DNA of 64,000 nucleotides from the NCBI GenBank assembly GCA_024305405.1, contig JAKNDB010000103.1, positions 3,410,001-3,474,000 of the forward strand, in the 5' to 3' direction. This stretch comes from Dirofilaria immitis. Taxonomy: Eukaryota; Nematoda; Chromadorea; Rhabditida; Onchocercidae. Positions 1-64,000 of this stretch are shown here, piece by piece. The first letter of the stretch is position 1, and every line of letters begins with the position of its first letter. The position numbers were made by a program, and so were the translations under genes. Under the pieces are notes generated by a model. The model was not told the origin of the DNA. It saw only the letters and a list, made by a program, of their open reading frames with translations, and did no database searches.

Positions 1-2950
1 GCTCAATAAATCAGAAATCAGAAATGGCTTATCTAAAATAAAATAATTTGATGAAATCTCTTTCACACTTACAAAAATATAAGATGCAAATTTATGTCAC
101 AAAAAAAAAAAGGAATTCCTCTAGTTGACAATATTAAAAGGAAAAATGGATTCATATTTTTGGAAAGAAAAAAAAGCGAAATATATCGAAAGAGTTATAG
201 GTTTCCATCTGTCTACTGTAATTTTAATAGCAATTATATATGTCACGAATTTTAGGAAAAATTAAACTAATAAAAAAAGTGAGTGAGAAAAAAAGGAATT
301 TGCAAAGATAAATTTAATTTGAAGTCGAAATAAAAAGCAATTCAAATTTATATTACATCGATTTAATTGTCGATAAAAAAAAACGATTTATTTGACAATT
401 ATTACAAAAATAAAAAATTTCATTTTAAATCAAAAATTACATTGTTGAAAATTAAATTCAAATAAAAGCAATTCAAATTCATATCAATACAATTTATGCA
501 TTAATTGAAAATTGAAATGAAATTCTTCTATAATAAATTTCTTCCAATAAAAATACTATTTAAAAAAAAACTCATAAAAGCTTATTATTATTATAATAGA
601 GGAATTGATTAAGGTTTAACAATGAGTTATTGATTATCAGCTTAGAATTGTTGAGAATATATATATATATATGACTGTATAGAAAGAAAATAATGATAAA
701 TTTCAAATGATTAATACCTCGTTATCTGAGAAAAAAATTTCAATTTAAATCATTAAAATGGTTATCATTTTTGGGAATTATTCAAACATAGGCAATAAAT
801 GATAAGAGGAATTTTCCTTTTTTTTTTTTCTTTTAAGTGATAAAGAAAAAAAAATGAAGAAGAAGAAATTTAAAAATAAACCTATGCTTTTGTTGAGTAT
901 ACGATTGTGTTTGTTCCAAATCATTGTAACATTCGTCGAGCATGCGATTTTAACATCAACCAATCATCAAAAAATTAATCTTATCATTTATCATTTTAGG
1001 ACAATTTTTTTTTAAAAAATATGAAAACAGTATTAAAAAAATGAATAAATGATAAAAATCTTTTTTTTGTTAACGTAACAATTAGCTTATTTCATTTATA
1101 TTTTAATATTAACATTTTGTAATTCTCGATTACCATTCTCGACCAATAAACCAAATAATTAATTTAAATTTAATTTATTAAATCTATTAAATAATTCATA
1201 TCGATCGATTTTAAGTACCGCAAAAGACGAAGGAAATAAATTAAATTTTCAAAAGAAAATAAATTGTTAGGATAATATAAGATTTTGCTTAAAAAAAAAA
1301 CTGAAAATTATAAATTCTTTTTTAAAAAAAAAAAAGATAATTTTGGTTATCATTTAATCTGTTCATGCAGAAATTGACAATGAAAAATGATAAATATATT
1401 TGAGACATTAGTTAACAATTATCGCTTAATATATTTAAAAATTTGATAATGTAGGTGGGAAAAAAAGTGAAAATAGGCAATGCATTTATATCTTATCAAT
1501 AATAAATGATAACAATATTGATATGAAATGAAATAAAAAAGAAAAAATTCTTGAATGATTCATTTCAATTAAAATTTTTTAAATCAAATTTTATTTAATC
1601 ATATTTAATCGTTTTTTTTATATCGAAAATTTTATACATTTATTAATTATATGCTTTTTTATCAATGCAAATTTCCTAAATTAAAATATAAAATTTAAAC
1701 TTTGATTTTTTTATAAATTTTTGAAACATTTCGCTAAAATAATTAATTATTAATTACTAGAAATAAAGGCATAGATTTATGAAAGAGCATCTGAAGGTTT
1801 ATGAAGAGCATCTGAAGGTTTATGAAGGGCATCTGAAGGTTAGTTTTTTTGCTTTTATTTTTTAAAAATAAAAATCAGATATTCCATAATCTGTTATGTT
1901 TGTATTTCGTAAATTCAAATTTCTAATTTGATGAATTTAATGAATAAGATTTTATTGTCATCCCTCGAAATAGCTATTTCTCGTTTAGCATGATTAGTCA
2001 GAAAGAATTTATAATATTTCTCGAGAATTTACTGGAACTTCCATAAAAAAAAATTAAAAATATATTTAAACAAAAGCCCATATATACTAGCAAAAGGACA
2101 ATTTATCCAACCATGTAAAGAAGCAAAACTAAAATTGTGAGCTACTCCTCTTGGGCTAAAATCAATAAACAGACTTGAATTAAAGAATAGGCTTTCAGGC
2201 CAAACCATTCATGCTTCATCTCTTAATCGATTCAGCTCTTTCTCTAAGCTGTCTAATTATCGATGAAATAATTTTGCCAAAATGCTTTTCATCCAAATGC
2301 CAACAAGAATCAAAATATATATGAATAATTTCACATAAGGTTTACATAAGTATTTTGGATGAAATCATCAGGTTTTTACGCTTGAGAAAGATTAGCTAGA
2401 AAGTGACACTGAAATTAAAATTATAGCGTAAGGCTTCCTATCCTTTATTTATCTTTTGCAAGAAATAATTCAAAAGGAGAAAGTCAAGAATCGAATTCCT
2501 GACTTTTTCATGTCTTCAATCATTGTTATATATAAGCATTTTGTATTTATTAACAATTTCTTCACTATATTATAGTTTTTAAAGAAATAAACAAATAGAA
2601 AAAATAAAATGAAAGAATATATATATATATAGACAACAAACAGAGACAAATATGATAGAATTAGATTGTAAGCTATTTATGTATATAAATAAAAATAATA
2701 AACGCATGACCAAAATAGCGATATTAAAATCCATCAAACTGAGCAATATTCAATATTCAAAAATAAACAATATTCATAACAGAAACATTACATTTATGGA
2801 ATGAACAACAGTTAACTTTTAAATTGTACACAAACTCAGAAAACTCTCACTTTAGCTTCTACCATTTTTTTCCCAGAAGTTATGCAAATTTTCTGAAATT
2901 TTGAGCAAAATCGCAAAGAATTAGAACAAGATGAGCAAACATGGAAATAG
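1..2950. other. AT-rich non-coding region
   Basis: No exon with recognisable homology was found on either strand. The stretch is dominated by A/T homopolymers and short AT dinucleotide runs (about 655-672 and 2618-2631). It includes a three-copy 21-22 base tandem repeat at 1778-1841 and a less AT-rich segment at about 2090-2520, both listed separately. The last few hundred bases probably hold the 3' UTR of the minus-strand INTS13 gene that ends at 2951. Confidence 0.6.
1778..1841. repeat. Tandem repeat, 3 x 21-22 bp
   Basis: Three head-to-tail copies of a unit built around AGCATCTGAAGGTTTATGAA. The copies differ by one inserted A in the first and one A-to-G change in the third. It lies in non-coding DNA and is a short minisatellite. 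Confidence 0.9.
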
Positions 2951-5900
2951 TCACACAGATTCAGCATCACCTTTGCTGGATGGTTTGCCGAGGTCGAGAT
3001 TTGGATAAAGTACAGCAGGCTTGTTTCCAGCTTTTATACGGCCAACAAAATCCTTCCATTTTGTTAAGTGTTCTTTTGGTACCGTTCAAGGTAGTAGTCG
3101 TAAAGATTTAATTTTTCTAAAGAAAGATGTTCACGTTTTGAACCTACATCTTGTTTGAACAAATGAAGCTTAACAAAAATGAACCACTATTCTATTAATA
3201 TCTTTTTCCTAATCAATATGTGTTTACAAACGATCAAAAATACCATTTGGTGCCCATGAATATATCGCCTTCCGTGGCTTTTTATCACCGGAGACATACT
3301 ACGACTTTTCGGTTGCATCACATCCACTGGTGATTGGCTCCTCATTGTCGAGACTGATGAGGAACTTGATTGCAATCTACGAAAAAAAATATAGATATCA
3401 TAATCTATATAAATCTCAGATAACCTACATCAATATTTTCTTTTTATTAAGCTCTATCTTTTTTAAAACTCTATTCTTGTCTAGAGTAAAATATAATTAC
3501 AAATTGATGCGAAATAAATACATTCAGATCAAAGGAACTTATGAAAAAGATTACTGAGTGGTGCGGACTGAAACATCTTGCACCGAAAGATGGGTAGCAC
3601 GATCAAACCCCGAAATCTGCAACAATACAAAGACATAATGAGGAATTATAAAGCTGTATTTCTAATCTTCTATTAAATAATAGTTAGAAAAGTGGATAAG
3701 AAATTAATTTAAATTCGATGGAAGACCAATACCTGGATAAGCACTGATCTTTTTCAGTAATAAAACTTATAAAAGAGAAACATACTTGGAGAAACATGTT
3801 GAATACTTCAAGATGTCTTTCCGAATGGTTCACATAGTTATGCAAGTGATTCAGTAATTCTTCACAGGCATATCGGAACTGTTCTTCTCTATAAAAATTA
3901 TTTATTTTTTATTAAGAATTAAATAAGCTTTTGAGAGAACTTATTCGGGATAACCAATTTATGCTTTATTACTACTAATTCTTTTCTTCTTACTAGATTT
4001 CTAATTTTCAAATACTAATATCCGTTCTCTCACCTGCTGAGTGGGTTTTTGAATTTTATACAATCTACACTTTTCGAAGTAAGTAGGTCCTTCGAGTCTT
4101 TGTAAGCCATTAGTGCATAGATACATTCTCGACATTTATTAACATCACTTGTTGAAAGTTCATTGCGTCGTATTAAAGTCAGTAGTGGGTCGAATTTCTG
4201 GAATCCGAACTATTAGTGTGATGACAAAACAATTAATTTTTAATTCAGTGATATTCATCAGCAAAAGGCTAAGTAATTTGTTGAAAATAAACCAGAAACA
4301 ATATCTAATGGCAGTACTTTTGGTATATTATATATAAAAGCTTCATTTAGTTTGGAGGGCCAGTAACGAGTAAGTCTCAACAACTGCTTTCGTGCTTGTT
4401 CATTATATACCGATTCATCATCGCTCGACGAAAACGGAGCATCTGAAAAATGCAAGCTTAATGAGCTTTTTTAAAATCTTATAAGACTCTGAATAAATAC
4501 TGGAATTATTAATATTACATGATAAAATTTCAAGCGTGTTTTCCTGAATACCGTTCAGCATTAAAAAAAATGGATAAAAATGTGAAATATCAGTTACCTG
4601 TTTCTGAAACAACAAGACGTGTTTCCTTCATGAAAGTGGCAAAATCAGCAACACGAAGCGGTGCACTTGGTTTAGGTAATATTGCGCTTGCCAAGAACTT
4701 CTTATCATCAAGTACTGCTGCAAAAAAAAGTTAAGACATCAGAAATGTTTTGCAATGGAGATTAAGAAAATCATGGCTTACGATGATTTCCAATGTGCAC
4801 GGTATGTAAATATATCCTCCTGCATGACACATTAACAAATGTGAAATGAGCTTCTGGTTAACATTCGGTGTAACGTCTCGTGGTAAATGTATATTTTGTT
4901 TCAGTACCTAAATCAATTAAAACCCATTTCAAAAAAAGAACTATAAAGTACCCAATTTTATCATACAATCAAGCCATATTTTCTTTTTTCTAGCATAGGA
5001 ATAATAAAATTTGTATTCCCAATAAAAAATTTCGCTTATGGCTGAAACCTAAAACAGGAATAAAACTTTTAACAATAAGATGTTACTTCGAGCATAACAT
5101 TTCTGCCACTGAGAAGAAACGAAGTAAGGCAGACAGACGGTCGACCGTTGACGCTTGCTGGCGATATTGGAAGTGCAGAGATACATCGAGGAAACTGGAA
5201 AGAATGCATTATTTTTATTCCTTCTATCAATTTCCATATTTCAATAACTAAGACAACTAAAATAAAACAAAAACCTGGTTCCAACGATTTTTGGCAGATG
5301 GAGTTGTCCAAGCTAGTTTGACGGTTTCATAATCACCAGGATTAACAGTAACTCGTAACTTGGATCCTGGAGAGATCAAGCCATGCTGCTGCAATAAATA
5401 GTGGCTTCGACGCGGATGGAACACTTCTACATCGTAGTTCACTGACTGTCCCTGTTGTGCTTCTTCCTGAAAACCGGATAATATCAATGCTAAAATATAA
5501 AGTGGAAGTTCGGAATTTGGGATTTTATAAAAATTCATTCGTCAGATCCAACCTTCATTGGTATACCAGTAACTGTTGTTGAGGCTAAATCAAAATGCTT
5601 CAGTATAACACCATGCAAAACAGGTCGTAGTGATGGACCAGCTTCAGCGCAAACAACGCTGCACGAAACATAATCATTCAGCTACAAAGAATAAGCATCA
5701 TACTAACAAGATATTTTTGGAAATAAACATCAATGATATGTATAAAAAACAACGAAATGAAATGCATATGGTAAAATGAATTATTTTATAGCAAAATTTT
5801 CAGTTTTGGAGCGAAAAAAAGTTAAACCATGCTCCAAAGTAGAGAAAAAAAAGCAACCTTAGTGAGTGGTTTAGCAGTTGGAAGATAGATTTTTCCCTGT

Positions 5901-7933
5901 TGCCATCCGTCATTGGATAAATAATGATGAAATAAACTTGAATATGCGTGATCTGAGCAAAACTAAAATAGATAAAAAGTATATATATGAATTCTACCGT
6001 TTGTAACATAATAAAAATTCAAGCATTCTCTAAAATGAATCAAAAAGATCTCAGCACTAACTTTTTGTCACCATCCAAGGCTTTCACAATTTTATTACGA
6101 CTAACAATATCTTCGTAGATATGTTTCGTCAGCATAGCGATATCCTCATCACTGAAATATTCTTACAAATGACCAATCATGCTTTGATCAAATTATTATT
6201 TTGCTTCTTCATAAATAGTAATATTAGTTATTTTTCTTTTTTTTCTGAATTAAATGTCAGGAACTTCTGAACTCTACCTTTTCAGAGATGTGAAAACAAC
6301 AATAGATCCAGTATTTGGAAATACTTTCTTGATGCCATTTTCGACTGTTAACGCATGCATTTCCTGTCTTGCAAGTTTCATTTTTAACGATAACCTTTTC
6401 ACACGATCCTAAATAGAAAGAAACTTTTTTATAGGAAAGTGAAATACGGTGGTGCTGGTCAATTTTCGTACATTTTTTGAAACTGAAGCAAGAATAATCA
6501 TTACCAATGACTATAAATAATGCAATTATAATAATCAAATTTTTCTAAAGAAATTTCTGCTTTTAAAGAAATGACAAAGCTTACCGCAAATTTCTTATTT
6601 CTTAAATCTGTTTTTTCCTTATCATCAACAACATCCATTAAATCTTCTTTGTTTTCTAGTTGTCTGTCAACAGTATGCTCTCTTGTATTGCTTTCGCCAT
6701 GTTTATTACATTTTCCAAAATGCTTGAAACCGGAATTCAAATCAGACTGTTTTTTTGTAATTCTGTTAATTCACTAATTGCTTCAACAGCAATTGAGATA
6801 CCATTAATTATGGAACAAGATGACAAATCTGCTTTAGCATCCGGGACGCCACATAATGCGAATGATTTTAATAACTGAAAAAAAAAAGAAATAATCTAAG
6901 AAATCTACGAAATAATGTTATAGAATCTAAGAAATAATCAGATTGATTCAAAGCATTAAAAAAATCAGTTTTTCAAAATTGGTATTTCTTTAACGCTTGA
7001 TTTCTTTTAAACAAATACTTTAGTATTAACAAAATAAAATGATATTTGTGATATAAAAGTATGATTTTTCAAAATTTTTATATTTTGAAATTCAGAATGT
7101 TGCATTTCTTGATGGATGATCTATAAGGAAATATGGACCTGATCTAATGAGATAAGTTGCGTGCCCCAATTTGGTGTCAGAAATCTTCCTACGAAATCGG
7201 AAATTACAAAACGCATTAATCGTACACCATTTGGATAGATTTCATCGACGATTCGATGAAATTCAAAAGCTGATTCAACAGCACAAGTCCAAAGTGTCTT
7301 CTCCACCTGATTCACTACACGCATTTGTCCCGTTGTTGAATCTTTCAATGGCATATCAATTTTCTGCAAATAATTTTGCATGTGAAAAAATATTTGACGT
7401 TTACATCACTCCTATTCATTCATGACTTCTAAATCGTTTATTAAAAATTGTTCAGTAATTCTGTATGATATTTATTTTATCATTAATTATCATTTTTATC
7501 ACGTAGATAGTCTTTAAAGTCAAAAATTTATGCGAAAGTACTACTGGTATGTATTTACGTTTAAAAAATAGCTGTGCAAATTTTCTATAATACAAATAAA
7601 TTAAAGGTTAAACATCGGAGAGAAAAGAAAATTGAGTTAAACCGAATGAAATTTGGATATTTTTATTAAAATCTAATTAACTTAGTTTTAATTATTTCAA
7701 AATTTGTCTATAATTCTATTTCTATTTAATTAAAAATAAATTGAACGAGGAAAATTGAAACTAACAAAATTAGAAGAAGTGGCAAAATCGGGTGAATGAT
7801 CCAAGACAATAACAGTTTTATGATCTGGGCCTATTATCACATCATTAACCGGTATATGATCAGACATATTCCATAATGCTGATAACGGATCTGTATGAAT
7901 CCAACGAGTAGAATTAGTAGCTGTTAAAACCAT
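2951..7933 (-). CDS. INTS13: Integrator complex subunit 13 (Asunder)
   Basis: Seventeen exons on the minus strand, about: 7766-7933, 7139-7363, 6585-6874, 6278-6408, 6062-6151, 5858-5962, 5553-5681, 5275-5466, 5087-5194, 4782-4907, 4598-4717, 4300-4442, 4034-4197, 3786-3888, 3555-3616, 3244-3376, 2951-3116. Landmarks shared with human and fly Asunder are HKTVIVLDHSPDF in exon 1, LWTCAVESAFEFHRIVDEI in exon 2, KHFDLASTTVTGIPMK in exon 7, VNYDVEVFH in exon 8, VNGRPSVCLTSFLLSGRNV in exon 9, RVADFATFMKETRL in exon 11 and LLRLTRYWPSK in exon 12. As an Integrator subunit it acts in the nucleus in snRNA 3'-end processing; fly Asunder also affects dynein localisation. Exon 3 carries a charged Lys/Asp-rich stretch with no counterpart in the vertebrate protein. 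Three apparent one-base deletions (T runs at 3074-3077, 5890-5894 and 6750-6756 on the plus strand) break the frame but homology resumes at once. The ATG at 7933 is the first in frame with the conserved N-terminus. Confidence 0.93.
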
Positions 7934-8664
7934 TTTCCTTTTATTTATCTATAAAAAAAGCAATTTAATTTTGCTATTAAATATCTCAATTAGACTTGAA
8001 TATGATTCTAAATGATTATCAGTATGGAAATATTTCATGCTATAATTATCAATTATCAAATATCACAAATAGAATTGAATATAACATATTTTTTCGCCAA
8101 ATTTATTTGATTTTCAATATTTCAAGAATTAAATCCATTGATGTCTTCAAGATCTTTGCTATGCATTTAGAACAATGAAAAATCGTTAAATAGCGATGCG
8201 TCGTTGTTGCCCTATGACCTTAACGGATGATACTAAACTTATTGTAATTGCAATAGCATATTACGCTTATCGCAAGTTGATTATTCATTCTGATCGCATA
8301 TTGACAACTGACCGTTGTCTCGGATCAATTCGGATGTGACGCGGGAAGCGGTATGGAAGAAGCACCGGTGTTTGGGAGGCGGGGGTGGGGGAGATATATA
8401 ACGGGGAAGGAGAAATGAGAGAAAACTAGTGGTTGTAGGGCAGAGGAGAGAAGAGGAATGGTAATATTTGGTGTCTTCGATTTATTTTTTTTAGCGATAT
8501 TGAAATGGTTTGAAATTAAATTTTATTTTCTACTGTTTCCTTCTCCATTCTCGAAATCATAATCATTCCTTGTCCAGTTTATATGCTATACGATGATCAT
8601 TATTATCAATGTTAATTTATTTTTTCTAATTAAATATTGCAGTTTAAATTATTTTCAGCAATAA
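7934..8664. promoter_or_regulatory. Divergent promoter region between INTS13 and the NuSAP-like gene
   Basis: About 730 bases separate the start codons of two oppositely oriented genes, so both promoters must lie here or overlap. At 8374-8406 four G-runs (GGG, GGGGG, GGGGG, GGGG) are interrupted by short loops and an ATATATA stretch; this is exceptional in such an AT-rich window and could form a G-quadruplex. A TTTTCAG acceptor at 8652-8658, seven bases before the plus-strand ATG, looks like an SL trans-splice site. No TATA assignment is made. Confidence 0.5.
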
Positions 8665-11600
8665 ATGGAAAACCAATCGATAGATTTAGGAATTCCTCAA
8701 AATCAGTTTTCTACAATGAAATATTCTCAGTTAAGAAAAGCTGCAAAACGATATTCAATCAATGCTAATCAGAAGGTTTTTTTTTTTCTGGAAATTTGGT
8801 GTTTATTTATTTGCGTATTTTTTCAGATTTGTATAACAATCACTTCTATGAATATCGTCTATGCTAAATCGATATGTAGATATAATATGTTAATATATTG
8901 TTGCTATGTAGCTTTTTGAGTTTATGGTGCATGTAACCGTATGTTAGCAAGTGTCGTGATGAACTCTCATCGTATTAACCGTGAAAGAAATTTATATGTT
9001 ATCAGCTAAATTTTGGTTGATTCGAACCAATTAGTTTTTCTAGTAGTTGTCTGTCATGAATACTACGTATTGCTGTGAAATACATAGTCTATATTTTCAA
9101 AGCTAATTATTTGTAACAGACAAATTTGCTAGATACTTATCGATAGAAAATGTCTTAAGATACTGATTCCATTATATGATAAATTTTTAGAGGGAAGTAT
9201 TAATAATGGAACTATCGAAAATTTGGAATCATCATGAATGCAATAAAGAAAATATCGCTCTGAGCAAAGTTACTGGATTTAAGGTGTTCATATGATGCAG
9301 ATGTTATATAGTTTCTTCCTTTCATTCTTGTTATTGTTTCATCATATTACTCTTTGATCAGATATGACCCTGCAAAATTTTCTTATAATATTTTTTGAAT
9401 CCCGGCTCATTTTTTAAAGTGTATATTTGTAAAAAATATTTTTTATTTCGCAAAAGTTCTTGATCATAAAATGACGCGATATTTAAAACAAAACTAATCT
9501 ACGAAGTGATATAAATTGTCCATTTGCACTCTTATGTTTTATTTTTATTTCATTTTTAGGTGGCTTTATCATGTTCACCGAAAGATTCGCTGAATGATAC
9601 ACTCAATCAGACTTTCACTATTGAACATGATAGTAGTGATAATATGAAACCATGCACTGAGAAAATTGCAACAAGTTAGGAAAATTTCCAAATCTTTTTG
9701 TTATACAGTTTTAGTACTGTTTATGATTGTCTTTCAGTTAGAAATTTTTTACACAAAAAAGAAAAAAAGCTATAATCTATCATGACGATATTCTTCCGCA
9801 TTTTCTCTAGATGAAGATTCAGTTGAAAGTGAAAGCATTCTTCAACGCGCTCAAGAAATCAATTTCGTACCACTAGATGATTCCACTTCTAATCGGAAAA
9901 TGAAAAAAATATGAATACACCTTATAAAGGCAAATCTGTTGTACCTGGTGAACGTAAGTTGATTAGTCATTGGTTTTTATACTACATACATTATGTTCTC
10001 TGATTAGATATTACACCACTGTGCATTCAGGCATTTTCAGTTCTTATGTGCTTCCAGTATTTTTTGGATTTATATTCACTTATTAGTGTAGGTCCTGCTT
10101 ATATGTCGAATGATCTTTTAATAAATGATGGTACTTGTTTTCAAAACTATATGGTATCGATCTTGCTACGTTCTTTCTGAAAGTCATGGGGAAAAAAATT
10201 TTAGAAATTTGAAATTTTTAAATGAAAAATAAAAATTTGTAATAATGCCTAAGTGAATATTTAGTTGTTGCACGATTTGCCACACTCCATCAAAAATTGG
10301 TTGAAAAACAACCAACTCTACAAGAAGCAGATGCAAATGTGAAGCGGAAATTTGCGGAACATGAAAAAGCTGTTCCTAATATTTTTAAGGTAAGTGTATA
10401 TTTCTGAAATTACTAACCATGTAACTATAGTTGGATTAACGATGAATTTTAAAGGCAGAATGAATAATATCGTCATATTTTAGCGCCAAAAATCAGTTCG
10501 ATTTTTTAGTTTCAATCTTAATTAAGGACTTTCTAAAATCTTTAGTCTTAGATTTTTGACTATGCTTGATTCAGTATTGTTTGATTCGATTTGAACTGTT
10601 TACTACTGCGAATGGTTCTAACTAGGATTTAATACCACGGAATTTATATTCTGCGACTTTAGATCAGCGGAGACCTATTGTAAATTAATATGAGGCAATC
10701 TTAATTAAAGAAATAGTTCGAAGTTAGAATCATAAAGCTGTATACCGTGCTGGAATAATTTTAGAGCGGTAATCGTAGTAAAACTTCATATATTTTTAGA
10801 GATTGGCTACACCAAAATTTTCAAACAATACAAAACATGAAAGGAAAGCTGCGGTAGAAATCACGGGGTATGTCATTATTGCATATTTGAGCAATTGAGG
10901 AAGTGTTTTCGTCATCTAAATCATTTTATTTTATAACTTCTTTGTTTTTAGTGATATCTTTCGGGATATTATATATGCAACTTATCAAGGAATTTCTGAA
11001 GACATCAATTAATAAGAAATAGATTCTTTTGCATTTGGGGTTAGGTAAAGTCATGATACGCAGATTACACAAACATCGCTGACTGAACTTGTGACTTTGT
11101 GAATCTCCTTTGTCATTAGTTCTTTTGTTTAATGTGTTTATGTTCAGCCATAAGTTCAAGAATGTCGATGAAGATCCATCAAAAATGAATTTTTCATTTT
11201 CAAAATTATATGGCACAAAAATGCTTTCACAACGGTGCAGAACAACACTAATATTGCTTCGCAATCCAAAATACCACTACGGAGACCAAGAATGCTAGAG
11301 GCATGCTATTCATATCTTAATTTTTCATTTCTTTGCTTTTTAAAGATAATTTAGATTTTTTCAAAAATTCGGAATTTATAAATCATCTTTAACATTTTAA
11401 TAGGTTGGTGTAAAAGAACTGACGAAAAGACTTAATACTAAACAAGTTCGACGATCTCCAAGGCTTGCAAAATTGGCTAAACACACTAATTCTGTAACCG
11501 TACCACAATTAAGTACACGTTTGCAGAGACTAGCCATTCCGAAAGGAAAAAAATGTGAAGGTAAGATATTTTATAGTGTTTTGGATTCTGTAACTCCTTA

Positions 11601-12113
11601 TGATTTGATTGAATTGTTGGTTGTTTCCGTGATAATATTATCTGTTCGCAAAACGATTCCATCATCCAAACAGCTATTTCATCAGAGGAATTGTTGATGG
11701 CTGAATTTCAGCATTAATGGCTTTCTTTTATTCATTCAGTCTCGCTAACGGAAAGTGAAGAGAAAACGCTTCGTAGATGTGGACGTCGATATGTTCCTTA
11801 TCGTCGTATGATACCTTATGTGGATACCACAAAAATGACTGATAACCAGTTTCATGAAGCAAAAATGCTTGGACAGATACAGACACTTACAGCTGTTTCT
11901 ACTTCAAGGTTTGTTTATTTTTGTTTCCGTTATTTTTCTCTCATTCGAATTTTTTTAAAATAAATTTTGCGATTTCATTTATGACTAATAATGAATCTTA
12001 CTGTTTGTTATGTGAATTCATCAGTTTGTTTCAGGACGGAAATGCGTCAGCAACTTAGCTTGAAACGTCATGAAACTCGTGAACGAATATTAAAAGCGAA
12101 ACGTCGTTGTTAG
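8665..12113 (+). CDS. NuSAP-like microtubule/nucleolar protein, divergent
   Basis: Exons read in phase: 8665-8775, 9560-9674, 9811-9953, 10265-10389, 10800-10867, about 11148-11300, 11404-11560, 11740-11908, 12035-12113. The N-terminus has a short SAP-like motif (MKYSQLRKAAKRYSINANQK). A middle block with VKRKFAEHEK recalls the vertebrate NuSAP segment ending KKKHFEEHN. The product is basic throughout and ends in a Lys/Arg-rich helix (QLSLKRHETRERILKAKRR), like the C-terminal charged helix of NuSAP. Vertebrate NuSAP is a spindle microtubule bundling protein; the assignment here rests on layout and short motifs, so it is tentative. One-base deletions are apparent at the A-runs 9903-9909 and 11217-11221; the exon 3/4 splice phase works only if the first is restored. 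The exon near 11300 would use a GC donor. The ATG follows a TTTTCAG acceptor by six bases, suggesting trans-splicing. Polyadenylation is probably at the AATAAA near 12532. Confidence 0.55.
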
Positions 12114-13024
12114 GGAAGCATTATTTAAGCACCGATTGTAGTAGTGAAAGCTGTTAGGATGCTTAGGCATAAAGTATCCGACGTTTATTGTTTTTGTTTT
12201 AAAATGTTTATTAGATGAGCTTTCCGATTGCTAGATGCTTTTATTTATATTTGAATTTTACTAAATCTATGTTCGTATGAATCAGTGCTTTGTAGTAGAT
12301 TTGGTGGATCAATTGTATCTTATGCATTTATTTTGTGTATCTACAATTTTTATGCACTTTCATTTTACTCACTTAAATCTTGATCTGGAATTCAGGGCTT
12401 TAATCTGTCTCTTTATAAATATTTCATGCACTACGATAAATCTAGTATTTTAATGATAGCGGATAATAGCATCAATCTATTATTTCATTCCATTTAATAG
12501 CTTATCACTGCCATGTTTTTTAAGTATGTGAAATAAATTTGAAACTATTTATATCAGAGAATACAAATAGTTTGTTATCATACAATGATTTTTTCTTGGA
12601 ACTGAGTTCTTTCTTGGTTTTTTTTTCAATCAATTAGGAATGGTTATATGATTTGAATTTAAAGTGAAACAAAATCAGAAAGGTATACATGGAAGAGTTA
12701 TATAAGGTGCAGAATGTAACTGATGTTATTGATGTTATAGCTAAATCTAAATTCTGAATCTTCATTTTATCTAACCATGAAAGCATCACGCAGAGGGATC
12801 CCATTGATTCGACTGCGAGAAATGTCAACGGGTTCTGTGTAAGTCATATTATTGAATATAGGGATGTCATGCTAAAAGAAAATCCGGAAATTTCACTTTC
12901 CACCTCTGAATGTTTCTAATTTTAATGATTGTATGAGAAGTATTTATATGTCCTTTTAATTTTTCAATAGCAGAAGATGTCAGTATTTAAGCAGTAATAA
13001 TCGACATTTTCGTTTCTCTCATAT
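12114..13024. other. Intergenic spacer
   Basis: The gap between the NuSAP-like stop and the CPT2 start holds the likely 3' UTR of the former (AATAAA near 12532) and possible trans-splice acceptors for the latter (TTTTTCAATAG near 12960-12970). No conserved coding exon was recognised. Confidence 0.5.
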
Positions 13025-16000
13025 ATGAAATCTGCCGTATTTCGAATAGGTTCATTCTTACTGGTCCAACATTCGCCAGGAAAAGTTTTCAGCGCTCAAA
13101 AATTAAAGGATGATAACTATCAATATGTTCACAAAAGTGATATTCCAACGTATCACTTCCAAAGAAGTCTCCGAAGATTGCCAATTCCGAAATTGTCCGA
13201 TTCGTGTCGCAGGTATTTTTGTTTCAGGAACACAATTTTTTATATGATGGTTTTTCGTTGCTTAATGAACTAAATATTTATAAACGACAAATAACAGCAC
13301 CGTTAGCTCTCCTTTATTTTTTAGGCTTATAGGAGCTGCTGAAGCCGTACTTCGGAAGGAAGAATTAAAGTCACTGAAGGAGCTAGTGGAAGATTTTGCA
13401 GCTCATGAAGGCCCAAGTAAATATATATTTTGCGAAATTTTAGTTTATTAATTCTTAATCATATTGTTTATTGTAAGTAGTCAATGTTTCAGCTGTTGCT
13501 CAAGGAACTAGTGGAAGATTTTACAACGCATGAAGGCCCAAGTAAATTAATAGACTAAACTTTTTCGCAAAAAGTACTTCATAAAACTTTAATTTATTAA
13601 TTCTTAAATTGTTGTTTACTATAAATACTAAATGTTTCTGCTTTCAGAATTACAAAGGGAGCTCATATTGTATGATAAACGGAATCTTCATACAAGCTAC
13701 ATATCTGAACCGTGGTTTGACATGTACTTGAGCGATCGTATTCCATGTCCTATTAATTATAATCCATTCATGGTGTATGCTGCGGATCCTGATCCAGTTT
13801 ATAATGATCAGGCAAGAATTAGTACATTAATGAAGTTTTATTAGATTACATAAAAGTTGCTGATTATTGGATCCGGTTTATTCATTCAATTCAGTTGTTT
13901 AATTGTATATTAATCATGAACATATATAGATTATGTTAGATATTTATAATATATATAAATGAATGAAAATTGTAAGTTTAATTGGATATTTACTGCTTAA
14001 AATTATGAGCTAATTTTTGAAGGTAAATAAAATATTTTATTATCCAGTTCAGCTTACTCGTGCAACAAATCTGATTATTTCATATGGTCGTATTAAGCGT
14101 GCACTTGATGCAAAATGTTTAAAGCCTGAAATATACTATCTGAATCCCAAGACTGCCACTTCGCTAACATTTAAATGGCTTTGCAAGTTTGTTCATTTTC
14201 ATATTATGCTAGATTTCTTTCTTTTTCACTGTTCAGTAGAAAATTATCTTACGATAAATGAAGATTTAAATCTATAAATTTTCTAGTAAATGAAGCTATT
14301 GAAAACAAAATTTATCTTACTAAAATTTGCATTTCTATGAAGAATTATTTGTATAAGGATGAGTTAAAAAATGATGCGAAGAAAAATCATATTTTTGCGA
14401 ACTGTAAATATAATTATGAAGTATTTCAGAAACTTACCAGAAAATTTACGATGGTACGCTGCAGCGGCTTTGGTGCATTTCCTTTGGATATGAGCCAATA
14501 CAAATCACTTTTGGCGGCTCACGTATTCCACAAAAAGGAAAAGATTGGCTTTTGCATTGTTCTGATTCTAAACACTTCATTGTCTTACGCGGAGGAAGAA
14601 TTTATTCTGTTGATTTATTTGACAAGGATGGTACGTTATTGGTGAAATAATCAGTTCAAAAATTGCATAAATGAAAATATCATAAATGGCATAAATATAT
14701 TTAGCTCATTTATTATTCTCAAATTGCCTTTCTTTTCTCCCTTACTGACCGCACTTTACCCAAGAAAGATTTATCATAGATTTTTTTGCCATATATATCC
14801 TTTTTAATCAATCAAAGAAGGGAAATCTAAAAGCTAGTAATAGCTGCTTTGCTTCTTCACTATCTGCACTTGTTACAATATTTGTATCCATACCTCTAGT
14901 TTTACTGACTTTATCATGATCTACTTCTAAAAATGATATATGCTCCTTTATACCAAAAGAAAAATTACCATTACTATCAAATTGTTTTATACTGAATTCT
15001 CTAAAATCCTTTTCCTGCGGTAAAGTAACGTATATTAATCTTTCTAAAAACTCATACATTTTACCTATGTAAAGTTCCTTTACAGCCTACTGTAGCATCT
15101 TCTCTTATTATCATTAGTTTTAAATTTACAGGTTTAATTGTGCCTGCAGAACAAGTTCGGAATTGTCTGTCAATCATATTGTCCGAACAAAATCATCTAA
15201 AATCAGAAGAATGTGTTGGATCTTTAACTTCACTCGGACGTGACCAGTGGGCAGAAGTCTGTTTTCTTGTATAGCTCATTTTTACTGACACTTTTTATAA
15301 TTTCTCTTTTTCTTCAAAATTACGTTGAATGTTTTTTATTTTTTGATAATGGACCTATTATATACTTGACAACTGCAATGGTTCTGAATAATCAATTTTT
15401 GATGCATCGAATAAGTGATTACAAAACTATTTTTTGACGATATGAAAAATTTCCTTTATCTGAAATATATTTTAGGCTCGTTCTGAACTATCTTCAATTG
15501 GCAATAATTCGGCAAGCTTAGCACTGATTGATAGCAGTTTGTTTATTCTTTGTTTGGATACATTCAGAAGTGATGATGTAAGTCAAATGTCTGAAAACTT
15601 CCTAAGTGGTGGTGACGCTAGAAACAGGTATGAATTTTTAAAGATCCCGAACACAGTAGTAGTCCTTACAACACGAATTAATTAATTTTAGATGGTTCGA
15701 TAAATGCTTTCAATTAATAATTGACGCTCAAGGCTTAGCGACGATAAATTTCGAACATAGCTGGGGCGATGGTGTTGCTGTACTTCGCCTGATGGAAGAA
15801 TCATTTCACGATACGAAGCTAAATCATTTCGTACATCCCAGTCAGAATTTTAATGCCACATCACATTTAGTAAATAGTTTACGACCAGTTGGTTGGTTTT
15901 CTGATATTTCCTAGTTTCTTATAATTCCAGAAGGCTTCAAAAAACAATATCTTAAGTAAACAATGATTTAAGCTGCTGTTTTAGAAGAAAATCTTGTATA

Positions 16001-17493
16001 TAATGAAAAATTAAGCGAAGAGCTATCATCAAAAAGTATAATCCTTATATGTCAAACATCTAATAAGTTATATGCTTCAATTTAAAAAATAGTTTCAATT
16101 TCTTGTTCAAATCATTCTTTTTCAAAATCTTTGGAAATATGAAATGTTTTGCAGAATTTATGTTAACTGACTCAATACGTCAAAGAATTCAAGAAGCTCA
16201 ACAGAAGCATGTTGCGATAGGATCCAAAGTGTGTTTTAGCGCTGCAGAATATTTTGAAATGAATCGGGAATTTATCAAACGATCAAAACTTTCACCGGAT
16301 TCTATCATGCAATTAGCGATCCAACTAGCCTTTTATAAGCTCTTTAAAGAATTCGTTCCATCTTATGAATCCTGCAGTACTGCGGCTTTTCTGAAGGTAG
16401 AATTGAACTTTATAGAAGCTTTCAATAATCTTCTGTAACCCTGCAGATAAATTATGATAGTAATCATTAATAAAAATTATCACCCTATTTTAAAATTTGT
16501 ACATCCATTATTATAAATAGAACTACTGTATGATAGTTATATTCCCTAGAGAAGTTTAAGAAGGATAGCTTATATTGAGTTTCAGGGACGAACAGAATGC
16601 GTGCGTTCAGCAACATGTGCTACGACTGAAACGGTTTTGGCGATTGAAAATAATAAAGGCAATATTGGTGAACTTTTAAAGAAATGTTCTACAATGCATT
16701 CACAACTAGTAAAAGAAGCTGCAACAGGTGATTAATATAATTAAGGATGTTACATTTGGTGATTATTATTATTATTACTTATATATCTTAAGACGTACTT
16801 TTATTGAAGGGCAAGGTTTTGATCGTCATTTAATGGGTTTACGCTGTACCGCTGAGCGACTTGATTGGTTGCAGCCAAAATTATTCACTAGTACAATATA
16901 TCAATATATGAATCGCTTCATCTTGTCAACATCAACTCTCTCAACTGAAACGATAGCATTTGGTGGATTTGGTCCAGTCGTCTCTAATGGTTTTGGTATT
17001 GCTTATAACGTACTCAACGATAAAATGGGAGCTATTATTTCATCCTATAAGGTCATTATAATGTCAACTTTTATCCAATTTTGAAGAAATATTTGCAAAA
17101 TCATAAACGTGAAGTGAAATATTTTAAACATATATTTTGAGAATGACAAATTTTCTCTTTCAAGAAAAATATCAAAACGATTTCAATGATGAAAATCTAA
17201 TTAGTAGACGAATTAAGCGAAATTATTGAAATACAACCAACAGACCTATTTGAGAGGCAGATTTATTGTTCTCTATCCAATAAATGAAACATTAAATTTT
17301 TATCGAAGAGTGAGAGCTGCTATTTTGAATTTTAGCTGTCTTCCTTCAGTTAGTGAAATAGCAAAAGAATGTGCGAAATTTTTTCCGCTTTTTCATTAAA
17401 AGTTTTTTTCAGGATCAACGCGACGTGAACGCATTTGTGAATTCGTTTCTGGAAAGTCTGGATATTTTAAAAAATATAATCATTAAGCAATAA
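13025..17493 (+). CDS. CPT2: Carnitine O-palmitoyltransferase 2, mitochondrial
   Basis: Twelve exons: 13025-13212, 13325-13416, 13648-13811, 14053-14186, 14430-14630, 15132-15256, 15476-15627, 15692-15891, 16155-16396, 16586-16727, 16810-17051, 17413-17493. Family landmarks are [47 protein letters not shown], the catalytic-His motif [13 protein letters not shown] (exon 8), [38 protein letters not shown] and ILSTSTL with [15 protein letters not shown]. The enzyme transfers acyl groups from acylcarnitine to CoA on the matrix side of the inner mitochondrial membrane for beta-oxidation; the basic, hydrophobic N-terminus fits a targeting peptide. The exon ending at 13811 has a GC donor (CAG|GCAAGA). 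Two apparent one-base deletions lie in exon 5 (T runs 14478-14480 and 14509-14512). The intron 14631-15131 contains Wolbachia-derived DNA. The last exon encodes [16 protein letters not shown], matching the expected C-terminus. Confidence 0.95.
13373..13645 (+). repeat. Tandem duplication of a CPT2 exon tail and its intron
   Basis: The 3' part of CPT2 exon 2 with its donor and downstream intron (about 13373-13492) is repeated next door (about 13498-13645). The first copy encodes [14 protein letters not shown]; the second would encode [14 protein letters not shown]. The flanking intron parts are also alike (TTTATTAATTCTTAA in both). The second copy has an acceptor (TTTCAG at 13487-13492) and a GTAAAT donor, but using them after exon 2 puts it in a frame with a TGA. 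The first copy alone gives the length expected for the family, so the second is probably an unused or decayed exon. Confidence 0.8.
14700..14807 (-). pseudogene. rpsN: Wolbachia rpsN (30S ribosomal protein S14) 5' fragment
   Basis: Directly downstream of the rplE fragment, an AAGGA ribosome binding site (about 14798-14803) precedes an ATG at 14792 that opens MAKKSMI, the usual start of Wolbachia-type S14. After about 16 codons the frame ends in TAA, with a few weakly S14-like residues beyond. The order L5 then S14, with a surviving bacterial Shine-Dalgarno sequence, is that of the bacterial spc operon. This supports one contiguous transferred piece of about 420 bases. The left edge is uncertain. 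Confidence 0.7.
14808..15117 (-). pseudogene. rplE: Wolbachia rplE (50S ribosomal protein L5) fragment, nuclear insertion
   Basis: The minus strand of a CPT2 intron encodes the C-terminal part of a bacterial L5. The reading frame from 15059 begins [19 protein letters not shown], contains [18 protein letters not shown] and [17 protein letters not shown], and ends [11 protein letters not shown] before a stop at 14808-14810. This matches bacterial L5 motifs (WEFFERLI, RGLDI, FDFPF) and the AT-rich style of rickettsial/Wolbachia L5. Homology continues upstream of a frameshift with [15 protein letters not shown] (about 15068-15117), matching the conserved RKGATVGCKVTLRR stretch. The N-terminal part is absent and the upstream frame is broken, so it is a dead fragment. 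It lies antisense to CPT2 and should be removed by splicing. Confidence 0.88.
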
Positions 17494-18058
17494 ATAATGT
17501 GATACTTTAGTTCAGTTTTTGTTTTTCTTTCCTCTAAACTGTGATAGTTTCTTTTACTGAATAGTAACTGATTGCGCTATTTCTTTCCTTTAAACTGTGA
17601 TAGTCTTCTGCATTTAAAAGTAACTGATTGTGCCTCTATTTATATTTTAGGTCAATAAATATGCATAAAGAGCGTTTTGTTTTGTTGTTTTTTAATTTTG
17701 GTATTGCATTCCTAAATATGTTTTTGGAATTGATTAGTGGAAATTGTCAGGATGAAATTTCGATTTCCCTCTGGTAGATTAGGAGCTTACAGAATCGGCA
17801 GCAATTAGTTGTTCTCCACTTTTCCCAACTTTTAGGTTAATTAACACTTAAGATACACAAGAAGATACTGTCTATTTTTGACCCATTTTCTCCATTTCAA
17901 GGCAAATTCACAATTTTGCTATATTTTCTAGTTTCATGGAAGGGTGACTAGTTCAGTTTTTATCAATCGCTTTTCAAAATTAAGAAGATAGAAAAAAATT
18001 ACTAGAATTTGTAAATGATATCTGATTTCAAGAGATATTTTCTAGTTAGGCGATTGTC
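17494..18058. other. Intergenic spacer with tandem repeat
   Basis: The 565-base gap between CPT2 and NDUFAF3 includes AATAAA signals near 17489 and 17653. It also holds two imperfect tandem copies of about 60 bases (about 17526-17633) sharing AAACTGTGATAGT and AGTAACTGATTG. A TTTTCTAGTTAG acceptor (18039-18050) lies just before the NDUFAF3 ATG. No coding exon was seen. Confidence 0.6.
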
Positions 18059-19283
18059 ATGTTACGGCTAAGGCATTTGTTGTTTCATCAATTGAGGATG
18101 TTCTCGTCTGGTTATAAGAATCGGGAAGTATTGACCGATTATCATATCACTCCCTTTGGCAAGTTTAATTTTTCCCATTCTTTCGAAGATTCATCAATTT
18201 TGATTTCGTATTTATAATCCAACATTTAACTAGTCTTATTTTTAAAAAAGGAATTTTGTTTAAAATATGGCTATGATTCACTTCATATTTTCATGTTTTA
18301 TGAAAAAATTGTTTATATTACCGGAATAATGAATAAAAGAAAGAAAGAAACGAACAAGCAATGTAGAAATGAGACATAAATCTTCATTTTAGATGATGAT
18401 GATCAAGGACCACGGACAAGTTTATCACGTTTAAACGACGAAATGCTGGAATGTCAGCAGATTGGTATCGGAAGTATTAGTAAATATGGCTTTCGTCTGT
18501 ATGATGGCCAATTTCTCTATGGCCCGATTGCAATTTTCCCGAAAGCTGTATTATCTTGGCGTATTCTCACACCAGATGATATCACTCCCGAGTCATTGCA
18601 ATTTTTCGCGATGCTCGAACCAAAATTAGATGTACTGGTAGTTGGGCCAGGTGATCGTCGTCATGTCGATCCCGTTCGGAAACGAATATCTCCTTTTCTA
18701 TCTAAACATAAGATTGGTCTTGAAATTATGCATTCAGTAAGTTTTCTCTATAAACATTTTTTTAAATATTTTTTCTAACACTGCACAGTTTAGTTAGCTA
18801 TAACTTTTTCGTGGATTTGGCAGAATAGTTCTTTTATCGCTTTTAATCTTAATCCAACATCTAGAGACTTTTTCTCGAGTTCCATTTTTCATTCTTATTC
18901 TTATAGGTGATATTTATTAATTATGTGTATCATTTTCATTGCAAATTGAAATAGATGCTATTTTTCTTTGCAATTTTAACTTTTAGGAAGAAGCAGCAAT
19001 GTTATTCAATATGTTGAATATTGAATACCGCTGCGTAGCTGGAGCCCTTTACCCACCTGATGATTTATTGATAACGACAAATGATCACGTACGTCTGATG
19101 AGCATGTATGGGGACCCATTAGGTGAAACTGTTGATATAGTTGGTAGTGATGATGAATTGGAATTGGCAAAGAAAACAATGCGGAAATATTTATCGGAGA
19201 GTGAAGCGAAGAAAATGGATAACTTGCAAACTTCAAGATTTTTGATGCCGAAGAATGATGATGAGAATACAGAAATTAAATAA
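18059..19283 (+). CDS. NDUFAF3: NADH dehydrogenase complex I assembly factor 3
   Basis: Three exons: 18059-18158, 18394-18738, 18988-19283. The core exon carries GFRLYDGQFLYGPIAIFPK, then SLQFFAMLEPKLDVLVVGPG with the following DR, the hallmark segment of NDUFAF3 / DUF498 proteins (human EPRIEIVVVGTGDR), and the last exon carries CRVAGALYPP-like residues (CVAGALYPP). NDUFAF3 works with NDUFAF4 in early assembly of mitochondrial complex I. The first exon (MLRLRHLLFHQLRMF) is short, basic and lacks acidic residues, fitting a mitochondrial presequence. The first intron starts with GCAAGT after TTTG, a strong GC-AG donor, and the phase across it is correct. The C-terminal 50 or so residues, rich in Glu/Lys/Asp, extend beyond the human protein. 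The ATG is preceded by TAGTTAG, a likely trans-splice acceptor. No frameshift was noticed. Confidence 0.93.
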
Positions 19284-20724
19284 CCATTTTTGCTAGCAAA
19301 TATTCGTGAAATTTGGACCAAAAGTAAGGGATTCAGTGTAGCACGTCTGCTTGTAATCTAACAGCTGCGTGCAGAATCATTGAAAAGTGTGCTACATAGT
19401 ATTCCTACACGTTAATTTATTGTATGCATTAGATGAATATTTTTTTCACTTTTTTATTTTGCCCAAATATTAGGAAAAATAAACCATAACGGGTCATTTT
19501 ATTATTGGGTGGGCAAAATAAATCATTATAGGTCATTTTGCTATCAGATTTGACCTGAGAAGAATCAATTTTTCTTTCATTATATATAACAAAACATAAC
19601 CTAATATGCTTCTATGAATTTCCACGCATTATACTTAAAATATTGGTTGTACTTCGCAGATTGTTTCTTTTTTTTGTTTTATCTGGATAATGATCAGCGA
19701 ATAGATCATTGCACATTCTTAATTAAATATCGATCCTAACTGCAAGAGCAACCGCTTCATCAAATGCTAAAACGATGAAATGATTGCTTATTTTTTAAAA
19801 TAATTATTTAAGCAAAAATGTTTGCATATTAAATTCATTCTGGTCTAGCAATCGGTGCATTTTCTCATTATCATACAGTGAGGACAAAAGGTTTAGAATT
19901 TAATATTTCAATAGAGTAGGTAAACTAGATTGGGCAAATTATGTTCATTTGTAGATAATATGTTGTAAATAACTGTATGAATAAAGTTTTATTATAAAGT
20001 TTTTGGCTAAATTCATTCGATGTTTTCAAGACGATTTTCATATTTTTTATCTTTTATTTTTTGTGCCATATTTGAAATCAAATATGTCTATGATGGAGTG
20101 ATTTTGAAGAGTTTGTATTTAGCAAGAAAAATTAGATCTTTAATTTTTATTCTCCTACTCCTAAAAATCAAACAATTGATAGTAATTATGCAGAAAAACA
20201 AAAAAATTAGGATTGAATTTACCGACAAAATGTTCCATTTATTAAAGAGAAAAGTATTTGATATTAATAATAATATCTCATTAATTCTATTAATTTATTG
20301 GGAAAAAAGCAAGTTTCAGGTGTAGGACCTACTGTAGTCATCATTTTTTTTCTTTTTCAAGCAATTCATGTTATTGATTATAATAAAATTAATAAAACTT
20401 TAAACTGCAAGGGATTTTTTTACCGATTGTATTTTAAATGGAATTTGTTACGGTACTTACATACTGTAGGAGGAATAGTCTATAAAATCTCGAATAGTAT
20501 TTTATTCCTAAAATGCACTATATTCTCGAAACTACAATAAATCTAGAAAATGCTGGATTAATGAACTCCATCATATAACAATGTTGAAGATCATTAATTG
20601 TTAATTGAGCAAAGGAGCTATACTATCATTGCTATTTATGATTAGTGATCATTTTGATTTATAATTAGGTTTAAATTACTTAACAAATAGACAATTAAAA
20701 ATTTGGCTTAATTTTAGCAACAAA
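19284..20724. other. Intergenic region, AT-rich
   Basis: Contains the probable NDUFAF3 3' UTR and two imperfect direct copies of a segment of about 25 bases (about 19475-19500 and 19515-19539) sharing AAATAAA, CAT and GGTCATTTT. Open frames of 80-100 codons between 20020 and 20540 consist mostly of Ile/Leu/Phe/Lys codons expected from AT-rich DNA and show no recognisable domain. Confidence 0.5.
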
Positions 20725-23700
20725 ATGAGATTGGCTTTGTGGGAAGCACGACATGCAGCTGGATTAAAAATTATGATGATGCAGCTCGATCCTATATGAG
20801 ATTGTTCAATGAACTTAATCTAGACGATCGACGAAAATATTTGGATGAATTTGTTGCTGTATTGGAAGAGATTGGATCGATTAATGGTGGTGGTGATTAT
20901 TCAAAGCAAATTATGTTATTACTTCAAAGTCGTATGCTATTTCCGCATGAAGCTGCTGTTTTAAATGCATCAGCTAAATTTTTTTTGTTGTTGGTAAGTA
21001 TTGCTGAATGTATTAATTAAAATTTAACCTTTAATAATATCACCTTTACTTGCTTCATATTTAAATTTAAATTATTGTATATGTATGTGTATGTATGTGT
21101 GTGTGTGTGTGTGTGTATGTGTTTTTTCTGTCTAACATATACAAGAAAACTAATCAATACAATATCATGGAAATATAATATAATGAAAAGTGTGAATTAT
21201 TGAAGTGTAATGTCTTAAAATTAATGTAGAAATTAAATTTTAATCTTATTGCAAAATTTTTATCATCTGTTCTTTAAGTTTTTCTAATAGTATAGGTGTA
21301 AAAATTATTAAAAAAATATTTATTCCTATGCTAGATAAAGTCGGGCTCGTTTTTTTTTTTTTTTGCATTGATTAGATTCTTTATGATAATCATTTGAGTG
21401 ATGCCTTCTTGAATCTATAATATATCGATGAAATGATTTGTTGTCTTTTAGTGAATATATCTGTCCACAATTTTGCAAGATCACTAAATGTCTATTTTTA
21501 TTTAATAGGATAATAATATATAATGATAACTTCATAGAATTGTTATTTTTTATCTCAATGTTAGGATAATATTCGATTTAGGGCGACTGTTGGAAGCTTT
21601 TGACTTTGCTCAAGAAGCAGTCAGTAGAAGCGAAGGTTTACCACATATTTATGCGCTTGTAAATTTGGAAAATATTAAATCGAATATGTAAGCTTAAAAA
21701 CGTTTTTTTGTTGTTGATATTTTCTAAAATCTGTCTTTGTGAAACGAAATATTCAGTCGTTCTGTGCATCGATTTTCTGATATTTATAATTAATCGAAAT
21801 CACTAACAATTCAAAGACAGTTTCATTAAAAGCGATAATCTTCCATGACATTGCGGACTTCTTCGCAAGGCTCATTTACATTCAAATCCAAGCGACAGTT
21901 ACTATCGCATTATTCTTGCATCGTATGACAAATAATACTAATGATTCTTGCTAATAACTAACAGTACTCTTTCATAGATCAAAAATTTATCATTATAGTT
22001 TGAATTTAAATGAGAAATTGATTGACTTGCAGTGTTTGACAGCTTTAAAAATCGAAATTTTCTCATTTCATTGAATTTATATCTTAATTTAAACAAAAAT
22101 TTGATCATTAATTTTGTGCAGTATGGATCAGTGGCATTGGGCTATGTTAAATGATGTGAAGCGTAATGCTGCTTATGCATCTGCTATAGAACTTGTAGCT
22201 AATTGGAGACCAGAAAGCCGTGTTCTCGATATTGGTACGGGCACTGGTTTGCTCACATCAATTGCACGCAGGTTATGCATACATTTTATTTTTGAAATAA
22301 AGTAAATATCATAACAAAAATTATTCCCGGGTATTATTCCCGGGTACACCTACCTACTTTGCTAAAAGAAATCTGCAATATATTATCATTAGCTTATAAG
22401 TTACAGCATGATTTGAGAATTGCACATCGTTCAATCCATATTTGAGTCTAAGCTGTTTGGACTGATATTTATATTTCGGATTTTTACATACGTTCTATAA
22501 ATCAAAAGTGGATTTGAAATGAAATTCTGAGTATTCAAAAACAAAACTTTTGAGTTTCCCTTCTCTTTTTGGAAGTTGGCGTCAAAAACACTGTATTTTT
22601 AATCGCTGATGTTGAAGGTACTTCAAACGTGATGTCTATTGTTGTGAAGTTGATTTGAATATGTGCGATATTGCTGAAAAAATATTGAATGAAGCAGTGA
22701 TTCGTAAGCATTCTTCGGAAGTTACTATCGAGGATGTTGGCTCTGAAAACGTAATTGTTATTTTTGTTCTTGTGAAAAAAATTTAAATAAGTTTAAAGAT
22801 ATTTCGAAGAGGTCTGCAGTAAATTTGTTAGTTAATAGTTTTAATGATAATTGCAAGTAAATGGTCGAAACGTTAAAAATTCCGTTTGACTCCAAATTAT
22901 TTACCATAGATTTGTTATTTGGTTCTTTTAAATCTTTTTTTTTTTTAAAGATAGATGTAATAATTACCGAAACGATGGACTGTGGTTTATTGGGGAAGGT
23001 ATTGCATGTTCGTTATATGATGTACAGACACGAATCTTATCCTCATCACCGGTTATTATCCCCAGATGTGTAAGAATTTTATCTAATAAATGTTTTTTCT
23101 TATATTCTCTAAACATTAGATTTTACCTTACGATGTGTTTCGATACAGAGATGTTTAAATATTTTAGGCAACAGTATACGCATGCATTATTGAGAGTCCA
23201 GCAATAATGGATGAGCATGTGACAGTTTTCTGTGGACGTCGTTTTGCTTCGGATAGTGTTACTGCTTCGTACAGTATATCTTTCTTTCCTATTTTGTTAA
23301 ATTACTTCTTGGATAATTTAGTAATACTTATATCTTATTTTATGAGTAATACAAATTGAATATGTTTATACTTTTATTTTAATTTGCACTTTTTTTATTG
23401 ATAGAAATTACTTGACACCTCAGCTCCAGGCAGTTTTTTAATTAATTATAGATGCTTATGGAACATCAGAAGAATTAGAACCATATTGGTGTTGTTCAGC
23501 TGCTGAAATTCGCGGAGGATACAAAATTTTAAGCAAAATTATCGAAATATTTGCGGTGAATTTTGATAGTCGCGTAGAATTGGATAAAATTGTTAACGAT
23601 GGTGTTACAGAGTTGCGAATGGCTCCCATAATATGTGATGGTACTGCACACTGTATCATGGCTTGGTTTAGGTTTGTTAACCTCTTGAAACGCATTGAAC

Positions 23701-26208
23701 ATGTCGCAGAAAGAGTATTTATTTCCTATAAAATATTCCTTCCTATTAAAATTGGCAACTTTTTTGAACGAGGAAGGAGGGAAAGAAAGAGAAAGGATTC
23801 TAGAAAGGATGTTCTATTGAAAAGGAAGGTGTAGTATCATTTATTTGAACAAACTTTAAATTGATAGTTACTTTAAAGTTAGTTATTGATTACGTAATTA
23901 TGCTACTATTATCTGTTAGCCCATATCAGAATAGTAAAATATTAAGTTTTAATATTTTTTTAAGTTGCCAGTTGTTTCCCGGCGCACCAGTTCTTGATAC
24001 AGGACCAGAAACAAACGGGTGTTGGCAACAAGCATTATATCCATTACCGAAACCAATAAGCTTGCATCGAGGTAGTATCTGTACACTAAAAGTTAAAGCT
24101 ACAAGGATCAACTGCTATGTGCTCTTCGAGATATTGTTATTCCTGAAGATCCTGAAATCGTCGAAAATTCGCAACGACCATGCAGCAGTAACACTGACAA
24201 CAGCGCATCATTTAAAGGAAGCAATGCAGGACAAGAATCTAAAAATAACAAGGACGAAAGTTTTGCATTACCAACGAAAAGAACCAAACATGATGATACA
24301 ACTGCTGATATGATAATTAGTTATAAGAATTATGCATCACCGGATACTGTTATTGTTTTGCCCAATAACGATTTTGCTTTGATGAACGATAAACATTTGA
24401 TGCATTTTTTCAAGCGCAGTTTGGTTGATATCCAACGACGAAAAGGAATGTTAAATCAGGATCGGAATATTTACATCCTTGATATAACGAATTTGGGCGC
24501 ATTGTCAATAGTTTTAGTTAATGCATTTCCAGAAGTACAATTTAGTTGTTATAATAATGACGCACATAGATTGGTCCATCTTTTCTCTCCTCATTTTCAC
24601 AATTTTGGAGCATTTCCGGATAATCAAGGTTAGTTTTTTTCAATTTAAATTTATTTTATTGAGTTTTTTTATAGAGGGAAAGAATGAATCGGTCGAAAGT
24701 TTTTGATAACCGATATCATGTGAAATCTCTTATTTGTTTTTGATGTATTTGAGTTACTGTTTCAAAATAATCTACCGAATAACTGGACATTTTTTTATAT
24801 TTTCTAGTAGTTTATTTTTTTTTAGAAACATTATATTGTGTAATGAACTATCGACTTTATGTCATTACACTCTGTAGTAAAAATGATGATAGTTCTGCCG
24901 AATTTTATTATTCCTCTTTAAAGATGTTCAGTTTGGCATAGTCATTATTCCAGTCTTATTTATTTTATTGCTTATTAGTTTTCAAAAAATGATTGCACTA
25001 TTTTTGAGTTTTACTTCAGACTCTCTTTGGCAGATGGTAACACAGCTGAAAATGGTTGTCCAGTAATATCATCTAAACCACCCCGTACTTATTTCGAGGT
25101 GATTTTTTTTTGAAGAAGAATTGTATTATTTTACAGCTCATAAATTATTAGTTTTCTGTAACATTATATCTGTTCTAGGATGCGGAATGTGCGGATATAT
25201 TACTATGCTGGCCAGTTAGTTCACATGGATTTCTTATGGAAACATCGCTGAATCGTGTGCTCAGCTTTCGACTCTCTAATAAGCAAGCGCAAGTTATTCC
25301 ATCGAAGATTTCGGTTATGGGTCAAATTGTTAGTTGTCCTGATATTGTAAAGCGATCCAAACCATGTCCTTCGGCATATCAAGGAGTTGACCTCTCAGCA
25401 ATTAATGATCTCGCCATTTCATTTTACTATGACATTGAGGTATTTGGATTCTTGCTTCAAATTATTCATTTCTGTTTTTAATTTATTTCCTGGTTTTTGA
25501 AATGCGATTGTGTTAAGACTAAATACCGCTTTTGCCAATTCAAAAATCTAATTTATTTCAGCTTTCCGTTTTGAAGCATGAACTGTTTTCTAATCCGTTT
25601 GAACTTATGGCCTTCCAATTTGATAAGGTTCAACTTTTTCTATTTGTTTATATGCTTTATTTCTAGGAAATTATACTTGACGGTAGTCTTTTTGATCCAA
25701 TTTTATTATATATAAATTTGCCAGTTTCTTAAAAAATTGGATCACATCGAAAAATTTCTTAAATTAGCCTCATTCTAATAATTTTTGTATATAATCTAAT
25801 GTTCTTTGATTAATTGATGGTGTTAGTTTAGCACTCAAAATGTAAATATGCTGAACTTTTGAGTGTTAAGTAAAACTACAAATAATTTTAATTTTTCTTT
25901 TTGCTATTCTTACTATATCTGCTTTTTCTTTGCAGCCAATGCCATTAAATCAATCAGAAATGCCAGAATTTATTTGCCTTAGCGAAGTAGTATCGGAAGT
26001 AACTATAAATGCAGATGGTATAGCCGACGGCTTATTGTTCTGGTTTGATGTTGAAAGTGGTAAACAACTGTACAGTACTCATTCTTCCAATACTCTCGCT
26101 CGCTGTGCTTTATATTTATTTGATGAAAATCGTAGGGTATCGAAAAATGATCGTCTCTCCATCAAATCTTCTAATTATCATGGTAATTTAATTTTTGAGA
26201 TATCGTAA
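20725..26208 (+). CDS. PRMT9: Protein arginine N-methyltransferase 9
   Basis: Multi-exon gene starting at ATG 20725 (MRLALWEARHAAGLK). The N-terminal helical part (20725-20993, 21565-21688) corresponds to the TPR-like region of PRMT9. From 22123 the protein reads MDQWHWAMLNDVKRN, diagnostic for PRMT9 (human HWHFIMLNDTKRN), then the SAM-binding motif VLDIGTGTGLL. Further exons give DVYCCEVD (about 22630), IITETMDCGLLG, the double-E loop (22950-23000), VTVFCGRRFASDS (23215), ELEPYWCCSAAEIRGGY (23475), GCWQQALYPLPKP (24020) and the second, degenerate methyltransferase-like half (24320-26208), ending GNLIFEIS. Human PRMT9 makes symmetric dimethylarginine on SF3B2; other substrates cannot be inferred. 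Apparent one-base deletions lie at 20766-20770, 22992-22995 and about 24103. Restoring the first joins the N-terminal ATG to the rest; restoring the second recovers the expected Glu after GLLG. An acidic Ser/Asn/Lys-rich linker (24140-24300) between the two halves is not conserved. Confidence 0.92.
21077..21121. repeat. TG/TATG microsatellite in a PRMT9 intron
   Basis: A run of TATG units passing into a (TG)n tract and back to TATGTG, within the intron between PRMT9 exons 1 and 2. Confidence 0.9.
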
Positions 26209-27678
26209 TATGGAAAAATATTCTATCTCATGATAACATTCTGAATCAATGTAAACTTTACGGTTAATTGTAACTCTTTTTGAAGTATTTTCTTTCTTGA
26301 TAATAAAAGTGATTTTGTAAATATTTTCTCCCTCTTATGAATTGCATGAACAAATTTTTACATGATTATGTGATTCGAGTTCGGATACATGCTTCAATTA
26401 CCTAATTGTATTGTTATAGCGACATAACTCTCCTTGTGTTTGAAATAACTCAAAAATTAAGTGATCATGCATTTCTATGAAAATTAACGCTTACAGTAAC
26501 TCATCATCATTTCATACTAAAACATAGCTCAAATGATTGAAGCATGATATCGAAATATGATTGTTGCCTACCATGAAATCGCTATCTGAGAAAACAAACA
26601 AGTTTCATAGATTCATGATTAACATCATTAATATTGGTGATCATGTCATCAGAAATAAACGTTTTAAAAAGATTTGAAGATTAAAAGTTAATATTAGAGC
26701 TTAAAAGATTTATCTAAAAAAGCATAAATATAATTAACAAATGTAATTTTCTGAAGTAACGATATTATCGATTCCTTCTTCATAGAATGCCTCTGAGGTA
26801 TTGTGATTATTTTTTTATTTTCGCATCGAATGATCTTCCAAATTTTACATCTCTTCTTAAATTTTAGCATAATTAAAAAAATCCACAAGAATTCTCAAAA
26901 TGCTTGTAATATAGTATCATCTTTTTGAGTTGAGTTAAACAGATAATTTGATATTTTAATATTAAGAGAAATTAATAATAAATACTATCTTACTGTAAAA
27001 TGAAAAAAAAGTTAGATTTTGAAAACAATAAACAATTAGTATTTTAATTTATCGATAAATAAGTTTTGTTGTGAATGTTGAAGAAGAATGCTGAGATAAA
27101 TTATCAGGAATGTGACGGAAGTGATAATCGATATTATTACTTCAATATCGTTGATATGCTTTACTCAAATCTTTATTTTCATTTATTTTTGAATTAATTG
27201 ATAATCAACTGATAACCCATACTGATCTGATTAATTTTACCCATCTAATAATATTTTAGATTGTTAAGACAAAAAATGGTAGAGTGTAGTACTGCAGTAA
27301 TAATTTTTATTCATTTATGAAATTGTTAACAAAATTAGCGAGATAATTGATAAAGAATATTGTAATGTAATAGTAGAGAAATCATTAGCTCTGATTTTTG
27401 CTAATATTGGCTATCAAAAAGCAATCAATATTTGTTCGATCACCGATAAAATCATTAACAATATAATCAAATCAATAATCAATGTAATATATTTGAAATT
27501 TTGCAAACTTCCCTAATTATACTACAACTGATAAATATATTATCATTGTATACATTATGATAAATAATTAGATAGATATTTGTTTGTGATAACAAAATAT
27601 AGTTTAAATTTTAAAATTTCACTCTTTTTTTTTGAATTTAAAATTTTCAATTCTTCAACATATTTTTATCTTCTCCGA
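26209..27678. other. Convergent intergenic region
   Basis: Lies between the 3' ends of PRMT9 (+) and the LAPTM-like gene (-). It holds the likely 3' UTRs of both (an AATAAA-containing stretch near 26300). Nothing else is recognisable; composition is strongly A/T. Confidence 0.5.
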
Positions 27679-30600
27679 TTATAATAGAAATAATTTGCGA
27701 TGATTGATCGTTGTTTTTTGATGTCTTAAATATCGTTTGAAATTGATCAAAACATTTAATTGCCATAAATTGAATAATGCAAAAGTTGTTGTTAAAATAA
27801 TTATCAGTGTACAGAGCGCAAAATATGATATTGTTTTCGTCGTATGAAGTGCTGCAAAAAAAAGCCGCAAAAAAAGTTGTAAAATATAAGTTTATCACTC
27901 TAATTTATAGATATATTTACAATTCGTCATAATTTGTTGATGAATTATTGTTACAAAATAAGTATGACTTGTTTAGAACTATTCTTAATTTTACATGTTC
28001 TGATAGAGTAATTGAATTTTTCATCATTTCATCTAATTTATATATCACTTTTATAAATGTTAAATGATAAGAAAATTTTCCTCCGATTGTTAAATTAAAT
28101 CTTCGAAAGGAGGAGGAATGATAATAAATGATCTACTATATTTTCTTCTTTCCATCATTGAGTTAAAATTAAATCTTGAATAAATTTGCTAAAATTGAAG
28201 GAATTGCTTTATTTAATACTGTTTACTATTCTTACACTAAAATCATTAAATATTAGGATTATCTGTTTCGCTCTAATCAATTTATTTTTCTCGTTTAATT
28301 TCAAATTTTAAAATATAAAGAAAAAAATTTTGATATGATCAGATTTTTCTAAAAAATATTATCAATTAATGATTATTACATTCTGTTAGATATGGAAAAT
28401 ATTGTTTTTTTCTATTTTAATTCATTAATTCATAAAAACTCAAATTATTAAATATTTGAAGAATAAGAAGCCAAAGAAAAATATCAACAACCGACAAATA
28501 TTTTTGGATGAGCATTTAAGACTAAGGCTATAATCCAACGATCTAGTAATTAATAATAATAATAAAACTTATGCTTTAATTATTTAATAACTCATCATAT
28601 CTATATTTTCATATGATGGAATAAGTTTGAATTTGTAAAATATCGAAACTTAATTGCATAATCATTCTCATTCAAATATTTCAAAAAATTATTCAGAAAA
28701 AAAAAGTTGTAATTAAAAAAGGAAAAAAACTTACTATCAAATGTCCAATTTAATATCATAATGATATAATTTGGTTTAAAAATGAAATAATATAGAAAAA
28801 TGAAATCGAAATATACCGTAAGAATTACATGAAACCACTGTAAATTTGTATGATAAATTAAAATTAATTATTCCATACATTAAATTATATTTATTCGATA
28901 TATTTATTTTTTATCAGAAAAATTCGAAAAACGAAAAATTTTATTTCATTAAAAATTTTGATAAAAATTTCTTATCCACACTTTTATCATCATGATAATT
29001 GTTACTATTTATTTGATGCAAAATAATAATAATGCAAATTTACGATATTCTGGAAATTGATTTGATAACATAACTGCTTATCGGATATACATAGAAATAT
29101 ATGCATACATATATATGGATAGATATATATAATCAATTGTATCAAACTTTCAGAAAAATACTCATCGAATCATTTGTGAAACTATCCCAGTTTGATTATT
29201 CTTCTATTAATTCAATCTGATTATCAATTTTTATTATGAAATTAGTAATTTCAATTTATGATATTGATAAATGAAATAATTCTAAACTTTTAAACAGAAC
29301 TATATTTTGACGATGAAATAAATTATGCCTTGATGTTGTTGTTATAGTAATAAATGTGATAATTTTATTTACGGAACAAATAGATTTGCATACATTTGAA
29401 GTTTGCATTATATTAATTATGATTAATGAACTTGTTAATATAATTTAAAAATAATTTCTTATATTTAGTATTATAATTAACTGTATTATTAATTATAATT
29501 GTTACCACGCTTCATTGATTACATACATCAAATTATCATCAGTTAGTTATAATTCGAATGATACATAATTGCCGTTAATATAAATTAGTCCGAATGAATA
29601 TCAAATTAATTTATAATTTGAAGTTTAATTATCTTTGGATTGTTAGAATAATGAAACATATCTTGATTAGAGAGCAAAATATATGAGAAAAATAAGAATT
29701 TAACGATAAATTATCTATCTGTCAACTATCATTACTTTCATTATCGTTGTTTTATCGATGTAATTTCACATTTGAAAATTTAATTTTAATTTATTGAAAA
29801 CGAATAAATAAGAAAATTAAAAATTTTAAAATTGAATAAACTAAGAAATTTGCATAAATTCTCATTGATGATTTTTAATCTTAATTATTTGCTTGAATTT
29901 TTTTCTCTTCTTTCCTCAAAAAGTTTTAAACTTTTTCTATGATTTTTCTTCAATTTTTCAAAATATATAAAAAATTTTCTAAAAATGATAAAAATTATTA
30001 TTTTTATCATTTTTATCATATTCGAATCAAATAAATTGTAAAACAAATAAGCGAACAATCAAGCAAAATGGAAAAAAGATTAATAAACAAATAAACAGAT
30101 AAGATCAATGAAAAAGGAATATAGTTGAACAAAATTATATTATCTATGTAATTTTGATTTATGATTGTTTTACTGATATTATTGTTAGGAAATTACTTTT
30201 AAAAATATTCTTTAAATTATCATTTCTGATATTCTTAATTATGATTTTTGATAAGTTAAATCAAATAAAATATTAACTCACTGAAATACCGATAATAGGC
30301 CAAAGGTAAGAATGTTTTCGTCGTAATACACCATAAAGCGTTGTTGTTATCACTGTTATCGGAACTATTATAGCTAATATAGCTGGCCGAAAACACATGA
30401 TAATATATATCGATATAGCTAACGTAAATATCAATCCGATTATTATGATCAATTTAACGCTATTCTATAAATAATATTTTTTCATAAATTAAATGAAAAA
30501 TCATTTTAAAATATATTTGATTGGATTATAACAATGTTATCATTACTGATATAACGATATGTATGCATATAATCAATTATCACTATTGTTATAATGATAT

Positions 30601-31112
30601 GTATACAACGAAATAATCATTACTGTTATAATGATATGTAATAATCATTATTGATATAATGTTATAATGATATTGCTAAATTAGATTATAGTGTAAGGTA
30701 ATATATTTAATCAAATCAAATATTTTGCGATATGTCTATGGCTAATATATAAATGACTATCAGAAATTTGAATCAAATATATATCTGATAATAAGTCTTT
30801 TTTTTTTTATCAAAACTGATAAACGAAGGATGAAAAGCAAAAATTACTAAACACTATAAGCCATTTTCATGTTATCATGAATCCAATTGATAATTTTGTT
30901 ATCAGTAAATTATACAATTTACATTTCATTTAATGCAAAATAAAATAATATCATTAATTTATTAAGGAAGAAAACTTTTTAAAAAAATCACGAAATAAAG
31001 AAGAAAAACTTACAAGCAAAGTAAAACACCAAATGATAGTATTTAGGCTAATCATACTATCATTGCTGATAATATCATTGATTGATTTCTTGGATTGTAT
31101 TTGCTTTTCCAT
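27679..31112 (-). CDS. Four-pass membrane protein, LAPTM-like layout, 185 aa
   Basis: Four small exons on the minus strand join in phase: 31014-31112 (99 nt), 30282-30464 (183 nt), 28735-28837 (103 nt) and 27679-27851 (173 nt), total 558 nt including the stop. All donors (GTAAGT, GTGAGT, GTAAGT) and acceptors (TTTATAG, TTTACAG, TTTGCAG) fit consensus. The product starts MEKQIQSKKSINDIISND and has four hydrophobic stretches at about residues 36-56, 58-76, 89-115 and 136-158. A conserved-looking YGVLRRKHSYLWPIIG follows helix 2, as in LAPTM4/5 and related small nematode four-helix proteins (human LAPTM4 has YGAYKQRAAWIIPFF at the same place). The tail is short, basic and polar. LAPTM proteins reside in endosome/lysosome membranes; whether this one does is inference. 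A TTTCAG about 50 bases before the ATG would serve as a trans-splice acceptor. Introns are 0.5, 1.4 and 0.9 kb of AT-rich DNA. Confidence 0.72.
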
Positions 31113-34100
31113 TCTTAATTTAATATTATTCAACTTTTCAAACTTGCAAGAATTAGATCATGCTGAAATAGGGAAAGCAATGTAATAATAATAATAATAA
31201 TCATAATTAATCGATATTTTTTGGATGATATTTCATCCAAAAATAATTATTTAATTATAATACCAAATGAAAAAGAAAAAATTATTATTCAATAATTTCT
31301 TTCAATTGAATATAACAATATTTTTTATTAAAAATTGATTAAATTTTAGGAACAATTAATAAATTATAAAAATTTTAATAAATAAAATTATGATCAGAGA
31401 GGAAATATAAATTATCTTTCCTTTTTTTTTTTAAAGTGGAATTTTTGAAAAATTTTAAATTTAAACTGATTAGATTCATTGATATTCTGCTATATTAAAT
31501 GTTAAAATATTATATTTTTAATTTTATCAGTGATTTTTTTATCCGGAACACGGATCTATTCATGATAACTTCAGTTTTCCAGCTTCTCATAAAAGTAATT
31601 GCTAAATATTAATCATATATTTTAGATTAATTATAATTTTTCGATGCATTTCATAATCATCCAATAATTTTGCTAACACAATTTTCCATCTTTATATTTT
31701 TATGATAAATTATTTCAATATAATAATTTTCCATTCAAATAACTATGTGTTATCAATTATGATTAAAACAGGATTGTAGATAACGAGTATATAAAATATA
31801 TCAATGGGAAGACAATAGTTATATCATTTTGAAATTATTATTCAAATAATAATATCTAACAGAATATAACTCTTTAAAAATATTTACTAAATAGAAATCA
31901 CATAATCAAGAATCGACCGGAATTTTTAGATTTCAAATTTTTCTGTTAAAAATATTAAAAACTATCAGCATATTACTTTACTTATCGATTGATTTGATCA
32001 TTTTGCAAACAAAAATAATAAGTTGTAAGTTTACTAAAATGACATTTTTAGAAATTGAAATTATTCGATCTCATAAAAAAACTATTGATAAGAATGGGAT
32101 AAAATTAAGTTCTAATTTTTTGAAAGATTTTTTCCAAGTATAAATATAATACAACGTATTATCATCGTAGTTGTAAAAGGAGCATAAAGAATGGATTCAC
32201 AAAAGGAATCCTGAATCCACTAAAAGGAATCATGGATTTATGAAAAGGAATAGTATATTCACAAAAAGGAATCGTGAATTTACTAAAAGTAATCATGAAT
32301 TCACTAAAAGGAGTCGTGGATTCATAAAAAGTTCGTTAAACAATTGTTTTATGTAAAACAGGTTGTGGTTCGTAGATTGTAGGAAACCGGTTACATTAAT
32401 AAGAATGGAAATTTTGTTGTTATGAAAATGATAATGATGAAAAATATGATAAGAAGTGATTTCATTGAAAGGAAATGAAAGGGAAAATTTTAGATGTTGC
32501 AATTATTATCACTGACATTATCATTTGTGATTTGTTTTAAAAAAAATTTTACAATACTATTCATACTGTGCATTATGTCATATCAAGAGCAGATTTGCAA
32601 GAAGAAACTATTGATTGTTAAAAATTAAGAATCAAATTTCAGAGATATAAGAAAGTTAGAACGGATAAGACTTGAATTTCTTATCAGAAAAGATAAGAGA
32701 TTTTGAACAAGTTTCAAAATTCTGATAGCAAATTATAACATAGGAAAGAATTAAATAAAAAGATATGAATTATCAGAAAATGAATTAATCATTGATTAAA
32801 CAAAGGGAAGAATTTTACTAACAAAAAAAGGGTGATAGAAATAGAATTTAATATCAAAATTAGATTATGTAGTGAATGGAAAATGATAAAAAGCAAGGAA
32901 GAAGAGATAAATTCAAAATATTAAGACAGGATGATAAAAGAAGAGAAAAAGGAAAAGTGATAAAATAATTCTCGAAGAAAAAGAAACTTAATGACGATAT
33001 AAAATATTATTAAATGTATCAACATCATGAAGTTGTTGTTATTAATTTTGATATTTACAAAAATTTAAATTAAATCAACGATTTTTTTATTTTATTAGAA
33101 TTCTAGCAAATTTCTCCATTTACTACTGATCGATTATCGAAATCAGATCATCTCATATACTCTCATATTTTCTAATTTAATTAAATAATGAATCTTTTTC
33201 TGGAATTATTATTCAATTTCTAGCGCTTTTTTTTCCAAGAATAATTTCAGGAAAATTAATTGAAGGAAAAAAATTTTTCATCGACATTAAATGCATCCAA
33301 GTAAGTAAACTTTTAATTTATCTTTCAGTTTTCAGTTTTGATAAATTAAAAAACTTTTTAAAATTTACTTTTCAATTTTGTAATTTTGGTGATAAAATTT
33401 TACGCATAAGAAATTTCTCACTACTACAGTGATATCCTAAAACTAGAAATTTAAGAACCGAAAAACGAAACACAAATTTAAATCTAAGCAAAATGTATAA
33501 AAAAGTTGAATTGTAGTCAATTGCATTTGAAAAACTTATCCCAGGCGGAAATAGACATCTATTTTTCTCGCCAAACTTATCATTATTTTTTTTAAGCGTA
33601 TCATTTCTGTGAGTGATAATGAACAATTGTAATAAAATGAGTGGAATAAATATAAGTTCTTTAAAATCTGAAGAAAAAGCTTAAAGATAAGTTTTTTTAC
33701 TGAATATCTCGGAATGAAATTGGAAAACTAGTTAGTTCACTGATAAATTTCTTTTCATATATAATTTTCTAGTATGATGTCAGATATTTCAAAAAAACTA
33801 AAATTAAAAATTTTAAATAATAAAATGGAATATATAAATGATCGTAGTCGATAATTACAAATCATAATCATTATTACCCCAAGATTGTCTCGATAAAATT
33901 AGCATTTTCTATATTATACGATTTCCATTATATGAAAAAATCAAATCATCGCTCAATAACACTTGGCTAATATAATTGGAATCAATATTTCTCAATGTCA
34001 AAAACGATGAAAATCTTTCTTCCAAAACATTTAAATAACATCCCCTTAAAATACTAAAATTATCGCAAATTTCAAATGCAACAGACGTATAGTACGGCCT

Positions 34101-34835
34101 TATCGAACAAAAATTCCGGAAATCATTTCATATTTTTTGGCCGGACTGTGCTAACAAAAATTGTTAACCTACTCTGCCGTATAATGACGAGAATGATACG
34201 CATAGAATGTTTGTTCATTTGTTTATTTTGAAAATAAACAAATCATATGAAACCACTAGTCTATTTAAAAATTTTATTACTTTTATATGACGAATTATTT
34301 AAATAAAACAAACGACATCTTCAATCATAAAAAATGAGTGAATTCAAAACAATGATTCCCATATGAAAAGTTTAAATAAGGATAAATTGAAGGACGTAAT
34401 TTTGCAATAATTTGAAACAATAGAAAATGAAACAACAAATTTTTCTCACAATTATAATCAATCATAAAAATAAGCGCTATGTAATTTTTATATCAAATAG
34501 ATTGTTCACATCAAAAAATATCAATTATATCATTGACAGATCACTATCATTAATTTTCAGTCGCCATCTTAAATTATTATTTTCGTAAAAAGTGACATTG
34601 AATTTTACACTTCAGAGGAATTTTGCACTCTGCATTTCAAAAGTTGAAGATTTTAGATGTTTCCAGAAATGTTAGATTTTCAAAATGCTATAACATCAAA
34701 ACCAATCAAAAATTTAAGATGCAAAATGCAACAAAATTTATGTCGAGATCATCTGACTTCAAGAAACAGAAACCGAAACCAAATATTTGGCAACAAAAGA
34801 ACTGATGATATCAAAGAAAAAAATATTAAGAGAAC
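31113..34835. other. AT-rich intergenic region with a degenerate short repeat
   Basis: Lies between the LAPTM-like gene and the 3' end of SF3B3. It contains the repeat at 32174-32331 and, near 31183-31200, a short AAT microsatellite. Open frames near 33372-33626 and 34623-34848 show no domain and no splice context that I could support. Confidence 0.5.
32174..32331. repeat. Degenerate tandem repeat, about 7 x 22-23 bp
   Basis: Successive imperfect copies of a unit of the form AAAAGGAATCGTGAATTCAC run head to tail. Copies differ by substitutions (AATCCTGAA, AATCATGGA, AATAGTATA, AATCGTGAA) and single-base length changes. Non-coding. Confidence 0.85.
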
Positions 34836-37800
34836 TCAAAAGGCATAACGAGTTCGAATATCTTCCAGCTTCTTGTGAATCTGAAAAACAATAAAATTTT
34901 GAAAACAGTTAAGTAAATTTGCCATAAAAATCAAAATCTATTTAATACTTTTTTTTATTTTGGTTTAAAAAGTGAATTATTTAAAAATACCTAAGATAAA
35001 TTTTTTTTTCAGATTTGGAAGTTAATTCAAAATTTATTTTATTTATATCTCTTGTATTTTTAAAATAAATCTTACGTATTTCGATCAAAAATTAATCAAA
35101 TAATTCTTTATTCGCCTTTTTATAATTAATTTGCAATAAGCATGAAATGATTGAATTCAATTAATTTATCGTAAAACAACAGCAATATTCAAATTACATT
35201 CAATTAAATTGCTCGTTTAATTTAGCAAGACGTAAATAACTAATCAAGTGATTATGATTATATACATATAAATATGTCATTGTTTTAATCATAACAGCAA
35301 ATCTCTAAATTTCTTTCCACACAGTTCTCAGCTAAGTGACATCATCAAACAACTTTTGTTGTCATAACTTCGAGATGAAAAAAAAGGTAACCAATATAAT
35401 AACCTCAGTTGGCTTCCTTCCCAGTTCTTCACCAATTGATTTTTGCTTATCTAATGGCATCAGCGAGTATTGTTCACAGAGATCACCATCGATAATTGAC
35501 TGAAATTTAGATGCATTATATATGCAACAATTGTTCAAATACAGAATACTTCAAACGAATATAACGCTAAAACAACTATATTGTTGAATTTTCGATCCTT
35601 AATTATTAAAAAAAAATTACTTTGACAGGAAAATAATAGGAACGATATGCAAGATGATCACGACCACAAAGCGGCGGATATTCCACTCTCATATGCATTT
35701 CGAGATTTTGGAAAAATTCAAATTCCTATAAAAACCAGAAAATACAATAGGTGATCGTGTTTCTAAATACAATAGGTGATCGTGCTTCTATTGAAAATTT
35801 GAAAGTGTTTCAAAAGTAAATGAAAATAAATTTTCAATTAAAAACTTCAAATAGTGTGAAAAAAAAACAGCTATTAAATGAGTAACTATACTACCAACTG
35901 ATTAGAAAATTAGTGAGAAAATAAGAGATCAAACAAACTGAGTTACGAATAAAATAAAAAGATAAACAAACAAACCCACAAAATTAATATGCTAAAGTCC
36001 TATAACTTACATCCCTCGACATAAATGGCACTAAAATTCCAATAATTCCTGAGATCGTCGTATATGATAGGCAGTCGTTGGCACCCGGTACTAGTGATGT
36101 CTTCTGCATTGATGTTATTGCATCGCCAATATAAAGATGAGCTATTGCTTCTAACTACAAAATAAATATTCAGAAAAATTTCAAATCCCTACTCCGTTAC
36201 TCATTTATTCACTTAATATAATTTATTTACTAATTAAATCATATTTTTGAAACTTATTTAATCAGTTATTACATTTGCAGCAATATATAAAAATGGATTA
36301 AAAGTGACAAAATCCACAGTTCTTCTAGTAGGGGATAATATTAGCAATTCGTTGAGATAAACAAATGTTAAAATTCTATTCCACTATCATTATAATTTAT
36401 ATAGCGCCAATAGAAAAAATAGATATATGGGTATATCAAATAAGTGACTGAATAATTTAAAAATTTGTGAGTAAACAAACAAGTAATACGCAATTTTTGA
36501 AAGTATAGGCAACAAGAAAGGAAGAGTAAATGTTAAACCTTATATATATTATTTAAAATTAATGCTAAATATGATATAAAATTTTATTTAGAAACAAAAT
36601 ATTTTAATGAAAAACGGGAAACAAAAAAGTTTACTTTTTGTGAAGCTCCATTCAAATTTCCTCGATCCCATAATGCACGCACACCTGTCGGATCTTCTTG
36701 TACTTCTTCGGTCACACCTTTCGGTAGTCGCAGCTAAAATATCAAAATTCAAGAATTTGAAATTTTCAAATTAAAACTAAAAACTGAAATGCTATTAAAG
36801 AGGAATTGAGATCAAATAAAATTAAAGAGAAATCGACGACAATAAGACAGTAATTTGGAAAAAGACAAACACTTTTGAACCTCAGTTCTGTATTCTCTAA
36901 TAATACCTTAAAGTTCTGGAAGCAAAGTATGTTATCAATCCAAATATTTTAGAAAGCAATTGTTACCTAGCTTATTTAATAGCATGTAAAATAATCCCTT
37001 AAAAATCACTATTATTTTATGATACTTTAGTATTTCGCATTTAATTGAATTTTAAGATAAAATTTCGATATTAACTGCTATGATTTTCTATTAAATTCCG
37101 ATATTAATTTCATGACTGTTCATTGGAAATTTTATTTTCCTTCAAATTTGTTATATTTCCTTGCTAATTTCACATTCTATTTATATCAAACTGCTGACAA
37201 AATAAAACTGCAATAAAGATACATTTACTCATTAAGAATTAAATTATGTAATTTGAAAGGAATAATAAACAATCAACGGATCAAATATATTATTATATAG
37301 CGTTTATACAAATGCTACAATGAATAATATCCAATCAAGCAATTATAATTAATTTTAGTATAATTTCTTCCCAATCTATTTAATAAAATTTGCAAAAGAT
37401 TATGCGATTTTTCTGTAATTAATAGAAATTTGCAATTGTGAATTTAATTAACTTAATTCTTTAATGACGCAGTATCAAGGTGTTTATATGTATCATATAA
37501 TTTATAGAAAAGTCATTACTGAATGATACAAATAAGTGAAACAATCCATTCGAATATGCTTCTCGAAATATATCTTCGTTGAATTCTACTCTTCAATTAT
37601 TTTTTATTCTTATTATCAAGATGCTCTCACTTTCATCGTAAGTATCAAATTTATTGCATTTTTTTTGCAACTAATCACTGATATTTGCTCGTAGTTATAT
37701 ATTTTGTCTGGCACTTTATTTCACTGGTGAGTTTATTAATAACCATTTATTATTTAATTATTTCAATATTAATGTACTGTTTTGTTTGATATTTTTTTCT

Positions 37801-40800
37801 TAGATTAACAAAGTATTGGTATCTATTTTCGTCCTTTGTTTCCAGGAAAGATGGATACTGACAGGCAAAATTGGATACTTATCAGGAAAAAAGATATATA
37901 AACAAAAGAATTTTCGCATTGAAATTCTGCAAAGTCTTTTGATTTACCAATATTACATACTACGAATTTCAAATAGTAATTGAAGACATAAAAATTTCAT
38001 TGCTTGAAACATCAAAAAAAAAGGCTAGAAAAATTTCTATCTTTCATTTCAATTATGATGATATTAACTACTTCTATTCGCTTTTTTACATTAAATTTAG
38101 TTCAAATTATTGACATAATGCAGCAAACAAAGCGCTTGGCAATTTTTTCATCGGATTTATCCATCGATATGTTTTTACATAAATTTTTCTAATATTTTAA
38201 ATGTTTTCACATAATATTAAAAATATTTTATAGAAAAACAATGAAATTTTATCAAATGAATAAATTCTAAATAGCATGGCAATTACTTCTTCCTATTAAT
38301 TTCTTTAATCTTATTAAAATTATATGGCTTTATTTGTAATCAATTCGAAAATGGATATATACAACTAACCACAGCAATATTTCCGAAACGATCGCCAACA
38401 GCAACTGTATCATAATCCAGCAAGCAAACACATGTTACGTAACGTGGAGATGTCTCATCACAGAATATCGACAGTTGGCCATCCTCAAATGCAGGACATA
38501 TCAAGTTGATTCTAATTACATCACAAATTCATTGTATTTATCATTTTCAAACTTCATTAAAAATTAGATTAAATCTAATAAAATTACCTGTTTTTTATAA
38601 CGCATGAAATGTACCGATTCCTGTGAATCACTTACAACAATACGTTGTCCCATTGATCGGATATCAACAACTTGTGTAGGTATTTGCTAAAAGAAGAAAA
38701 TTTTTGTTTAACTTAAAATACATTCTAAATATATATACTCGGACAATGACGCATTTAGAAAAATTTTGGGATAAAAGGAAATAATTATATTTTTGGAATC
38801 AGATGAACAATTGTGATGAAAGATATGAAGAATTCATAAAAAGCAGTCAATTTTATCAGGAAAATTATTCCCAACAAATGTGACCATATTAATGCCTATG
38901 TGTTATTTCTTCCTTAAATTCATTTTATTATCATAGAAATTTGAAAGAATAATAAAAATTCAAATCAAATCAATCAGTCCAGTTAGAACTTCAAATCAAA
39001 TCAATCAGTTCAATTAGAAACACATAATATAAATGGATCTCCCATTTCTAACATATATCACTACCAGAAAAAAGAGAAACTTGTCCCAATGAATTGAACT
39101 ATAAATGTTTCCTTAAACCGATCTTGCACTAAATTACTAATCAGAGTTAATGTGAAGTAGAAGTATAGGACTTAGAAAATAAAAGCATAGAAATTACAGT
39201 TCAATAAATTTGTGACAGAATTTGATATTCTACGCGAATAATAAACATGACTGAAATATACGACAGCTACCATAAATCCATTTCCAAGAACTCAAAAATC
39301 AATGTATGACCAACTTCTATAGATTCATTTCCACGAACTCAAAAACCGAAAAAAATTTTTACCCGAAGTACTAAACTAAATCAATATTGAATGAAACCCT
39401 TTTCACCTGAATTCAAACTGTTGATAACCTTATGGAATTTTTCTTCTATTGAATCAAATTTTGTAGCGTTTTTTTAACTGGAAACCTTAGACTATTGATT
39501 TCTAAAGCAGGAAAAATCGATATCCCAAAAATATAATTACTTTTTAGCTATTCTAGAAAACAATCATCAATTTTACATTTTCTTTTTCATTCGAATCCCA
39601 ATTGTTAGACTGGCTGCAATCATAAATTTTAAGTTGACAATCTTGGCTGTAACAACAAAATTTGACTTGTGATTGAGGATGATCGTGATTTACATATTTT
39701 CAGATATATTATTGGAATAAAGATTTAATTTCTCATTTTTGCATAAATGCAAATAAACAATAAAATCTTTTAATGTATCTTTAAACTGTTGTTACCCAGC
39801 TATAAAGTACTGATGAGATAGATCAAGCATACTACTGCCACTTTTATTAAATAAAATCCAGTTTGTGCATTTAAACCCACAAAGGTTGTTCTCTAATAAT
39901 TTTTATTTATCGTAAAATTTTTGATAATGTTCGAATTTTGGAAATACAATAATGTTCTTATTCATCATAAAATTTTTTGATTATATTCGAACTTTAGGAA
40001 AAAAATACAATAATAGCTTTTTGTTAAGCTTTTGTCAGGCTGATTATTAACTAGATATGCTAATAACATTAATATTATAATCATACTCATCATAAAGATA
40101 AATTTCTAAACAAGAAATCCCTCCGATTTATGATTTTCTGAAAGTCAACTCATTCCAGTTTTTTAAAGCTTTTCATTTGAAGCATTTAAATTTTACTGTT
40201 ACCTTCTACAATATTTAGCTGCAATTTTAGACAGGAAAACAAGGATCCATAACTTTTAAAAATAACTAATCCCTTCCTCAAATCTTCTCAATAGCATGCT
40301 TTCTAGTTTCTTTTGTTCCTCTTCTCACTTCAGATATATATTGGAATTTCAATTTTCTTTCACCACGTCTATTCTATATTGTTTTCCTTGCTAATTGGCT
40401 AATATTCATAAATCTTATGTTCTTGTAATTTTTCATGATAATCTGGAACAATATTATAAACAAGATTTGATAAATGAAGAGAATTATCATTCATTATTGT
40501 TCCATCATCGTATAAAATATTGCACAATTCTTAAGCCTAAAAAAGTATCCAGTCAAATGTATAATGTTATAGTAGTAAAAAACGACAACAACAAATAAAT
40601 GAATAAGCAGATGCATTTATTTACTAAAACTTTTGATCCTTGAAGCACATCTTATCTCACCATTCATTTCCTTTTTAATCCTTTTCTTCAATAGTTTAAT
40701 ACTTCTTTATCAAGTGCCAACTTTTTATTATTGAAAATTTTCAAGATTTCCCTTTCGCTGTTTACTACTTAAATTTTTATATATCGAAAATAAAATAATG

Positions 40801-43800
40801 ACGAAATAATGAGATTATGCGTTATATAGGATAAATTATTATTTATAAATTGTGTAGGCTAAACATAATCTGATAGATAATAAAAAAGTGTGATTAACAT
40901 GTGATATGGGAAGGAATTCAGTTTTATTTTCCATGTGTTTTCCATGTGCGAAATTCATTCCTTACGTTTCTACGGAAATAACGAAATTTCCTAAATGTCA
41001 TCACCTCAAAATTTCCTCACAAACTTCGTAATCACGCTCTGCAGTTGTGGAAAATAAAAACAAACCTTATCAGTATATCATTAATGTCAATTCTCGTCAG
41101 CCTTCTCCTTTCTTCCTCCCTTGAAACATTGCTATCAGTAACATCAATATTTCACTAATTACAAAAATTATAAGAGGAAGCGAAAAACTTTATATGCTTT
41201 ACCTTATTTTAATCGACTTCAATACTCGAAAATTTTTGTTAAAAATTAAAAAAAATGACAAAATGATAAGTTAATAACGGTATACCCAAGTTTGAGAACT
41301 AATGTAACAAAATTCCTGAAGTAGCATTATTTCAACCTATTCTATCCACTTTTCCTATCTCGAAAAAAAATGCAATCTGAATGATATATAATAAGTCGGA
41401 AAGAGTTTAAGTAAACGGTCTGCATACAGTCTACTCAAATTAATTTAGGAATTAAAAACCGAAACTATTATTGCTCAATAAATTACATAGCAGACGCATA
41501 TCTTATAAAATTTCCATACTTTGACTTAAAAAAAAATTACAGGTTTCGCGCAATAACAAATATGGATATTACAAATTTCATTTTATTTCATTTCTGATCT
41601 CTATTCTATCCGACAATTATCTTTAATTCATTCAAGCTTTGATTCTAATACGACTATATGTATAAAAATCAATGAAAATGTATACTTATGAAGAATGGAA
41701 TAAAACAGAGGACAAAACGAATTTGTGCACTTACGAAGAATGGAATAAAACTCAGAATAATTCTAACTTCCTGGAAATATTTTTGTTGGTTAAAATATTA
41801 TTCTTGTTGGCTTTAATAATTGTTGTCAGTAATTCATTGGTTATTATCGACATTGTAATAAAGAAAAACTACGTGTTATCCGCAGAAAGCTTACTTTATC
41901 ACTTGCGATTACCGATTTGATGGTAGAATTTAGAAATCAATTATTTCAAAATAAAAATAAGAATTTGCTCTATTTTATTTTACATACATTTTTTTCCAAA
42001 TATAATCTATGCTGAAAAAGAGAGGAAGGATTTTAACTTTGATAGTACGTAAAAAAAGTTTTCAGATCAACGAATGTTTATATTTTAGATTTGAAAGATT
42101 CCAAATATGTGATTTGTTGAAAGCATCTGAACGATTCTCTAATATCGATTTCCGGAAAAACTATTTAATATTTAAATCAACAAACTTCTCAAAAAAAGAT
42201 GCTTCCGATATTAGATTTTTTTCTAACAGAAAGTACAACTTAACAATCAAAATTTTGCGATTTCAGAGTGGACTAACAATCTTCCCATTCAATGCGATAA
42301 ATCTAATTCTGAAAGGTTATTGGATATTCGGCGATTTGTGGTGTGTTACATGTATTACAATCGATATCTGGCTATATACAGTATCCATTTATACTCTAAC
42401 TGTAATCAATATTGATCGACTCATTGCAATCACCAAACCATTACATCATTCCACAATGATGACCCATGGCAGAATGCGTATGATTATCAATGCTATCTGG
42501 ACGGGTTCATTCTTGCTATGTTGTCCAAGTTTTTTGCTCGTAAATATTTATAAATCAGTGAATCATCAATGCATATGTATTCCAGTATATGCGGCTAGAC
42601 CATACACCATTATCAGGTAACAGATTATAAATAATTGATTAAAAACTTCTAATAATTAAATAACTGATCATATAGCATGCACGAAAAGTAGTTGATTAAA
42701 AATATCTAATAATTATAGCTAATCAGCTAGCTTGCACATACAATTGGAAGGAATTAAACTCTGCACATAATACTATTAGTTTCTTATTTGAAATATGAAA
42801 ATGAGAATAATATAAATGCGTAGAGAAGGAAAAAATAGCTGCATCATATCAATCATGAAATCGATACAGTATCAGTATCATTCATATTTTCAGTGCATCA
42901 TTAAGTTTCTATGTACCAATGGCACTTCTAACCTTTATTACTACAAAAATTTTCATAATTACAAGACGAGCTACGACAACAGCTCCGTTATTGGATGCAA
43001 CAACATCCGACACAAATGAGTCGAAAAAAATACCGGGCTCAATACAAAATTTTCCGATAAGTTTTAAGCAAGTATCATTTGGGAAATATATATATGAAAT
43101 TCTAAAACTCTAAAATTTAAAAGACTTCTCATAAGCACGATTACTTGACATTTTTTTAGATTGTTCTCATATTCATTTTTGTAGCGATACTTCCTTCGTT
43201 AAATGCTGCATTACTTAGGAAACATCATTTTAATCTTTCGCTATGGCAAATATCTCTTCCTTCTAAATGAGCATAATTAATTAAAATCTTATCAATCAGC
43301 TTCAAAATTATTCTTATATAGGACAAATTTCAGAGGTAAAGTCCAAATTAGTATGGAAGATATAACAAGTACAAAAATAGATGAAGCTGCACAATCAATA
43401 GCAAAAGAAAATACCATTCGAAATTATTATACAGATTCGAATATTACCTCTATACAAAGAGAACTGGTGAAAGTTTGAATTACATTTAAAGTTTACAACA
43501 TTTCTTTTTGTCTATTTTGATTTTATAATACAACTTGCTAATAAGAAATTTAATCAAAATAGAACAGGACATAGCATATTTCTAAACACTCCGTAAATAT
43601 TTGGGAATTTCTGAATCTTTAGTGCCCAAGAAATCTCAATTATGATTATTATCATCAGTACAAGTATTTCCAATTCTTTATCTAATTCCCGAAATTTTCA
43701 AAATAAAATATTTTAATATTGCCGCAATATAATCAATATAATTACATGGTGAGTTCAGTTCCGTTCGTAAAACTTCCACGAAGCAGTAAAACGTTGAAGA

Positions 43801-46800
43801 ACACTTCAGAAAATTTCGCAAAAGCCTAAGAGTTTCATAAATTTCTATACTTTTATTTTCTAAGCCTTATGCTTCTACTTTCTTTTTTTTCTTAAAATTA
43901 AATTTCATATTTCATTTTACTAGGAGTTCTCTGATGCTCAAATAATCAAAAACATGACGATCATCAAAAATTTATCGTGGTAGAATCACACGAGAAATAT
44001 AATGCATTTTGTATGCGCGTGGTTTTAGTCTGATGATACGAATAAATTAGAAAAAACTTAATTTCAGTCTCAGACTCGCTCTCTAAAACACGTAATCAGC
44101 GAACCATGGAACATAAAATTAGAAGATCAAAGTTCTCAAAGGTAACTTGTTCCTTCTTCTCTTATTTAATATTCCAACTTCCCTTCCGTTCAAAATGAGA
44201 TAAGTGAAATCACGTTAAGAAATGATTTCAGGAGCCTATTATGAATAAACATACATGACTGTATCCTTCATTAGTTATAATCGCCATTGAGAGGAGAGTT
44301 AAATAAATTAAAAACCGCTTCAATAATTTCAGCACAAAAATCAGTGAGCAAGAAAACTTGCTTTTTATCAACATTTTCGATTTCTTGCGAAAATTCCAAT
44401 TTATACTACAATTTCACTTTTCCCCTACTATCCCTTCTTCTTTTCAAAATCCTAAAGGCAGCGAAATAAATTTTTAGGAATCATGCTTCTGAAGAAACCG
44501 ATATTTTAATTGCCAAAAGCCAGTATCGTGGCTCACTTTTGCAAATTCCTGCCAATTCGCGAAGATCCAAATCTCATAGCATCATGGATAAAAAATTGAG
44601 TCTACAGATTAAAACTATTGAACTGATAACTTTTATAACCGGTTGTGTCATACTTTGCAGACTTTTTTCAGCATATTATACGGATTTTCTTTAAATGTCA
44701 GCCCATATGTTTGGTCTGTATCATCTTGTATGGGCCATGTTAATTCAGCTCTGAATCCTATCATTTATTTTTCTCTTAGTCGAGATTTCAGGAATTCTCT
44801 TAAAAATTATTTACCCGTTCTAAAAACTCTTGGATTTGAAATGTTGAAACTAATTATTTCTCAGTTGCGAATTATAAAATGATTTCTAAATTTCGAATAT
44901 TAATTCAGCATCAAATTTGCGAAATCATAGAGAAATGTTCCAATCTACGTTGAACTCTGAATCCTTTCGATGACCTTCTTTAATTTAGCAACAATTTTTC
45001 AAGAACAAAGACTAAATTTCACAAAGAGAAAATATTTTATTTTTAGGCTCTTCCTCACTCTTAATATTAATCATCGAAAGCTGAATCTTATAAATCTTCA
45101 TGTTTCGAAGCAATACAAACTATTTGACATATAAATGAAGGCCAAAAATGAATAAAAAGAAAAATAAAGACTTACCCTGTTTTCGCACTTAGCAAGCAAT
45201 TTTCTCTTCCCAAGATCGTATAATCGCACTTTTTTCCCACACCAGCCAACGCCATTCCACGAAAGTCATGAATGGCATTTACAACCTATACGAAATTTAG
45301 TTACATATATTTTTTCTCACGGCTATCAGATATTATTGCAATTTAAGCATTTTCATGGATATTGCTACAATACGACATGCAAGAGATGTATGCAAAATTA
45401 ATGAATTATAGTTTAATCAAAAAAATTAAACAATTAATATTTCAAATTTATTAACACTTTATGAATACATAAATTTTAATTCTAAAATTAATTATTTTTT
45501 TAGAATGACTTTAAAGCTTTAAAGAAGAAAGAAAAGGATTTAAAACAACTTCATCAGTTGGCGTTCTATGTAGCAGCTGAAGCGCAGTACCATTTGCTGC
45601 CAACAGAAAGGTATAAATGCATCCTCCGTTCGCTTTTCTAGGTTTCAGTTGTAATTCACAGCCACAACCAACCAAAACAAACTGTGTGTCACTTTGATTT
45701 TGAAACTGTACCATAGCTATCCTGGAATTTAACATTGATAAACGTATTTCAACTGCATTACTGGATCGGCAACATGTGAAGCAGTATCGCCTTCGATAAA
45801 TCGTTATGGATGTCATGGTTTTACTGTTTCAACCATGACCACATTCTTCAATATACAGAGATCAACGTTGAAATGCAAAATTTTTCAAATATTTCAAAAT
45901 TTACGCAAACGCAGCTTCATCCTCTGCGAATGGAAAAAGTGAAAGCGTTTCACCGTCATTACTACGCATAATTCGAACTGTTGAAGCCCATTTCCCTAAA
46001 AAATAAATTTTATAATGGCTAAATTAATGAAGTAAAACAGCAATGCCTAAATTTCTGAAGCAAAAGCTTTCTCATCGACATAAACATTTAAATAATTACA
46101 TTTAACTACTGTAATGAATTAATTAAATAATGTCGGATAATTAAACAGTTTTTGAAATTTATTTCTTAGATTTCACCTTTCTGGTTTTTTGGCGACCCAT
46201 AAATTCTTTCATCAACTTTTTCAGTGCGAATTGCATCAGCCATTTCTTTTACTGCTTGTTGATCAGCTTCTTCTGCCTCTTTTGCCACTTCCATTAGTTC
46301 CTAAATTATTATCATAGAAAGTAACCAAAATAAAGCGTTTCATTACGGTTTTTGATGTTCCAGAGAGTAAAACAAAGATGAACTAAGAGATGCCAGACCT
46401 TCCGAAAAGGAATGTCGCTCGAAATTTATTATCTGATTTTTGTTAAAATTTTCTAAGGGCCAGGAAAAACTTCGAACTTGTCAGCTAGGAAAATAAATTT
46501 TCAAAAGCAATTACAAACATCAGCAAGTTGTTTCCGACGTTCCATTTTCCCTTTTACCGTAAAAGCAGCATGATCATTTTCGATTATAATCAGGTTTCCC
46601 GATGCTTTATGGACTAACATACGTCGAGGCGTGTAGTCCAATGGATGTACTACGTGGTTAAAAACAGCTCCCAGCTTTTCAAGCGACAAAATCCTGAAAA
46701 TAGAAGGTCATGTTTTAGCAAATAAGTGGAGCATTTAAACGGTGCCTATAATAAATAAATTAATGAATCTAAGTATTTCGACTTCAAAAAAACAAGCAAG

Positions 46801-49800
46801 TTATTTCACAGAATATATTACTTTATTCTTTAAAAAACTAATCTAAAAAAATTATTGTAAACCTCAAAGTATTTTTCTGCGATAGCTACAATTCCTTCTG
46901 GACATTGTTCTGATGAAAAACCGGCTGCATATTCTAGAGCTGCATAAGAAAGAGGAGTCAGATGAAATCTACTTTGATAATCGTACAAAAGCCAAGCTCG
47001 AGATGACGCAGCCATGATCTGAAAACGATTTAAAAATCAACTAATGCTAAAGATAGCAAGAAATGTTTCTCGAAAGCATTAAATACGAGAATAAACGTTA
47101 CTATTGTACAATAGAAAGAGTTAATTTGAAATCCTAAGCATCAAGTGTTATATTTACTATTTTACGCTTTTCATAAAATTAATGGCAAAGTTAGATAATC
47201 ATCTGCGCTTCAAGTCAAAGCTGAATTTAATATTTTCTTCATAATATACGAGGAATTTAGACCAAAAATCCAAAACAGTGAGCTAAACTTGAAAGCTTAA
47301 CGTACCGCATCTTTATTTTGTATCTTTACACGAAACAATTTCACACTTTTTGTTCCCAAATAACGAGTTCTGTTATCGGTTAGTTCACCAGTAACCTGAT
47401 CTACCGTGGTTCGTAATAAGCATCCATTCTAAAATTGTATGCTTCGATGATATTTCAGCGAATAAATTTTTAACGATTTTTTAAAATGAATTAATCTTGA
47501 AAATTTATGTTCACTATTTTTGAATTTAATAAAAGCTATGACGAATTTCCTCACATTTTTTCAAATATGAAAGGATCCATCTATTACTTGTTTCAAGAAA
47601 GGATGAATGACGAACCTGCAAACCAATATTTAAATGAACAGTTGACGCACTTTGTGCTTCGGTGCCAAACATTTCCAGAACAATAATCGATTCTGGTTCT
47701 GACGGCAATGCTTGCATACTGGAAAAATTTTTTGTTAAATTTTAGGCACTCTAATAAATCCAGAATCGAGCTTCTAAATTTCTGCTTAATCTTAGCACGA
47801 AATTCCAACTTTAATTATGAATAAAATCCATGTTTTTACAAATTTGTCGAAATTGGCAAAAATTACCTAAGTGGCGAAAGACAATCTTGCGGATCCAACG
47901 ATATAATTCGTACTGTTTTGTCAGCCAAACCCACCGTAAGGAAACGCGACCGTAGCTCTCCTTCAGGAATTTCACTTAAACTCATACATAAGACATCAGC
48001 AGGTAGTTCACGTCGTTCGGTATATTCGTTGAGTTGCCCAGTCTGAAATATACAAAATATATAAATTAATTCTATCGAGCAAAAAAATCATTTAAAATAG
48101 AATACAAAAGCAAAAACCAATGAACGCTGAGCCAATAATACGACTTTTGATAAACGAAACATAAATTAATGAACAAAAACAAAATAACGGAGGAGCTAAA
48201 AAATGAGGAAGGATGCTCTTACCACGTCAAGTTCAAAATAGACGAGTTCACCACCGGCAAGGGCAATTGCCACTTGCCTTCGATTCAACGCACATTTCAT
48301 GATTGTGCGTTTACCTGGTGCTTTCCATTCATTTACCCGCCGATCAGCCCTAATGTGTCGAATACCGTCTGGATACACCTAGAATCGAATCAAAACCGGT
48401 GGTTTTAATAACTAAAATAGATTTTAAGACTAGCCGAAATTTAAATTCCTATTTTTTATTTGATATGATCACAGACTTTCTCTAAAAGTTTCCATGATAA
48501 TTACAGAAGAAAGGAGCTACTAACTTGTAACAGGGCATCATCACCAATAAGTGCACAGCCAAGTGTTGGTGTTGTACCAAGAAAGCCGGAATCCGTAACT
48601 TCTTCAACAGTTTCGCCGATAGATAATACCAGTGTTGCATTAACAAAGGATACAACGATATGAGAATCAAATTTATCTAAAATTCAATTCTCATAAATAT
48701 TTTCCTCTTTGCAAATCAGGATATGACAACATATGAATTTCTAAAACTTTTCATTGATTTTTTACGAAGCTTTCAACATTCTTCTATGATTCCAGTGTTA
48801 TTATTTTATCACCAGGAATATTCCAGTATTCCTATCAGAAATTCACTAGGGGAAAAAATATTATAAATTAATTCGAATTACCGTACATTTACAAGCAAGT
48901 AAATCTTGAAAATGCTTATACAGGACCTCATCTCCAAGCTGAACTGAGTGAAAACATACCATCAATGTTCCGTTTTACTGTCCAAACTGCATTTGGATTA
49001 CCAGGTAATTCAGAGACAGCCATTTCCGTTACTTCCAAACCATTGCGCAGCACTTTGACAGCAGAAAGTGCGCCACGTCCCACTAAAGTATAAATTTGCG
49101 GAGAGTCTTCATTAGCCAAATCGTCGATCTGTAACCCGGATTTACAGAAAAAATTTTAAACAATAAAAATAACTGTTAAGCAAATGAAATTTTAAACAAA
49201 AATACCGAGAAAAATATATGCAAAATGTAATTGCATTTAAAATTAAAACTCATTTACAGAAAAAGGAGTTATCATATAACAAACAAGAGGAATTAAATAG
49301 CGATTAATTAGTCTGTATAAAAAAACTTCAAAACTTACATAAGAAGAAATAAGAGGCGATAAGCTATCCATCTGGTCGACAACTGCCAAATTTGTAAGTC
49401 CACGAGGAGCAAAAAGAATGTCTCACCTTCTTCCAATTGCATTCGAGATGAAAACTCAGGTTCGTCATCTTCATCACCCAAATGAGCTATCTGATATAAA
49501 TGACTGCAAAACAAATTAATTTACACCTTTCAAACAATTCAATTTAAATAATGAAAAAAAACCTTTATATCATGCATATGCAGAAGTGAATATACGAAAT
49601 AACAAAACTGCTCAGACCTCACTCTAACGTCCGCTAGATTATTAATAATATAATAAAGTGGGGTTGGCCAGAACGAAGACGGATATAAAGTGGTGCAAAC
49701 CATCCGTTTCTTCAAACAAGAAAAGCAATCTTTACTGATTAAACGATTTATATGTTAATCAAAAAGCAGACTAAAAAAACGTACTGATTTCCGAATTCAC

Positions 49801-52800
49801 TTGCAGTAAACAGAAAACCAGTTTTTAATATACACATCGCATTCGAGACTGCTATCGTGTCAAAATACTTGATTTTAAGTTCGGTCACCTAAAAAGAGAT
49901 TTAAAAAACAGTATAATTGGATAAAAAAATTATGCCTACGCTAGATAAAAATTACAATTGTAATTACATTAAATCACTACTATGTTCAAAGACAGTAAGC
50001 TGAAGGGTCATTAAACACTTGACATAACACCAAATTTAAACATTATATCGCTGAATTGAGATTGCAGATGTAAAAAAATAACGATAAAGAAATTCACCCA
50101 CATTTTAATGGGTCACATGATTCATTTAAAGAATAAGAGAACCTGTCCATCTACTTTAATAACACTAAAAATGAAGAAAGTCATCAAAATTAGAATTAAA
50201 ATGAAATATAAATCAAAATCATTCTAGTTCCAATTCATGAAAAAAAAAACCCACAATATCATGTTCACTTTCCAGCGTAACTTTAAAAATATCACCCTGG
50301 TCAGTCTGTACCAAGAAAAAATACATCAGTTTTGTCTTATGCGTTGCAGCACAAACAATTATGACGGTGCGATCGCAGTCATCTAGTTCATTCTGAAAAA
50401 AAATCAAATTGGTAGGAGGAATCAAGGCCAGCTGATAATGTCTGCTCTCTTCAAAATTACTTGAAGTCGAAAACTTATTCAAAAAGTTAATCAAGAATTA
50501 AACACTTAAAATATTCACTCTTCCATACTTGTCGAAAGAGTAATAGATAATAATAGAAACAAAAAGTCAAGAAGCAAACGAACTCTTCTCCGTGGTATCG
50601 GACATTTGATATCTGGTTGATCACCTAGATTTTTATAAACAAGATAATTCTCGCAACAAACAATAACACCACTAGGTCCATCTTGTCCACCAGGTACTGA
50701 AAAAATCAATTTACATATTTCGCATGTGTTGCTGACTGAGACTTATATTTATTTGCTTGTTGATTGAGAATCTCCAAATTTTTTCTAAAAATAGAATAGA
50801 CATGCCTGAAATCAGAATATTTCCTTTATCAACCAACGGCTCAGCATATTTGCGTACTACGTGATTCAAACCAAGATCCAATTCATAAAACGTTAGTGTT
50901 TGCGGAATTTTGGCAGCTAAATGCCCAGTAGGATCGTGATCAACTTCCTTCAATTCATTAAATTACTTCATCGCATACTGATTTTCAAACCTTGATGAGT
51001 AGGTTTTAAATTAATGAGAGAGAAAGTCTAAGCAATTGATTAGGAATGTATAGAAAATTCATTAAATACTTGTATTATCCAGAAAAAAACGTTTAAAAAT
51101 GATGTGAGGTGGATTATAATTTCGCGTTTGCTATATTTATAAGAAAAAAAATTTATAAGAATTTATAAGAAAAAAATATTTATAAGAAAAAAAAATTTTT
51201 TTCCAGAGAAATATTCTATAAACCATCACTTACTTCGTAATCAACTTCTAAACATGCAAAAGTAGGATTTTCGAATCCGACATCCACACCAACAACACTG
51301 TAACAGATACAATGGGATTTGTGTGCTTCCAGCGGAGAACTAATTGTTAAGTTAGCCGATGCATCTCGATTCATAATATATACTAATTTCTGACGTTCTA
51401 CCGCACCTGTGAAAAATAAATTATTTGAAAATATCTCATAACAACAAGAATTTTGTTCAATCTTACAAAGTTATTAAATCTTCTAATGTCTTCTTACCCA
51501 TGGCATAAATAATAAAATTGTGATGCCTTTTAAAAGATTGATTTAGAGGTTATAATCGGCAAGCAATTAGGCTATAATTTTTATCGATAGACCGTCCGAA
51601 GGACCTCAATCAATCTGTAGTCCTGATACGATATGATCAACTCACATTTTTCATCTAATGTTTACATGTTACTTACCATTTTGAATATTTTAGCATCTTC
51701 TTATTATAATGCATTATATATTAATTATAATCAAGGTTTGGATTTATTTAAAAATAATTAATCCTATCGTCGTTAATAGAGGCTATAAATTGAGGCGAAA
51801 AACATATTAGATTTGTCTATACATGGTAGGAAGCAGGAACTAAAAATCGGTGCAACAGAGATGCGCTTTCAGAAATTACAAAAACATTCTCTGACAGAGT
51901 TGGGATAATATACAGGAAATTAAATTTCCAAATCACCATATATCCTGCTAATAGATCAGCCTATCTATGTTATATGATTTCCCTTTAAATAATTCGTACT
52001 TATCAGTTTTCAAAATCTTTCATTAACGCAAAAATTTCAAATTACCCACCAATCAGAATGGCACGTCCTTTCGGATCAACAGCAAGAAACTGTCCCGGAA
52101 CAATTCGTCGACAGCCAGTTTTCCCGAATGTTTCTTGGTGGACTCTTTCGAAACATACTTTCTGCGCATTGTATTCCAGAATTACAATACGTCCAGCATC
52201 CGAACCAACAACAATATAGTCTACAATAATTTTTGTCATATTTCTAATTTTAAAACCTATTTTCTGAAATCACTACGAGATTTACATAAACCTCAATACG
52301 ATGAGTCGATTAAAAGTTCTTCTGTTTAAGTAAAATATGCCGGAAAAAATTATTCAAATCTATCGGAAAATAATTTTAGAAATAAATATTACAAACCTTT
52401 ATTTCCACCAGTTAAACGAAAAGCCAGCAATGATCTTATAATACCGAAAGTATTATGACTGCATAAAACATGAATTTTTCCTGTTTTCGGATCACAAAAC
52501 AATAATTGAAGAAGATTACCGCGAGCAATGCATACTTCCTACAATATAATTAAATTAATTCGATGCTTTCGGTAGTTACTTCCTTTGTTTTCTAAAGTTA
52601 TATGTTGTTTATTTTTTCTCATTTAATTGCAATCTGATAAGTTGAACTGGTGATTTCTTATAAAAGCGCCTTAATGTAAACCAGATGTCAAAATATACTA
52701 CTTACACGTCTGGAAGCCGCTTATATTTTACGCATATATACGGAGAATTCAATGTGCCTCATTTTTCCTGTTTTTACTCTCAACAATCTTATTATTTATC

Positions 52801-53022
52801 TAATCAATCAACAACTAAGGTTGGTAAATCTCTAGGAAAGACTAAGATTCATAAATACGTTACAGATAAAGTAATTTTTTTTGATTTATAATATTTATTT
52901 ATGAAGTAATTTCCAATTTAATTTTAAAAATAAACCTGTTGTTTCGGTAGTCCGCAAAATGATCCATGAATCGCCTGATTGATTGCTGATGAACCTTGCA
53001 ATGTCAAGTTATACAAATACAT
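34836..53022 (-). CDS. SF3B3: Splicing factor 3B subunit 3 (SAP130)
   Basis: About 26 exons on the minus strand, from [20 protein letters not shown] (52936-53022) to the C-terminal [11 protein letters not shown] (stop 34836-34838), identical in ending to human SF3B3. Landmarks in order: [18 protein letters not shown] and [18 protein letters not shown] (52.05-52.22 kb), [20 protein letters not shown] (51.3), [17 protein letters not shown] (50.9), [11 protein letters not shown] (50.68), [19 protein letters not shown] (49.0), [17 protein letters not shown] (48.35), [17 protein letters not shown] (46.95), [20 protein letters not shown] (46.65), [18 protein letters not shown] (38.4), [14 protein letters not shown] (36.68), [19 protein letters not shown] (35.7) and [17 protein letters not shown] (35.45). 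SF3B3 is a three-beta-propeller scaffold of the U2 snRNP SF3b complex. The donor at 50806 is GC (TCAG|GCATGT). Three one-base deletions are apparent (plus-strand runs 45230-45235, 46872-46876, 49411-49415); all three restore strong homology when corrected. The 38.69-45.18 kb intron contains a GPCR gene on the other strand. Confidence 0.96.
38691..41671. other. SF3B3 intron, non-coding part
   Basis: AT-rich intronic DNA. It holds a two-copy direct repeat with TCAAATCAAATCAATCAG (about 38960-39010) and two imperfect 60-base copies (about 39897-40017). A 14-base SL1-like segment lies at 41283-41296. No exon for either strand's gene was recognised. Confidence 0.5.
41283..41296 (+). other. SL1 spliced-leader-like segment
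   Basis: TACCCAAGTTTGAG is an exact match to the 3' 14 bases of the nematode SL1 leader, and a GGTA just before it recalls the leader's GGTTTAAT start with a shortened middle. What follows is not the SL1 RNA gene: the GTAAAC donor and the rest of the SL RNA are missing. It lies in the SF3B3 intron, 376 bases before the GPCR start codon. It may be a relic of a retroposed trans-spliced mRNA or a chance match. Confidence 0.5.
41672..44882 (+). CDS. Biogenic-amine-receptor-like GPCR nested in an SF3B3 intron
   Basis: Exons, approximately: 41672-41918 (N-terminus, TM1, start of TM2), 42270-42616 (TM2-TM4), 42896-43067 (TM5), 43332-43469 and 44078-44141 (third cytoplasmic loop), 44480-44882 (TM6, TM7, tail). 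TM1 is [22 protein letters not shown]2 continues [13 protein letters not shown] across a splice. TM3 has [17 protein letters not shown], with the Asp expected to bind the amine, followed by [11 protein letters not shown], a DRL in place of DRY. TM4 has [14 protein letters not shown]5 has [13 protein letters not shown] with the amine-receptor serines. TM6 reads [10 protein letters not shown], and TM7 carries [16 protein letters not shown]. The N-terminus has NKT and NNS glycosylation sites inside a duplicated EEWNKT block. Ligand class (octopamine, tyramine, dopamine or serotonin) cannot be decided. One base seems missing at the T run 44663-44668, between TM6 and TM7. Exon 42009-42269 in front of TM2 is intronic. 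Confidence 0.82.
41675..41756 (+). repeat. Internal duplication in the GPCR N-terminus
   Basis: Two copies of a segment encoding CTYEEWNKT / YTYEEWNKT, about 42 bases apart, share AAGAATGGAATAAAAC. The duplication is in frame and doubles an N-glycosylation site in the predicted extracellular part. Confidence 0.8.
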
Positions 53023-55410
53023 TGAATTCTCAGAATTTTGTTTGCTTTTGCTTTATGCGATCTGTAACTTATGTTTAACATTTCATTAATTCCATCTAAT
53101 AAATTTTTTTATAACAATAAGTAATTAACACTTCCAAACGATGAGTAAAAAAATACATAATTATGAGTAATATTGCAACAAAAAGTGACAAATATTTAGC
53201 CTAATCAGAGCCAATGATAAATGAAGAGCTAACAGAAGAATCACGATAACATTAAGTGATTACACTATTTATTTTATTCAATCTAAGCAATTTATAAACT
53301 ATCATTTGCAGTGATAATGGAACATATTTATCTTAAACAACTACTGATATGTTGATAAATAAAGTTAAATTCTGAACAATAGGCAACAAAACAATAATAA
53401 AAATCATGATTGATAGAAAATTTCTAGCTGCACTGATAAGGTAAAATTGCTTTCTCAATCAATGATAAGGTTGCAATTTTGAATAGAAATTTTAAGGAGA
53501 AAAATATAATTACGAGGTAATATATATGTTACCCATGTAAAGCGTATAGAGGTTTTTTTGCAGATTATATTTATTGCATTGGAGAAAACAAAGCAAGCAC
53601 GAGTTTCTATCATTCATCGAAATATCTTCAGATAATTTTGATCATATCTTCAGATTGATATTTTAGAAAAGCAAAGAAAAAGTTCAATTCTCACTTAAAA
53701 TTTAAAATTGAAAAATCAAATAATTAAAGTTGAAAATTCAAATAATGTCAGCGGAAAAAAAAACTCATCCATCATTAAGCAAAACGTGACCCTTCACCCC
53801 ACCAACTTGTCTATGAAATGCTTTCAATCACTGCTACATTTAATAAGTTGCAATGATTTCGCCATTCTCAATCTATCATCACATTATCTATCATCATTTT
53901 CATCAATCTTTATAGCATCCTTCATTACATATTATCTCCCATCCTCTATGTCTAACTCTATCAGAGCATATAGCGCAGTATTTCCCGACCTGTCTAATAT
54001 TTAACAATATCTTACTTTCATTCATCCTCCCACATATATACAATCCCAAAATGACAATAACTCTAACTCTCTTCATTTACCATATTATTTCATGCATTCA
54101 GCAATTTTGATTAATTTACGAAATCAGCAAATTGCATGCAACGAATCGTTGAGACGCAAAAAGAAATTTCGATATTTATTAAGAAATAAGTACAAAATGA
54201 AGTAATTAGATTAGTTTTAATTTGAAAAGAAACTTTTTTGAAGTTTTCTTTCAATCAAAGTTAGATTATGAAGGATGATAACGGTGATAAGCAGTGATTA
54301 CATTTTAAAAATAAACCTATTACCTCAATTTTGCATTTAAAATATTGCTGATAATAAAATTTGCTAAAAAGCTTGCTTTTGTTAAATTACAGTAACAATT
54401 TTTTACATTCCTATCATTCATTCATCTTTATGCAAATTTATTTTTCCCAAAAATTTTTATATTTCTAATTTATGAACAAAAAAAAAAAAAAAAAGAAAAA
54501 GAATCTACAATAATAGAAATGCAAAATTAGAATTAACTTATCAATTATTATCGATAAAAAGTAAATTTTGATAATCCAAAAGACTGGAAAATGAAAAATG
54601 CAACCTTGATTAAGTGTTGTTTAGAAAAAAATGATATGATAAATTTTAAATTTATCATATCACTTATTTTTTGAATGAAATTTTTCACCTTCAGTGAACG
54701 CAGTTAAAACGAAGAAAAAAATTGAAAATATCAGAAAAATAAGTCGAGAAATGATCAAACGATCGAATAATGTAATTTCATAATTGTATATTCTAAATTA
54801 ATCATTTTTGAATTTTGTATATTTTGATTTTAATACTTACAAATATTATCGAATCTAAAATATTAAAAGTAGTACTTAAAAAAAAAAAATTTTTTGTTTT
54901 GTTTATTTTCAAATGTTTCTAATATTGAATGCAAAAATTATATCAAAAAAATACGCAAATTGTTGAATTGAAATATTTTAATTTTAAATTGAAATACATT
55001 CCAATTTTGAAGTAAAATATTTGTGCTGTTGAAAGTGAAATATTTTAATTTCAAATTAAAATATATTTTAATTTAAAAGTAAAATATTTTGATTGTTAAA
55101 ATAAAATTCAAATTAAAATATTTCATTTTTAAAATGAAATATTTTCATTATTTCCATTTTGATAAATAATACACATTTTAAATTTGATATATTATTGTGA
55201 TCGTAAAGATTTATACGTATTAAAAGGAGAAATCAATCAAAACTTTTCGTTATTAAAGTATTAATATGCCTTTTGTCATTTTGTTACAAATCCAATTCAA
55301 ATTATATTTGTGTGAAAAAAAAATTTTTTTTAATTAAACGAAATTTTGAAAACATTATGAAAACTTGCTATAATATGAAAAAATCAACAATTCTTATAAC
55401 AATATGATAC

Positions 55411-55502
55411 TTATTGTTATTGTTATTGTTATTATTATTGTTATTGTTGTTGTTATTGTTATTGTTATTATTATTGTTTGTTATTGTTGTTATTTATTGT
55501 TA
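55411..55502. repeat. TTATTG/TTATTA microsatellite
   Basis: A run of TTATTG and TTATTA units with two TTG interruptions, about 90 bases long, in intergenic DNA. Confidence 0.92.
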
Positions 55503-56604
55503 GCTTGAAATTTTATTATTAATATAAATTAGATTTTTAATAGATAGATGAATTATCATATATATATATATATATACAGGGAAAATATGATATAAAAGAC
55601 TGGTTTCTTCTTGATATTACGAGATAATGTTTATTTATATACAATTTGAATACAAATGTTAGGTATTTCTTTTTCAGATATGTGTACATACACATTCAAC
55701 AACTTTTCATATATCAAATCAATTGTCAATTGATCTGTTCAATCAAGATCACTTTTCATATGTATTTTATAAATATCAACAATTAATATAATTCATATTT
55801 ACTACAAAACTAATCGTGATTTTGTTAGAAAAAATTTAATTTGAAATTTTTTTTTTTTAATTTTAAAATTCAATCAAATCGTACATAAATAATCGTCCTT
55901 GATAAATTGTTCGATGGTGTAGTAACGCTGATACGATATGAATTTATTCGTAGTAACTTTTAGGATTAACAAAATATAACTATTTTCTTGGTTTTTTTTC
56001 TTAGTTTGCTTGGCTGATAAAATTAACGCCATATTTCTTCACGCCTTTTCACGTAAATATCAAACATCATGTCAAATATTTACAGCGAATCATTCTAAAA
56101 ATCTTCACGATAATTGATGAAATTAAATCAAATCCTTACTCAATCATATTTATTAATCTCGAAGTTTTGCTATTTGTTTAATTGAAACGATTGGGTTTTT
56201 TTCTCTCTCTCTTTTTAAATTAAATTTCAAAAGTTTCAGAAAAAATTTATGCAAAAGAAATTATCAGCGATTCGAAATGAATTTCTTCTTGTCAAAATTT
56301 TCTTGTATATTTGTTTATCATATCAATTAAACATTTAATTTTTTTATTTTTTTTAAAAATTTGCTGTCAAAATTTAACAATTTATATTTCTTGCCAATGC
56401 TTATCGTTCAATGCAATATTGTTATCTCAAAAAATTATTTATTTCATTGAATTAAATGAAAATTTATTAATTTTTTTCCCATAATTTTTGAATGGATTTA
56501 TGAGTGATCACATTTTTATTTTTAAAATTTTTTTTTCAATTTCAAAAAATGAAAAATTAAGAAATTTAGCGAAATTTTTATTCATTCATTTCGGCTAATT
56601 AATT

Positions 56605-56692
56605 CGAGAAAGTATCACAGGTAAAATGAGTGATCGAGAAAGTATCACAGGTAAAATGAGTAACCGAGAAAGTATCACAGGTAAAATGAATA
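56605..56692. repeat. Tandem repeat, 3 x 30 bp
   Basis: Three head-to-tail copies of a 30-base unit containing CGAGAAAGTATCACAGGTAA. The first two copies are nearly identical; the third changes at its end (ATGAATAAT for ATGAGTGAT). The preserved identity suggests a recent expansion. Each unit contains a CAG|GTAAAA that looks like a splice junction, but the region is intergenic. Confidence 0.9.
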
Positions 56693-57289
56693 ATTTCGAT
56701 GAAATAATAAAATATTGTAAAAAATAGCAATTAAAAGTTATTTATTCAAATATTAATTTATTTAATATTTCATACATTTTTGTCATATTTATACATTTTC
56801 AAATATGCAATAGATGCGATGATATTAGCCGATAATTGAATGATAATTATGAAAAAAAATCATTCAATCAAATCAACGAATAAAATGATTTAATCTATAT
56901 CAAAAAGCTAATCCTAATCCTTATCTTTTTTTTGACTTTTTCTAATCTTTTTCCCAATCGAATACTTTTTATGAAAATAATTGATTATATTCTAAATTTT
57001 TTTCAATATTTATCGTAATATTCATAATCATAATATACTAATTTAATCGGACGAATAATTGATTAAATCAAAACTTTTTCAAAATTATTGTTAAATTTAA
57101 AATAAACGAAAAAAGTCGAAATATTTTGCAAAAAATAAAAATTACAAATTAGCATAAATGATCATGTTATTATTCTTATTACTATACTATTCTATTGATC
57201 ATTATTGATTTTTATAATCGTTCCTTTTTTAAAAAAAGAAATCATAAAATTGATTTTTTAGATAAGTTAAAAGAGAGAAACCAACTAAA

Positions 57290-58470
57290 ATGTCATCAAC
57301 AAATACAACACTATCAACTCTATCAGATTATTCTACCGTTAAAATTACTCTACCGTTTATCGTTGAAAATTTTCGTTATAAACGACAATTATGGCATATC
57401 TATGATTACGATGACTATTATTACGGATATGGATTGTATGTTTGCAAATAATTTATATCAGTAGTAATGAATTATCAATAATTATTATGATAGAGAAGGA
57501 AAAAAAAGAAAAGGGAAAAGAAAATTTAAATTTCATTTTTAATTTTTTTTTCATTTTAATTATTTCTTCTAAATGAAATAATAATATATTATAAGAAAAA
57601 AAAATTTGAAATATTTTTATTAAATTTTTATTCGTTTTTTTGTCTCTCAGAATTAATCGATTTTTTTATTTTCAAATTTATTTATTATTTGTTTTTGTAA
57701 TTTTGGAAAATTTAAATCAAAAATTTTTTTCTTTAAGTTTTTTTGTTTCAAATTCAATTATTTGCCTAAATAAAATAATTTTAGGAAAATGTTTATATTC
57801 AAATAATTCTCGAAAAAAGTTTTTGATATTGATTTAATTTATATTAGAAAAAGTATTTTGTTATTTTTTTTTCAGCCAATTAAGCCGAATAATCCTCATT
57901 ATTTTGATATTAATAGCATTATTCCTATGCTGTTTGATACCGTGTATATGTTCGCTTGGAATTTGGTTTGCCGGTTGGTTTGGTTTACGTAATCAAACTA
58001 TCACTAAAGGTAGTAATAATTCATCAAATCCTAATGCCTATAGATCACCACCACCACCACAACAACAACAACAACAACAACAACCACAACAACAACCACA
58101 ACAACAACCACAACCACAACAACAACAACAACAACCACAACCACAACAACAACAATCTAATATACCACAAAGTGAGTTATGCTACTTGTTTATTTAAAAA
58201 TCGAGAATTAATTTAAGTAATAAAAACTCTTGTAAATTTCTTGTAAATCTAAAAGCTATCAAATTTTATAAAATTTAATAAATTTTCTAAACAAAATTCT
58301 TCAATTTCTTCTTTTCAGATTCTGCACCATCTCGATCGGGTAATTCAACCGGACATACGAATACGTATATTTATGAAGAAAAACGTAGCGATCGCTACTA
58401 TCAACGACCACCATCACCACGTTCATATGATGAAGAATATCGACGATATTTTACATCTTCTAAATTATAA
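57290..58470 (+). CDS. Small single-pass membrane protein with Gln/Pro-rich tail
   Basis: Three exons join in phase to 198 codons: 57290-57439, 57877-58171, 58319-58470 (stop 58468-58470). The N-terminal 50 residues contain DYDDYYYGYG, rich in Tyr/Asp. One helix follows (ILILIALFLCCLIPCICSLG), Cys-rich and running into IWFAGWFGLRN. The cytoplasmic-looking tail has SSNPNAYRSPPPP, then a CAA/CCA-coded Gln/Pro tract of about 35 residues, and ends YYQRPPSPRSYDEEYRRYF. No signal peptide is evident and the family is not recognised; the layout of Cys-rich helix plus Pro/Tyr tail recalls Shisa/CYYR-type adaptors, but that is only analogy. The exon 1 donor as drawn is GTTTGC. A better GTATGT four bases earlier would need one extra T in exon 2, possible given the base-loss pattern elsewhere. 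Confidence 0.65.
58049..58155 (+). repeat. CAA/CCA codon repeat (poly-Gln/Pro)
   Basis: A trinucleotide array of CAA broken by CCA, coding for Gln with scattered Pro in the protein above. Other frames would give poly-Asn/His or poly-Thr/Asn and are not used. Confidence 0.92.
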
Positions 58471-60094
58471 TAAATAAGATAAATTCATGCATATTTTTTA
58501 TTTCTGGAATTTCCTTCTTTTTTTTTCCTCAAATTGTTATCATTAAAATTATCATGAGAAATTTCAAAACAATATCAAACAAAAAAAAAATTGGACTATA
58601 ACAGACAAAATTTAATTTCAAAATTATGCATAATTATTTGAAATATACATTCTCATTCCTATTTACTTTATTTAAATTTCCAATTTTTAATAGATTGCTT
58701 TCGTTTTGTTCGTTATTTCTTTCCAATTTTTTTTTTCAAAAGATAAATTTGCTGATTAGGTAATATTTATTTAATCGGGATCATGGTTTCGAGATTTAAT
58801 AAATTTTTGATTTATGCATTTGCTTAATTACTTAATTAATATATTTTGATAAGAAATATAAGTGATAATAGAATGCTTTATATGTAAAAGATTTTTCTTC
58901 AAATAAACATTATAATATTGTTATCAGAGCAATTAACATTATTTTTTCTTTGAATGATAATGCATTTTTTTAAAGAAAGAAAAGATATTTAAAAAAAAAT
59001 TAATTTCCTATATTTTCGCAAAATTATTTTTTAGCAAATGGAAGAAAAGTTTAGAAATGAAAAGTTCAAACAAAATAAATTTCAATACATTGTCGTTCTT
59101 GTTACTGTTGTTTATTTTATTTTTTTTTTTTTAAATATAAAGGAGTGCAGCAGTACTTGATAAAAATGAAACAGTAAATAAGTTTTGTATACTTCAAAAA
59201 AATAATAATAATAATAAAATCAATTAATGTTATTTGCCCTATAACACATATTTCTTCAAGTCATGGATGACAATTTACTAATGATATCATTTATCATTTA
59301 TAATGCATCGAATATGGCATACATTTAGAGATAAGGAAATCTAAAACCTTTTTTGAAATTTTATAGCATTAATATCATCAAGAGATATAGCTACTATAAA
59401 TGCAACATGTTATCTCTCCCGATTCCTTTCCTCCGTTACCTTTCTTTTTTTTTTAAATTTTTGCTTGATTCTGTTATCGCTCATCTGAACTATCATTATT
59501 AAAAGATGAAAATTTCTTTTCACACGATCCTAAATTTTTAAAAATCCGTATTCCAGTACATTCCAAAATGCAATAAAAATTTTTCCTGAAAAATATGAAT
59601 TGTAAAAATTCAGAGCAAACTCTTTTTTTACTTTCATAGAAAACTCATACTATAAAAAATCCAAAGAATTTTTAATTTCTCTAATAATCAACGCTTCCGA
59701 TATAAAACAAGTCGAAGGATAAAACTTTTCAATATATGCCAAAATGAAATAAACAATAATCAGAAATTTTTAAATACAACGAGTTCAATTATCTTATTCT
59801 TAAAGCATACATATTCAATTATTTTCTTTTTCTAAAAATATCAAAATTTATTCAGAAATTTCTGAAAATTCAACTTCCTTTTTAGGATAAAATATTTAAA
59901 ATATTTTTAAAATAATGAATATATAAATTATTTAAAATAATGAATATATTAACAACTTTAAAAATGAAACAAGAAATCAATACAAAAATAATTAAGAATG
60001 AGAGCTACTATAAATTAATTTCTAGTAGAAGTAATCTTAATAAAAATCGAGAAGATATGCAACAGCTTTTTCTTCACATGTCTTTTCTCTGTTG
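58471..60094. other. Convergent intergenic region
   Basis: Lies between the 3' ends of the Gln-rich membrane protein (+) and citrate synthase (-). Only homopolymers, an AAT microsatellite (about 59202-59217) and probable 3' UTR sequence were seen. Confidence 0.5.
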
Positions 60095-63000
60095 TCAATC
60101 TTTGGCAACCAATTTCATAAGGCCGTCGGTTGAATGAGATTTGGGACGTTCAAGTGGCAGACCCATTGCACGAGACCATATCAACTGCGACAAGCAACCC
60201 AATGCACGCGATACACCAAACAGTACAGTGTAGAATGACATCTCTTTCATACCATAATACTGAGTAGCACCCCAGAATGTGCATCCACATTTGGCCATGG
60301 ATTCTTAGCCTGGGATAATCATAGCAGTTCATAACTGATCAAACCATTTTAAGTGTAAAAATCAATGTTTTTTTATTTATTTTTTCTAAATCATTAGGGA
60401 CCGTAAAATATCAAGGACCATTAAATACTTAAAATCAGGAAGTATCTTCATTTTAGCCGCAGAATCCTCCAAAATTAAGATTACAAACTCTCAACGGATT
60501 TTCGATTTTTCATAATTGTACTACACCTTTCCTTGCTTCAAAAGAATATCAGGAGTAAATTCATAGAGCTTCGAAACAAGATGGAACATTGGGTCCTTCG
60601 GAAGATGTTTCAAGGCAAATTCTCGCTGGCAGGTATATCGTGGGTCTGTTTTACGCAGCACAGCATGACCATAACCTGGTACTACCTGAAATGACCACAT
60701 TGAAAATTCAAAATGTTATTGCAGTTTAATGTTACTGATTCGTAGCATCATAAACTTTTTTTTAAAACTATCTCAGAGGTCATTACGTTAAAATTTCACC
60801 TGTCCACTCTTCAGATGATTCCATATCCAATCACTCAGCTGTTGATCAGTGTAATTATCGCCTAATTCTTTTCTGCATTTGGTTAAGAATATCAGCACCT
60901 GAAGTTTAGAAAAATAATTTTGGAAAAGTACAAAAAATCCAATCGAAAAATTTCACCATTTTATAAACAATGTTTAGGAAATAATTTGCCAAAATGCTTG
61001 TTAAAGAGTAAAAATAATTGCAGAAAACGGAATTATTCAGTTAAATATGCAGATAACTCTTATGAATGTATGGGAAAATTAAATTAAAACAATAATCAGT
61101 TAATGCATTTTAAATCATAGGTGAATAAAGTGCACCTCTTGATTAGCCAAGCCATGCAATGGCCCAGCAAGTCCAGCCATAGCAGCAGAGAACGAAAGAT
61201 ATGGATCTGACAAAGCAGATCCGACCAGGTGCGACGTATGCGCAGAAACGTTACCACCTTCATGATCGCTATGGATTGTGAGATATAAACGCATAAGCTC
61301 GGTGAAATTTGGATCGTTGAAACCAAGCATCGATGTAAAATTGGCAGACCAGTCAACTGATGAATTTACTACACTCGCCAATGTACCTGAAATTGTTAAA
61401 TTTGATTTTCTGAAAAGTTTCAAAAGTTTTTGAAATAATTCCATGAATAAATAAATATGAATTTTCTTCAAAAATTGACTGATTTTGCAAATAATAACAC
61501 TATTTTTAATTGTCAACAAAATGGCGGAAATTACAACAAATTAAGGTAAAATCAGCATACTATTTCATGTTAACAATTTTCGGAAGATGAATAATTTCAA
61601 TAACTAAGCTTCATATAAATTATTCAAAAATTTACCGTCTTTGTATAAATTTCGGTAAATAAGTGCAGCAATCGTAGGTAATTTTGCTAGAAGTCTCATA
61701 GCATCATCGTATACATACTCCCAATATTTGGCTTTTTGTACTCCACTACTATAAGCCTAAAAATATCATGTGGACCATTAATGAAATTTGACTTTAATTG
61801 AACTTGTTGAAAGAAATCTGTCGTTACAAATGATTAACAAACAGGAAGTAACTTACACTAGCTCTAATCCTTTTATCCGCATCTTAAATCACGAATGTTT
61901 CTACTTTTCTTACTATAAACTCATATCACTATTATTTTGCAATAAATCATTTTTGTAAATAGAAAATTCTCTTCAACTGCTTGCAGCAAAGTTAATCATA
62001 AGTAAAAATATTGCAATTCATCAAAAAAAAATTTGCATTTAAATATAACAAATGCTGTCAGGATTCTTATGTTCTACATACTTCGGCAAATTTACTCTCA
62101 CAGTTAAGAGCAGCGATAGCAGAAACAAACTGCGCCATAGGATGCAAATTGTTCGGAAAATTGCAGATCATTTGTTCGACATGTTTTGGTAGATCTGCAT
62201 GAGCAGCCCATTCCCTACTGAAATTATAAAAAAATATTTTAAAATATCGCTGAAACCGAAAATGGCTATGGAAGAATTTTACTATCGGCCATTAAGTGAA
62301 CCGACATATTTATCCCTAAAATTCATGTGATGCAACAAAAGAAGAAAATTCGAAAATTTACCGCAAGTTTCCAAAGTATTTCTTTGAAGAAATTTATCGC
62401 TATATTTCTAATATGCACTTATTAACCATGTAAATGTATATCGAAAATCTATCGAAAGTGACTTGCATTCAAATTTAATGCATTTTAATTACTATAATAT
62501 ATTCCAATTAATTGCCCATTAATATAATTTTGTTTTAAGGATACATAATGAAGTAATTTTAAATTACTTTTAAGGAGTTAAAAACTTAATAACATCTAAC
62601 AAAAATACCTGACTGCTGTAGTTTGGGCTTCATTCGGAATATCACCAGTGCATAACAGCCACCAAATTCCCTCTGGTAAAGGTTCCTCACCTCCTTTTGC
62701 TTTAGGTAACATTTTTTGGCATTCTGGGATAGAATAACCGCGGAAGCGTATACCCTCTACAGGATCTAGCACAGACGTCTCAGTTACTAATGCCTGAAAA
62801 TTAATTTCATCGAAGTCATTTTTGAAAAAGAGAATTCTTTTTCGTTCTGAAAAACTTCATTTTTTTTGGATTTTCTATAAACTGCAATATTTTGAAAATA
62901 ATGCTGCTTCTTTATAGATTACAGTGGTTTATTGATTCATTACGACACTCTATCTATATCATATTTTTTTATTCTCTTTTAAAATTGTTTCAAACCAGAC

Positions 63001-63811
63001 ATATGCTAAAAGCATCAAAATTTCAAATAATTATCTGTACTTAATCTACTGATATCCTAAATTTGTGCACAAATAATGACCGTTTAATTCAAATTGAGAT
63101 CTCTTAAGATATTTCACTAATTTTTTTCCATAAAATACTCTGACTAAAATATAAATTAAAAAAAAGAAAAAAAGAACCTTTAAAGTTCTCATTCCACCAT
63201 AAAGCATATCCACTGTTACATTTTGAATTACTGTTGCACCGTGCTCTTTTCGAAATTCCTGAACCTTCTCATTATGAGTTGAAATTTTCTGAGCAAGCAC
63301 CTAAAGTAATAGAAACATTTGGTAAAGAGGCATAAATTTCATGAAATATATCTATATTTTCTGAAATTTCCAAGAAAAAAGAAAGTTTCTGAAAGAAATC
63401 CCACTCGAAATTATCGATTTTACAATAGTATATTCTTGAAATGTAAATATTAAAAATATGAAAAAAACCCACTTCTTTGAGATTTGTTGTTGAAGACGCT
63501 GTTGAATATTGAATGCATGCTGCCAAACCCTACAAATATTATTAAAAATGAACCGATGAAATTTTCAGGAACCGGAAATTTTATCAAAATTAAAAACATG
63601 AAAATTCTCATGATATCACCAATGCTTAAATAATGATAAAAGGAAGTTTATTCGACTGAATTTAAAAAGATCTCGACAAAAGCATATAGTAATGAGTATT
63701 AAATTAATATTAATGATATGTAAATAATTGAAACCAATTAAAACTAAAGTCGAAGCTACATACTTTTAATTGAGATCTTGTACAAATACGAATTTTCGCA
63801 GTAAAAGCCAT
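60095..63811 (-). CDS. CS: Citrate synthase, mitochondrial
   Basis: Ten exons on the minus strand, about: 63777-63811, 63475-63531, 63177-63301, 62613-62795, 62083-62220, 61639-61758, 61136-61387, 60801-60900, 60527-60688, 60095-60309. The start [17 protein letters not shown] is a basic mitochondrial presequence. Diagnostic segments: [46 protein letters not shown], the active-site [10 protein letters not shown] (His274 in pig numbering), [17 protein letters not shown] (His320) and [14 protein letters not shown] (Asp375), then [19 protein letters not shown] and [16 protein letters not shown]. All three catalytic residues are present. It condenses acetyl-CoA with oxaloacetate in the matrix, the first step of the citric acid cycle. 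One base seems missing near 60272-60275, between GVLL and QYYGM; otherwise the frame is intact. Identity to animal citrate synthases is high throughout, so this is the host nuclear enzyme and not a Wolbachia gltA. Confidence 0.97.
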
Positions 63812-63907
63812 TATACAAATAATAGTTGTGTTTCATGAGAAGGTTTCAAATTTTGAACAGAACTGAAATTTGAAATTGCAATAAATTATATCAAAGTCAA
63901 CAAAAAC

Positions 63908-63951
<44 letters not shown>

Positions 63952-64000
63952 TCTGTTAATAATGAATCTGAAATGATAGCAGTCTGATAATAAATAATTT
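63812..64000. repeat. Citrate synthase upstream region with (AG)n microsatellite
   Basis: The segment just 5' of the citrate synthase start codon. An AG dinucleotide run occupies about 63912-63949 (CT-rich on the transcribed strand's coding sense). The rest is AT-rich promoter DNA cut by the window edge. Confidence 0.85.

Follow-up and report, generated by a model that had tools for sequence, protein, structure and literature searches.

What is a minus-strand fragment of a bacterial ribosomal protein operon doing inside an intron of a nematode gene, from where was it acquired, and does it serve the worm? The locus lies in a stretch of 64,000 nucleotides of the Dirofilaria immitis assembly GCA_024305405.1 (contig JAKNDB010000103.1, positions 3,410,001 to 3,474,000), the whole of which is referred to here as the window and supplies the coordinates below. 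A sequence-only reading, made without database searches, had proposed that one piece of Wolbachia DNA of about 420 bases, holding the end of rplE (ribosomal protein L5) and the start of rpsN (S14), was inserted in an intron of CPT2, and that the transfer may be fairly recent.

Window positions 14722-15107, on the minus strand, match the Wolbachia genome wDimm (piece L076) at 89.8% identity over 403 columns (BLASTN, 527 bits, E 7e-149); the best score among 20 dinucleotide-shuffled versions of the window was 44.6 bits. This match runs from rplE into rpsN, in keeping with a single contiguous piece. The minus-strand frame 14808-15086 (stop to stop; 92 residues, with the final 85 aligning to L5) matches the Pfam family Ribosomal_L5_C at 3.5e-25. 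The L5 frame closes at a TGA (14810-14808), next to which the sequence reads AAGGA (14802-14798) and then ATGGCAAAAAAATCTATG, encoding MAKKSM from an ATG at 14792-14790; this series is present in the minus-strand sequence as had been claimed, and its order is that of live Wolbachia genomes. In total the insert spans approximately codon 77 of rplE to codon 27 of rpsN. Its parts, all on the minus strand, are the 3′ part of rplE, running from codon 77 or so as far as its TGA (14808-15107; Ribosomal_L5_C, BLASTN, and alignment), with a 2-base and a 3-base deletion relative to wDimm; the rplE-rpsN spacer (14793-14807; sequence and alignment), with a 2-base deletion, in which the AAGGA resembles a ribosome-binding site; and the 5′ end of rpsN from the ATG of MAKKSM (14722-14792; BLASTN and alignment), with deletions of 6 and 3 bases. 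The L5 coding sequence consists of 85 codons in one frame, a 2-base deletion, and approximately 12 more codons in another frame, which together account for the roughly 100 codons of bacterial L5 first noticed. Clear homology stops at 15107-15113 on the rplE edge, and past the rpsN-side end of the BLASTN match (14722) positions 14690-14721 are weakly alike to wDimm, where homology to rpsN may fade onward to about 14690. Of the limits originally proposed, 15117 thus stands close to the end of homology, and 14700, within the weakly matching stretch, is plausible.

The insert sits within a 501-base intron (14631-15131, plus strand) of the gene for carnitine O-palmitoyltransferase 2 (CPT2). As read from the sequence, the intron begins with GT (14631-14632) and ends with AG (15130-15131), with the coding frame resuming in phase in the next exon. 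The exon upstream of the insert (14430-14630, plus strand) resembles solved CPT2 structures (PDB sequence match to 2h4t_A, E 5.5e-4; Carn_acyltransf, 1.2e-8) in three frames in turn, and the open frame 16713-17084 (plus strand), holding the 3′ part of CPT2, resembles them as well (PDB sequence match, 3.9e-19), so that the gene extends beyond the insert. Both the intron of about 500 bases and the insertion into CPT2 of a filarial nematode, with CPT2 exons on either side, had been correctly read. The exon 14430-14630 shows two apparent 1-base frameshifts, as though two single bases were missing; these are probably Nanopore deletion errors, the other explanation being a damaged gene. Without the insert the intron would measure approximately 77-115 bases (by arithmetic from two possible insert extents), and clear insert homology stops 18-24 bases short of the next CPT2 exon. 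Within the assembly (86.7 Mb in 65 contigs), host DNA is joined to the insert on both sides, with CPT2 exons, in a contig (C63) of at least 3.47 Mb. These junctions rest on one assembly, probably from Nanopore reads; the available part of its description gives Nanopore R9.4.1 sequencing, assembly with Flye, raw-read correction, and removal of Wolbachia contigs from this genome of a worm that carries wDimm as its live symbiont (PMC9179477). Of four sites of an ITS2 primer in the assembly, three were examined as loci; two contain the complete primer span, at 526 and 533 bases, and one does not. Published spans are 542 bases for D. immitis and 484 for D. repens (PMC9967715); the two values are far from that of D. 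repens and slightly below that of D. immitis, a difference that Nanopore deletion errors may explain. A cox1 primer for D. immitis had no match, which carries little information, as the assembly may lack mitochondrial DNA.

The Wolbachia lineage from which the fragment came was examined among 343 genomes of one order, presumably the Rickettsiales; 40 of these had a strong match, and the best 30 of the 40 loci were compared. The comparison with Wolbachia genomes, which had been suggested as a check, returned wDimm as the best match, 97 bits ahead of wOo (84.4% over 404 columns, 430 bits). Locus L027 matched at 81.8% over 395 columns and the remaining 27 of the 30 loci at 78.6-84.5% over 343-440 columns; the third-scoring DNA match is presumably wCfeJ. 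L030, at 84.5% over 343 columns, would rank with wOo if identity alone were considered. In a tree with the same best 30 of 40 loci, the insert is the sister of wDimm (aLRT 96.1, bootstrap 100), on a branch of 0.179, a figure that includes the poorly alike end, compared to 0.013 for wDimm. When the C-terminal 90 residues (X-padded) were searched against proteins, 60 hits resulted, topped at 87% by P0002, the first 177 residues of which are identical to wOo L5. A Wolbachia name is borne by 19 of the 60 hits (best, 85%), and one hit is named as a “Rickettsiales bacterium” (78%). The insert nests inside Wolbachia diversity in both the tree and the protein search, and the Wolbachia origin first proposed is borne out by the BLASTN score, the Ribosomal_L5_C match, and the position in the tree. 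Judged by these sequence comparisons, its nearest relative is wDimm, the live symbiont of D. immitis, and an earlier remark about worms that no longer carry the symbiont is inapplicable to this species.

Sources other than Wolbachia were rejected. For a mitochondrial or cytosolic ribosomal protein, the genome holds two matches to the L5 C-terminal family in total, the other being on contig C58, where it is spread over several exons and looks like the cytosolic homologue, as we presume it should be named. For other bacteria, all 63 matching plasmid records are below 60% (54.1% is the best among 20 listed), a contig scan gave eight non-Wolbachia loci at 44-54%, and Neoehrlichia reached 61% in the protein search. 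The insert DNA had no match in plasmid records, nor did the insert protein in viral contigs. Without padding, the 92-residue piece found one JGI protein (P0001, from a contig of 12,250 bases), a 100-residue L5 fragment lacking its start, with 74% identity across 66% of the query, which resembles a Wolbachia insertion in a different genome.

The insert is best read as a nuclear Wolbachia transfer (NUWT) in the germ-line DNA of the worm, decaying neutrally in an intron of CPT2, to which we give a probability of roughly 0.94. A fragment of approximately 390-420 bases, running from the last part of rplE into the first part of rpsN, would have passed from an ancestor of wDimm to the CPT2 intron, as indicated by sequence, phylogeny, and position, and was presumably joined there by end-joining at a chance break. 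It would since have been copied as neutral intron sequence, as suggested by small deletions and by substitutions spread evenly over codon positions, and is presumably excised with the intron at splicing, yielding no protein.

The decay can be followed in the L5 stretch, where changes at 295 comparable sites were assigned to the insert side (14 substitutions) or the wDimm side (two), with one ambiguous. By codon position (first/second/third) the insert-side substitutions number 4/6/4, while the same stretch in live strains gives 6/3/18 between wDimm and wOo and 6/7/21 between wDimm and L027. Set against the 6/3/18 of live strains, the 4/6/4 spread argues for neutral nuclear decay, and the changes look for the most part to postdate a transfer whose donor stood very close to wDimm. 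Nine of the insert changes are nonsynonymous and five synonymous, slightly under the 70-75% nonsynonymous expected under neutrality (a value that varies with transition weight); mild constraint is also compatible with this test, which comprises 14 changes only. Decay of this kind is a usual, not strictly defining, mark of NUWTs. When aligned to wDimm, the insert shows six deletions (2, 3, 2, 6, 3, and 2 bases, the last of them in the end where similarity is weak) and no insertion; the alignment made by BLAST exceeds the wDimm stretch by one column, equal to one added base. One deletion trims a run of four G, and given this and the frameshifts in the CPT2 exon, some of the insert indels may be Nanopore errors, as may part of the substitutions.

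An alternative that dates the divergence differently would have a Wolbachia strain, now lost and already diverged from wDimm, donate an insert that is young and little decayed. Some Dirofilaria NUWTs have been published as derived from another supergroup (PMC12693587), and a second scrap of rplE elsewhere in this genome does not group with wDimm when a short alignment is used. The insert itself branches with wDimm at a bootstrap of 100, and its changes lack the predominance of third positions that divergence between living bacteria displays, which makes such a donor very unlikely.

Neutral nuclear decay, with the insert spliced out and without function, is also the most likely account of its present state. 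The L5 piece is without its first ~76 codons and start, and the S14 piece without most of its length; a functional transfer would be expected to retain a full-length, conserved reading frame maintained by selection, and what is found is truncated at both ends, broken in frame by a 2-base deletion, and changed without codon bias. These same features tell against recruitment of the insert by CPT2, whether for an antisense transcript, an additional exon, or signals for splicing, a reading to which we likewise attach very little weight. The L5 frame, open over 85 codons, might seem to favor it, but 14 neutral substitutions would leave the frame free of stops with a probability of 0.47-0.69, indels aside, and a stop-free frame is to be expected by chance. 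Also in its favor is the edge of the insert: it lies 18-24 bases from the 3′ splice site, in the region expected to hold a branch point, so that Wolbachia-derived bases may supply the branch point of the intron. It is conceivable, if improbable, that they provide the CPT2 branch-point region and that the insert, as most of a working intron, is kept in use as noncoding sequence.

Least credible is an assembly chimera, in which a live Wolbachia stretch was wrongly joined into a worm contig that most likely comes from a Wolbachia-carrying animal and, according to the available part of PMC9179477, from an assembly filtered for Wolbachia: a difference of 10% from live wDimm with five or six small deletions marks the insert as neither stray symbiont sequence nor a contaminating live-symbiont copy, its flanks are both exons of one gene, in phase, and comparable fragments occur on many contigs.

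If the insert is a neutrally decaying nuclear copy, its substitutions offer an approximate age. The 14 changes in 295 sites amount to 4.7% on the insert side of the L5 stretch. At a C. elegans-like rate of 2-3e-9 per generation this would put the transfer at some ten to twenty million generations ago, a rough order of magnitude only. The same 20-kb piece of wDimm has 41 matches in the genome, of which 25 are >90% and 18 at least 95% identical, in a ranking by similarity that leans young, as old fragments escape the search. With 25 of 41 matches more similar to wDimm, the insert is not among the young fragments of this genome as ranked by sequence identity. The open L5 frame, from which a fairly recent transfer had been proposed, is no sign of youth given the chance of escaping a stop, and with the insert approximately 10% off live wDimm that proposal is not supported.

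The insert is not the only Wolbachia sequence in the window. Positions 51783-51923 match wDimm at 80.5% (BLASTN, 123 bits, E 2.9e-27) approximately 460 bases beyond a frame that we take to be purH-like, and fall between two exons, read by eye, of a minus-strand gene presumably like SF3B3. Upstream of that gene, 53352-53642 (plus strand) match at 72.8% (BLASTN, 145 bits, E 9e-34) the 5′ end, with 36 preceding bases, of a wDimm gene that is presumably ribonuclease E/G-like; this fragment was recovered again in the genome search with a wDimm piece. A 36-base match to wDimm at 6419-6454 (91.7%, 52.7 bits) is just over the shuffled maximum of 44.6 bits and may represent a chance match or an extremely short fragment.

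Across the genome, two 20-kb wDimm pieces, both picked for matching this window and so not random, gave 41 and 37 matches. Merged within 1 kb, these form 40 regions for the first piece (37 with a match of at least 80% identity) and 30 for the second (21 with such a match), and 32 of the 41 and 20 of the 37 matches have an E value of 1e-30 or better (52 of 78 in total). Some of the weaker matches to the second piece aligned like host-gene exons and are not NUWTs. Scaled to 920 kb, approximately 1,200 matches at 1e-30 would be expected, a lead only, as the shuffled controls cover the window, and by extrapolation this genome probably contains a thousand or more fragments. The published count for D. 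immitis is 483 regions, obtained at 1e-30 with gene models by methods that differ from the present search (PMC12693587). The number of short NUWTs may exceed this gene-based count two- to threefold. At C8 812555-812835 and C21 2664120-2664317, neighboring wDimm matches lie in opposite orientation and touch or overlap on the wDimm map, as would follow from an inversion or from the joining of two pieces upon insertion. The second rplE scrap (L002/L058; contig C10, 2828352-2828496), placed in a separate tree from the insert, groups with L029, L043, and L045 and not with wDimm (82.2/89 support, 121 columns). This suggests a separate transfer from another supergroup, and an origin as a duplicate of the CPT2-intron insertion is not favored; supergroup F for L029, L043, and L045 would fit published NUWTs.

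Taken as a single locus, the insert is of minor importance, adding one fossil of the association between Dirofilaria and Wolbachia and a clean case of a bacterial gene decaying neutrally in the worm nucleus. The larger count of short NUWTs, if true, would be more useful, as it bears on how diagnostics and the assembly of symbiont genomes separate symbiont DNA from nuclear copies. An rplE-rpsN insert in a CPT2 intron was not found named in the available parts of the NUWT literature, supplementary locus tables aside, including the available text of PMC4703054 and PMC2882956, and we make no claim that the locus is unlisted.

The insert is an ordinary example of a well-described type of genomic fossil, of which this genome yielded dozens. 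NUWTs of D. immitis are 85% of supergroup C and 12% of supergroup F origin, and the supergroup C-derived NUWTs of Onchocerca have a mean length of 434 bp (Vancaester et al. 2025, PMC12693587); in O. volvulus, the accessible text of PMC5310847 gives 531 putative nuwts, largely nonfunctional. Wolbachia DNA also occurs in the nuclear genome of Brugia malayi, introns included, with intron and UTR sites under-represented (549 junction reads, compared to 2343 for an even spread) in the part of PMC3849323 available. The Brugia malayi donor, unlike that of the CPT2-intron insert, is supergroup D, and the Brugia insertions derived from D have a greater mean length (2,038 bp; PMC12693587). The closest likeness is to the supergroup C-derived NUWTs of D. 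immitis and Onchocerca, which are short, scattered, and decayed and reside in worms with a live supergroup C symbiont, and from which the CPT2-intron insert differs in nothing of kind.
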